Both the position numbers and the translations under genes were made by a program. The notes under the pieces were generated by a model that was not told where the DNA came from, ran no database searches, and worked only from the letters and a program-made list of their open reading frames with translations. Below are positions 1-64,000 of a stretch of 64,000 bases of DNA, in pieces; position 1 is the stretch's first letter; the number at the start of each line of letters is the position of its first letter. Location of the stretch: NCBI GenBank assembly GCA_964017185.1, contig OZ024874.1, positions 32,278,721 through 32,342,720 on the forward strand, in the 5' to 3' direction. Source of the stretch: Rugalucina vietnamica. Taxonomy: Eukaryota > Mollusca > Bivalvia > Lucinida > Lucinidae.

Positions 1-11
1 GATGTACTTAC

Positions 12-118
12 ATTCCTGATGGGCATTAGAGAAGTATGTGAGGTCATCTGGATGTATCAGATCATATCCCGATTTCACCCCCAGCTCACGATCAGAATAC
101 CCAAACATCATCTTACCC
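12..118 (-). CDS. AHR: AHR exon 8, start of PAS-B
   Basis: 107-nt exon, acceptor TTTTACAG, donor GTAAGT at 6-11. It reads [20 protein letters not shown] then [15 protein letters not shown] and one base. This is the N-terminal PAS-B strand/helix region (compare GRIVLGYTEAELCTRGSGYQ). The remaining PAS-B exons and the C-terminal region are off the left edge, so the ligand-binding character of this receptor cannot be judged here. Confidence 0.92.
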
Positions 119-3100
119 CTGTAAAATATGAATAGAAATAATTAAAATCTCTATTTTAAGCAGTACAACATTTTAGCTTGAATGTCAAACATTGGTTATT
201 TTATCAGACTTACTTTTTCTATACATGCAATTAATTGGGGCCATACTTGTGGGAGAAGAGAACTAGAGTTTGCCTTATAATGCTGAGTACCAATGTACCA
301 TTTTAATGCATTTGGTGTGGTTTGATATCGTGCTACCAAGGTTTGAACCAGAGACCTTCTGATCCAAAGGTGGGTACTTATTAGCACAAGACCAGGTGCT
401 AGCAGAAACCGGTCCTTCTACATTTGTGATAAATGTTCTTAAGTCTTAATCTTATCTCAGTTTATAGTGTTTGCCTTATTGTCTCGGTCCAACCAAACAT
501 GGTCTAAAAAATTTAAAATCATATGTGGCTAAAAATGAACAAAATGTATCATGTCCATCATATGTTATTTACGTCATGTTCGACATGCTGTCCATGATAT
601 ACAATTCTACATGACATCTTTTGATAATTATAATGTAATTATACATTAAATCTCTGAAACCTCATAATATCAAAAAAGAAAAAAATTGTTAAGAATTACA
701 ATTGGGATGATTTGATAACAGTAGGGCGTCTTATCAGCGAGAAATGTCGGATGCAATACGTAGTTTTGTGTCACTTAACCGCAATATCATATCTCCAAAT
801 CACCTGATCCAAATCTGACATACAAAAGATGTGTGCACTCGGCTATATGAGCAAGTAATTTGTTTCCTGTTTGGCCTTTCATACTGTGACAATGTTGAAC
901 ATTGCTTTGTTTACTAAGGTATACTGACGTTATTGTTTTGTGTCAACTTTTCAGTGGCAGAGAAACTTGAAACTTTTACCATGTAAAGTTTTAAAAGGCA
1001 CATAAGAGACATACTAACAAGTACTTTATTTTTTTCTCCCAAACATCTTATTCTTGTGTTTATTATTTGTTGGAGAAAGACAAACATTATGCAAAATTAT
1101 GAAAGCTGTATATTCCAACTACTGATTACATTATATAGGGACCAAAGCTTAATATCTGCTTCCAAATGTAACTGACTTTTTTCTGTTGTTGCAGCGTCCT
1201 TAAACTTATACAGATCTATTTCATGATAAGCTTTTTAAAGGAGTGTCCTCTTTTGATAAACACCTGTTTGGATCAATCATCGTGATAGATTCCAACAGAC
1301 TAGGTCCAACACAAAAAGGACTGTAAAACCATAGAAGATCACTGCAATTTTAGCTTTATGAAGACCTGTTGCACATCTGTGTACTGACTACAAACAGGAC
1401 TGCACAACTGATCCACAGCTGATCTATACCTTTAATCTTGCATATGCCAAACACAAGAATTTTTCACAATGTGGCTAATCTTTACATGAAGAAAGCATAA
1501 ACAGTGTCGGGAAACAAACTCTGTGTATGCTATCATTTGTGTATACGTTATACGTTAGAGAGCGCGTTCGTAATGCACAAAATTTTGGAAATCACGCATT
1601 GGTATATGCATATTAAAGGAAAATGTTTTACACATATCCTATCATATGCGGCATAGTATAAGCACTGATTAGCAATATTTTCTTTCTTTGAAACATTTGT
1701 GAACATTTAGAACACTTTGGAACTTTAAAGTTTCCTCAGTGTTCTCAGCGACCAGATGAAGATATGTGAAACTTTATACAGTTATACAATCAATTATGTG
1801 CGCTGCATATGATAGGATATGTAAAATATTTCACAAATGACTCAAGCAAACCGCTCCACAAATTTTCTGAACTTAGGTTTAGTCTGAAATGTTAAATTTA
1901 CGTGTGACGTCACCGTTATGTACACAAATGATAGCATACACTGAGTTTGTTTCCCGACAGTGATAAACATAAGAATTATGACAGAACTGCCTTTTGCATT
2001 TTAGCAGTTTAGATATGTATTCTATTTGATTTGAATTTATGTTTGTGATTTTTGTAATGGCATGAAACGTTACTGTCAGTGTTTCGATCATATAATTTCA
2101 TTCAGTTATGTCCTGTGAATTACATTCATACTCGCAAAAAAGTTCTGTTAGAATGTTGCATGTTTATCAGATATATACAAATAACGTTTAACATGAGTTA
2201 ACCCTCTGTGGCAGGATATAAAGCCAAGTAAGAGGATTTGCTGGATTATATTTCTGTATTAATCAAGCACACAAATACTGAAATATTTTCATTATTGTTC
2301 ATTTCTCTTTCACCTTTTCTCATAATTACCGTGTGTCATGCAACTGCTATATATTTGGGACCACCCTTGTGTATAAACAGATTTCTCTTCACAATTTAAT
2401 ATGCTAGGGTATAAAGTTAAGGGAGATAATAATAGTATGATCACAGAGTTATCTTTTCTTCCTATTACTGTGACTCATGGTGTCAAAACTAAATGACAGA
2501 ATCTAAAATTCCCATTTTAAAAGTTTTGGACATCAATCTCTCGGATAATAGTTTCTTTTTAATTGTCCTTTTCAACAAAATATAAAAACTTAAACTTTTT
2601 TTTTTTTGCCATGTTTAAATTTCACTTCGTACATAACGTTTAACTTTAAAGTAATGATTCAATCCGTCACATGTACTTAAATAACTGTTTCACTCACTGG
2701 CTTCACTTGAACAGTGTATAGCTTTGTTTTCTGTCAGTTATCCTGTTTTGGTCACAACATCAGAAAGTGTTTCACTATTGTATATGTTTAATTATGGTAC
2801 ATGTTTGATTTCAAGTTTTCCAAATATCAAAATTCTAGATATCTCGATAAATTAAATTACCGAGTCATGAAATTAACATGAGCAAATGATTTAGATTTAG
2901 ACATATATTTAGTAAAATCTTTACACTGGTGCATGAATTTTCTTTTTAACCAGTAAATAAGTAGTTGTTGTTTTATTAGGCCTAGTCCTCTGACTTTACA
3001 AGGATTTCTGGTTGGATTAAAGTTGATGTAGTTTTAATATGACAAATTCAATGTTTATGTCGCAAGGTCGCCAGGTCAAGTTCATAGAATTAAATGTAGC

Positions 3101-6100
3101 TGAATTTTGAATATGAGACCATGTTTGTTCATTGCACAATTATATACACCAAGTGATCCTATAAAGCATCTCAAGGAGATCCAGAACATAAATTTAGCCT
3201 TCAATGGTGCATTTTTCATTTTTGGTAATTTTATAGGCCTTTTGGATCCTGTTCGAATCAGCTAAGATATTATTTTTCCCTTCAATCATCATGAAAGCCA
3301 ACAGTATAATGCATTTGCCAAATTTCCAAAAACATACATAACTGTCACTTTAAATTGAGATGATGAGAAAGGTTAGATTCTACAGATTTTGGCAAAAATT
3401 TACATTCCATTATGTCTGTTGAAAGATTTTTGGAAAACAACTTAGCTATATCTTCTAACCTGTTGTCCATAGAGATAGGTGAGAAGTCCATCTTGTGTTT
3501 AGACTTGAAGGTGAGCTCTCTAGAGGGTAGGTCTAACAATGACAGGGGTCCAAATGGACAGCAGGTGGCGAACAATGCTAGCTGGGGCTCGTCACTGCGG
3601 GGGTTCTGTCCATGCATCACTCTGATCCATCCACTGATCTCTAATGTCTGGTAAAATATCATAACATGGTTCTTGAGCATTTATAATGCAAATGGGACAG
3701 GCCAGCTTTTGAAAAAGTATTTAAAATGTTGTATGCAGTATGGAATAACAAATGGGCAGAAGGTCTGCCCTGTCGATGCAGTGTGAAAATTTTGAGACTT
3801 GAGATTAGGAGCTACAGGTACTAAGCAGGAGGATTAAAAAAGTCTCTTCTACATGAGCAGTCTGATTTTGATCCAGTATGCATGCTTTGGCCATTAAGTC
3901 CACAAATATAGAAACACCTGAACCTCTTTATAACACGCTTCTTTACAACATGGTGTGGATATAACACTGATCATTGCTGGACTCCAAATGGTCAAACTAT
4001 TTTTCCTATAAGTGTATGTCTTCACATTTTTTTCTCGATATGACACATTGGATTGCTAAGACGGAAATTGGCTTCGACCCTAACAATAATATTTTAAAGG
4101 GGTATATTGAAAAATGTCTTTCTTTTGTTTTTAAACCTTTAATTAAATTCTAGTGTCACTTTAAGCACAGTAATTCCCTCGATTCTGAAGGGTATTAAAT
4201 TATCATATAATGTATAAAAAGAAACATTTAGATAGAAATGACTCACTATAAATCCGGAGGTGTTGTCTAATAAACAGCGGAATCTTACAGTGAAAGACCT
4301 GTGTAGATAGTGGTAGTTTTCTGAAATAACAAAAAAATATTGAAATATTTACATTTTTAACATTTTTATGACTGAAGCAGTAAGCTTCATAAAATTATCC
4401 TGAATATGATATAACATGTTAGTACCGCTTCATAAAATTATCCTGAATATGATATAACTATGTTAGTACCGAGTAGGAAAACGTCTTAATACCATAAACT
4501 TAAGGCTTTATATGTTCTATTCTTACATACAATACAAATACAGCACTGTAAATTTATGGGAAACTGGAAAGTAAAATCTTTTTATAATGTACCAGTTATA
4601 ATATTGCTTCTCAGTTTTTGGCTAAATTGCTTAACTTTACTCTAAAAGTAATGAAAGAATGTTTCCTGATTAGAATTTTGTTACTGTACAATCAAGATTT
4701 TTGTTGTCATATTGTTTCCTTGTTTGTATATTTTATACTAATTTCAATCTGTCCACTTAAAACTGATTAAGGTCTTTTCTGAAAGGCATTTGCCATTTTT
4801 AGCTCACCTGAGCCGAAGGCTCACAAGGTGAGCTTATAGTATGGTAGTCGAGCCGTCGTCCGTCTGTCCATCCGTGCGTGCGTCCACACTTTCAATCTTG
4901 AATATCTCTGAGACTAGCTGGCCGATTGCAGTCAGCTTTTACATGAAGCAGCATTGGGGTGGGGGATTGCCTGCCATAGGTTTTTAAGCAGATCGTATCG
5001 GAACTCTGGTTTCCATAGCAACAGATAGCTCCCATTGAGTTATAATGGGGAAAATGTTGTGGCCACTCTAGCAACTTCATTTTTGATTGGATCTTCTTCA
5101 TTCTTGGGAATAACAAGAACAACCATAATATCTCGGATGAGTTCGAATTTCGGCCAGGTTCGACCTCAGATTGCGGATTTAGCTGCCCTTGAGCGTCTGG
5201 AAAAATCCCCATAGACTTATAATGGGAAAAATGTTGTGGCCACTCTAGCGCTTTTATTTTTCATTGGATCTTCTTCATTCTTGCAGGTAACAAGGACAAC
5301 TATAATATCTTGAATGGGTTCGAATTTCAGCCAGATCCGACATCTGACTGTGGAGTTAGCTGCCCTTGAGTGTTTGAAAAGTCATTATTTTGTGTTGTGG
5401 CCACTCTAGCGCCTTCAATTTTGATCGGATCTTTTTCATACTTGGAAGTAACAAGGATAGCTATAACATCTCGGATGAGTTTGAATTTCAGTCAGTTTCA
5501 ACCCTTGACTGCAGAGTTATCTGCCCTTGACTGTGTGAAAAATCAATATTTAGTGTTGTGGCCACTCTAGCGCCTTCATTTTTAATCGAATCTTCTTTAT
5601 TCTTGGAAGTAACAAGGACATCCATAACATCTCGAATGAGTTCAAATTTCGACCAGATCCGACCTCTGACTGCGGAGTTATCTGCCCTTGAGTGTTTGAA
5701 AAATCAATATTTTGTGTTGTGGCCACTCTAGCATCTTTGTTTTTCAGTGGATCTTCTTCATTCTTGCAGGTAACAAGGATAATTACAATATCTCGAATGA
5801 GTTCGAATTTCCACCAGATCCAACCTCTGACTGCGGAGTTATCTGCCCTTGAGTGTTTGAAAAATCAATATTTTGTGTTGTGGCCACTCTAGCATCTTTG
5901 TTTTTCAGTGATCTTCTTCATTCTTGCAGGTAACAAGAATAAGTACAATATCTTAGATGAGTTCGAATTTTGGCCAGATCCGACCTCTGACTGCGGAGTT
6001 AGCTGCCCTTTAGTGTTTGAAAAATCAATATTTTGTGTTGTGGCCAATCTAGCATCTTTGTTTTTCAGTGGATCTTTTTCTTCATTGTTGCAGGTAACAA

Positions 6101-9100
6101 GGATAACTACAATATTTCGGATGAGTTCGAATTTAGGTCAAATCCGACCTCTGACTGCGGAGTTAGCTGCCCTTTAGTGTTTGAAAAATCAATATTTTGT
6201 ACTGTGGTCACTCTAGCGCCTTCAATTTTGATTGGATCTTCTTCATTCTTGGAAGTAACAAGGATAACCATAACATTTTGGATGAGTTCGAATTTGAGCC
6301 AGATTCAACCCTGGACTGCGGAGTTAGCTGCCCTTGAATGTTTGAAAAATAAATTATATTTTGATCAGATCTTCAAAAAAAACAAAACAAAAAAAAAAAA
6401 AAAAAAAAAAAAAAAACACTTTGTCAAGTGACTGTACTTGTTGACTCTCAGAAAAAAAACAAAAAAAAAAAAAAAAAAACTTTTCCCAGTGACTGTACTT
6501 GTTGACTCTCAGGTGAGCGATCGTTGCCCTTGGGCTACTTGTTTTTCCTAAAATTTACCTGGCATCATAATTTCATGTAGAGTTAAGTTGGCTTTGTCTG
6601 AGGGCAGCATAGAATTCCAGGTTAACTGACGCTTGAATTCCTCTCTATCCTCCGAGTGGATCAGTTCCATCACACTCTGGTGTATAATGTCAGACTGAAA
6701 TATAATAGAATTCCAGGTTAACTGACGCTTGAACTCTTCTCTATCCTCCGAGTGGATCAACTCCATCACACTCTGGTGTATAATGTCAGACTGAAATATA
6801 ATAGAATTCCAGGTTAACTGACGCTTGAACTCTTCTCTATCCTCCGAGTGGATCAACTCCATCACACTCTGGTGTATAATGTCAGACTGAAATATAATAG
6901 AATTCCAGGTTAACTGACGCTTGAATTCCTCTCTATCCTCCGAGTGGATCAACTCCATCACACTCTGGTGTATAATGTCAGACTGAAATATAATAGAATT
7001 CCAGGTTAACTGACGCTTGAACTCTTCTCTATCCTCCGAGTGGATCAACTCCATCACACTCTGGTGTATAATGTCAGACTGAAATATAATAGAATTCCAG
7101 GTTAACTGACGCTTGAACTCTTCTCTATCCTCCGAGTGGATCAACTCCATCACACTCTGGTGTATAATGTCAGACTGAAATATAATAGAATTCCAGGTTA
7201 ACTGACGCTTGAACTCTTCTCTATCCTCCGAGTGGATCAACTCCATCACACTCTGGTGTATAATGTCAGACTGAAATATAATAGAATTCCAGGTTAACTG
7301 ACGCTTGAACTCTTCTCTATCCTCCGAGTGGATCAACTCCATCACACTCTGGTGTATAATGTCAGACTGAAATATAATAGAATTCCAGGTTAACTGACGC
7401 TTGAACTCTTCTCTATCCTCCGAGTGGATCAACTCCATCACACTCTGGTGTATAATGTCAGACTGAAATATAATAGAATTCCAGGTTAACTGACGCTTGA
7501 ACTCTTCTCTATCCTCCGAGTGGATCAACTCCATCACACTCTGGTGTATAATGTCAGACTGAAATATAATAGAATTCCAGGTTAACTGACGCTTGAACTC
7601 CTCTCTATCCTCCGAGTGGATCAACTCCATCACACTCTGGTGTATAATGTCAGACTGAAATATAATAGAATTCCAGGTTAACTGACGCTTGAACTCCTCT
7701 CTATCCTCCGAGTGGATCAACTCCATCACACTCTGGTGTATAATGTCAGACTGAAATATAATAGAATTCCAGGTTAACTGACGCTTGAACTCTTCTCTAT
7801 CCTCCGAGTGGATCAACTCCATCACACTCTGGTGTATAATGTCAGACTGAAATATAATAGAATTCCAGGTTAACTGACGCTTGAACTCCTCTCTATCCTC
7901 CGAGTGGATCAACTCCATCACACTCTGGTGTATAATGTCAGACTGAAATATAATAGAATTCCAGGTTAACTGACGCTTGAACTCTTCTCTATCCTCCGAG
8001 TGGATCAACTCCAGAAAATATAGGATACACCATCATAATAATAATTACTGAACACTAAGTGAGTATACATATAAGCTTGAGCACAATCATACATGTCATT
8101 TCCCCGTTGGTACTTTGTTGTAGAAAACAGGATCTTACACAAGTGGTCATTTTGCCTTTGGCAAGTTAAATAATTTCATATGAAATGGCCATGAAAGTAA
8201 GATTCTTTGTATAAAATGACCTTTAATATGGGATTGAATTGCCTTAAAAGTAGACAATTTTTCACTCAAAATTTGCATTGTTGTGTGTTGTCACATGACC
8301 TTACAAAGTCCTGCAAAAATTAAAACACATGATGTGGTCATATGATTTTTATTACATAGCATTGTCCACTGAATAACATTGATGTCATATGATTAAAGCT
8401 CATAACCAACAATGCAATCTTACAGCAGTGTTGTTTCTTTATGCCCGAGAAATGTCGGGTTGGGCTTTTTTATAATAGGTAAATTACACAAAGCCAATAA
8501 AGCATATAAAATTTCTCAGTTGGGAACGAAAGCATTAACTTGATTTTCATTTTGATTATCATTTTTCGGGCTTCAATGTTGAATACATGGTTGCAAAAAA
8601 ATTTGAATTAAGAAAAAGAAACAATACAGAATACAAGTGTGCTTGTAATTTTAGGCCTATTGCTTTTAGCTTCATTGCCGATTCACATTAAACCTAATAG
8701 AACGAAACTAATTCTGGATGAACAACGCTATTGATTAAACCCTACTCCTTCCTCTTAATTAAGGCGATTATGCCTATCAAGGAGGATTTGATCAAGACTC
8801 ACAATTTTATTGTTTTAAATAAAGTATAAAATCAATATTGAGCATCTTTTGTAATGCAATTAGCGGCATCAGTTCATGTTTACATCAAAAGAGCTACTTA
8901 GGAACAGAAGAGAGAAATGCAAAGCATTAGCAATACTAATATGCTTATCTACATCAAAAGGTTATGAAAGTGCAAATGAGATAACTAGTTTTAAAGCTGT
9001 AAGAGACTTTAATGCTTAGATGACATGATTTCATACTTATTAATGTCAGCTTTATGTTATAAAATTAAGATATTAAATACTGATTGGGAAAAGTATGTAT

Positions 9101-12100
9101 CATGTTAAAGGGCTTTGTTCAAAGTATAACTGAAAGGTCTGTTAATAGAAGAGCATTAGTGCATATGACATAGTAAAATGCTTTTTCACTTTTAGTTAAA
9201 ATGATGACAAATATATAAAGGTCTCCACCAAATGTTTGAAACAAATAAATCTGATGGTACTTTCATGTGAAAGTAGGTAACAGTGAAAAGTGACTATCAT
9301 ATCATAAACTAAAAACAGTTTCTATCATATCATAAACTGAAAACAGTTTCTATCATATCATAAACTAAAAACAGTTTCTATCATATCATAAACTGAAAAC
9401 AGTGTCTATCATATCATAAACTGAAAACAGTTTCAAACTTAAGATAACCGCAATTCAAAGTATTTGGACGACTCAAATTGCCTGTAAAGACCAGCCATGC
9501 ACACAAAACGGTGCAGATCTTTGATCAGACTAGTCCTCAGATAAGGCAGACTAAACTGGGTTGTTACTGTTAGTCAGTCCAAAATCATTATCATCATTTT
9601 CATTTTCTTATTTCACTCTTAACCATTTCTAGGTGGTGAGCAATATGAAGAATGGAACTCCTATGAATCTTAAAAGCTTTGTATTCTGTGCAAGGATAAG
9701 GTTACAGGTTAAAAGATGACAACTGGTGTTTAGTTTTACCCTAACGCTCAATTTTCCTTTTATTCTTTCCTTTAATGCTAGTTTCTTGTGTTTCGATTAG
9801 TGGTTTTAAAATGGAAGAGTGCCCGAAATGATAAGGGATATAGTAATAATATGGATAAACTTTGGAATCATTTCCCCCTTTATTGAAATAGGGAGTTCAG
9901 CAAGACCTAGTAATGGTTTAAATTCACTTTTTATTCAATTGATATGGGCCACATCAAGGGTAAACCTATCTTTTGGGTTACAGACCAGGTCTGATAAAAA
10001 CCAAGTTGTACAGCCACAGAAAACATCTAGAAGCTTTAGGTTCAATGTGAGGAGCAAAACAATAGTGCTGATCAGCTGTGTGATTACTATGTTACTGGTC
10101 TGTTCCTGTGTTTTGAAATAAACATATACAAAAGAGGTGGGCTCTTTCATAACTTGGCCATATGGTAACAATATTGACAGTTTCAAGAACACCCTATCAT
10201 TAAGGTTGATTAAACATGGTGTCCCTTAAAAAATGACTTGGGGCCCCATTATGATGTGGACATTTTTGAAGGAATATGTCTTTTGTCTTGTGTAATTTGA
10301 AGAACTTTAATACAGACTTCATATTTCTGTGTGTGGTATTAGAACATGTGCTATAAAGTTTTGACATGATGTCAGTGAATAAAAGTGGGTGTAATACAGA
10401 ATTAGTCAATTTAAAATGTTTTGTTATATGAAATACTTGAAAACACTGGTTGAAACGGATGGCATTGGCTATAAGTTGGTAAGGCACCTGAGGCCCACAA
10501 AGGTTGTCTTTGCCATTGGCCTAACCACACTGCATTACGAAAACTTGCCCATGCAATATCTGGAGATTTTTTCAGTCGTAAATAATAAAAATTTAGCTGG
10601 AAAAATTTTCATTGTATTTTCATTTTTGCTCAAAACATTGATTGTGGGTACATGTTAGAACCACCTTGTCGAGGGGGTTCTAATGAGTACCCACAATCTA
10701 TGTTTAGGACAAAAAATAAGAAAATTAGGTATACCCCTGCATATCCCAGTTTTACTATATAAAAGTGGGGTTTAAGGGGGTATTCATTGCACGGACATGT
10801 TTTCCTGATGGTTTTAAGGCATGCTTCCCAAAAACAGTTCTTTGTTTGTTTGTTGCTTTAAGTCCACAGTCAACAGCTAAGGGCATGTCAGAATGGTCAA
10901 TTATTGCAGCCACACTGTTCCAGAGTTCCTGGGTAAGCCTCCAGGAGGCAGGTTACCAGTATTAACAGTATATTTTTTTCACAACTAGGTGAGCAATTTT
11001 TTCAAAGGAAGAGGAAGCATTGTCATATAAATATTTTCATGACCAAATCTTCAAGAAAGAAATATGCTTAATGTTACAGATCAATCAAATCAATTGAACT
11101 AATGTGTTCTTTAGTTTTTGTATGCATACTAAAAGAAGGAAGCTTAAAACATTTTATTAAAGCAGCCCAAATAAATGAACATGTGAGATAACATATCATA
11201 CTAATGTACTAAAGATGATAGGATGATGGGATTTTATTTATTAAAATTCAATTTTCCTTCAAAGGTAGAAATGGCTAAGAAGCATCTAAAAATAAGAAAG
11301 GAAATGAATAATTAATTTCCAATAGTCTCTGGTTTTGTTACTGAGGAAAAAATAATACAGATGAAATTAGCCTAAGTACCCAGAATCAACTGTTCAATCC
11401 ATTGCAATGAAACAGCTAGGACATGACCAAAAGAAATAAGATGACCACTGACATCAAAGCCAAAATATTCATGATAAAGCCAAGAGAATCTCTGAATATT
11501 CAGACCAACTGAGTATCAAAGTTTGCGAGTTTCTTTGCTTGTTGCATATAGAGCTACTTTTGTTATTTTCTTCTTTTCTTTAATATTAACCCACTATTTA
11601 CCCACTTAAAGCTCATGTCACACACTCACGAGTTGGACCTACGAGTTAAGCTCCGCCCACTTTTTTGGTGAACCCGTAGAGAACTCGCCCTATGTCGGTG
11701 GTTGTCGTACACAAGTCTTCCCATCTCATAGCAACTCGTAGCATGTCATGGAAAGGCTACGAGAATTTTAAACCGTTAACAATTCTCGTAGCAACTCACG
11801 TCTAAAAGTGGGCGGGGCATGGGCGGAGCATAACTCGTACTGATCTCGTAGCTTATCGTACAGAACTCGTAGTAATGTCGTACGATGTCGTGCGTTCTCG
11901 GCGCCTTGTCAAACTCGGCGAGTTGCCTACGAGATACCTACGAGTTGCTACGACATTGAAGGCGTCTTCTCACGAGTTCCTACGACATCTCACGTGTTTA
12001 CTACGACATGCCTACGAGTATCCGCGAGTTCCCAAGACTTTTATCGTAGAGATGTCGTGTAGAACTCGTAGGGTGTTATAACTCGTGGCAACTCACACGA

Positions 12101-15100
12101 CAAGCGGCGAGTAATGATTTGGGCTAACTCATAGCTTCAACTCATGAGTGTGTGACAGCTTTTAAACTTTTTCAACATAACTTGTGGCAACTCGCGTGAC
12201 AAGCAGCGACTTATAACTTGTACCAACTCGTAGCATGTCGGGGCTTCAACTCGTGAGTGTGTGACAGGCCCTTAACATGCACTCACATGTGTAATGAAAG
12301 AGAAAAGAGAAAATTTTAAACATAACTTTGCCTGATCCATCCTGAATCATCTGCAGCACATGCCTGTAATGAGGGAGTATTTACCTGATGAAAGCCAAGG
12401 TATTGTTCTACCGTTCTAGCAGCATAGAACACCTCACCATCACACGTCACCACAAACAAGAAACCATACAATGCCTGAAAACAAAATAATGATACAACAC
12501 TTATTCTTGCATAGATATCTATGCTCACAGTTGCTTGAAGCCGTTTTCAATTGGCCGAAAGCTGTGTTCAAACAGCAAAACCCATGTTCAAATCATGAAA
12601 TTCATGCGCCGTTTGAACATGGGTTTTGGCCCACATCATTGGTCAATGCGACATGACGTCACTGTGTTCCATAGAAACAAAATGGCCAACATTGAAGAAG
12701 CTCCGCGGTTTTCGGTAAGTTTTGACGTTGCTTATGTTATTTTTAAGAAATTTTAAGTGAATTAGTGTGAAAATGCAAGAATAGCGATCAACCATGTTTA
12801 GTTTCAGTGTTCAAACATTCGATAGATCACTCAGAAGGGGTTTGAACATGCAACCTATGGCCTTGAACACCTTCCTCGTGATCCATCGAATGTTTGAACA
12901 CTGAAAACCAATGGTTGATCCCTTTAATGATAAGTCAACTTGCTGGTACTGAATGGCAATTTTCACCAAAGGATAATTTATATTTGATGCCTCTATTTAT
13001 AAAATCCATGACTGTGATAAATTTATTCTAAGTGAGACTGCAACAACAAGGGTCATTCATCATCACGGTAATGTTTTCTATGAAGGATGTTGCCATGTAG
13101 TGTAATTTTACAAATTATTCCAATTATTTAAACATACACCAGTTTTTTATCATAAACATGTCAGGGACACTACGGGGGATGGCTAATAGTGTTGTCATCT
13201 GCCTGTACAACCAAGCATAGAGTTACACAAAATGTAAATGATGGTTTGCTTGTAGAAACGCAAAACTGATTGAATTCAAGTGTTCATACATTGAATATTT
13301 TGAGGATGAAATTGTGTCAATGAAAATAGTTCAAGCTCCCCCACACCCAACATAATTTATTACAGACAATGTTACAGCGGCAGTGGCTCTGTTGTGATTT
13401 GTTCTGTTTCTTTCTTTGATGTCATTTCAATAAGTTTTAATTTTCTGTGAACAAATCATGACTGGTCCAATTTTCTGAACAGACCTCTTTTGGGAAATAG
13501 CAGCTCCTTTACTTTACCATATGTTTGTATTGTTTCTTGTTAATTTATTGCTTTTGTTATTTTCCCTTTGTGTTTGAAGGACAAGTCGTGGTGTATGATC
13601 ATACAAAGAGGATCTTACATGGGTGGTCGTTTCATATGAAATTTATTACACAAGCTTCGGCAAGTTTAATCAATTTCATATGAAATGACCACGAGTGTAA
13701 GATTTGTTTTATCATATGACTTTTAAAAAAGGATTTTATCACCGTCAAACTGGATACATTTTCAATGAAAATTTATATTGTTGTTATGGATGTCATAAAT
13801 GACGTTACATATTAATACACATGTGGTCATAACACTTTTTATTACATGACGTTATCCACTGGAAAACAGCGACGACCTATGATAAACCCCTTTATAACAT
13901 GGTCCGTTACAGCAATGTTTTGAATACAGCATGGACCATTCTAGACATTGTAGACTAACTTTGCAATACATTTTCCTCTTGTTATATCATGACTTTGATA
14001 GCTGTCTTGGACCCAACTGTAGTGTTATGAAGAGTTTGTGGTGTACCAGTTACTCGCATGTCTAACTATCTACCTCAACATACCTGTAGAATACTCTCCC
14101 CCTCTGAGAACTGTGGATCAGGCAGGAGGTGACTCCTGGTCATGTAATGGCTGTCCAGGTGATAACGATCCGGCAACACAGCTGAAATAGATATACGAGC
14201 CTGCGCATGACAAAACCAACAATTTGGGTTCCGACCAGGTCTGACACAAACCGGGCTGTACAGTCACAGAAGATGGTTAGAGGCTGGAAATTTTTAATTT
14301 AGAAAGTAGTGGAATTGTACTATCTGTGTAGCTAAAACAAAGGCGCTGATCAGCTTCGCAGTTACTGCGAAGCTGATCTGCGCCTTTGTCTTTGCCCAAG
14401 CATTTTGTTGGTTTTCTTATGCAGTGGCTCAATTACAGTAATGTAAAGTGCTTGTTATTCAAAGAGACATTCTTGGCTTATCCCCACATTTGAACATTTG
14501 TTACCATTTGACTACAGTTGCCATTAAATCTTACTCATGATATAAGCATAATGAACGGCAGAACTCTATATATTTTAATGTTACAAGCCAAATGGCTGAA
14601 TGTAGTCAAGTTTCAGACATTTTATAAATTCACTTGTTGGTAAGGGTACACATAGTTTTAATGGTGATACAGCAATGGAACTTGTACAGAATTATATTTT
14701 GTTCTTGTCAGTCATGTAGAAAGGGTTAACTTGCATGTAGACCACAAGAAAAAATACCAGTAGACAATGCACCACGAGAACTGGTAGCCTCGATGGCAAC
14801 CAACACACAACCAATAACTGCCCGTAACCAACAAATACTGAACAAAAAGAGTAATGTTTTAAAAAATCTAATTTGCAATATTCTTCTATTTTATCTTGTA
14901 TTCTCAAAGTATAATGCCCTTATATATACATCCAAAATTTAGCCAAGTCAGCATTTAGTTTTAAGTTATGAGAATGTTTTCTGGATGCAATGCATTAAAA
15001 AATACAAAAGTTGGCAATATTTATAGGAGATACACATATTATTTCACATTTATAGTTTTATCCCCAGAATTTCTTCTTATTGATTTTTGCAAACTTCAAT

Positions 15101-18100
15101 AAAATACTGTCATAATTCCTACACTGGGGAATTGTCTCTTAGTTGAGATATCATTGTTTTTAAGCAACTGGTCTAATTTGAATGAAATTACGATAACAAG
15201 TTCTGTTGAGTAACACTGACATAATTCTAATAATATTGTCAAAAATAAATTCTAGCTCAGGGTAAGACACTTTCATCCTGACACATTCATATAAATACAA
15301 GAAAAAATGAAAAGGCCATATGTAAGAACAGATATAATTCCAGGACACAGAAAGGAGCAGAGGAATGAATGCAAGAGAGTAAAATGTAAACAGATACATA
15401 TTTGAATTTGTCTTTCCTGGACTCAGTCATCAAACCTTGGCAATTATAAGGTGGGTTTAAAAAACCTGTAACCTGCAGTGGAGCTATATTATGAGCTGGT
15501 AATTGCACAGTAAATAAAACCTGGAGTGTAGTAAGGAATATTAACAATTGCAAATATTGTTTTTGTTGCTGTCGTTGTTTTTCAACAAAATTTCCTAATT
15601 TTGTTCAGGATGTTTTTACTGCAATTGTGTACATTTCTCATATATTACAATGATTAACTGTCATTTTTTCATCTTTTAAATGCACACTAAAATAGTAAAA
15701 CATAAGAATAATTTGAGCCGCATCATGAGAAAACTGGATTTTTGCCTATGCGAAAACAAAGGCGCAGATCAGCCTTGTGAAGCTGATCAGCGCCTTTGTT
15801 TTCGCTACACGGATAGTACAATCCCTCTTCTTCTTAGATCCAAACTTTCAAGGTTCTAGCTTTCTTCTTCAAGGGTACAGACTGGTTGATGCCGAACCTG
15901 GTAGGAAACCCGGAAGACTGGTTTTCTCACCACACAGCTCATTAATTTTTAGTAATCTGCCTTTTTCTTCTTATTAAAGGTTTAATATGCATTGTGTACC
16001 TGAGGAAGGAAATGAATGTGCTTTATATTATTAATCTTATCTGATTTTCCTGCTAAATGTTCAATAACTTGCTTTGTTAGAGTTAATTCTACAGATGGTT
16101 AAAACATTTTATACCTGGATTAAATTCTGCAAATTCTGTCACATTATTAATTGATGGGGAATTAATGCTTCCATGGCTAAAACACTTTCAGAAAAGCGAA
16201 AGAACTGAGCTAAGAAAACATTAGGTTGCCGAGATATAATGCTTGTAGTCGTCCATCAAAATGGCTCATCAACTATTTTTAGGTTGAAATTATTAAAACT
16301 GAATGAGAAATAATTTAGTTCTGACCAGAAGATAAAAGCTGCTAGACCGCTTCTAGTTATTGGTACTACATTTAATCATTGCCAGAAACCATAGACAAAC
16401 ATTAATATGTGATGGAAAAACCTGCAGCTAGGTGGTTTGCACTGGATGAGGGGACAACAAGTACTGGTTCAGAATGTGACCACCAGCCTAGCACTACAGG
16501 GGGCAGCAAGTACTGGTTCAGTATGTGACCACCAGCCTAGCATTACAAGGGACAGCAAGTACTGGTCCAGTATGTGACCACCAGCCTAGCACTACAGGGG
16601 ACAGCAAGTACTGGTTCGGTATGTGACCACCAGCCTAGCACTACAGGCGACAGCAAGTACTGGTTCAGAATGTGATCACCAGCCTAGCACTAGCCGTTGT
16701 CAACTGGCTTCATTACAGGGGACAGCAAGTACTGGTCCAGAATGTGACCACCAGCCTAGCACTACAGGGGGCAGCAAGTACTGGTTCAGTATGTGACCAC
16801 CAGCCTAGCACTACAGGGGACAGCAAGTACTGGTTCAGTATGTGACCACCAGCCTAGCACTACAGGCGACAGCAAGTACTGGTTCAGTATGTGATCACCA
16901 GCCTAGCATTACAGGGGACAGCAAGTACTGGTCCAGAATGTGACCACCAGCCTAGCACTACAGGGGGCAGCAAGTACTGGTTCAGTATGTGACCACCAGC
17001 CTAGCACTACAGGGGGCAGCAAGTACTGGTCCAGAATGTGACCACCAGCCTAGCACTAGCCTCTGTCAACTGGCTTCATTACAGGGGACAGCAAGTACTG
17101 GTCCAGAATGTGACCACCAGCCTAGCACTAGCCTCTGTCAACTGGCTTCATTACAGGGGACAGCAAGTACCAGCCTAGCACTACAGGGGACAACAAGTAC
17201 TGGTCCAGAATGTGACCACCAGCCTAGCACTACAGGGGGCAGCAAGTACTGGTTTAGTATGTGACCACCAGCCTAGCACTACAGGGGGCAGCAAGTACTG
17301 GTCCAGAATGTGACAACCAGCCTAGCACTAGCCTCTGTCAACTGGCTTCATTACAGGGGACAGCAAGTACTGGTCCAGAATGTGACCACCAGCCTAGCAC
17401 TAGCCTCTGTCAACTGGCTTCATTACAGGGGACAGCAAGTACCAGCCTAGCACTACAGGGGACAGCAAGTACTGGTTCAGTATGTGACCACCAGCCTAGC
17501 ACTACAGGGGACAGCAAGTACTGGTTCAGAATGAGACCATCAATCCAGCACTAGCCTCTGTCAACTGGCTTCATTACAGGGGACAGCAAGTACTGGTTCA
17601 GAATGTGACCACCAGCCTAGCACTACAGGGGACAGCAAGTACTGGTTCAGTATGTGACCACCAGCCTAGCACTACAGGGGACAGCAAGTACTGGTTCAGT
17701 ATGTGACCACCAGCCTAGCACTACAGGGGACAGCAAGTACTGGTTCAGAATGTGATCACCAGCCTAGCGCTAGCCTCTGTCAACTGGCTTCATTACAGGG
17801 GACAGCAAGTATTGGTTCAGAATGTGACCACCAGCCTAGCACTGCAGGGGGCAGCAAGTACTGGTTCAGAATGTGATCACCAGCCTAGCACTAGCCTCTG
17901 TCAACTATCTTCATTACAAGGGACAGCAAGTATTGGTCCAGAATGTGACCACCAGCCTAGCACTAGCCTCTGTCAACTGGCTTCATTACAGAAGACAGCA
18001 AGTACTGGTTCAGAATGTGACCACCTTCCTAGCACTAGCCTCTGTCAACTAGCTTCATTACAGGGGACAGCGAGTACCAGCCTAGCACTACAGGGGACAG

Positions 18101-21100
18101 CAAGTACTGGTTCAGTATGTGACCACCAGCCTAGCACTACAGGGGACAGCAAGTACTGGTTCAGAATGTGACCACCAGCCTAGCACTAGCCTCTGTCAAC
18201 TGGCTTCATTACAGGGGACAGCAAGTATTGGTTCAGTATGTGACCACCAGCCTAGCATTACAGGGGACAGCAAGTACTGGTCCAGTATGTGACCATCAGC
18301 CTAGCACTACAGGGGACAGCAAGTACTGGTCCAGTATGTGACCACCAGCCTAGCACTACAGGGGACAGCAAGTACTGGTTCAGTATGTGACCACCAGCCT
18401 AGCATTACAGGGGACAGCAAGTACTGGTCCAGTATGTGACCACCAGCCTAGCACTACAGGGGACAGCAAGTACTGGTTCAGTATGTGACCACCAGCCTAG
18501 CACTACAGGGGACAGCAAGTACTGGTCCAGTATGTGACCACCAGCCTAGCACTACAGGGGACAGCAAGTACTGGTCCAGTATGTGACCACCAGCCTAGCA
18601 CTAGCCTCTGTCAACTGGCTTCATTACAGGGGACAGCAAGTACTGGTCCAGAATGTGACCACCAGTTTAGCAATAGCCGTTGTCAACTGGCTTCATTACA
18701 GGGGACAGCAAGTACTGGTTCAGAATGTGACCACCAGCCTAGCACAACAGGGGACAGCAAGTACTGGTTCAGTATGTGACCACCAGCCTAGCACTACAGG
18801 GGACAGCAAGTACTGGTTCAGAATGTGATCACCAGCCTAGCATTACAGGGGACAGCAAGTACTGGTTTAGAATGTGACCACCAGCTTAGCAATAGCCGTT
18901 GTCAACTGGCTTCATTACAGGGGACAGCAAGTACTGGCTCAGAATGTGACCACCAGCTTAGCAATAGCCATTGTCAACTGGCTTTATTACAGGGGACAGC
19001 AAGTATTGGTTCAGTATGTGACCACCAGCCTAGCAATAGCTTCTGTCAACTGTCTTCATTACTAGGATCAACTATGATATGACAGGACAATGAATGAACT
19101 TCAGCTAGATCTTCAAAATACTATGCTTAATAAGAGCTTAATAGAGGATTTGCTCTGGCAAGAATATCATTGGAATTAATTAGGAGCAAGGAATCTGTCA
19201 AATTTTATGTCCTCTTAATATCATACATCTTGACAATAATCTGCAATCAGGCTGGCAGAAAAATGTTTTTGATTGGTGCTTAACTGCTTGGTAAATCCCC
19301 TATATTTGGACTAGTAATTAAGTAAATGGATCTTTTCTGTTTCACTGATGAGTATAAAAAAGTCATTTTTCCCTGAATTTTAGTGTAGCAGACAGTTAGG
19401 CCTTAACAGCACCTCTATACACCCACACAGTGTGGTACCAAAGTGATAGTTCGTCTCTCACTAATGAGAAAGTACCAAAGTAGAATTAGGACGTAGTGTC
19501 TGATCAACCCTTTGACTGGAAAGTTGACTATCGGTTATGCAAAATTTGACAACAACTGAGCAAGCAAAAGACAGGCTTATTGGACAAAAGTAAAAGACAG
19601 CAAATGTCTTAAAAAAAAACAACAAAAAAACAACAACAACTGAAATGGTAGATCCAGGCAGTGTCACAATAAAAACTGTGATCTATAATGTGGTGAATGT
19701 GGGAAACCATTATGATCTAACAAGGATCAAACCAAAAGCTATTCAAATTGATGAAAAACATTAAAAATATTCATGATTTTATGGTACCGTAAATCCGGAA
19801 ATGTTCGCGAGAATTTAATTTTCGCTAGTATTTGCGAATTAGTTGCCTCGCGAAAGCAAAGTTCTCGCTAATAAAGAATTACAATAGACTGCACGAGTAC
19901 TCATTCGCGAATTCAAAGACTCGCTAATAATTTGGAAAAAGAAAATTCTCGAAATAAAAGTCAGGCGAAAATTTCCGGACTTACAGTAGTATAAGAGTCA
20001 ATTTGATCTATCTCTGTAAAAGAATAAAAGAGAAAAAATGACAACATTAATATGTGTATATGTAAAGGGGATGCTCCTTTTTCTTTCAGATAGTCTCCCC
20101 TGCTTGAATAAGAAAAAAATTATATTTATTTATTTTTAGTTTTTTTATTTATTTATTTATTAATCATTTTTATTTAATTATTTATTTTTTATTTATTCAT
20201 TTATCTATTTATTCATTTATTTTGTATTGCCACCATGAATGTATTTTCTGCATTGTCATATTTGCTCGTTTGTAACTGATGTGTTTAACTGAGCTTTCAA
20301 TAAATGTTATGTTTTCTGTTATGTTATGCTATGTCATGGTAGAATATTTACATTTTTCTAAAACCTCCTTAGATGAACCATTAGATGTTCATCTGTTTTC
20401 ATACTTCCATGAACTACATCGTGTCACGCGACGTCACATGACGTCAAACTTGACGTCAAAATACAATGCTTTTGCCAATCTGATTGGACGTTGTAAACGT
20501 CAACGCCGTTCCGCTGTTTGAATACACACTGTGTGTAAATTATCTATTTGCTTGTAAATGTGATCGCCTTGTTTCAACAAGCGATAGAGTGAAATGAATA
20601 TAAATATAAGCAATGAGTTTAATTTTTCTGATGTTCGGGGTTCATTCACTTTGCACGCGACCCACTGCGGTTCATAGCTCCATGAACACCAGAAAAATGA
20701 AATTCATTTCTTAAATAAATTTTGCACTGTTTTTCAGAAACTGCATTCACTCAATGAATGCCTAGTGATTATGCTAAAACTTCATCAATGAACAGTACCA
20801 TTGTTGATAGACACTTTAACCTTATTCTAATATCAACACTTTAACCTTATTCTAATATCACAAATGATGGAACATTTCTATAGTTTTGATCATGCGATCT
20901 GAGAGGAGGTGTTACCCCACATGCAATATGGCAATGAACTACTTGTTTTTAGACAATTGTTTGTATTACAGTCTGGCACGTATGAATTACAAGTCTGTAA
21001 GAAGTCATGAAAAATAAAGGAATAAAACTAGCTAACTAATATTCTGTCAGAAAAAAAAGATATGACTGGGGTGAAATTATGGACACTAAAATATAAGGAT

Positions 21101-24100
21101 GAAAATTCCGCCTACAAGTTATGAGTTTATTAAGCAGGAATTTGGGTGAAACGTCTTCAGAAAAGGTGGACAGAGTAAAAATAGGAAGAATAATTGAAAC
21201 AAGCTTACTAAAAGCTCTTTAGTGAGCCTTTATGCAACTCAGGTGAAGATACCAATTTTTGGTTAAAAACAAATTTAATTGACTTTTTGATGAAAGTGCT
21301 AGAAAATCCAACAAGTTCCTGTTTTGATGGTTATAGTTCAAGCATCAACACAAATTGTGTTTGCTTTGCTTTTGTTCAAATTTGAATTCTAGTCTAGAAT
21401 TAGAAAAAAAGCCTTTTCAGTAACATGATAAAAGATAATGTGTCTTGCAACAGAAGAAAAGCATTAGCAACCTTTTAAACAATCACTGTTGCTGCTTCAG
21501 AAACCCTGCCGTAAAATAAAATGCTGCCATTAGAATCTCCCTTATTAATTGCCTCCATAATTCACCTGGAAGCTTTTATGTGATGTCCTTAAATGGATTT
21601 CACCTGTGTATGAGGTGAAATTGCTCGACTAATGGCCGCCCGGTGATGCAGGAAGCCGCATACAGGTAGCTATAGTACCATCATGACGTGCCACTTAGCT
21701 CACTTCCTGTCATTACATCTCAATTTTGCCTGAATTTCTTCTGAAGAAAACTATAGTTGATGTCTACATGCTGTCTCAGGTAAAGATCACTCACAGGTGG
21801 GGGCGGGGAAAACTTGTAATATAACCATTTGAAAGAAAAAAATACTAAAACCCATGCCTTCTACCCCTGATATGTCAACCTTATTATAAGACTTTACAGT
21901 AGTCTAGATGTCATGCATGTGTTTTATCTTATATATAATAATATAATTAAAACAGATAAAAAGTTCAACAAAAAATCTGATATTTTTTATTCATTTTGCA
22001 GAATTCTTGTACTGAAGGAATTAAAAAATCACTTCATACCCTTTAAGGTTGAGTTATGATTAAGTCCACACATACCCTAGATTGGTAATTGTGACCAAAT
22101 ACTAGATCATATAACCATAATTTCAGCATGGGTCACCACATTTGTGGTACAGTCAATGATTGCTAAATATATTTTTGTCGAATGGGGCATCTATGGACTT
22201 GATGTTTCAGGGGAAACAGCCATAGAAAGGGATAGAGTTACTGAAATCAAGATGACATTTTGGTCAGGAACAATATACCTTAGGACCACCTTGGTGAAAG
22301 CAAGTATTTTAAAAATGATTAACCATATGATTTATGCACAAGTTTGACTGGTTTTAGAGCCCAAAAAATTCAAGGCGGCCATTATTTTTTAAGTTCACAG
22401 TACTGTTGTAATTTGCCATACAACAAAGACTCATAAACATAAATATTGAATTCTGCAAATCAAAAACAAGATATTAAAGTATATAACTGATGATCAAAAA
22501 TACATAAACATTCAGTGGTAAAATTAAAGGCACAGAATCATACTAGGCTGATCTGTTCCAAATCATACTACCATTTTAGTAAACTTGGTTATTTACAAGG
22601 GCATGCAACTCAAACAACTTGGATTGCTTTTGAACTCCGGAGCCTGATTTCACTGATGTCTAGATTTGTTTTCCACAGTTTTAGATTGAAATTCCCATTA
22701 AACGGAGTGAAGTCATTTACAGGATAAAACAGGAAGTGAATAATGAGACTCTGGAACATCAAACTTCATTGTAGATTTGCATAATGACTGCCAGCCTCAT
22801 GTTGCAAATCATGGTGGTTACTTTTTTTATTAAGCAGTGGAAAAGCACTAAAATATTGCTTTACAATATCATAAGTCACCTAAACATTAATTTCAACCAA
22901 CTTTTGCTATGAGAGACTATAGAAGGCAGGTTTTAACAAATGAGTCACAAGCTTCTGGTTTACAAAATAACTAGCTTTTACCAATAATTCAACATAGCAA
23001 TTTCAGAAGCTTCATTAAAAACAGCTTTTCTAATAGTATCTAAGAGAAAAAATCAAAAAAGAGGGGGGAAAGGGGGAAAATGGAATGCAAGACTTAGTGT
23101 AGAAATGGCTAAAATAAAGTGCATGATGGTTGGTCCTGATGTCACTTTAATTTTGCTTGGAATTTTGACAGAAAAGATGGCACATAGATGCACTAGTACA
23201 ATGTAGACAGATGCTACTTAGACAGCGGACTGACTGACCATGTTGGGAAAGCATGTTTCATTAACTGTTGGTGACTTTAGACCTAATGTTTTTACAATGA
23301 TTAACCCAAACCCATGTAACTCCTGGTGTTGAGTGTTTCTGTCCATGTTCCAGGTCTAGAGTTACAGACTATTCTGAGTATTCCTCTAGCACCATTTCCG
23401 CTTAGAAGACACTGCAAATCAATAATCTTAAAACCACCACAAATACAACTCCCCAACTTATTCTGGTCTTAAATTACACAAAATTGCTCCAATATTGATA
23501 TTTGGAAGGAGAAAATGAAACTGTTTTGTCATGAATACATGATAGATACAGCCTATAATGGGATAAGAATGAAGAATGGCAGCTATTATGCCTATTAAAT
23601 CCCCTGGCAGTTAGTTCCTTCAGAAGATGCTTTATGTCTGATGGAAAAGAGGGTCACACACTTCACAGCACAAGAAGGTAACAGGATACCAGCTGAGCCG
23701 CGGCATGGGATAACGACCATAAAAAGATGTTCATTTCTGCATGGCTCCTTCTGCAGATTATGTCTGGGCCACTTTATAATGGACCAAATAGTCCAATTTT
23801 GATATATATCTATATATCTATTTTACTCTCGTTATAACATGCACGGACATTTTATTGGACCGAGCCAACGAGTGTTATAAAGAGGTTGTGGTGTATTTTG
23901 GTGTCAGTGTAATACTGGTTTGCATGTTGGTTGATCATGTTTTGATAAACTAGTACACTATTCCAAGACAATTCTGCTGTGATTTATCTTCATGTTTTCT
24001 GTTTATTCTGTCTACCTTTCTAACCTGTTAGTCTATGTACGCATCACCATGTATTTATGTATTCATATACATGTATTTAGATAATGCTAGCTGGATGGCT

Positions 24101-27100
24101 GTCTTGTTGTAGTCAGTGAGCTAGGTCCTAATTTTTTGTCATTTGTTACCAGTTGAGGGGACTAAATCTCTTCGCACTTTTTGATAAGTTCAATATCCAT
24201 AAATAACATTTCAGTATGGTAGCAATCTCAGATCAGTAGCTTAAGACCTGAAAAATATCAGTTTTATTGGTACCTTGCGAACAAGAAGTTTTTGGGCTCG
24301 TTATAATAAACACTCCCTAAGTAAAGATATCTTTGTATTTTAAGCAGTATAAAGCATCACTTGCATTTATAAGAGATAAAAAATGATTGCCATGCATTTA
24401 GAACATGATAATTCATGAAAAACTAGAAACGAAAGCGTGCTGGAGGGTAGGATTACCCCACCAATAAACTCATAATTATACCAACTTTGTATTTGTGTAA
24501 AACTTTGATGTAAAGACATTGAAATCAATATTTCTCTCCAGTATCCTAGATGTTTGAACACCATTTAGCATTTCCTACCTTATTGTTAGACATAACAGTC
24601 ATAACAAGTATTTAATTCGAAATTTGAATATTCATGAGTCAATATATTGTAAAACATTAAAAAAGAAAAGAAAACAAATCATGAATCCTGGAATTATGAA
24701 GCAGCACTACCAGCACTTTATTGAGGATCTAAACAATTTTAACTCAGAAATGCCTAAAATGATTTACATAATAATAAACTTATTTTCACTATGTAGAATG
24801 TATGGTTTCCCTGGCAACCGTCAATGTGCATAGGGGTGTACAGATCTACAAACAGATCACATCGCTACTGATACTTATCATTGACCACCAAACTAAGTTA
24901 AGAGTTTGTATAGATGTAGCCCTATTTTTAAATGATCAGATAATCTAATTTGCATATTCAAATAATCTTATTTGCATATTCATGAATATTAAAAAATGAT
25001 AAAATACTGAGGTTCAGCATCCAACTTTTCATACGAGTTAACAGAGCATAAACCTTAAATAACACATATCTCAATTAAGCACCACCAATTGGGGCCCTGA
25101 GAAATAAAGGGACTGCTTGTGCCTCCATGCAAAGCTTATACACTACTGACTGACCACCTAATAGCTGGCTAACTGCTCAAAAAGTCAGAGCTGGCCAAAG
25201 AAAAGTGGTTCAAGTCAAACTATCCAAAATATACAAATAAGCCTTTTTGGTTTACTTGGGTGGTTATATCTATCTCTAGAGAAATAAAAATGATATAAAA
25301 GGATTGCTAATGTAATGTACTAATGACATGTTGGCTTCTAATACCTCGTATCTGAATAGAAACCCTAAATAAAATGGTTAAAAATAACGAAAAATACTAA
25401 TGGGTGTGCTTATGAAATCCCCGTAACCAAACTGCTGATGGTCACAGAGAGCTAAGAATAGTATCATAGTATTGCTAATATACTATAATAATGATGTATT
25501 GGATGGAATAGACATATCTGTCCTCTGCTACCTAGCATATGAACCTAAATCTTACAGATTGGCTAAAAGTAGCAAAACCATATAAGGTGGTATACTTACA
25601 GAACTGCTTGTAACTCAACTTCCGATGACCATACAGAGCTGAGAATAGCGTCAAATACTTGTTAAGACAGTATACTACAGTCAACCCTCTTTACAACGAC
25701 GGTGTTTGTCGCCAGTGCTTTGTGACGTTAAAGTGAATCTGCTGTTATAAGGAAATTGGGTCTTCTGACAAACAAGAACTGCTTTAGATATGCTCCCATA
25801 ATTATCCTAGGTGTACATGTGAGTTGCAAAAACATATTTATTTCACATCGTGGTTAAGATGTATGGCTTAAAAAGGATGACAAAAATAAAACAAAACATA
25901 TTTAAATTAATACTTTATTGCATGTAATACATTTCATTTAACAACATCCACATAACAATTTAGAACAAGAAAGCCGGTGCCCATGCACATGCTTTGTCAA
26001 GCAACATGTCGTCATTGACGATCGAACGTCGGTAAACCACCTGTACAGCGCTTGCTCTAGTTTCTCGTGCTTGCCGGAACGCTGTCGTAGAGATGAGTCA
26101 CCATTTTTCGGCACGCTAGACCATTTCTCTTTGTCACGGAGAATGTCGCTCACGGTTGATCTGCCGACATGCTTCCCCCAGTCTCAAGCGAAACGGGTTG
26201 CAATCTCATCTTGGGTTGCTGTCGGATGGTCGGTAGGCGACAATCTCTTTTTTCTCGGCGACGGAAAACTGTGTTCTTCGTCGTTTTGCTGGAGGCTGAG
26301 ACATTATAAAGGTTTTTACACTTTCAAAAGATTGATAAATTTAACGGCGATTGCTCCATTTTTCTACCCCATTTTGACACCTGTACTCAAAGATCTCATC
26401 TTGTCACTCAATTAAAGAACGCAAATTATATCAATTAATTCTTTATTTTGATAATTGATAACCTTCAAGCGATGAACACAATGCGGTATTGTTAAAAAAT
26501 CAATCGATACTGTATTGGCGTTCCGACTAATTAAGCCGATACTGTAAGATTAGTCTCCCTTGATTACCTGTCAATCACTTTGCCGGTTTGCGGTATGTCG
26601 CAAAATTCAATAAACACATTTTCGTAAAATTGTCTGTGACGTTGTAAAGGCAGAAAAATGTGTACAAAAGTCATATTTGTTCCCAATAATTACTGTCGGT
26701 GTCGGTAAGCGTGTTTTCCGTTATAACGTAGTAATTTTAATAGGGAAAAATCCGTCCCCACGAAATTTTTGTCGGAAGTCGAATATTCCGTTATAGCGTT
26801 CACCGTTATAAAGAATTCTGACTGTACTGATAAATGGGCTAGTAAAAATTTTCCTGACGTCTACTTTCTAGAATATTAATTAATTAAACACCTTATTAGT
26901 TGGAGAAAAATCGCGACAAACCTGAGGGGATATACTTAAAAACTGCTTATAACACAAATTCTAATGGCCCGAGAGCACTAAAAATTGTAGCAAATGATTG
27001 CTAATGTATTTGCTCTAATGATATATTGGCTTGAATAAACATATCTGACTTCTACAAAATAGTATATGAATAAATATTCTTATAAAATGGATAAAAATAA

Positions 27101-30100
27101 CGAAAAAATCAACAACTCAGGGGTGTACTTAAAAATCTTCTGTAATTCAAGTGCCGATGCTCATAGAGAGCTAAGAATAGTATCATATTATTGCTAATAT
27201 ACTGTACTCATGATGTATTGGTTTCTTATAGACAGATCTGATTTCTGCTACCTAGCATATTAATCGAAATGTTGCAAATTGGAGAAAAAATAGCAAACAA
27301 CTAAGGTTGTATACTCACAGAACTGATTGTAACTCAACTTCCGATGACCATTGAAAGCTGAAAATAGCGTCAAACAGTATACCATTATAAAATGGGCTAG
27401 TAAAAACTTTCCTGACGTCTACTACATAGAATATTAAATAAAAACCTTATAAATTGGGGAAAAATCACAAAAAACCTGAGGAGGTATACTTACAAAATCG
27501 CTTAAAACTCAAGTGCCAATGGCGCTAGAGGGCTCAGAAAAGTAGCAAATGATTGCTAATGTAATGTTCTAATGATATATTGGCTTGAATAAACATATCT
27601 GACCTCTAATACCTAGTATATGAAAAAATACCCTTACGGAATTGATAAAAATAACGGAAAAATAAGGGATGTACTTATAAAGATCTCCTGTCACTCAGTT
27701 GCTGATAGTCACAGAGAGCTGCGAATAGTATCATATTATTGCTAATATACTGTACTAATGATGTATTGGTTGGTATTGACATATCTGACCTCTGCTACCT
27801 TGCATATGAATCGAAATCTTGCTGATTTGAGAAAAACAACCGAAAAACCGAGGGGGTTATACTTACAAAACAGCTTTTAACTAAACTTCCGATGACCATT
27901 TGAGAAAAATCATGAAAAACCTCAGAAGGTATACTTACAAAATCGCTTGTAACTAGACTGCTAATGATCCTAGAGAGCTCAGAACAGTAGCAAATGATTG
28001 TTTTTGCCATTGGCTTGGATAAACATATCTGACTTCTAATACATAGTATATGAATAAAAACTTCAAAAAAATGGAGAAGATATCACAAAAAAATAAGGAG
28101 ATCATCTTAAAAAATCTCCTGTACAACATGTGTAAATGGTCCTAGAGAGCTATGAAGTATCAAATAATTGTTTATGCCATGCTCCCTACCATATGAATCA
28201 AAACCTGATAAAAGAAAGGGGAAGATCGTGAACAAACTAAGGGGGGTATACTTACCAAATCGCTTTTAACTCAACTGCTAATGAACAAAGAGAGCAGAGA
28301 ATAGAGCCAAATTATTGCTAAACAGTGTGCTAGTGATAAAATGGGATAGTTTAATCTTATCTGACGCCAACTACCACAATATAAATACAAACCTTATAAA
28401 GTGGAGAAAAATCGTGAAAAACTACAGAGGTGTACTTCTTAAACCACTTGTTACTCAATTGCTTTTTGTCATAGAAAGTTAAGATAAGTATAAAATGATT
28501 GGTAATGCAATGTACTAAAGATATGATAGCTTCTATAAATCAACTTGACTTCTACCTAGTATATAAATCAAAATCTTATAAATTGGAGGAAAATCACGAA
28601 AATAGTTACAAAATCTCTTGTATATCAATTGCTAATAATCCTAAAGAGTTGACAATATGATTGTTTAGGCAATGCACTAATGATATACTGTACTGGCAGG
28701 TAAAACTTGTCTATCATTGGTAGCCTAGAATATAAGTATATAAAAACCTTTATCTTATATACTGCATATATTGGAGTCAAAACAACTAAAACTAAGGGAG
28801 TATGCTTCATGAATATTCATGATTATGTAAATAAGATGATTTGCAAATGATATAAATGAATGTAAGGCATTTACTCAAACTCTAGTTTGAGACCAATTTT
28901 GATTCAGGGGTAGCCAAGATATGCCGATTAATAATTTCGTCGGTACATGTCCAATTTTATGAATTTCAATATGCATAACTGACATGATTGATTGATTGAT
29001 TGATTTATTAATTTATTATAGTGACAAGTACATATATGAATATAACACATACAAAGGTGTAAATACATATAAATAATACCCAGCCTAACAAGGCTTATCA
29101 GTCACTAGTTGTAAATATGTATGATAGAAATGTTTGTAGATCAGTGATCATATTTTAACACGGAAAGGAAAATCCACATGAATCTGGAAAATATATAAAA
29201 TTTATCAGGTCCTTAAATATCCAGATAACGCATCATGATATGCGCAGTTTCAGCGCATCACATATGAAGTGTGCAGTCTTTAAAGTTAAAGCCTTTGAAG
29301 AAAATATATTTAAAAGTTTATGATCGTCATTTAAGTTTGGTGGACACACACCACTAATCGCTCGTGTAAAGTCCTGTCTTAAAACATGATATTTGGTACA
29401 GTGAAATAGAAAATGTTTTTCACTTTCGACAGTTCCCATCGAACACTGTTTACAGAGACGCTCATTTCGTGGGATATGAAGATATCGACCGAGTTCTATT
29501 TCGATCGGAAGGCACCCTGCTCTCAACTGGACTAACGCCGATCGAAGTTTTTTACCCATCATCAGCGTCACGTATTCTTCAGCACCATAGTCATGTTTGA
29601 TAATTTTATAGTTTTCAAGTTTATTTTGCGATTCTATATCGTTTCTCCATTTTTGTTTATATTTTAGCATAAGTTTATTTTTAGCATCCTCTATCGGTAT
29701 GAGAGCACTTTGCCCGTCGGTAAGGGCTCTAGTATATTTATCCCCCAAATCAATAGTTTTTAGAATGTTTTTAGCATAACTGCAATACCTTGACATTTGA
29801 CCTCATGTTTCTTAGACATAACTAGCAAGTTAGAACTTGTAGCAATGCTTGGTATTATTTATTATCCATTTGTACTTGTTTCCATTCATTTTTAAACACT
29901 GTTTGACAACGAAAAGAATACAAAATATTTAAATGTATCATGTTTACTGCACATTTGCACTTACTTGACCTTTGTCCTAGCCGTGACCTTGAAACCAAAA
30001 CTGACCTTTGGCATCCACCATTAACTTGTTTCTCGTGACATAGGAAATAATTCTAGCCTTCATGCCAAGCATTAACAAAAATGTCATGAAAATGAATTCA

Positions 30101-33100
30101 TTTCCTTGTCAATATTAAGAACAACACAAGCTTTGTCCGAAATTAGGTACCTAGCGAAAAGTGTGTTTTTGGGACCATGAGCTACCGATCTGTGATTGCT
30201 ATCATAATGAAATCTTATCTACACATGCTGGGCTAGTAGAAAATTACTGTTAGATTTAGTCCCCTTGACTGGTAACAAAAAGTTGTCTGGCTCAGGGACT
30301 ATTGGGGAAAAAGCTACTAGGTGTTTGGGTTGGGATTTTGAATTCAATTGTATCAATTCCTGTGCCTTCTATTCTTTAACTTGACAGGAAGAAATCTGAC
30401 AAGTTCTTTCAATGTAACACGCATCTTAAAAGCAAATAAATAGGATTTTTTTTTTATTTGGAAAAAACAACAGCAGCAAAAAACAAATTTAACTCTTTTC
30501 TTGTACTTTAATTTTAGTGCACAGTTACCCTAGACCAAAGATTTTTTCTTCAACTATAGCAGAAATCTCATTTCTGGATGTTAATAGGAAATGTTAGAAA
30601 TAAAATGTGTCCTTTCATCACAACATGAATTAACTTCCCGTAACTAGCAAAATGATGGGGCTAAATGTCTTGCCTTAATTCCAGCCTGTCAAACTCAAAA
30701 TTCCATTTAGCCAACAGGGAAATGCTAACTAGATCTTGGCATACAGTATGTGGCATTTTACAACAAAACACTATTCTTTAACATATTGTTCATTGCATTA
30801 AACACTTCCCATCTATTTCTTTGTTTGTTAATGTATTTATATTTGAGCCATAAAACCATAACAGCCCGTTTGTTTTCATCACTCAGGTAGTACAATTCCT
30901 CTTCTTCTTAAATCCAAAATCTCAAGCTTCTAGCCTTTTTCTGTGTCTGTACAGGCCTGTTTGTGTCAGACATGGTCGGAAATCCTGAAGACCACATTTT
31001 TTAGACAGAAAATTCATGTCTTTTAAGGGAGTTGGAATTTCTAAAAGTTTCCCAGTTTGTAAGTTATTTCAAGGAATTTCAATGAAGTCTGCACAAACAA
31101 TGGTTTAAAGCAGAGTAATAATTGGTCCGTCAGTCACTTTTACTTTAGATTAATTCAAAGAAATCAGACCCAACTAACAAAATGACAGAACAAAGCTCTT
31201 AAAATCCCGAAACAATGACACTACGCTTTTAACACAGCCTTGATTGTCAGGGAATAACAATCACCTTGTCTTGGATAAAGTAAATGTGAATAGCAAATCA
31301 GGCTGACTTGGATAATCCAAGCATTTCCAGTTAATGCCCATTTTTAGTTCAACTCTTCAGAATATCTCTGCTAAAGTTGGTTATGGTCCCTTGTGAACAT
31401 AACAAGAAATACCCATGTCAAGACAAAATGGTTTCCCCATACCTAGAGAAATAATATTTCCATATCCTGAAAAATTATATTTCCACATACTTATTGAAGT
31501 TATTTCCTGATATATGTAGAAAAACAATTTACCCATGTCTGGAATTCTAATTTAAATTTCCCATGCCTGTTAAAAATTATGCACCAGTCATTTGTAACCA
31601 TACCCACACCCTCATCTACAGGGAAGGGAAGGGGAGAGCTGGGCTAAAAAGCGGGGCAATTACATTTTTATTGTCCTGGCAGTACAGGGAAATGACAGGG
31701 TTTCATGTTCATATACTTACCTCAGGGAGATTTTCTATTGAGAGGGGCAGGACAAAGAGCTCCAGTTGGTCCCCTGTGGGGTGGGGTCTACAGCAGGGCA
31801 TTGAAACCTGAAAAGTCATAATCCCCGCCCTTCCCCGTAGGTGAGGGAGTCATGGTTACAAATGATTGGTGCATTATCTCCTCATGTCCAGAAAAACAAT
31901 TTCCCAATATCCCAAGTATATAATTTACCCATGCCTGTAATATTTCTCCAAGTTCAGAAAAATGATTCAATTTGAATGTTCATGGTCATTTCCTCCTGAA
32001 TAGACAAAAAAAATCCATGACAAGAAAAAATGGTTTCCCCATGCCGAGAGAAATAATATTTTCATACACGGATATTTCCCTGTGCCTATTAAAGTTATTT
32101 TATCTGTATGTAGAAAAATAATTCCCCAATGCCTAAATTGTCTAGAAAAATAAGTTATTAAAAAAATCGAACCATCTTTATTTTTCTTACCAAATGCATA
32201 TGTAACCCCTGATGCTGCTACATTGTAAAGTTCAATTATGTTTTTAATGCCTAATGAGCGTAGTTCACTCTACATTATAAAAACTTGCCCATGCAATAAA
32301 CAGAGATTTTTTGAGCTTTAAAAATTGAAAATTTTCACTGAAAAAGTTTGATATTTTTGCTCAAAACATTGATTGTTTTAGAGCAAAAATAAGAAAAATA
32401 GTATTACCCTGCATACCCCAGTTTTTCAATACCGGTATAAGGGGTTATTCATTTATACACGGATATGTTTTCCTGATGAGGATGCTGGCATTTGCACCAA
32501 AAGAAACGTTACCAGAACCAGTTACAACAAAGCCAATAGGCAACTATTATTGTTGCTCTGCTGGGAAGTCATGCTTCAGTAGCTTTCATTCAATCTATCT
32601 ATTCTTCTCTGTGATGTCATTATAACGGCAATCTCTGGTATTTTTTTCCACAGACGTTTTGAATTATTAATAGAACCTGCGTTTATTTCAATAATGATTG
32701 ACACATCAAAGGTGTAAGCAGAAGAAAACATGTCCCCAGAGGAAACAATATATTGTCTGTATTGGTCTGTGTGCACAATAATGAACTTTTGAATAAGCCG
32801 TACATAAAACAATTGTCTGACATATCAAAGTATAAATATTTTGCAATAGTTTGGCTCTCGGTCCACTGAGCTGGGTATTCCAAGACCATTGGTATTTTAT
32901 GCTTCATATCTTCTGAACTATGCTTGTAAGCTTGGTCAGCAGCATGATTTTACGATTCTTAAAAAAGCAGGTCCTAGAGCGACCGTCTGGTACATTAGGT
33001 CATGACAATATTTCTACCACCATCCTTTGCTGATTAAGGAGAAGCAGTCCTCAGTTTATGGCATAAGAATTGGGCTCTAAGTGCTCCCCCCCCCCCCATG

Positions 33101-36100
33101 ACAAAAACACGAACAACTGGCTAGTGCTTTAGTGTCATCCTTAATTTGGAATTATTAGGAATCTTATAGTGTAATAATATAGTGTAATAAAGTTTCAGTG
33201 TACAGCCAACACTTCGGTTTCAATGATTAAAATATTCATCACTGGAAACATAATGTTGTGTATTTCATTTTATCAGTACAAATATTTATTCAGATGAAAC
33301 TGAAGCCAAATGCTGCTCACTCAACGCACAACTTAATTACCGCAGATAATGTTTTTTTCCTGACTTTTCAATTGTCAGCATCCAATACAGAGCTGATAAT
33401 TGTTACAATTTAAACTTTAAATTGTAAATAAATATTAACCTGTCATACCGTCTATTTGACAGACCAGTATCATATTTTGATCAGGCGGACATTATATCCA
33501 AATATAAAACAATGGTCCCTGATATAAAACCACTGGCTTATTGTGAGTTAATGGAGCAGATCAAGATATTATTTTCAGATTAGTTCTGTAGTTTCGTATC
33601 AAACAATGCCGATTAACCTCCACCAGGTCAGCTCGTTCATGTGAATTTCATGATTGTGGACGCTGGTATGCCAGGTATGGGCTACAGAGCCAACTTGGAG
33701 CCTGCCATCTACAACATACGCCCAATGTTACTATATATATCACCCGATTGACATTCAAAAGATGGAGATGATGAGATGGATACTTCAAGAATGACAAAAA
33801 AACTTAACCTCGGGAAGTTTAAGATAATCCTTCTGAAGGAACACAACAGAAGGATCAGACAAAATTAAATTCCTTTCCTATCAGATAACCAAAAGACTCC
33901 GAATAGTTTTGTAAAAATATGCCTCCACTAGCATGACATGTAACTTCCCTTACTTAGTTTTGAATATGTCCATGTAAAAATCAAAATTTTACAATTAAAT
34001 TCCCCATATCGTTGGCTCGTTGACAAAACCTCGTAACTGCACTTTTTTCAAAAAATCGTTTTTTCACATGGCGCGATTCAAAACATTCAAATTCAGCTTG
34101 TGACAAAGCCTTGTAGGTTAAGTCCAATGGGAAGTTAGTTTTTCGATGACCTTACAAAACCTCGTAACTACAAATGGTAAACGGACTTGAAAAAAGGTGA
34201 CAAAACCACGTATATGCAATTTCAAAAAATTTAAATACAAGAAAATCTTTATCTTTTAGATATGCAAAAGTTGCATATGTATGATTTCTCATAAATGCAT
34301 TCTTTAATTCATCATAAGAATCTGCTTATAGCTTTCATTTATCAAGTTTTGTATATACGACAATTTGTAAACATGCACAATTATATATCATTTATATACA
34401 AGTTTTAGTTTTTTGCTTCTCCTGAAATTTTTTTTTTTTGCAGTTACGAGGTTTTGTCAACGAGCCAACGATATGCATAATTTATGGTTATCAAGAATCG
34501 TTCATTTGCCAAAGCCATTACTTTTTCAGTACTCGACTTGCCATTGTACACATAGCAGACTGAGTAAGAAAAACCCAAAGCTTAGCACTTCAACAGCTCT
34601 GTGCTCTGTAACAGCCATAATTCTGATGCATCTTCCAAGAAATGTGTCGTTAAAATAACAAAGTACAAGAGAAATAAAATATGATTGCCATCATGCATAT
34701 TAAAATTTAAAGGGAAACGCAATGTTGAAGTACAATGATTCTTATATGACAGTGCTCACCTCCCTAAACAATTTGGTACAAGTTTTATCAAAATTGGATG
34801 AAATTAAGAAAGTTATGTTGGTTTGAATATTCCCTGATTTCTGTTTAAGGAGGCAGCCATCTTGGATATTCATGAGGCTTTATGACGTCATAAAGTCATA
34901 ATTAAATATGCATGATCAAGATTAATGAAACACTGTTAATCCATGAATTATTGTTTTAATGTTTTCTTCTCTTGGTTTACTAACAATTTTGGTCATATTT
35001 TGTCATATTAATATTGAAATATAAAATTTATACAATATTTTGTATTTTACAGTTTCTAATTAAATATTCAAAATGGTGGCCGAAAGTCACTTTGTTCCAA
35101 AAATATCAAATGCCAAGATCTCGCTTATTCCTTGACCGATTTGAACACGATTTGCACCAAAATGTTTGCTTTGATTAGGTCTTTACTTTTAAAGGTATTG
35201 TTGTCGACTACTGGGTTACCCTTTAAGCTCTGCTCATAAGTATGCTAATCCATTAACAGCAGTCTCAAATATGGAGGAAATAATGAATAAATAAGCTGGT
35301 GAAAGAGACAGAGTCAAAGATTGTTCAAAGAAATGATAGCTCTGAATTTCATCATCATGGTCTTTGCATAAAGTAACTTGGTAGTTTGTACTATAAACCA
35401 ATGGAATTTCATTCATAAACTGAACAATTACCATAATCTAGTATTATGTTGTGGAAATGTGCATGTCTAACTAGACTTACTAATACAACACTGAGTTTAG
35501 TCAGGCAATTCTATCTGTTTTCATTCATTTTAGAGCATTGTAGGGGCAATGTCTTCTCACACACACATACAACATAACAAGTATTGCATGTCACATGCAA
35601 TAGTCAGATCTGATGTGCTTCATTTGACCAATTTTGCCTGTCGATAGTACAAATGGTCTATAACGGGACAATTATAGAATTCAACAGCTATTCTACAAGT
35701 TCTAAATTGTTGGACACTTAAAAAAAATGAAAAATCAACCCCGGAAAAGAATTTGAAGAATTTGGCATTTCTGTAGGACAAAAGATTGCAGAACAGTAAA
35801 GAAGACAGGACAAGAGTAGATCCTGACCAGGTATCTCTCTATGAGCAGTCTGGCCTGGTCTACATTACAGCTTCCAACTATCTGTCCAAAACTTAAGCAG
35901 TTAATGGTATGCATTTAAACTGTCATTTATAGCTTGAAAACATGCAATATAGTGTGACCAGCAAAGTAAGATTTACAGTATGCGGTAACATAGTCTTTTT
36001 TTAAAAGGGTTTGCTTGTGTAAGGATATACATGTATCTACATAGTTACATACGTTTCATTCAATATGTAAGGAAGAAAATATTAATAATTCTAAGAGTAA

Positions 36101-39100
36101 ATCCTCATAATCGCTTAAATTTGTTCCAAGAGCATTTCCAAACTTTTTACAGACCAAAGATTGCTATCATTCAAAAAGGAAAAAATAATGTTGTTACCGT
36201 AAAAATTCTATTAAACGCCCACACTCTAATAAACGCCCATACTCCTATTTGGATGCCAAAAATCAAAAATGACCATTTTATCTGTGAGTTTTGAAATTCC
36301 AGGAACCTCTAATAAATGCCCACTTAAAAACGTTTGGAAAAAACATCCTATATTTTTAAGCAGTAATTTTTTAATTTTGCTGCTTTATCACATGACACAC
36401 ACATCTATTTTACTCTTGTCATTGAAATAAATGGTAATGCATGAGATACCTGAACACCTTGGAACAAAATTCATGTCTAGGGTAGATCAAGATCAGCCAA
36501 AAATTTCAGGACTGTTCTTATATATGAATTCATGAATGATGACCTACAGTACAGCCTCAAATAAACGCCCGTCCCTTTCTATTGTAAAGTCACTGTTTTG
36601 AATAAACGCCCGTTTTTTTGTTGTTTTTTTTTTTCAGTTCAAAAACACCATCATTTTTTAAGAAGAAAATACATGTATATATACAGTACAGGTGTCGCGA
36701 TGCTTTGAGCGTACGTGCATTTGCGCGTGGTTGCGCGTAGGGGATTATCTTTACTTGCGAGTGACTCGCGAGTGACTCGCAAACTTCGCGCAATCTTGCG
36801 CGATCATCTCGCAAACGCGCAAAACCATTTGTCAAACACGCGCGACGTGAATCAGATATGCGCGATTTATACAATTTATACAACATGCTCGTAATGTGTG
36901 TTGTAAAAAATGTTTCATGTTGAATTTTCATGCCCGCCTGATGTTAACATGTATGTCAAATTTGATTGCATCGATTACTGCATGGTCCCTCCAAGTATTC
37001 ATACTTAATACATGTACATGTAGATATGCATCGTACGAAGGTAGTACAAAGCGACTAGGCTAGAGATACATGTACATGTAGAATATTCGTCTGACCTGAA
37101 GGAAAATTGATACACTGTATATTTTCTATCTAAATAATGAGAAGAAAATAGTGTAAACAGAAGGTCTGTCACATACCTTAGCTATCCCAAATACACGTAT
37201 GGAGAAGAGTTTTTCTATTAAACCAAGAATTATTTTTCTCAGTCTTGGTTATTAAATAGATACAAGTAGGCAATGATCAGGAAAAGGCGCAATCAGAAAG
37301 AAATTCTTACTCCAAAAACTGAGGTGGGAAAAACAAAATAACAATTAGGTACTTATACTTAGAGAACATATCGTAAGCCGAGTGAGCAGCTACTTCCCAA
37401 TAGGCGGCCTCTCAATTACCCGAACTTAACTTAACATCACGAAAACATTTCAGTGTAATGTAAACTCACTTGAACCCCACTTTTCTAATAGCAAAACTGG
37501 GGTATACAGGGGTATACCTAATTTTCTTATTTTTGCTCCCAAACATAGACTGTGGGTATTCGTTAGAACCGCCTCGCCTTGCGGAGGCGGTTCTAATGTG
37601 TACCCACATTCTATGTTTTGAGCAAAAATATGAAAAGTAAACAAAATCTACGGAAAATTTTCCATGTTTTTCAACTTTGTAAAAATCAGTATATTACATG
37701 GGCATGTTTTCGTACTGATGATAAAAACGTGCATAAATTAGTTACATTGTAGTTGTTCGGTCCTCGTGGTGAACCTCTAAACACCATTGATATTAAACAC
37801 ACAAACATGTACAGCATGTCCTGTATGTATATTTATATGCAGCTGTAAAACCAACTTGTTACAACATAAACCTGTGTTATTTTGATTTGTGGTTTTACGT
37901 CCCGATTAACAATTTCAGTTACACGAAAAACAAAAATTATAAAAAAGCAGGAAAATATAAATAAAACTCCAGCAAGTTCATATGCGAATACCAGTCTAAA
38001 CTTTTTGCGCGCATGCAGTTTTATGCGGTTGGCTGTGGTTTAATTTACGTAGATGATGGTAAAAATATGATAAGCAAGATAGCCTCAATCATTTTTTTTT
38101 TTTCATTTAATAAAAATGACTTGTTATGCTTCAAACAATTTTGATGATTGACTAACACCAACTCACTGTCATACAGTAGCCTGGCTAATTGGCTAGCATG
38201 TTGCATGTACTTCACAGTGAACAAAATAATAATAATTTTTTTTTTTTTTTTTTAATGTCCGAAATATATAGCCCCAAACATAAAGGATTGTCCGAAATAG
38301 TCCCAAACATAAAGGACAAAATAATTGATAGCCAAACTTACAATCATGTAGTTGTTGTAATTAAATTGAGCGTCATTTACAAAAAAACAACAACAACAAA
38401 AAAAAAAAAAAACGTTGAAACTAAGCAATAAATAGTATTAAATTATAAATACTTTTTATAAGTACATGTACTTGAATGTTATAGTGCGATGAATCACGTT
38501 GCGCCATGCGCGACGAACCAAAAGAACTTTGCGCGTCTCTCGCAAACTGTATTACGTAAAACTTGCGCGTCACTCGCGAGTGACGTGCAAGTCACTCGCA
38601 AAACGTTTTAAGAAGGGATTAAAATTTTTGCACGTTGCGCGATCGCTCAAAGCTTCGCGACAACTGTACTGTAAATATTTTAAAGTTCATCCTTGTAAAA
38701 TGCTTGTATCTATTCCAAGAGCATTTGCAAACTACTTTTTCTGACAGAGAAGAGCAAGCAATCAAAAATATATATATATGGGGTGCCGTTTTACTATTTA
38801 TTCCTTATTTATGGATATCCATAATTCATTTAAAGATCCTAAATTGAATTAAGGATATCCTAAAATGAATTAAGGATATCCTAAAATAATTATGGATATC
38901 CTAAATTATTTAAGGATATCCATAAATGAATTATGGATATAAGAGCTGTCGCAGGACAGCGTAGCTCGCCTGACTTGTGCTTTGCCACTACATCTGTTAA
39001 AATCTATGACCCATGACCTTGACCTCAAGGTCACTCAGGTGGGTCATCATGGTACAACATAAAACTTCAGACCAATGCAAAGTATCAACTTGATCAATAT

Positions 39101-42100
39101 ACATGTTCAAGAGATATAGACTTATAAAAACATTAACCAAAACTTAAACACAAAACTTCCAAGTCCGTGACTCTGACCTCGAGGTCATCCAGGTGAGTTG
39201 TGATGTACAGCATAAAACCCGAGACCAATATCTATCAACATGCAAGTATCAACTTTATCCATTAACACGTTCAAGAGATTTAGACTTTAACCAAAAAATT
39301 TAACACAAAATTTCTAAGTCTGTGACCTTGACCTCAAGGTCACCCAGGGTAGGTCATGATGGTACTGCGTAAAACTTCAGACCAATATCTAGCAACATGC
39401 AAAGTATCAACTTGATCCATCAACATGGTCAAGAGATATAGACTTTTAAAAAACTTTAACCAAAAACTTAAACACAAAATTTCTAAGTCTGTGACCTTGA
39501 CCTCAAGGTCACCCAGGGTGGGTCATGATGGTACTGCGTAAAACTTCAGACCAATATCTAGCAACATGCAAAGTATCAACTTGATCCATCAACATGGTCA
39601 AGAGATATAGACTTTTGAAAAACTTTAACCGAAAGTGTGACGCGGACGCACACGTAAACGTAAATGTAAACGCGCACGACCGAGGTGACTACAATAGCTC
39701 TATGCACTTCGTGCAGGCGAGCTAATAAAAAAATGAATATACGATATCCATAAACGAATTATGGATATCCCTAAATAAGGAATAAATAAATGGCACCCCA
39801 TAAAAATAGAGGAGTTAAGGTTCTCAGTATCAGACCTTGTTCTATTCCAGATAGGTGATGAGGAAAATTCCAGGGCCCAGTTGTTAAAATTAATGATGTT
39901 GTTAGTTAACGATTCGTTAAAATTTCAAATGGTAATATTACAAATACAGTAATTTTTGGTTGAAAAAATGTGAGAATCCTTTGCATTGCGAAGGATTCTC
40001 ATATTTTATCAACAAAAAAATGACAGTGCATTTGCTTATGTAGTCGGCATTTACTTAACCAGTTGAGGTCTTAACAATCACATTCATAAGCTAACAAAGT
40101 TTTGAACAACTGGGCCCAGTTTGTCAACAGGCAGGATTTGAAAACTATAAAAACGTGCAAAAATTATATTCCTAAATACAGGCAGTGGGAGTGTAACATT
40201 ACAGATAAACCCTGAGATAAAACCATATTTAGGATGATACAAGTCGTGTCATCACACGCAGTGACAATATTTGATTAAGTTAAATCGAGAGGCGAGACTG
40301 ATTTTCAAGATATACACATGTCCGACTGTCGCAAACAAGCGCTTCATATTGTCAAAACAGATGTCTGTGTGAAACCATAATTGGTCTCGGTGAATATGCT
40401 AATTTCTTCCGTTATTACTGGGGACAATGTTTTGAAGTATTGGTTATAATTTGACAATTACAATAATTCATAGGGGGATACCTGTTCCGCTATGGCTCAA
40501 CATAAAATGACAAAAATATGAATGGAAAAAAATTGTAAAATTGGACAAGCAAGAAACAGTTCAAGAACAAGAAATTTAATGACCATCAAGATGAATACGC
40601 ATCTTGATCATAAACTGCAAAATATGTCAGCCTATAATTATACAAATGTCGCCAATTTACCAGTTTTAACATCTAAATCAAGGGAAATAATTTAATTTCA
40701 AAGAATCTAACGGTTTAAATCTTATTTGGACCTTGTAAACGCTTCAAATTTATAGTCACATGATCAACAATCTTGTTTAATGTATGCTGCGAACAGAAAA
40801 AAAAAAGTATAGAGAAATTAAATCATAGTCATTTTGTTTACTATAATCTACCCGGTAAAAATTTATGCCTCAAATTTTATAACAGAATTTCAAGGTTCTA
40901 GTAGACAGACTGATGTATGCAACACCAAGAAAATTTTCATGAATGTCCCTGATTTATTTATTTATCAATGGGTACAAATGATACAATATTATATTATTAT
41001 ACAAACAAAATCATGTTACCTGTTTCCACATTTTGAAACCTAGTTTGCTCTAAGGCAAAATACAGATATTTCATTCATATATGTGACCTGGGTTTACAAA
41101 TGAACTTGCGGCCCCCGTGGCCGAGCGGTTAAGAGCACTGTTTCATAATCACTCAAACATCTCACCGCTGTGTCTGGTGTGGATTCTAGCTCTGGCCACA
41201 TGTGAGACAAGCCAAGTTCTGCTTGCGAGTGTGTCAGGTGGTTTTTCTCGGGGTTCTCCCTTTTTCGTCCCACCTACTGATTGGCCCGTCTCGTATGAGC
41301 TGAAATAATCTTGAAAGGGCTGTAAAACTGAATAATAAAAAAAAAAATAAAAAAATAAAAATAAACAAATGAACTTTATATATAGAAGAAAGCTGGTTTT
41401 ATAGTGTATGTCCCAGTTATGCACTAGTCATTTGTAACCAAAGCCTCCCCACCCCCGGGGAATAGCGGGACTAAAAGTCTCACCATGTGGGGGCTGCTCA
41501 TTGTTAAAACCACTGCTGTTTTCCCCGGCAGCCTGCTATCTTTTCATTTCCCAGCCCTTTTTGCCTATAGATATAAAGAAAACTCTGTATATTTCCCCCA
41601 CACTGTCATGGCAAAACTTTGGTCAAAGCCCCGCTCATTTCCATGGCTATCCCCCACCCTCCCCCGGGGGTGTGTGTGGGGTGTGGTTACAGATGACTTG
41701 TGCATGATCTTAGAATGGAGCCATGAATTCCTAGATATTAACTTGTTCTTGTGAACCATGTCATGCCCAAGGACCCAAATCTGTGCCCGGTCTGGAAAGA
41801 AGTGTTTTTCGTATGTGTCAGATTTCTTTAATTTGTATCATTTGATAGCTTAAAAATTGTCAGAATGAATCTTCAGAAACATCACAGAGTGTGTTCACCC
41901 TATGTTTTTGTTAATTATTCAATTATACAGATGCTTAATAGGGAGAAATTTCTCAAGACTCCTGCGGGCAGGTGCATGTTTCAGCGTCACATTACCTGTT
42001 TTAAGTGTGTCACTGGTTTTAAATGTATTTTTTCAACTCTATTTAAGTGTAAAATCATGGCAATTAAGACTAGAAACACAGCTATATTTTGAGTGCTTGT

Positions 42101-45100
42101 AATGGGTTTCAAACATCTGGGTTTAAAATCATTTTATCACCTGCAGTGACTTTTAAATGTCCAAGTTTGTTCTTTCTTTTTTAAGGATTAAGTTTTCAAA
42201 AAGATTGTCATTAAAAGCAGAGGTAACAAATTAATGAAAATCGGTTGTACTGAATGTTTTGGAAACATTTCTGAACTTATTTGATAAAACTTACCAAATA
42301 AGACAAAGTTTGAAGGACTTTGATTAGAAAAAAAGTTTAAGAAGAGAAAGAAACAAAATGCTGACAGATGGATGGACAGACAAACCTCAAACACAAACTT
42401 TTGAACAGCGGGGATAACATAATATCCCATGCTTAAATCAACCACGGTAAGAAATGTTTTATCTGACCTGGTACAGACACAAACAAGACTGTCATTTCAT
42501 TCCAATAACTGCTTTTAAAGTTGAATACATGTATTACGTTTTACTCACCATGAAAGTAACTCTTTGTTCGAAGGTAGCTTACTCCTAGTCGTAGTATAGA
42601 GAGTTTATCAAGCTTTGATATGACACTCTGTTCAAACGGCAGCAGACTTGCTAGGTGATCCAGCTCCGAGTTCAATCTCTCTCTATGTCGCTTGCTGGGA
42701 TTGCTCTTGGGAGGATCTTTAGTTGGGGTTTTCACACTGCAAATAGAGAGAACAAGAATTGCTTAATTACATATATGTGTGCCCGAGCTCAATCAAAAAT
42801 TAGAAATAGTGCAAAAACATGTCCGTGTAATATATACCTCCTTATACCGCACTCGGGGAGGCGGTTCTAACAAGTACCCACAATCTATATTTTGGATCAA
42901 AAATAAGAAGAATAGGTAAACCCCTGTAAACCCCTGTTTTACTATATAAAGTGGGGTATGGGGGGTATACATTTCACGGACATGTTTTCAATATGTGAAG
43001 CCCAGATAGGCTTTCTCCCAGCTTTCTTCTTTTTATAATTCATCTGTGGCTACAAGATCTTCACACCATGTGGCTAGATCATCCTCACATCACAACACTG
43101 GTATCATAGCAAACCTTTGAAAATCTATCAAACATTATTTGTATAACAGTTGAAGACCTCTGAACAGCACTTGGTATGAGACAATTAATTGTCAATTACT
43201 TCTTGAAATGATGAGTGCAGCACTTGAAAATTCAAGCACCACTTCAGCCAATAGCTGCTGTTTTAAGGTGACAATAAGGATACTTGAACCAATCAAAGAC
43301 CACCACACAGATGATGACAGAAAACTTTGTATCATCTTGAAATTTGCAGATGCAGTATGGGAAAGGATACCAAGTACAGCAAAATACCGCTTTTAAATAG
43401 TTCAGTGTACATATATTTTCTATAGACTTAAGTCCAATTCGCATGCGCCAAAAATACACGCGGGTAAATATACTCCTGTGTGCAAATTTTACTCGGGGTA
43501 AGCAAATGGCGCATGCGAACGCAAATACACACCGGAGTATATTTACATATGGGTAAATTTACTCCTGGGTCTGACCAGATGCAATTTTTATTTTTACAAA
43601 TACACACATGTAAATTTACTATTTTGTCCCATGCGAACGCAAAGTAAAATTTACCCATGAGTATTTTTATTTCAAGTCAATATTCTGCTTTTAGATAACA
43701 AAGTTTCACATTTTTTGTTCATAACTAATTATGACAGTTGCTGAAACTGTGGACATTGTTGCTAAATAAGAGTTTATTGCCATTCATCACATTTTAGATC
43801 AGATGGAGTGCAAACAGCCACACTATTTCTTCATCATTCTTGGTGAGATTCTTGGGGCATTTTAACAAGGGAACTGTATAAGTGCTAAGGTTATGCCTGA
43901 CCATTACATGATTCTTCTCAGCTGCAAAACTTGAAGCAGCCTCTTCTTGTTTTGAAAATACAGAAAACTTAAATGAACAGGTTTTAATTCAGAAATGATA
44001 AATTTACATACAAAATACTCCTGGTAATAAAGTCCATGCGAACACAATTTAAATTTACTCACAGGTTGCTTTGCACACCGGAGTATATTTACACACATGT
44101 ATTTTTTGCGCATGCGAATTGGACTTAAGAAAGCTCACAAGCAGCGGGAGTGGTAGAAAGAGATGGTTCAATCTGAGAGATTTGTGCTTGAAACAAAGCA
44201 CTGTTTGTGTCCAAATTAGTATGTAAAGAGAGTTTCATGAATCTTTTCTCAACAAATGAACCCATCCATATTATTTCCACAAAATAAGCATATCTTACAA
44301 AGCTGCAATCATATCATTCTTTGATTCCTTCAAAAGTTATAAATAATATCATTTTTATTGGGCATAGTGGCAAAACATAAAATATTCTGCAATAAATTTT
44401 ATAAATAATGGAATTTAACATGTCTGTATAAAAGAGTATGTAGTGCATTATTAAATGTTTCTGGTAGCTAAAAAACTAAATACATGCAATAAATTCTGTA
44501 TTCTGATATAAAACAAATATTCTTCATTCATACATGTATCAAATATTCTGCATCTGTATGTACATGTATCAAATATTATGCATCCCTATATGTGTATCAA
44601 ATATTTTATTTTCCTTCTACATGTATCAAATATTCTGCATCCCTAATGTATCAAATGTTCTGCATCTCAAATATTCCGCATCCATACACATACTAAATAT
44701 TCTGCATTCCTACATGTATTAAATATTCTACAGTGCTCTTTCATGTATCATATATCCTGCAATACTCGGGTGTATATATTTTGTGCTGTAGAGTTTTGGG
44801 TTATCAGCTTTTTTCATAGTTTCTGCTTTTCTAAATGTATCATAAGCATTTGAAAACCTGCCTTCCTCAATCAAATGAAATGAATCACTTTTGCCATCGT
44901 TATATGTGGGATTTACCATACATATCAGGACAATGACTATACTTTTTCTTAAACCAAAGTCATCTAGACCACAAAAATATTACACTGTAACAAATGATTC
45001 AGGATTTTTAACAGAACAGTTTTGCCACAGTACAGCGCGACCTCGGGTGAATCAGTACTCCAACACCCAGCCACAGGCTAACAACAGTCAAGAGAAAGCT

Positions 45101-48100
45101 GGTCTATGATTATGTGGTCATAAATTGGGATCTGATCCTTATAATCAGAGAACATGACTTTGTAGGAGGAGTAGCATGTTTGTCAACACTCATGGGTCAA
45201 AATACAACAAACCAAGTGCATGCTGTATTGTAAAGCTGTAATAAAAATGGCTTTGAGGATTTTTTGTTATGTATACTAAACTGATCTAAACTGTAGCAAT
45301 ATTTACTGTTGCTTTCATTTATTTATCTATGTATTTATCTATTTATGCATCTATTTTTTTTTTCTATAACAGTATTTTTATCCAAGAATACTATACAGAA
45401 TGAGGCCAGACATAGGAATTGTGATTAAAGACGGTAGCAAAAGCAAAGCTACACGGCCTTGGCTGATAGTGTACCATGTCTGAAAAAAAATTAACTACAC
45501 CATATGCACAAGACATATGAAAATTTGTCCTATGAAAAAAAAATCAATTCAAAATGAATGTCTTCTCTAGCTGTTGTCTGTAGCTTAAATTTTGTTTGAG
45601 AAATCTTGTCCCTCCACTGTGAGCCAAAGTCGTGAGACTTTAATCAATTCCTTCATCATCATTTGCATGTATAAGCCGAGCCTGAAAGTCAGCGTCTATC
45701 TCTTACTTTGTCAGGCTGAAAATGGTTGGTCAGCATGCGATATTTGCATCTATCAATAACTTCCTCCGACTGCCGCTCTAAAAGGAATAGCGACATAAAA
45801 TGATAGATCACCGGCACAATTGTTCCCGCGTTATGACTAGGTTTTAGGTTCCTAATATATTGCTATGGTATGATATCAAGTTTTGATAAAATGTTTTCTA
45901 TAAAATGTTGCTCATTTTGTCATCTTTTAAGAAAAGTTAAAATGTTTCCATTTATCTGAAATACAATCAGTGAGAGAAGAAATTGTACCAATCCCAGTAA
46001 AAAGCATTGACAGGCTTGTGAAAGAAATATTATTCAGCATTTCCATTCTGTTATGACTTCAGCCAACCTTGTTAGCTGCAGGTGCAGGACATTTCGTCTA
46101 AAACCATTTTGTCTAAATGCCATTTCATCTAAAGGACATTTCGTCTAAACGCCATTTGGTCTAAAGGACATTTGGTCTAAAGGCCATTTCATCTAATGGA
46201 CAATTCGTCTAAAAAATCAAGCAGGTGCAACATTTGGTCTAAAAAAAGTTAAGAAAATTTAAGAATTTTTAGATTGAATGTCGAACCCTACTTTAAATCA
46301 ATATTAATCAATGTGGTAGGTCTATCCTTGTTTATCATTTCTTTTTACACATACATTGCAAATCATTTTTTTTTTTTCTTTTTGTCTTTTTAGTTATTTA
46401 AAACATACATTGTAGAAACATATTCTAAATAATGTTTTTATTATTTGACCTTGCACAATATGCACAGAATTGCACAATATTGCTCATACTATCTGCCTTT
46501 GAGTGTTAAGAATTTCATTATACCATTTTATTTATTTATTTATTTATTTATTTTTTATTCAGTTAACGTCCCTTTCAAGATTATTTCAGCTCATATGAGA
46601 CGGGCCAATCAGTAGGTGGGGCGAAAACGTGAGAACCCTGAGAAAAACAACCTGACACATCCGCAAGCAGAACTTGGCTTGTCTCACATGTGGCCAGAGC
46701 AAGGCTCGAACCCACACCAGACACAGCGATGAGATGATCGAATGGGTAAGTGCGATAATGAAATATCAGCGCTCTTAACCACTCTGCCTATACCATTTTA
46801 AATATGAAATACAATGATGGAGTGTCTACTGGATTGGCTACAATTTGAGATATAAAATATCATTAAATCATTAAAATATCCAATAAAATGTTCAAAAATA
46901 TTTTCCTCATCATCTATGTTTTAGACGAGTATTAGACAAATTATAGATGTTTTTAGAATTTTGGACGTTTTTAGACATTTTTAGACGAAATTTAGACGAA
47001 ATGTCCTATTGGACAAAATGTCTATTAGATGAAATGACATTTAGACGAAATGTCCTTTAGACGAAATTTCCTTTAGACAAAATGTCTTTTAGACAAAATG
47101 TACTTTAGACCTTTGCAAATGTCCTTTACACCAAATGTCCTTTAGACGAAATGGTTTTAGACAAAAAATGTCATGGATCCGTTAGCTGCAGTCTCAAACA
47201 CATTACTGTAAAGACACTGATCAGTCTGCATATTATATTAAGTGTATCCAAACCTTCATGGAAAATCTGCTTTTGACAATTTACAAAGATTCAGACTGAA
47301 TTAGGTAACATTTTGGGAAAGAGATGCTCACTCAGATTATTTTCTTTGTAGCTTGGTTTTCATTACGAAACATGTCCGTGTAATGTTTACCCCCTTCGAA
47401 ACATGTCCGTGTAATGTTTACCCCCTTGAACCCCACTTTTATATAGCAAAACTGAGATAAGCAGGAGTACACCTATTTTTCTTATTTTTGCTCCAAAACA
47501 TAGACTGTGGGTACTCGTTAAAACTGCCTCATCGAGGCCGTTCCTACGTGTACCCACAATCTATGTTTTGAGCAAAAATAATAAAAATATGAAAAAAAAA
47601 AAAAATCTACTGAAAATTTTCAACTTCAGAAAAATCTGTATATTGCATGGGCATGTTTTTGTAATGTTAGGACAAGTTTTGATACTGATTGCACTGGTTC
47701 CTGGTGATTGCTAACTTTAATTGAAACATGTACTGGCTTGTTAGGAACCTGTCTGGTCAGAAACTCCAAGCACAAGGTAGTGCTGCTCATAGAGTTAAAT
47801 TCCAGACTTCTACAGAACTAAACCACCATCATAATCTTTGAATTTCAAATAAATTACAAGTTACGACCTGGCCATTCTTCCAACTACCATTTCCAGTTAT
47901 GTACATGAAACCCAATCCCCATTCCAATATCCTAGACAGACATTGCGAGATAATTGAAAGTGTATTAATAACAAAAGCCGGATGATAAAACGGTCTTAAC
48001 GCCACAAGAAAACTTCTGTGGTTGCCGTAAAATGCTGGTAGTGAGGACCAAGGGAGCAATATGTTCTCACCATTTCTAGCTTGGACGTCAATGAACGGGG

Positions 48101-51100
48101 AGCAATGATAGTTCCAAAGCTGAAAGCTGATACAGTTGATTTCATTTCTTCATAAGCGAGAGATTTTAGCAGCAAAAAAACAACAACAACAAATGCATAG
48201 AATAACAAAGAAATATAGAAATTTCAAATAACAGAGACTTGCTATGTATTTTACTAAATTATTGCATAAAAAGAAATTAGTTGAATAAGCTTATTTTAGT
48301 CCATCTTACTCAGAAAAAGCAGTTTTTGTATGCCACATTGTAATTAGCCACCTTTTCATGCAATTCCATCATATTTCTGTTTCATACATCAATGAGAAAA
48401 TTTAAAATCATAGAATCCCAGATTCAACAGTATTTACCTTATTTGTTACGAAAGTCAATAAACAATTTACACGAGAAAATGATAAAATCAAATTAAACCT
48501 TTAATTTGTGACATTTCATCTGATTACTTGATTTGTCATTTTATATTTGTGGCAATATTGTATCAAATACATGTAGACAAAATCTCAGCTATTACTAAAG
48601 CTTAACTCGACTCTGATTATACCCGAATGATTAGGAGCCAGTATCATGTACAGACATCTTTAATTTAGAATAATCTTTTATTTGGGTTCTGGAAATCTTT
48701 GCATATACAACTGTATATGAAGAAAAATTGAACATTTTCCTGACCAATATATCAAAATATTTAATTTATCTTTCTCAACACCCAAAAAGGTGACCAAAGA
48801 TGATCTGTTAAAGATAATGGGCTCTAAGATAAGCCCTATTTCATTTAAGGCCTTATAATGCCTAATCCCTCAAGGTCATTTTGTTTCCTTTTACATGGAG
48901 TTTTTCCAGCTTGAAGCTTCCGTGATTTTCTGACTTTCCGAAAGCCTGCTATTTAAGTCTTACATCAAGTCTCCCCTGGACACTGATAGGGGTATGAATA
49001 ATTACTCCCTGATAATTACTATCATTCTACATTATAAATAACCAGTCATATTAGTAGTAACACACCTCCTATTAATTAACCATCAAATATATTTCAAATT
49101 CTATTTTATTCGCAGATGTAAATTTCAGTGTTTCTGAAAATTTCTCGCACATTTAAATGATGGATATGGACACTGTCGAATTGAAAATGGCGGTTATTTG
49201 ATCGGCTATAGCATGATTGCTACCAGCAGTTTTCCATGTGTAAAGGACATGTGCCATTGCCTGCCCCTAACAATATGTTACAAATGGGGCCACTTTGTTC
49301 TTGTATGGCCCCTAGGCGTCAATGATACAATGTGGTTTTACAATTTATATGTGATAATTACAGACTAGTGACTTTTATCACCATTTAACAAGATGATATG
49401 CCCATAGCAAAAGCAGGCAAAACTTCAGAGAAACTAGAGCAATTTATTTGAAGATAAAATCTTAAACTTTCAAAATGATTTTTTAAAGTCAAGAGTCAAG
49501 CTCTACTTTTGTGGACAAAATAAATGTGATTTAGGTGCAGATTTAAATTATAAATTAAGCATTGTTCTTTGTCCATCCAACCATTTTTAAATGTGTGCCA
49601 GTTTTTGAAAGTAATGAAATACTAATGAAAAAATATTCATAGATTTATATATGCCTACATTTATACATTTTCAACATACATGAAACAGCCCATATTATTA
49701 AGAGTTCTGATGGGTTGTGGGGGGTTAAAGTAACAATAAAGTGTACAGAAAATAGGAGAAGTAGATTTTATGTAAAATTGGCATTACTACTCATTCACAA
49801 AAAATGACAAATCTGTCAAAAGTTTTACACAAATTTCAAAAGATTGTAATTGTAGCTAATTTAGTAGGCTTTTGAAAAGCTGACACAAAAGTTTTGTTTC
49901 CTATCACAGTGCCTATTGAAAAACGATCTCCAAAAACATATCAAGTTTTGACATTTAACCTCCGAATTTAAACATCACAATTCTTTACACATTTGTACCC
50001 CAAATTGCCAATGATTAGGTCAAAATGCAAACTTTAAGACCAAACTATGTGTTTCATTTATGACAAGGTTTAAATCTTTAACTCAGAAACTACATGTAAA
50101 TTTACATACAGGTCAAACACATAAAAGCACTGTTTTTGGGGTCCATAGAAACAGAAACTGAAACTTTGTTACAATAAGGCTACTAATTAAAAAAGTCATC
50201 TGATTTACCTATAATACCCCTGCAAATTTTTTAAGAACAATTCATAAAATGTTCTTTCACTGTTCAAGAACATTGTTCAAGAACTGGACATGAGCCATTC
50301 TTAAAGTGTTCCAGAACAGTTCAAGTACATTTTAAGAAAAGTTAAATTGGACAACTTTGTAAGAACAGATATTCTTGAAAAGTTCTTAAAGGCTGTTCTT
50401 GAACAATTCAAGAATTAAGGTCTTGCACAGTTCAAGAACCAATTTTCTTGAACTAACTCAGGAATAGTTTTTGGGCGAAGCATATTTAAGAGTAATCTTT
50501 GCGCTTTGTCACATGTTTTCTATAACTTCTGTGTGTTTTTTATACAACAGCATGGACCCTAGCTGTATGTCATTCAGAAGTATTGAGTTTGGAAATTGCA
50601 TTGTGAAGCGTATTACAATTTACTTTTTTTTAAAGGATACATTGAAGCAACATGTGTCTATGCCATAACCAGATGGTGACTGCACCGAGACAATACCAAA
50701 GACAATGCTATATATTCCACTCATTGACCGCATTTGCCCTCTAGCTTCAGCATAAGGCCAATCTATCGACAGATTATACAATTATTGCATTAGTGCAAGG
50801 ACGATAAGCAATTTAATTAATTGATGAATATCTATAATAACTCCACTGGTAAAGACAGAGAGGCTTCTGGTCTTTTAGCAGGTCTAGGCAGGAATTAATC
50901 TATCAATTTCAAAACACAGCCACATCTGTTGAATGCCAGAAGCTATATCTAGCCGGTCTAGTAAGATAGTTGTTGAATCAAACATATGCTAAGGAATCAG
51001 AACCTGAATTCAAAACATAATATAAAATTGTGGTACAAATTATGTGAAAACGATTCCCCTAAGCTGGAACTAAATAAAAATCTCAAAAAGACTTTTCAAC

Positions 51101-54100
51101 CTATGGCAGTTTAAGCGAAATAGATGAAACTAGTCAGTAACCTTTCTGTGGTCTAATTAGGGGAAGACTTTGATGAAAACAAGACTTCATTTTGACATTG
51201 AAATGTTGCTTGGATGCTATTCACAATTTTTTATAGTGACCACCTTAAACTGCTAGACATCAAATCAGCTGAAGCCAATCCGAGTAAAAAATCGAACTGT
51301 CTGTGTCACAGATAAAGTTTGTCAAAGTGTGACTCAAATTTTTGTTTTCATCATTCAAATTCAGACAAAGAACTACCACATCTTTTTTTTCTTTCCGAAG
51401 TTAAAAAAAAACGCTTCCCTATAATTCATCTAATTAAACCCCACTAAATTCACAACAAAGGGAACAAAAGCCAACAAGACATTGACAAGGTTGAATCAAC
51501 AGCGGCACACGACCACGACTCTAATCTATTTATCTAAATCTTCACCAGTGGCTATCTAGTGGTCATCTTTCCCCAATGACCAGTACTGACCAGTGGCGGT
51601 CACCAGCCACCCAGTAGTTTTCTATTGACCGGTTATAATGTAATGGACACCTAATTACCTAAGGAGATGTCCTGTCAATATGGGGTTTGATGGGCAGTTA
51701 TTACTGATCAATTTTGTGTAGATTTCTGCAGCTGAGACTGGGTGAAGACTGCTGTCAGCAGGTGACCGCTCACTCACTGTCAACAGAATCTCTTCGCCAG
51801 ATTCAACCGGTTCAAACACCAAGTTGTATTCAAATCTTTATACAATGTACTTCTAAACATCTTGTGGTAACTCCAAGAACACCATTAGTACAAAAGAGCT
51901 GTTTTCAGCGATACCCAGTGAGACAAAAATGACATTAAAAAAAAATAAATAAATAAAAAAAGAGAGAGAGAGAGAGAGAAATTGGAATCTGTAGAGATGC
52001 ATTTTACTGTTTGCGGCATTAAACATGCTAAATAATGATGCCAATTTTTTCACTGTTCAAATGTATTGGGATCGTTCCTTGTAAAACATTTCTACATTTT
52101 AGCTATTTACACCTTGGCAAATGAATGAAAGAACTGTGCTTTCAATATAAAGTTTGGCTTTAAAAATTTTGCATATATACATGAAATAGAGAAAATTGCT
52201 CAAAAATAAATAAAATTACTTGACAAAATAAGAGGAGAGGAAACACTATACCATAATAAAATGTGACCTTGTTTTACCATTGTACATTCATTTTTTGTGT
52301 AAGGAACCCTTAATTATCGTGTCAAACTTCCTTAATTTTAGGAGAGGCATTTACAGAAGCAGTGGATTTTGAAAATTGAAGAAATACAATATTCTAATTT
52401 CTGTGTTTCTTTCAACAGTGGGTGATTTCATTTGGTTATAAATTGTGTTCATCTAGAATTAATGGTTTAATGTTTGACAAAATGCCTTGTCATGTTTTAT
52501 AAATTATGAGGATGATCATTTTTTGTGTTTTATAAATAAAATAAAGATAAAATTGAGACCTCTGAAATCAGTTTCACAGTGTTGTTTTTTTTTATGAACA
52601 AATAAAAAATTCAATTTATATATGGTTAATCCAAATGCTTCATAAGTTAATAAAAATAAATATGTCAATTAATAAGTATACCTTTGACAAAAAATACAAA
52701 AAGTCAATCAGATTCCAATTCAAAAATATGATTTAAACTCTAAAGAGCACAATCATATCAGATTTATATACTTTGTTTCCAAATATCTTGAAAAACCTTA
52801 TGTTGGCTTTAACACAAATATTTCAATCTAAGAATTCAAAGGTCATTGTACATTACAAAGTAAGAATAAAAGGTCCAGAAATTGATACAATTAAATTTAA
52901 AATCCCGACCAGGTGAAAGAAAATACAATACAAGACATTGCAGAAATTTTTAACAACACCTATGAAGAGGAAGATGACTACTGTAGTCCTAAACCAGCCA
53001 GGAAGCCAACCAACTAGTACATCAACCAAAACACTGACACAAATATCTGAAAATAAGGACGACTTCATATTTGAATAAGTTTTAAACAACAGAAAACTAT
53101 GGAATCAGCCTCGGATTTGTCAAGGATATGAACTATACTCAAAGCATGCAAATTACAAACTAGACCAGAAATAGAAAAGTGAATGGGGGCATTGTTGAAA
53201 TTGGAAGTGTTTTGGACAGAGGCACTGAATAAGTCAGATGATTCAAACTGATTGTTAAAAATTCAAAGTGAATTTTCTTCAAATATGAAATTTACATTTC
53301 CCGTACATCCCTTGCTGCTGTTGATCATGTTTTCTCTGCGAGGAATTCTCTCCATTATTTTATGACTCGGGCTAAAATTGACATTGTAATTAAAAGAGGC
53401 AATCAATAACAATTGTTTCAAATTTCTCTCGCTTCTGTAATCAATAAGTTTTTTACTCTGACAACATATCGAATTCCATCAACTTTCACTGAAGCTGCCG
53501 TAATTTCCTTTCCATTAATGTAAACATATAAACAATGGGGCTGATTTTGATTGAACATATCATTATTGTATAAAATATTACATAAAACTGGTTTCAAAAG
53601 ATAATTATCATATGAAACAGTAAAAAACATAATGATTTACACTTGATGAGAAATTATTTTAATTTTAACCTAGATTGTTTCAACTTTTCCAGACAAAATT
53701 AGTGACTTTGCATTTTGTGCTTCCAAAATATTGTCATAGTCTTGCTTTATTTACAATCTGTAGCGGCAACATGCAACCTAAACAGTAATTATTATATAAG
53801 CTACTGAAAATCTCACTTTTCATTGGACCAAAGTGCCCACGTGGCAAGTCTTCAAATTGTCATATTAACTGGCTAGCGCGTGCTGGCAGGTCTATATTAG
53901 TTACTAAATTTAGAGCTGACGTTCTGGTTCCGCTTTAGCATAGCGCTGCGCATAATCGCGTGTTAAAATTATATAATAAAACAGTTAATGACTTTTGAGG
54001 CATTGGATATGATGTGATATCGACCCGAGAATATCAATATTGACCTCGGCTTCGCCTCAGTCAATACTGATATTCTCGGGTCGATATACCATCATATCCA

Positions 54101-56175
54101 ATGCCTCAAAAGTCATTAATTGTATATTGTTGAAACTCTTTAAAGAATGACCAGATACTCTAGTTTTGACATAAAGAATAAAGTAAACATAAAATATCCA
54201 TTTTGAAAAGATGAGGCACAAGAACCATGTATAGACATTTCGCAAGAACTGCTTTCTACTTTAAAACTTGTAACAGATATAATTTTGTTGTTCCTCTGTT
54301 AAGAAAAACAAAATGTGTTACAATTAAGTTTAGATAACAAATATTATTTTATAAAGAAGCACTGAAATTATCAAAATCTATCAATTTAACAATCCTACAC
54401 TTAAAAACATTTTTGCCCGATACTAGGTGAAGACTTTGCAATGCACCACTTCCATATGGTGTTGTTCCATAAAATGGATGTTTCCGCTGAAACAATGTGG
54501 TAGCATTTGTCACTTGAATTCTCAATAGAAGCTATTAAATTTCATCTCCCGAGAATAATTCAAGTCATATGTGACGGCCCTCTTCAAACAAATGACAGAC
54601 TAATTAACCATATCTTTATTAAAAGATAATAAAATATTCTCAATGGCAATGGTATCATACATGAAATATGTCTTGTGGATGAAATAAATATATATTCAAT
54701 GGCTGGAAAGATGATTTGTATAAAATTATCAAAAAAAAAAGCCAAAGGGTCCAGTACAGTTGAAACATACAAAGATCAGGCTTGAGATACAACATCACGA
54801 AAACATGCATTATATAGATTTTTTTTTCTGCTGAAAAATATGATAATTTCATTGGAAAATGTTTGATATTTCTCATATTTTTGCTCAAAACATTGATCGA
54901 GGCTGTTCTAACGAGTACCCACAATCTATGTTTTGGATCAAAAATAAGAAAAATATTTTAACCCAAACCCAAATTTTACTATATATTAAAAAGTGGGGTT
55001 TAAGGGGGTATTCATTACACGGACATGTTTTCCTGATGAATGTGGTTATGTTTCCATGTTCAGTCATTATTAACATAATTGAGAAAGCATCAGTAATGAT
55101 AACCTGTGTTTAATAAAAAAAAAAAAAAAAAAAATGCTTATCTCATTACGAAAACTTACCCATGCAATAAAAAGAGATTTTTTGAGCTTTAAAAATTGAA
55201 AATTTTCAGCTGAAAAATTTCGATATTTTTCTTATTTTTGCTCAAAACATAGATTGTGGGTACACTTTAGAACCGCCTCAGCGAGGCGGTTCTAACGAGT
55301 ACCCACAATCTATGTTTTGGAGCAAAACTAAGAAAAATAGGTATACCCCAGTTTTAGTGCATAAAAGTGGGGTTTAAGGGGGTATATATTTCACGGACAT
55401 GTTTTCCTGATGTCATACTTCTTGGAAATATTTTTTCTGTTTTTATTTCTTCTTCTTCCTCATTTTCTATCTATTAAAATATATTTATATTTTTTTCTCT
55501 TTTCAAATGAAACCTACAACATTAATGATATCTGTTAAGCTAAACATATCAAATAATCTTTTAAATAAATAATAAACTTTTAAAAACAAGGAAGTTCAGA
55601 AACTCCAGTATCAAGTTTATTCTTTTTGAAAATAATTTTTTAAAGCTGAATAACAGATAATAATAATAAAAATAAAATGTAATATGGCTTAAACCAAAGA
55701 TTAAGACAAATTCTGAATACTTCTTTAAAGAATACAGTTGTACCTATGCGTGAACTGAAAGGTGCTCAAGGTGAACTATTACAAAACCTAAAGGATATTA
55801 TTCATGAAGGTGAAAAGAGAATCATAGCAGATGACCAAAGGGACAACAAATTGTATAACAAGCTTTTATTAATAATCTATTAATATGAATTATTAACAAA
55901 ATATTATGCATATGAAATTTTTTTCAGACATAAAACTCAACAGAATTATGCAAATGAGGAACGACAGTACCGATAATTTCTGTTTGAATGTTGTAATGAA
56001 GCATTGTGTCTGTAATTAGCATTATTTAAAAGATTAACAAATGCTAACCTTATTTGTTAATATGAAAAACTGTCAGTTTCATCTTTGTGCTTCCCCAACA
56101 TGTAACATACCTTTTAACTGTCCGTCTGCGCCGTTTCGTGGCATACATGCTTTTGATTAGAGTGTCGTCAACCAT
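12..56175 (-). CDS. AHR: Aryl hydrocarbon receptor gene, exons 1-8 (3' part outside window)
   Basis: bHLH-PAS transcription factor. Family members sit in the cytosol with chaperones, move to the nucleus, pair with ARNT and bind GCGTG-containing sites. Eight exons were placed by hand from homology to animal AHRs plus GT/AG splice sites: 56111-56148, 42549-42736, 14084-14181, 12385-12474, 6559-6694, 4247-4320, 3460-3647, 12-118. They sum to 919 nt (306 codons + 1 nt) with every phase matching. Domain order: basic NLS (KRRRR), bHLH with [11 protein letters not shown], complete PAS-A from about residue 105 (EGESILQALYGF to LALFATCC), then the start of PAS-B ([21 protein letters not shown]). The rest of PAS-B and the transactivation region lie beyond position 1. 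Introns reach 28 kb and are full of repeats. Exon 5 is preceded by a 14.6-copy exon-cassette array. Family assignment is very secure; the exact first methionine is less so. Confidence 0.96.
119..3459 (-). other. AHR: AHR intron 7
   Basis: 3.3 kb, AT-rich. It contains one clear foldback element (1502-1962). I see no other gene or structured repeat in the rest. Confidence 0.85.
1502..1962. mobile_element. Palindromic foldback MITE
   Basis: Ends CAGTGTCGGGAAACAAACTC and, inverted, CACTGTCGGGAAACAAACTC. The inverted similarity continues through TGTATGCTATCATTTGTGTA and again inside (ACATATCCTATCATATGCGG against GCATATGATAGGATATGT). It is flanked by a 5-bp direct repeat ATAAA (1497-1501 and 1963-1967). 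No coding capacity; superfamily not assigned. Confidence 0.85.
3460..3647 (-). CDS. AHR: AHR exon 7, end of PAS-A and inter-PAS linker
   Basis: 188-nt exon, acceptor TTTACCAG, donor GTTAGA (weaker than consensus). It encodes [20 protein letters not shown], then [12 protein letters not shown] and the inter-PAS part ending [13 protein letters not shown]. It parallels LKYLHGQ, PQLALFAIATPL and TKHKLDFTPIGCD of vertebrate AHR. It leaves two bases (AG) that pair with the first G of exon 8 to give Arg. Confidence 0.95.
4247..4320 (-). CDS. AHR: AHR exon 6, PAS-A core
   Basis: 74-nt exon, acceptor ATTTCAG, donor GTGAGT. With the G from exon 5 it starts Glu, then [20 protein letters not shown] and SGFI. 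This corresponds to [20 protein letters not shown] of vertebrate AHR. Both splice phases (1 in, 0 out) fit the neighbouring exons. Confidence 0.95.
4384..4470. repeat. 43-bp tandem duplication
   Basis: Two nearly identical copies of a unit starting GCTTCATAAAATTATCCTGA and ending GTTAGTACC. They lie in intron 5, about 65 bp from exon 6's acceptor. Confidence 0.9.
4800..6546 (+). mobile_element. Pearl/Helitron-like element with ~161-bp internal tandem repeats
   Basis: Starts with the molluscan motif AGCTCACCTGAG and a short hairpin, then a CGTCCGTCTGTCCATCCGTG-type tract. Eight imperfect repeats of about 161 bp follow, marked by TTGTGGCCACTCTAGC at 5056, 5233, 5395, 5556, 5717, 5878, 6037 and, diverged, about 6200. 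After two A-rich tracts it ends CTCAGGTGAGCGATCG to GGGCTACTTGTTTTT. The layout and period resemble non-autonomous bivalve Helitron-type (pearl, BIV160-like) elements; that family name is inferred. The open frames inside are repeat products. It fills most of intron 5. Confidence 0.75.
6559..6694 (-). CDS. AHR: AHR exon 5, PAS-A helical segment (last array copy plus unique 3' part)
   Basis: 136-nt exon: [20 protein letters not shown], then [20 protein letters not shown] and EIMMP plus one base. Acceptor ATATTTCAG, donor GTAAAT. It matches [20 protein letters not shown] of vertebrate AHR. Its first 84 nt belong to the 96-bp tandem array; only the part from MLPSD onward is single-copy, so every transcript must include it. 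If an upstream array acceptor is used, the exon extends in frame, up to 6559..7942 (461 codons + 1 nt). A Helitron-like repeat ends about 11 bp beyond the donor. Confidence 0.95.
6609..8013 (-). repeat. AHR: In-frame tandem array of the AHR exon-5 cassette (96 bp x 14.6)
   Basis: Copies begin every 96 bp exactly (6609, 6705, ... 7953), the last being a 61-bp partial. Read on the minus strand, each full unit is 84 nt of exon 5 ([20 protein letters not shown] to TWNS) plus 12 nt of intron end (ATTATATTTCAG, read as IIFQ). There are no stops, so one frame runs through the array and beyond (ORF 6548..8008). Each of 14 units carries a complete AG acceptor (exon edges at 6694 + 96n up to 7942) with a TTAAC branch-point-like motif about 30 nt upstream. 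Copies differ at only four sites that I can see, all synonymous. The repeat itself is certain; its expression is unknown. It may be an allele-length polymorphism. Confidence 0.97.
8130..8430. mobile_element. MITE-like repeat, family 'GGATCTTACA', copy 1
   Basis: Shares its order of blocks with 13610-13918: GGATCTTACA, AATTTCATATGAAATG, a TGTCATAAATGACG-like block, ATGTGGTCATA, TTATCCACTGGA. The beginning folds back on itself. It ends 117 bp upstream of the exon-5 array in transcript direction. Confidence 0.7.
9293..9434. repeat. 28-bp minisatellite, about 5 copies
   Basis: Unit CTATCATATCATAAACTGAA plus AACAGTTT, with A/G and T/G variants. It lies in intron 4. Confidence 0.95.
9943..10110 (-). 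mobile_element. Degenerate TGAGCCG-family MITE fragment
   Basis: GACCAGGTCTGATAAAAACC, TGTACAGCCACAGAAAACAT and GTGCTGATCAGCTGTG follow the same order as the intact copies at 14197 and 61548. The ends are not recognisable. Confidence 0.5.
10533..10810. mobile_element. Hairpin MITE family A, copy 1
   Basis: Ends CATTACGAAAACTTGCCCAT and CGGACATGTTTTCCTGATG (imperfect inverted repeats). The centre is a hairpin of GTGGGTACATGTTAGAACC against GGTTCTAATGAGTACCCAC, followed by the AAAAGTGGGGTTTAAGGGGG arm. Confidence 0.88.
11606..12275. mobile_element. TTAA-flanked element with ACTCGTAG repeats
   Basis: Left end TTAAAGCTCATGTCACACAC then TCACGAGTTG; right end, inverted, TTAAGGGCCTGTCACACACT then CACGAGTTG. 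A second right-end-like terminus sits at 12136-12165, also closed by TTAA. The interior is rich in CTCGTAG/CTACGAG in both orientations. The TTAA target suggests piggyBac-type mobilisation (inference). The 68-aa frame inside is not a gene. Confidence 0.82.
12385..12474 (-). CDS. AHR: AHR exon 4, N-terminal PAS-A strand region
   Basis: 90-nt phase-0 exon of exactly 30 codons, [20 protein letters not shown] followed by [10 protein letters not shown]. Acceptor TTTTCAG, donor GTAAAT. It aligns without gaps to ALNGFVLVVTTDALVFYASS and the following residues of vertebrate AHR. It ends in phase 0, so it can be joined in frame to any of the 14 acceptors in the downstream exon-5 array. Confidence 0.95.
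12580..12921. repeat. Paired hairpins of GTTCAAAC/GTTTGAAC blocks
   Basis: Hairpin 1: AAAACCCATGTTCAAA against TTTGAACATGGGTTTT (12580-12628). Hairpin 2: GATCAACCATG and GTGTTCAAACATTCGAT against ATCGAATGTTTGAACAC and CCAATGGTTGATC (12785-12921). Probably a MITE, ends uncertain. It lies about 100 bp upstream of exon 4 in transcript direction. Confidence 0.7.
13610..13918. mobile_element. MITE-like repeat, family 'GGATCTTACA', copy 2
   Basis: GGATCTTACATGGGTGGTCG and, inverted within 120 bp, GACCACGAGTGTAAGAT. The rest parallels 8130-8430. Confidence 0.7.
14084..14181 (-). CDS. AHR: AHR exon 3, linker to PAS-A
   Basis: 98-nt exon, acceptor TATTTCAG, donor GTATGT. After the split Ala codon it reads [17 protein letters not shown] and ends FSEGESILQ, matching EGEFLLQ at the start of vertebrate AHR PAS-A. 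The middle is the variable bHLH-PAS linker. A MITE ends only about 15 bp upstream of the acceptor (14197), so the branch point probably lies inside transposon sequence. Confidence 0.93.
14197..14431 (-). mobile_element. TGAGCCG-family MITE abutting AHR exon 3
   Basis: Ends GAGCCTGCGCATGACAAAAC and GTTTTCTTATGCAGTGGCTC as inverted repeats. It contains the hairpin AAGGCGCTGATCAGCTTCGC against GCGAAGCTGATCTGCGCCTT. It stops 15 bp before exon 3 of AHR. Confidence 0.88.
15714..15941 (+). mobile_element. TGAGCCG-family MITE
   Basis: Starts TGAGCCGCATCATGAGAAAA, ends GGTTTTCTCACCACACAGCTC. It has the GCGCAGATCAGC and GCTGATCAGCGC hairpin and the GGATAGTACAATCCCTCTTC block. Confidence 0.87.
16450..19063. 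repeat. 2.6-kb minisatellite of 49-bp and 72-bp units
   Basis: Short unit: GGGGACAGCAAGTACTGGTT, CAGTATGTGACCACCAGCCT, AGCACTACA (49 bp). Long unit: the same with a 23-bp insertion reading GCCTCTGTCAACTGGCTTCA near its end (72 bp). The two types are interspersed, roughly 45-50 units in all, with T/C (TTCAG/TCCAG) and A/T (AGAATG/AGTATG) variants. The 72-bp unit keeps frame and the 49-bp unit does not, so the predicted 80-140-aa peptides are artefacts. Confidence 0.97.
19785..19988. mobile_element. TA-flanked MITE with TACCGTAAATCCGG ends
   Basis: Left TACCGTAAATCCGGAAATGT, right TTTCCGGACTTACAGTA. The interior is rich in TCGCGA/TTCGCTA. TA target duplication; mariner-type MITE by its ends (inference). 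Confidence 0.85.
20103..20225. repeat. (TTTA)n low-complexity tract
   Basis: About 120 bp of TTTATTTATT-type sequence with interruptions. Confidence 0.9.
20390..20700. repeat. Inverted-repeat block with three GACGTCA motifs
   Basis: A hairpin of TTTTTCTGATGTTC against GAACACCAGAAAAA (20620-20697). Upstream, GACGTCA occurs three times in about 40 bp (20428-20459). Likely a MITE; ends not resolved. The local 80-aa frame is not credible as a gene. Confidence 0.6.
25676..26826 (-). mobile_element. Tigger/pogo-type DNA transposon, degenerate
   Basis: TA target duplication. Ends CAGTCAACCCTCTTTACAAC and, inverted, CAGTCAGAATTCTTTATAAC, with CGTTATAACGG-type subterminal blocks. At 1.15 kb it is shorter than a full pogo element, so the transposase is internally deleted. 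It is inserted between unit B and unit C of the satellite and therefore younger than the array. Confidence 0.88.
25938..26304 (-). pseudogene. Tigger/pogo transposase N-terminal fragment
   Basis: Begins [20 protein letters not shown] (ATG at 26302-26304). After a frameshift near 26235 it reads [14 protein letters not shown], a TGA stop, then [20 protein letters not shown] and [20 protein letters not shown]. This is the tandem psq and CENP-B type helix-turn-helix DNA-binding region of pogo-class transposases. The DDE catalytic domain is absent. One frameshift and at least one stop mean it is dead. Confidence 0.88.
28985..29815 (-). mobile_element. 5'-truncated non-LTR retrotransposon (LINE) 3' end
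   Basis: An open frame at 29233-29796 (187 codons) has the C-terminal tail of LINE reverse transcriptases: [35 protein letters not shown] and a CX2CX9HX4C knuckle ending HFLFHC. The polymerase and endonuclease parts are missing. The 3' UTR is 28985-29232, and the element ends in an (AATC)n tail (TGATTGATTGATTGAT on the plus strand). Clade not decided. The 5' limit near 29797-29815 is a guess from the stop codon there. Confidence 0.82.
30868..31006 (+). mobile_element. TGAGCCG-family MITE, right part only
   Basis: GTAGTACAATTCCTCTTCTT, ATCCAAAATCTCAAGCTTCT, TGTACAGGCCTGTTTGTGTC and GGTCGGAAATCCTGAAGACC match 61660-61760. Confidence 0.7.
31380..32160. repeat. Degenerate ~50-bp repeats (TTTCCCCATGCCTAGA type)
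   Basis: Repeated CCCATGCC, GAGAAATAATATTT and TAGAAAAATAAT blocks on both sides of the MITE at 31580-31873. Very diverged. Confidence 0.6.
31580..31873. mobile_element. TTA-flanked MITE (PIF/Harbinger-like), copy 1
   Basis: Ends TGCACCAGTCATTTGTAACC and, inverted, TGCACCAATCATTTGTAACC, with a 3-bp TTA duplication at 31577-31579 and 31874-31876. The TWA-type target suggests PIF/Harbinger (inference). Confidence 0.85.
32273..32478. mobile_element. Hairpin MITE family A, copy 2 (core deleted)
   Basis: Has both ends and arms but lacks the central GGTACTCGTTAGAACCGCC hairpin. ATTGATTGTTTTAGAGC marks the deletion join. Confidence 0.82.
34006..34475. mobile_element. Element with ~36-bp perfect terminal inverted repeats
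   Basis: ATATCGTTGGCTCGTTGACA then AAACCTCGTAACTGCA at the left, the exact inverse at the right. Inside are weaker copies of ACAAAACCTCGTAACT. No coding capacity; superfamily unknown. Confidence 0.9.
34707..35227. mobile_element. MITE-like repeat with TTAAAGGG ends
   Basis: Left TTAAAGGGAAACGCAATGTT, right (inverted) TTAAAGGGTAACCCAGTAGT. About 520 bp, non-coding. Confidence 0.65.
36196..36620. mobile_element. AATAAACGCCC repeat element
   Basis: Starts TACCGTAAAAATTCTATTAA. AATAAACGCCC-type blocks occur at 36212, 36228, 36309, 36560 and 36600. The right end is uncertain. Confidence 0.6.
36682..38673. mobile_element. 2-kb element with CG-rich ~190-bp inverted arms
   Basis: Ends TACAGTACAGGTGTCGCGAT and, inverted, TACAGTACAGTTGTCGCGAA (28 of 30 terminal bases match). 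Both arms carry GCGAGTGACTCGC and GCGCGA blocks (36682-36870 and 38485-38673). The interior shows no transposase. A family-A hairpin MITE is inserted at 37435-37720. It could instead be two separate MITEs in opposite orientation. Confidence 0.65.
37435..37720. mobile_element. Hairpin MITE family A, copy 3
   Basis: CATCACGAAAACATTTCAGT to GGGCATGTTTTCGTACTGATG. Central hairpin AGAACCGCCTCGCC against GGCGGTTCT. Confidence 0.88.
38779..39800. mobile_element. TA-flanked MITE with TGGGGTGCC ends, carrying a nested element
   Basis: Left TGGGGTGCCGTTTTACTATT, right (inverted) TGGGGTGCCATTTATTTATT, TA on both sides. The arms hold repeated TTATGGATATCC. The middle (about 38941-39727) is a different, inserted element. 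Confidence 0.8.
38941..39727 (-). mobile_element. Helitron/pearl-like element with ~155-169-bp repeats (TGACCTTGACCTC family)
   Basis: Starts AAGAGCTGTCGCAGGACAGC. Four internal repeats marked by GACCTTGACCTCAAGGTCAC at 39015, 39169 (diverged), 39324 and 39493. Then GTGACGCGGACGCACACG, and it ends GACTACAATAGCTCTATGCA to GCGAGCTAAT. Same architecture as 4800-6546 but unrelated sequence. Class inferred. Confidence 0.7.
39873..40117. mobile_element. MITE with GGGCCCAGTTGTT ends
   Basis: Left GGGCCCAGTTGTTAAAATTA, right (inverted) GGGCCCAGTTGTTCAAAACT. A centre hairpin pairs GAGAATCCTT with AAGGATTCTC. 245 bp. Confidence 0.85.
41108..41364 (+). mobile_element. tRNA-derived SINE
   Basis: Starts with a tRNA-like head (TGGCCGAGCGGTTAAGAGCA, a class II A-box). 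The body contains ACATGTGAGACAAGCC and CTGATTGGCCCGTCTCGTAT, and it ends in an A-rich tail. It has a perfect 12-bp target duplication ACAAATGAACTT (41096-41107 and 41365-41376). The head is too diverged in the B-box to be a tRNA gene. It resembles bivalve RUDI/Meta-type SINEs (inference). Confidence 0.9.
41420..41704. mobile_element. TTA-flanked MITE (PIF/Harbinger-like), copy 2
   Basis: TGCACTAGTCATTTGTAACC and, inverted, TGCACAAGTCATCTGTAACC. Same family as 31580-31873; TTA at the left, TGA at the right. Confidence 0.82.
42549..42736 (-). CDS. AHR: AHR exon 2, bHLH domain
   Basis: 188-nt exon between acceptor TTTGCAG and donor GTGAGT. It carries the whole basic helix-loop-helix: [13 protein letters not shown] (basic region, DNA contacts), [20 protein letters not shown] (helix 1 and loop), [17 protein letters not shown] (helix 2). 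This is near-identical to vertebrate AHR and insect Spineless over this stretch. It enters in phase 2 (first T completes a Ser codon) and leaves in phase 1 (last G joins CT of exon 3 to give Ala). The downstream intron is about 28 kb. Confidence 0.97.
42812..42990. mobile_element. Hairpin MITE family A, copy 4 (left arm shortened)
   Basis: CAAAAACATGTCCGTG at the left, AGGCGGTTCTAACAAGTACC, and CACGGACATGTTTTC at the right. It lies 75 bp upstream of the AHR bHLH exon in transcript direction. Confidence 0.82.
43428..44128. mobile_element. TTAA-flanked palindromic element
   Basis: TTAAGTCCAATTCGCATGCG at the left and its exact inverse at the right, followed inward by AAAAATACA/TGTATTTTTT. Repeated GGAGTATATTTACA and GGGTAAATTTACTC lie inside. 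701 bp, non-coding. Confidence 0.9.
44528..44760. repeat. ~30-bp imperfect tandem repeat (ACATGTATCAAATATTCTGC)
   Basis: About eight diverged copies with variable spacing. Small frames read through it but are repeat products. Confidence 0.88.
46081..47180. mobile_element. Foldback element of CATTTCGTCTAAA repeats with 10-bp target duplication
   Basis: Perfect direct repeat GTTAGCTGCA at 46071-46080 and 47181-47190. Left arm (46081-46250) is tandem GGACATTTCGTCTAAA; right arm (about 46920-47180) is the inverse. Ends GGTGCAGGACATTTCGTCTA and GGATCCATGACATTTTTTGT. The 10-bp duplication suggests a Mutator-type transposase in trans (inference). A SINE is nested in the middle. Confidence 0.9.
46531..46788 (-). 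mobile_element. tRNA-derived SINE nested in foldback element
   Basis: Same family as 41108-41364, opposite strand. Its B-box (GGGTTCGAGCC) is better preserved and the tail is (AAAT)n. Target duplication TATACCATTTTA on both sides (46519-46530 and 46789-46800). Confidence 0.92.
47361..47666. mobile_element. Hairpin MITE family A, copy 5 (internal duplication)
   Basis: CATTACGAAACATGTCCGTG at the left, with a ~33-bp piece (GAAACATGTCCGTGTAATGT and following) repeated twice. The hairpin core is ACTCGTTAAAACTGCCTC. It ends GGGCATGTTTTTGTAATG. Confidence 0.87.
50220..50470. repeat. Cluster of GTTCTT/AAGAAC inverted motifs
   Basis: In 250 bp there are about twenty GTTC, GAAC, TTCTTGAA or TTCAAGAA motifs in both orientations, for example CTGTTCAAGAACATTGTTCA and GCTGTTCTTGAACAATTCAA. 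Either a degenerate MITE or a dense heat-shock-element-like site. Confidence 0.75.
51958..51982. repeat. (AG)n microsatellite
   Basis: About eleven AG units after an A-rich run. Confidence 0.95.
53985..54119. repeat. 135-bp near-perfect palindrome
   Basis: TTAATGACTTTTGAGGCATT at the left and its inverse at the right. The arms continue through CGACCCGAGAATATCA to a centre TCGGCTTCGCCTC. A TTAA sits at each outer edge. Likely a MITE. Confidence 0.93.
54793..55038. mobile_element. Hairpin MITE family A, copy 6 (half hairpin lost)
   Basis: CATCACGAAAACATGCATTA to GGACATGTTTTCCTGATG. ACATTGATCGAGGCTGTTCT joins where half of the core hairpin is missing. Confidence 0.85.
55144..55412. mobile_element. 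Hairpin MITE family A, copy 7 (intact)
   Basis: CATTACGAAAACTTACCCAT to GGACATGTTTTCCTGATG. The core AGAACCGCCTCAGCGAGGCG is a perfect hairpin. Only 105 bp from copy 6, same orientation. Confidence 0.9.
56111..56148 (-). CDS. AHR: AHR coding exon 1 (start codon, basic NLS)
   Basis: Encodes [12 protein letters not shown] plus two bases (AG) that join the T of exon 2 to give Ser. It is followed by donor GTATGT (56105-56110). YATKRRRR is the usual N-terminus of invertebrate AHR/Spineless and matches the position of the AHR nuclear-localisation signal. An upstream in-frame ATG at 56173-56175, immediately preceded by a TGA, would add nine residues (MVDDTLIKS). I prefer the MYAT start by family similarity. 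Confidence 0.9.
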
Positions 56176-56760
56176 TCATATACTGATATTCCCATTAAAA
56201 ATCCAATTCAGATTACAGAATGCAAATTAAGATTTTTTTAACTTTTGTACTATATATTCTAAAACACAAGCATTCATGAAATTGCCGTTTAAATATTAAA
56301 ATTGGTTCCGAAAATCTAACTCAAAAGCTTCCGTCAATTCCCGCATTGTTTTATCTTTCGTTTCTATTGTTCATAAAATATCTGATTGAGAAAATGTGAA
56401 GATTTCCAAAGAAATATAATTAATGTAATCATTCGTACGCGAAAATATTTTCAACACGCAAATTCTGGATTGAGCAGTCAAACACGAAACTGAAAGGGCC
56501 ATAACACGAAGGATACTTAACGATATTTGCGTTTGGCCACGCGACAAATCAGTCAATTTCTTCACAGCAGTAGGACGGACATTAGCTCCGCCTACTTCAT
56601 ATCAATTCAGCCTATCTGTAGCTGTCTCACAATACGAAGTGTTCAATGTCAAAGGAGAATTGTACAATAGTGTGCCAGTATAGCCTCTATCTTGCTGTGG
56701 GGGACAAAGGTCACCTGGCGTGTCAATTTATAGAATACTACAGTAATTATAGGGTATAAG
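56176..56760 (-). promoter_or_regulatory. AHR: Possible AHR 5' UTR/promoter region
   Basis: Lies directly upstream of the start codon. Two matches to the AHR/ARNT core TNGCGTG: TCGCGTG on the minus strand near 56537 and TGGCGTG on the plus strand near 56717. A CTCCGCC box lies near 56588. No TATA box or start site could be fixed. Inference from position only. Confidence 0.35.
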
Positions 56761-58326
56761 AAGATTTTTAACCAAAATATTGATATAATTCTTGTAGTGA
56801 TAAATTAAAACATCAAATTATATTGAATCTGGACCAAATACTGTATTGGAAGGACATGGCAATGTTTTATCGGAGGTTTTTTTGTTCATTTTTATTTCTT
56901 GAGGTATATAAATAAATTACTAATTGCTTGATAAAATGAATTTTAAGTTTGCAGTTTTGGTGAACCTAAATCATGAAATGCAACCAGATAGACAACAATA
57001 ATGCAAAGAAAATTGAGTGAAGGATACCCAGTCAACAAAACTGACACAACTAACAAGAGAGAAAACAGCTTAGTTACTGGATGGGGGAGACAGAGAAAAA
57101 AAACAGGCCCTGCACCTTTCAAATGCAACAAAGCCCACACATTTTTAAAACAGAGCCTTAATATTTTTAAATGAAATATTGAGATAGTGAATTACCTGCA
57201 CATAAATGTTGAGCAACAAGCATGAAAAATATTTTGTGACAGATTGACCAACCAGGCCCTCCAATACAATATACAGATTTCCATACATAATTACATAATT
57301 CCATTGAAAGAAAAGAAAAAATTCAAAAGAAAGAAAGGGACTTAAAAACAAGATAGATTTGTTCCAAACAAAGAATTCTCATCACTGATACTGAATGGAC
57401 TGAGACAAGAAAATGGACAATATAATTTTGAGTTTCAGCCAGAGTTTGGGCAGGCAGCTGATTCCAAAACCAATTTTTTAGGTCAAATTGTTTTACAGTA
57501 TGTGTATAATACAAATTATACTGTAGAAATAATAAACATGCAGATTCAGTCTATTATACTGTAGAAATAATAAACATGCAGATTCAGTCTATACAGGTAG
57601 GCATTTACATGAAGTACCCTTGTATGTGATATCGCTTTTGTGACACCATAAGTTGTTCGATGACGTTACTTTTTTTTTATCTTGAATAATGTAATCAGAA
57701 GAAAGTTGTAATTTTGGATAAAAAATTCTTTGCTATCACATGTACTACATAATGGATCAAAATGAACTTTTTGCTCCCCAAAAAGATGCAAACTTTGTGG
57801 CTGAGGATCATGCGTACATGTTCCTGTCACCCATGGAAACAAGAGCATCTTATTTATATTCATAGTTTTCTATAAACAAAGAATTATTTCCTTATATGAA
57901 GACACAAACAAATAATATTTGAAACAAAAAGATAGACGCACATTATACTTAAAATGCAACCAGTGCACTAAGCAAGGGCAATGTGTTTTTTTTTTTAATC
58001 TGTTAATATTATAGAGTTCCAACAGATCCAATCATTAATGTTAGTTCAGAAAGTATTTTCCACAATAATTGACTTAGAAATACACATTTTTTTCTGATAT
58101 AAATTCTACAGGCATGTATTGAATCACGTAAATTTATATGTGCCAACAATGGGATGAAAATGTACAGGTTTCCACAGCCATGTGCATGCTAGCTTATGTC
58201 GATATGTCGAAGTTCTGTTTACAAAAACTTGAGATGTTTGGTAACTTTCTTTGGTTGAGTCAAAGTGATTAAAACTGTACCTCTTCTACAAGAAATAATA
58301 TCGGAAAAGCTGGAAAACTAGAAAAA
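56761..58326. other. Upstream non-coding stretch
   Basis: Apart from the 38-bp duplication I see nothing coding; the short frames here lack family resemblance. Confidence 0.7.
57498..57590. repeat. 38-bp tandem duplication
   Basis: Two copies of TTATACTGTAGAAATAATAA plus ACATGCAGATTCAGTCTA. Confidence 0.92.
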
Positions 58327-59618
58327 GTGCCTTGAGAGGCACGTATACCCCCGGCTGATAGCCACCAAGCCCCCTTCCCTACCCCCTACCTAAGCAATCC
58401 GGCACATGCTCACCCCTGACATTGAACCTCACATCACCAATGAAAAACAGTACTCTCATCAAGTACATTTTATAAACCACCAAGCCCCCTTCCCTACACC
58501 CTACCTAAACAACCCCGCACATGCTCACCCCTGACATTGATCCTCACATCACCAACGAAAGACAGCACCCTCATCAAGTACATTTTAGAAATAAGCAGTG
58601 TAAAGTACTTTACATACAAACATGGGGAAGTGTAGTTTTAGAATGACATATCTATTTTAGAGCGGTATACAGAGCTGACGTGTATACCCAATCTAGGACA
58701 TAAGCGCGGACATTTTGGGTCAGGTCCTCAGTCCTAGATTGAAATGAAATTAGAATGTCATTCTTAAAAAAAAAAAAAAAAAAAAATTAAGATGTCCTAG
58801 CTTTTGACCTCTAGCCCCACCCCCAGCATGTACCCTAGTGTCTAATGTCATTAGAAACAAGGCAAACCTTATAGAGTACCTATGGGGCAAGTATGAATGA
58901 TTTCTTAAAATGATAGTAAAAAAAAGTACAGAAAATACAATTATTAAAGAAGTTCTAGATTTTGACCTCTAGCCCCCCCCCCCCCTCCCCCCGCACGTAG
59001 ACCCTAGAGTCTGAATCTTACATGGTACCTATGGTCTAAGTATGAATGCGTTCTGGCAAGACTTAGTGGATGTCAAGAAAACAGACTTACAGAAAGTTTA
59101 TCATGGTATATATCATATAAAAATGTGTCCTAGATTTTGACCTCTAGCCCCACCCCTGGGGACGGTAACCAGGATTTGGTGACATTGAATATGAAAGCAA
59201 ACCCTAAAGGGTATCTATGAACTATATAAGAATACATTCCTATGATTGTTTGTTAAGATATGAACTTAAGAGAAGAAACATTAACATTGTAAACAGCACA
59301 TTTTAAAGGTGACCTAGATTTTGACCTCCAGCCCCACCCCCGGGCATGGACCCTGGGGTCCGAACTCATGGAAACAAAGCAAACCCTATAGGGTACCTAT
59401 GGTCCAAATATGAATAGTATCTGACCATTGGTTCATGAGATATACACCTCTAGAGAAACTTTAACCAAAACTTTGACATAAATTCTACGAACGTTCCGGA
59501 ATTACGAACGAAGAAACTAACTAACGAACGAACGAACGAACGAACATACGAACGGACGAACGGACGAACGGAAAAGCGAAAACTATATACCCGTCGGCAT
59601 AAATGCCGGGGGTATAAT
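58327..59618 (-). mobile_element. Helitron/pearl-like element with ~158-184-bp repeats (CCCCCGGC family)
   Basis: Left terminus GTGCCTTGAGAGGCAC (hairpin) then GTATACCCCCGGCTGATAG. Four internal repeats marked by TTTTGACCTCTAGCCCCACC at 58806, 58964, 59139 and 59323. Then an ACGAACGAACGG tract, and a right end with hairpin CGGCATAAATGCCG then GGGGTATAA. Family inferred from layout. Confidence 0.72.
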
Positions 59619-61547
59619 TATCACGTAAATGGGTTGCTGACCATTGCTTGAACAGGCCCGTGACAGTAGCTTTACATTAGTTGTTCTTATAAAGAGAGGA
59701 CATTTCGTATTAAAGATTTTTGTTGAGCATCCCCTACTCTGTCAAAGATTTTTGAAAAAAAAATAAAAAATGAATTTTATGGATTTCGAAATTGTCATTG
59801 TGGTCATGTGACCAATTGCTAGATACCCAAAACAAACTTTTTTAACCCAAACACATAGAGGCTCAGCATCCTTTGCACACAGTTGTAGATGATGATATTG
59901 AAAAATTGGACAACCAGAGGCATTGTTATATCAAAATCTCAGGAGAACCTTAGGGAAAGGTGAGCTAAGAAGAGTCTGAAAAGTAATGGGATGCCTTGTA
60001 AACACATATGTATCATCTTTCATACCTTATAATGAATACATTTACTTTTTAAGACTACAAAGGTGTAGATAAACCTACAAACATGGTAAGTTCTTAAGAG
60101 TTTCCATGTAGACAGTATAATAACTTTGTATGTAATGTGGGTTTTCATTTTCTTGGTCAAAAACAGAATCATTCTCAAGATGACTATAAACATGTTGCAA
60201 AATACTGGGTCCAATGGTTACAATCCACAACTTTTATAGTGTTTAATTTTCACTATTTTAAGAATTGTTATATCAAGCCTTTGCTAGATTCAGTATCTGC
60301 ATGTTTATGCTTTAAGTCAATTCTGACCATCAACCCAGCAAGCAAGCTGTCACTTAACTCTCCCCCTTAAAGATATAAAACAAGAAACTTATACAACCTA
60401 TTCCTTTCAGTTCCAGATAAAATTTGAGCAATCCTTCAATCACACTCCTGTCATCATGTCTCTCTAGGAATGAAATGGATCTGCCGTTATTTTGCGTCTC
60501 TCTAGTAAAGAAATGGATCTGCCGTCATTTTGCGTCCCTCTAGTAAAGAAATGGATCTGCCGTCATTTTGCAAAATAGCGCCAAAACTTCCTGTGAGTCT
60601 TTTTTTTTTCCTTTTCTTAATGGCATCAGTAGTTCCTGAAAACAGATAAAAATATCAGTGAAGACAGAAATTCAAGAATAAAATTAAACTTACTAGCACC
60701 AATTTTCATCTCGAGTTCACTTGAGCTGCTATTAGAGAAAAAGTTGTTTACATAATTCCTTTCTGACCAGTTTAGACTGATGCTTGTTTGCTCAGGGAGC
60801 CTCGGTCATAAGAATACACTGAAACAAGAACATAATGATATTAATCACGGAAATTAAATGAACTGTAGATTACATTTATCTGAGAGGAGAACAACATATG
60901 CCCTGAACAGAGGCTTGAAGGCACAGGGTTTCTCCTAACAGAGACACATATAAATTCCTTTCTGGTTTCAAATATTATAATAATGAATGTAATGTATCTA
61001 ACATCAAGAAATAATAACACACTATTGCTTTCTTGTTAGAAATTTAATATTTTACCACCTTACTAATTTTCCTATTGTTTTACATATTATGATATTAATG
61101 TATTTGCCTTTGTAAAGGCTACTTATTGCTTAACCAAACAGCAGAAACTTACATGTAATGTTTCAAAGTGGGAGTCGTCCGTAAGGTGGGAACAAAATAT
61201 TATAAAGTGAGGGACATTCTTGTCCAGTTTAACTTGTGAAAATTTTAACATAAAAAGATAAATTATTTTTCAGATATCTTTGCTCGGAACATTGATTATG
61301 GCATACATATTGAAATCATCCCATATTTTTAAAACTGCTCCTTTCGGGGTCTATATTGTTGGCCAGACTTAAGAGCATTAAAAAGACTTAGCATCAGAAG
61401 AGCATTACCTCAGTCAGCATCAAACAAATGCTACATAATACAGTCAGTAATGAACATTATCAACCCTTGTAATTTAAATTGCCATTTTCTCTCTGTAAAA
61501 CAGGACAAACATTGAAATCCCTCAACATCAATTTACAAGGCTACGCA
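59619..61547. other. Non-coding stretch
   Basis: Contains only a 38-bp x 3 repeat (60457-60572). Nothing else recognised. Confidence 0.7.
60457..60572. repeat. 38-bp tandem repeat, 3 copies
   Basis: Unit CTAGTAAAGAAATGGATCTG plus CCGTCATTTTGCGTCTCT; the first copy has GGAATG for GTAAAG. Confidence 0.93.
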
Positions 61548-61783
61548 TGAGCCGCATCATTAGAAAACCAGATATTTGCCTAGGCGAAAACAAGAGCGCA
61601 GATCAGCTTCGCTGTGACTGCGAAGCTAATCAGCGCCTTTGTTTTCGCTACACGGATAGTACAATTCCTCTACTTTCTAAATCCAAAATTTCCAGCCTCT
61701 AGCCATCTTCTGTGACTGTACAGGCCGTTTGTGTCAAACCTGGTCGGAAACCCAGAAGAGTGGTTTTCTCACATGACGGCTCA
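61548..61783 (+). mobile_element. TGAGCCG-family MITE (best copy)
   Basis: TGAGCCGCATCATTAGAAAA at the left, GTTTTCTCACATGACGGCTC at the right. Hairpin GCGCAGATCAGCTTCGCTGT against GCGAAGCTAATCAGCGC. Confidence 0.9.
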
Positions 61784-62133
61784 CATTACTTTATTGACAT
61801 CTCTGATCAATATTTGTATTGCTAATGTCATCAATGCTATGAGCAGCCTCCCGGGATTTTATGGTGTATCAGTGATTGACAGGACACCTTCCGTCCGTTA
61901 CGGGTGACTGAACATACAATCAGGTATCGGAGGCTGCCAATACAGCGATGTCGGCGATGAATAATTGATAGAGTTTGATTTTTTTCTCTTGAATCACTTG
62001 AAGATTTATTAAGTGTAAATGAGGCACTGATTTTAATTAGGGTGAACATTCTCAGTTTTATTTTCATTTTATTTGAGAATTGAACAACATGAAATAAGCC
62101 TGAACGTAAGAAAATTTGCTTAAGTTCCCTGAC

Positions 62134-62181
62134 AACAACAATGCAGGCCAGCCTGTCAACAACAATGCAGGCCAGCCTGTC
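62134..62181. repeat. 24-bp tandem duplication
   Basis: AACAACAATGCAGGCCAGCC plus TGTC, twice. Confidence 0.95.
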
Positions 62182-62294
62182 AATCGTTTCTGATTCATTG
62201 AACAGTTGTTTTTTTATTTGAATATGATTTTATTTCTGCATTTCAGCCAAATCTGTGGTCTACATACTGAAGCTGTTAACATATTGTCACAGGG

Positions 62295-62345
62295 GTGGAA
62301 ATAGAATCTGGCCCGACCGGGACTCGAAACCAGGGCCTCTACCTC
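62295..62345 (-). repeat. tRNA-like SINE head fragment
   Basis: On the minus strand GGTTTCGAGTCCCGGTCGGG resembles a tRNA T-arm/B-box. The acceptor stem and anticodon arm are missing, so it is not a tRNA gene. Confidence 0.45.
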
Positions 62346-62469
62346 TGAGCCTTCAAGCCTTCAAAATTGTCATTCTCTCACTAAAACTGCTATTTTATGT
62401 TAAAAAAATTATGAAGTTGTTACATCATTATGACAACCACATTTATACCTGGTCAACATGCAGTGGGTA

Positions 62470-62747
62470 CATCAGGAAAACATGTCTGTGTAAAATATAC
62501 CCCCTTAAACCCCACTTTTGTATAGCAAAACTGGGGTTTGAAGGGGTACACCTAATTTTCTTATTTTTGATCCAAAACATACATTGTGGGTTCTCGTTAG
62601 AACCGCCTTGGCGAGGCAGTTCTAACGTGTACCCACAATGTATGTTTTGAGCAATAATATAAAAAAATATGAAACTTTTTCTACTGAAAATTTCAATTTG
62701 TACAGCTGAAAAAATTCCATATGTTGCATGGGCATGTTTTTGTAATG
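62470..62747. mobile_element. Hairpin MITE family A, copy 8
   Basis: CATCAGGAAAACATGTCTGT to GGGCATGTTTTTGTAATG. Core AGAACCGCCTTGGCGAGGCA. Confidence 0.9.
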
Positions 62748-63617
62748 TAGTAGTACAAGTGGTTGAAAATCATGAAACCATGAATAGATCAAATCCTTTC
62801 AATATAAGAACTGTCTGGAAAATAGTTTGCATCTAAAGAACCATATTTCAAGTAGAACTGAGATCATAAGGAATTGAATTCCACATTATTACAAAACATA
62901 TGTTTCTATACAATTAATTAGAAAGACAAAAATGATACCATATGGTATGGAATAAATTCTGCACATCTTTCATAATAAAACTTTCAAATGTTCTTTTCTT
63001 CTAGAACAGTGCCATTTTATTGTCTGGTCCTATACCTTTTGTCCTGATGCCGACTGATAATTGTGGTGACACAATAAAAATATAGAGGATCAGTCTATGC
63101 TTCCAACAGGTACAGTAACACACCGTACATACGGCTCGTCAAATTCCAACAGGTACGTCAAATTCCAGATGTTTATGTCAGCGCGTGCGTTTTGGCGGCT
63201 AAGTTATTTTGCAGTATTTTTCGAAGAATACCTAAACATTTCATGGTATAATCTTATAGAGGCTTATATTTTTTAAATCTCCATCTGAAGGATCATTGAT
63301 AATCAACTTTTCGAGTGTATTTATCGTTTTATTCCGTCGCTTGGCGACAAAAACAATACGTCAAAGTACAGACGGGCGAATGTCGTATGATAAGTGAAAT
63401 TACAGACGGCCGATACGGAAAGACCCAGATGGTAGATCAACATTTTATGATACGGGTCTGTTACTGACGTATTAAAACACTTCTTTTTGTGCAATAATCA
63501 GTATATGGTTTAATTTGCATCGCTAATAACATAAATTGTTATATACCTAATGTATCTCTACAATAGAAACTGGTCGTGTTGTAACGGACAACACTTTCTG
63601 CTGTTTTAAGCGTCGTA
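62748..63617. other. Non-coding stretch, locally CpG-richer
   Basis: 63120-63480 has more CG than its surroundings (GTCAGCGCGTGCGTTTTGGC, CAGACGGGCGAATGTCG). No open frame or element end recognised. Confidence 0.5.
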
Positions 63618-63749
63618 GGGCATTAATACCATTAATGCCCTGAGATGATGTCATAGCAGGGCAATAATGGTTTTAATGCCCTGAGATGGCATGATAGCAG
63701 GGCAATAATGGTGTTATTGCCCTAGGGCAATAATGGTGTTATTGCCCTG
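63618..63749. repeat. Palindromic GGGCAATAATGGTNTTATTGCCC array
   Basis: Four to five copies of GGGCATTAATACC/GGTGTTATTGCCC-like palindromes with CTGAGATGATGTCATAGCAG spacers. Each copy can fold into a hairpin. Confidence 0.88.
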
Positions 63750-63971
63750 AGACTGTGACAAATACCTGTTAACATGTTATAGGCACTGGCATGTGTTCAT
63801 TTCATCTAAATTTAACTTGACATGTGTATGTACATTTCAGATGTATATTTCATCTAAATTTATGGTGTCACTTTGATGCTAATCACAAACCAATCAATGA
63901 CAATGGTGATTGCCATTATGCACGATTTCAAAGTCAAAATTGCTTCTCTTTTACACAGGATATAAAATTCT

Positions 63972-64000
63972 GAATAAATGAATAAATAAATAAATAAATA
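63972..64000. repeat. (AATA)n microsatellite at window edge
   Basis: AATAAATAAATAAATA runs off the right edge. Confidence 0.95.

Follow-up and report, generated by a model that had tools for sequence, protein, structure and literature searches.

The AHR gene and its exons

The DNA considered here (the window) is a stretch of 64,000 nucleotides from the bivalve Rugalucina vietnamica, namely positions 32278721-32342720 of a 72-Mb contig in an assembly of 1.09 Gb and 47 contigs, and it contains no N. A gene for AHR, a receptor that senses pollutants, crosses the window on the minus strand, the strand of all AHR features given below. Its exons were placed by tblastn with pieces of vertebrate AHR, in combination with splice phases. 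In this way exon 2 (bHLH; 42549..42736), exon 4 (12385..12474), exon 6 (4247..4320), and exon 7 (3460..3647) were located. Exon 3 (14084..14181), the linker from bHLH to PAS-A that ends in EGESILQ, was assigned from its phase and this short motif, without a similarity match. Exon 5 proper (6559..6694; 136 nt), exon 8, and the PAS-B exon were placed by tblastn and phases as well; the exon-proximal acceptor of exon 5 lies at 6694, and its donor (CAG/GTAAAT) has 6558 as the first intron base. PAS-B starts with exon 8 (12..118; 107 nt), the first donor of which has position 11 as its first intron base, and the gene model adds a PAS-B exon beyond the window (-957 to -1099, counting 0). Up to the first acceptor, intron 4 is 4.4 kb long; the length of intron 5 is 2.2 kb.

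When joined, exons 2-8 and the PAS-B exon form a single open frame of 341 codons. This located model runs from exon 2 to the PAS-B exon; the start and the C-terminal exons lie outside the located set. The bHLH, PAS-A, and PAS-B exons follow one another in order with compatible phases, and among solved structures the PAS-A piece, the one piece for which similarity was ranked, best matches AHR (75.8 bits), followed by AHRR (61.8) and HIF-3alpha (40.7). Both the identification of the gene as AHR and the phase 0 end of exon 4 at 12385, as given in the initial annotation, are retained; exon 4 is the splice partner of the array described below. A search of the animal's own genome for the spliced exon 4-exon 5 junction (at most three mismatches) returned no match, hence no processed copy that would reveal the acceptor used, and Rfam at gathering scores gave no match in the window.

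Two arrays on exon edges

Along the 5' edge of exon 5 runs a tandem array (6609..8013, minus strand) with a period of 96 bp and 14.6 copies (99% matches, 0% indels). Its score of 2747 is the highest of the 61 Tandem Repeats Finder rows, and the program returned the very bounds with which the array had first been described as abutting exon 5. Each unit consists of 28 exon-5 codons (84 nt) and the 12 nt ATTATATTTCAG, which end in CAG and, as had been read before, translate as IIFQ. The sequence TCTGACATTATACACC starts 14 times on the minus strand, every 96 nt between 7942 and 6694, marking 13 complete units (6695..7942) and the copy in exon 5; the earlier maximum of thirteen extra 32-residue blocks agrees with these 13 complete units beside the exon. 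The first unit is truncated to a 71-nt stump (7943..8013) that has lost its own acceptor and keeps a branch-point-like TTAAC and a pyrimidine tract serving acceptor 7942. All 14 occurrences of the 30-base unit junction in the 1.09-Gb assembly (0 mismatches) lie at this array. Variation is confined to four sites (unit positions 30, 31, 54, and 57), all of them synonymous and without any indel; synonymous transitions amount to 27/84 in the unit. Positions 30 and 31 distinguish exon 5 proper from every unit, and positions 54 and 57 segregate among the units, with their variants also present in exon 5 proper.

Exon 5 is thereby preceded by 14 in-frame predicted 3' splice sites with identical cores (CAG/TCTGAC). 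Depending on the acceptor chosen, exon 5 would be 136 + 96n nt long (n = 0 to 13), and in the rebuilt gene each of the 14 choices leaves the frame open through PAS-B without a single stop, giving products of 341 to 757 aa. The claim that the array keeps the frame is hence borne out, and the prior for one unit length preserving the frame is about one in three. A minus-strand open frame of 494 codons (8032 to 6548) was rejected as independent evidence: the units being near-identical, it shows only that one 32-codon unit is open.

Splice scores were derived from textbook frequencies, not from a trained model, and the acceptors of exon 3 and the PAS-B exon fall outside the scored set. On this scale the array acceptor reaches a weak-to-moderate 4.37 (the four examined being alike), and five other AHR acceptors range from 4.24 to 9.8. 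The best donor inside the unit scores 2.57, compared with 6.01-9.99 for the true donors of exons 2, 4, 5, 6, and 7. As the unit lacks a credible donor, only acceptor choice varies, and a role of the copies as cassette exons is unlikely. According to the variant table, all 14 acceptors are preceded by the same 39 nt, and the four examined acceptors show one differing base within 60 nt upstream. A branch-point-like TTAAC (6717..6721, minus strand) precedes exon 5, its A lying at a distance of 24 nt. It recurs at this distance at the other three array acceptors examined and, as the variant table implies, at all 14; before each acceptor it falls within the exonic portion of the previous copy, and no AG intervenes between TTAAC and the acceptor. 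This is mildly telling, as [CT]TAAC lies 18-40 nt upstream of 130/3383 AGs outside the array (3.8%). The loose form of the motif was discarded as evidence because it precedes 1518 of these 3383 AGs at the same distance; four of the five other AHR acceptors lack the motif at 15-50 nt upstream even in this loose form. RNA folding of two units was no better than that of shuffles (z -0.78).

At the protein level, the translated array matches Pfam PAS with an E of 1.3e-35, a value summed over the repeats with no single stretch passing alone, and the best match covers profile positions 38-65 of 113. Pfam matches other than PAS were set aside as repeated weak matches. In terms of the PAS fold, the repeated 28 residues presumably belong to the helical bundle, and extra blocks could be looped out of this bundle or break the domain. 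A single-sequence fold of five copies (172 aa) shows helices in every unit, at a mean pLDDT of 48.1 that offers no usable confidence. The emphasis that the initial annotation placed on ARNT dimerization is misplaced: the AHR PAS-A dimer interface is described as lying on an extra N-terminal A' helix and on the beta-sheets (PMC4905635), and the repeated 28 residues presumably lie elsewhere.

A second array follows exon 8 on the minus strand, with a 50-bp unit that consists of 44 nt of the exon-8 end and the donor core GTAAGT. Positions 1..56 of the window form its beginning; in the joined region it extends from 56 to -640 and comprises 14.0 copies (97%). It offers 14 donors, all scoring 7.79 and spaced 50 nt apart save for one step of 46, one unit being 4 nt shorter. 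Only one of the 14 keeps PAS-B: from donor 1 the reading continues to ...FSNAHQELIKTGSSGLIAYRW with PAS-B intact, donor 2 causes a frameshift, and each of donors 3 to 14 leads to a stop inside the array. Variation is found at two sites of a single Asp codon, which becomes Gly or Tyr, along with the 4-nt deletion, and none of it is synonymous. This array is an internal control, being located in the same gene with the same number of sites but with a unit that is not a multiple of three. If a receptor with PAS-B is made, splicing must choose the exon-proximal donor over 13 equal ones. Since 13 of the 14 donors cannot give PAS-B, the layout of an exon-edge array is no evidence of its use, and the argument 'in frame, therefore used' loses most of its force at exon 5.

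Arrays with a period of at least 30, at least 10 copies, and at least 95% identity were taken as a strict class, a cut set after the exon-5 array had been seen. Two such arrays, each on an AHR exon edge, are present in 134 kb (the window and 70 kb of flank), and none in 200 kb sampled at 20 other sites of the same contig. Other many-copy arrays in the 134 kb are 69-82% alike (e.g., 49 bp x 14.0 at 82% and 44 bp x 21.9 at 79%) and lie away from the exon edges, and tandem repeats of period 10 or more make up 11% of the 200-kb sample (20 stretches, one contig). The 134 kb hold no extra copies of the other located AHR exons; the few short matches from the copy scan, two with exon 3 as the query and one with a flank of exon 5, were spurious. 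By post hoc arithmetic, with 16 exon edges located in the 134 kb, a random seed would span an edge in approximately 1.1% (96-bp) or 0.6% (50-bp) of cases. The pairing of both strict arrays with AHR exon edges exceeds chance. Both units hold a splice-site core, which suggests a filter, as an exon-edge expansion without this core would lengthen the exon.

Proposed origin and use of the repeated splice sites

Our preferred explanation, which we consider probable, is that of two exon-edge minisatellites carrying splice sites, of which the exon-proximal ones are used and the rest tolerated, with a leaky ladder at exon 5. Each minisatellite would have arisen when a piece spanning an exon boundary, splice-site core included, was duplicated in tandem. 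The exon-5 unit would thus carry 12 nt of acceptor and take its branch point from exon sequence, and the exon-8 unit would carry the 6-nt donor GTAAGT. Because every unit brings its own splice site, expansion would be splice-neutral. The spliceosome would then pair the nearest sites across the intact exon, i.e., acceptor 6694 with donor 6558 (136 nt) and acceptor 118 with donor 11 (107 nt), yielding a normal AHR. At exon 8 the other donors destroy PAS-B, and the extra donors would either stay silent or give transcripts that are degraded. At exon 5, where the alternatives are all in frame, leaky use would be tolerated and would give a ladder of AHR forms with extra 32-residue PAS-A blocks. Most likely, AHR is made by splicing at the exon-proximal site of each of the two exons, and leaky in-frame isoforms form a ladder at exon 5.

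A trace of how the exon-5 array arose may be seen at its ends. A short CTAT is common to exon 5 (AATTCTAT, where the unit ends) and the flank (ATCCTAT, just above 8013), the flank reading ...GTATCCTATATTTTC and the stump starting with TGGAGTTGATCC. The shared CTAT fits birth of the array at microhomology, and tandem duplication at this CTAT, followed by a deletion that removed the first acceptor, could account for both array ends. The 12 nt had been taken for the end of the exon's own intron. This remains a sound interpretation, but the native intron-4/exon-5 junction is gone (the stump has no acceptor) and is not visible; the flank above 8013 is not a letter-for-letter match to the 12 nt of the unit. 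As the native end of intron 4 no longer adjoins, even acceptor 6694 has exon-derived sequence upstream.

Which acceptor should prevail can be approached through intron length. Long flanking introns favor the sites closest across the exon, as reported for annotated alternative sites in the available part of Carranza et al. 2022 (PMC9225289). Under this rule, and with an intron 4 of 4.4 kb and an intron 5 of 2.2 kb, we expect acceptor 6694 to dominate, with some leak. The same part of that paper (PMC9225289) gives an overall upstream preference for 3' sites, which exon definition merely reduces, and upstream exon-5 acceptors may be used more than our explanation assumes. Other points also run counter to it: the array acceptor is weak (4.37 on the matrix used), the branch-point motif means little when four of five other acceptors do without it, and variation that is all synonymous at exon 5 would instead fit regular translation.

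This last point leads to the readings in which the blocks are coding. The array might be a functional coding expansion, with a many-block (32-residue) PAS-A AHR as a main product: 14/14 acceptors are in frame with no stop, and exon-5 variants are 4/4 synonymous without an indel, versus 3/3 disruptive ones at exon 8 (one in 35 by Fisher arithmetic). The contrast is a hint, at the level of sequence, that the exon-5 blocks are translated. However, two of the four synonymous sites split the exon proper from the units and are explained by the exon's own constraint, and counting just the two sites segregating among units, the arithmetic becomes one in ten. Moreover, an exon of 1384 nt would be unusual with flanking introns of 4.4 and 2.2 kb, and the exon-8 array indicates that such arrays arise without coding use, so that we regard this expansion as distinctly unlikely. 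A length-variable AHR, in which the 14 acceptors are used stochastically or by tissue to add 0-13 helical 32-residue blocks, would draw on the same contrast: selection keeping the blocks coding would leave synonymous variants at exon 5 and disruptive ones at exon 8. We consider this version improbable.

On the other hand, the exon-5 array could be fully inert, 6694 being the sole acceptor and the remainder intron. Such a reading agrees with the exon-8 array, which is laid out alike and has to be bypassed if a full receptor is to be made, and with the 136-nt exon being the expected choice under exon definition (PMC9225289, in its available part). Yet near-identical sequence lies both upstream and downstream of the 14 acceptors, the silencing of 13 would need position alone, and the units show neither indels nor amino-acid changes, all of which leaves complete inertness rather doubtful. 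Very unlikely, finally, is an assembly artefact with copies absent from the animal. It could be suspected from both arrays happening to hold 14 splice sites, but the units differ by patterned variants, the stump and the 4-nt deletion are irregular, the window is free of N, and an assembly of 1.09 Gb in 47 contigs, with a 72-Mb contig here, suggests long-read data.

Known systems and further repeats

In intron gain by tandem genomic duplication, the duplicated exon-edge sequence supplies new splice sites; there, one duplication makes a new intron, whereas here none is made and each array multiplies one kind of site. The VNTRs or repeats in ABCA7 and MUC1 are, like the present arrays, in-gene minisatellites discussed with splicing effects, but they are not known to span the exon boundary or to carry one splice site per unit. 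Mutually exclusive tandem exons, in which every copy is complete with acceptor and donor, do not describe exon 5 either, since its unit has an acceptor but lacks a credible donor.

The nearest precedent is the splice ladder of human polyubiquitin UBC, where RT-PCR revealed a ladder of repeat units that was described as stochastic (Duan et al. 2024, PMC10809524; this and the following statements concern the available part of that paper). As at exon 5, the UBC unit is a multiple of three with a splice site, and in UBC an in-frame isoform ladder results. Repeats carrying splice sites are argued there to be less harmful, since they can be spliced out (PMC10809524), and tolerance through the splicing out of extra units is likewise what we propose here. 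UBC differs in that its sites can serve as donor or acceptor and its unit is a whole domain, whereas the exon-5 unit holds an acceptor without a credible donor and the exon-8 unit a donor. Unlike in UBC, as far as that part describes it, the units here are exon pieces with a few intron bases in a transcription factor with a folded domain. Dual-specific AGGT sites of the UBC type are absent, the acceptor being CAG/TCTGAC and the exon-5 unit containing no credible donor. A UBC-type ladder would have a functional splice site in every unit and a preserved frame; exon 5 has a predicted site per unit and an open frame, and the frame is not kept at exon 8. Within molluscs, tandem duplication of an exon likewise goes together with alternative splicing at exon 10 of oyster AOX (Liu and Guo 2017, PMC5589949). 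As far as the available part of that paper goes, it concerns one extra, diverged, alternatively chosen exon, compared with the 14-copy, near-identical exon-edge array described here. The statement that no AHR with such an array has been described agrees with the literature listed for AHR and duplicated mollusc exons, a narrow check.

With 14 in-frame acceptors 96 nt apart and 14 donors 50 nt apart, the locus is a natural ruler for spliceosome choice, and counts of junction reads would measure the balance among exon definition, intron definition, and transcription order. The arrays also suggest a route by which exon-edge tandem expansions survive: with a splice site within the unit, length becomes irrelevant. 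Translation of the exon-5 ladder would mean that the PAS domain of a conserved sensor and transcription factor varies in length. On the length-variable reading of AHR, which we hold improbable, exon-edge minisatellites with splice sites might more broadly offer array-rich genomes a general and tolerated way of building repeat proteins.

Several other repeats occur in the window. Intron 5 contains a 43-bp duplication (4384-4471, approximately 64 nt upstream of exon 6) in which TACTAAC followed by TTATATCATATTCAG appears twice; here, on a smaller scale, AHR again has an acceptor-like element in repeated form. A 161-bp repeat (5232-6354; seven copies at 86%) starts approximately 200 nt downstream of the exon-5 donor; between the two lie a 61-bp duplication and A-rich runs (6375-6512), and the stretch 5232-8013 is mostly tandem repeat. 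Intron 4 holds a 28-bp repeat (9294-9434; five copies at 95%). In intron 2, a complex array of 49-, 72-, and larger units (16449-19062) includes several open frames of approximately 100 codons on the plus strand and has a GC content of 0.43-0.48, compared with approximately 0.35 around it. A 189-codon open frame with a cysteine/histidine motif on the minus strand (29233-29802), without a match in Pfam at E 0.1, resembles the end of a retrotransposon polymerase. Finally, two 16-bp arrays (46086-46213 and 46991-47166) share a similar motif of the TTTAGACGAAATGTCC type in opposite orientation, approximately 0.8 kb apart.
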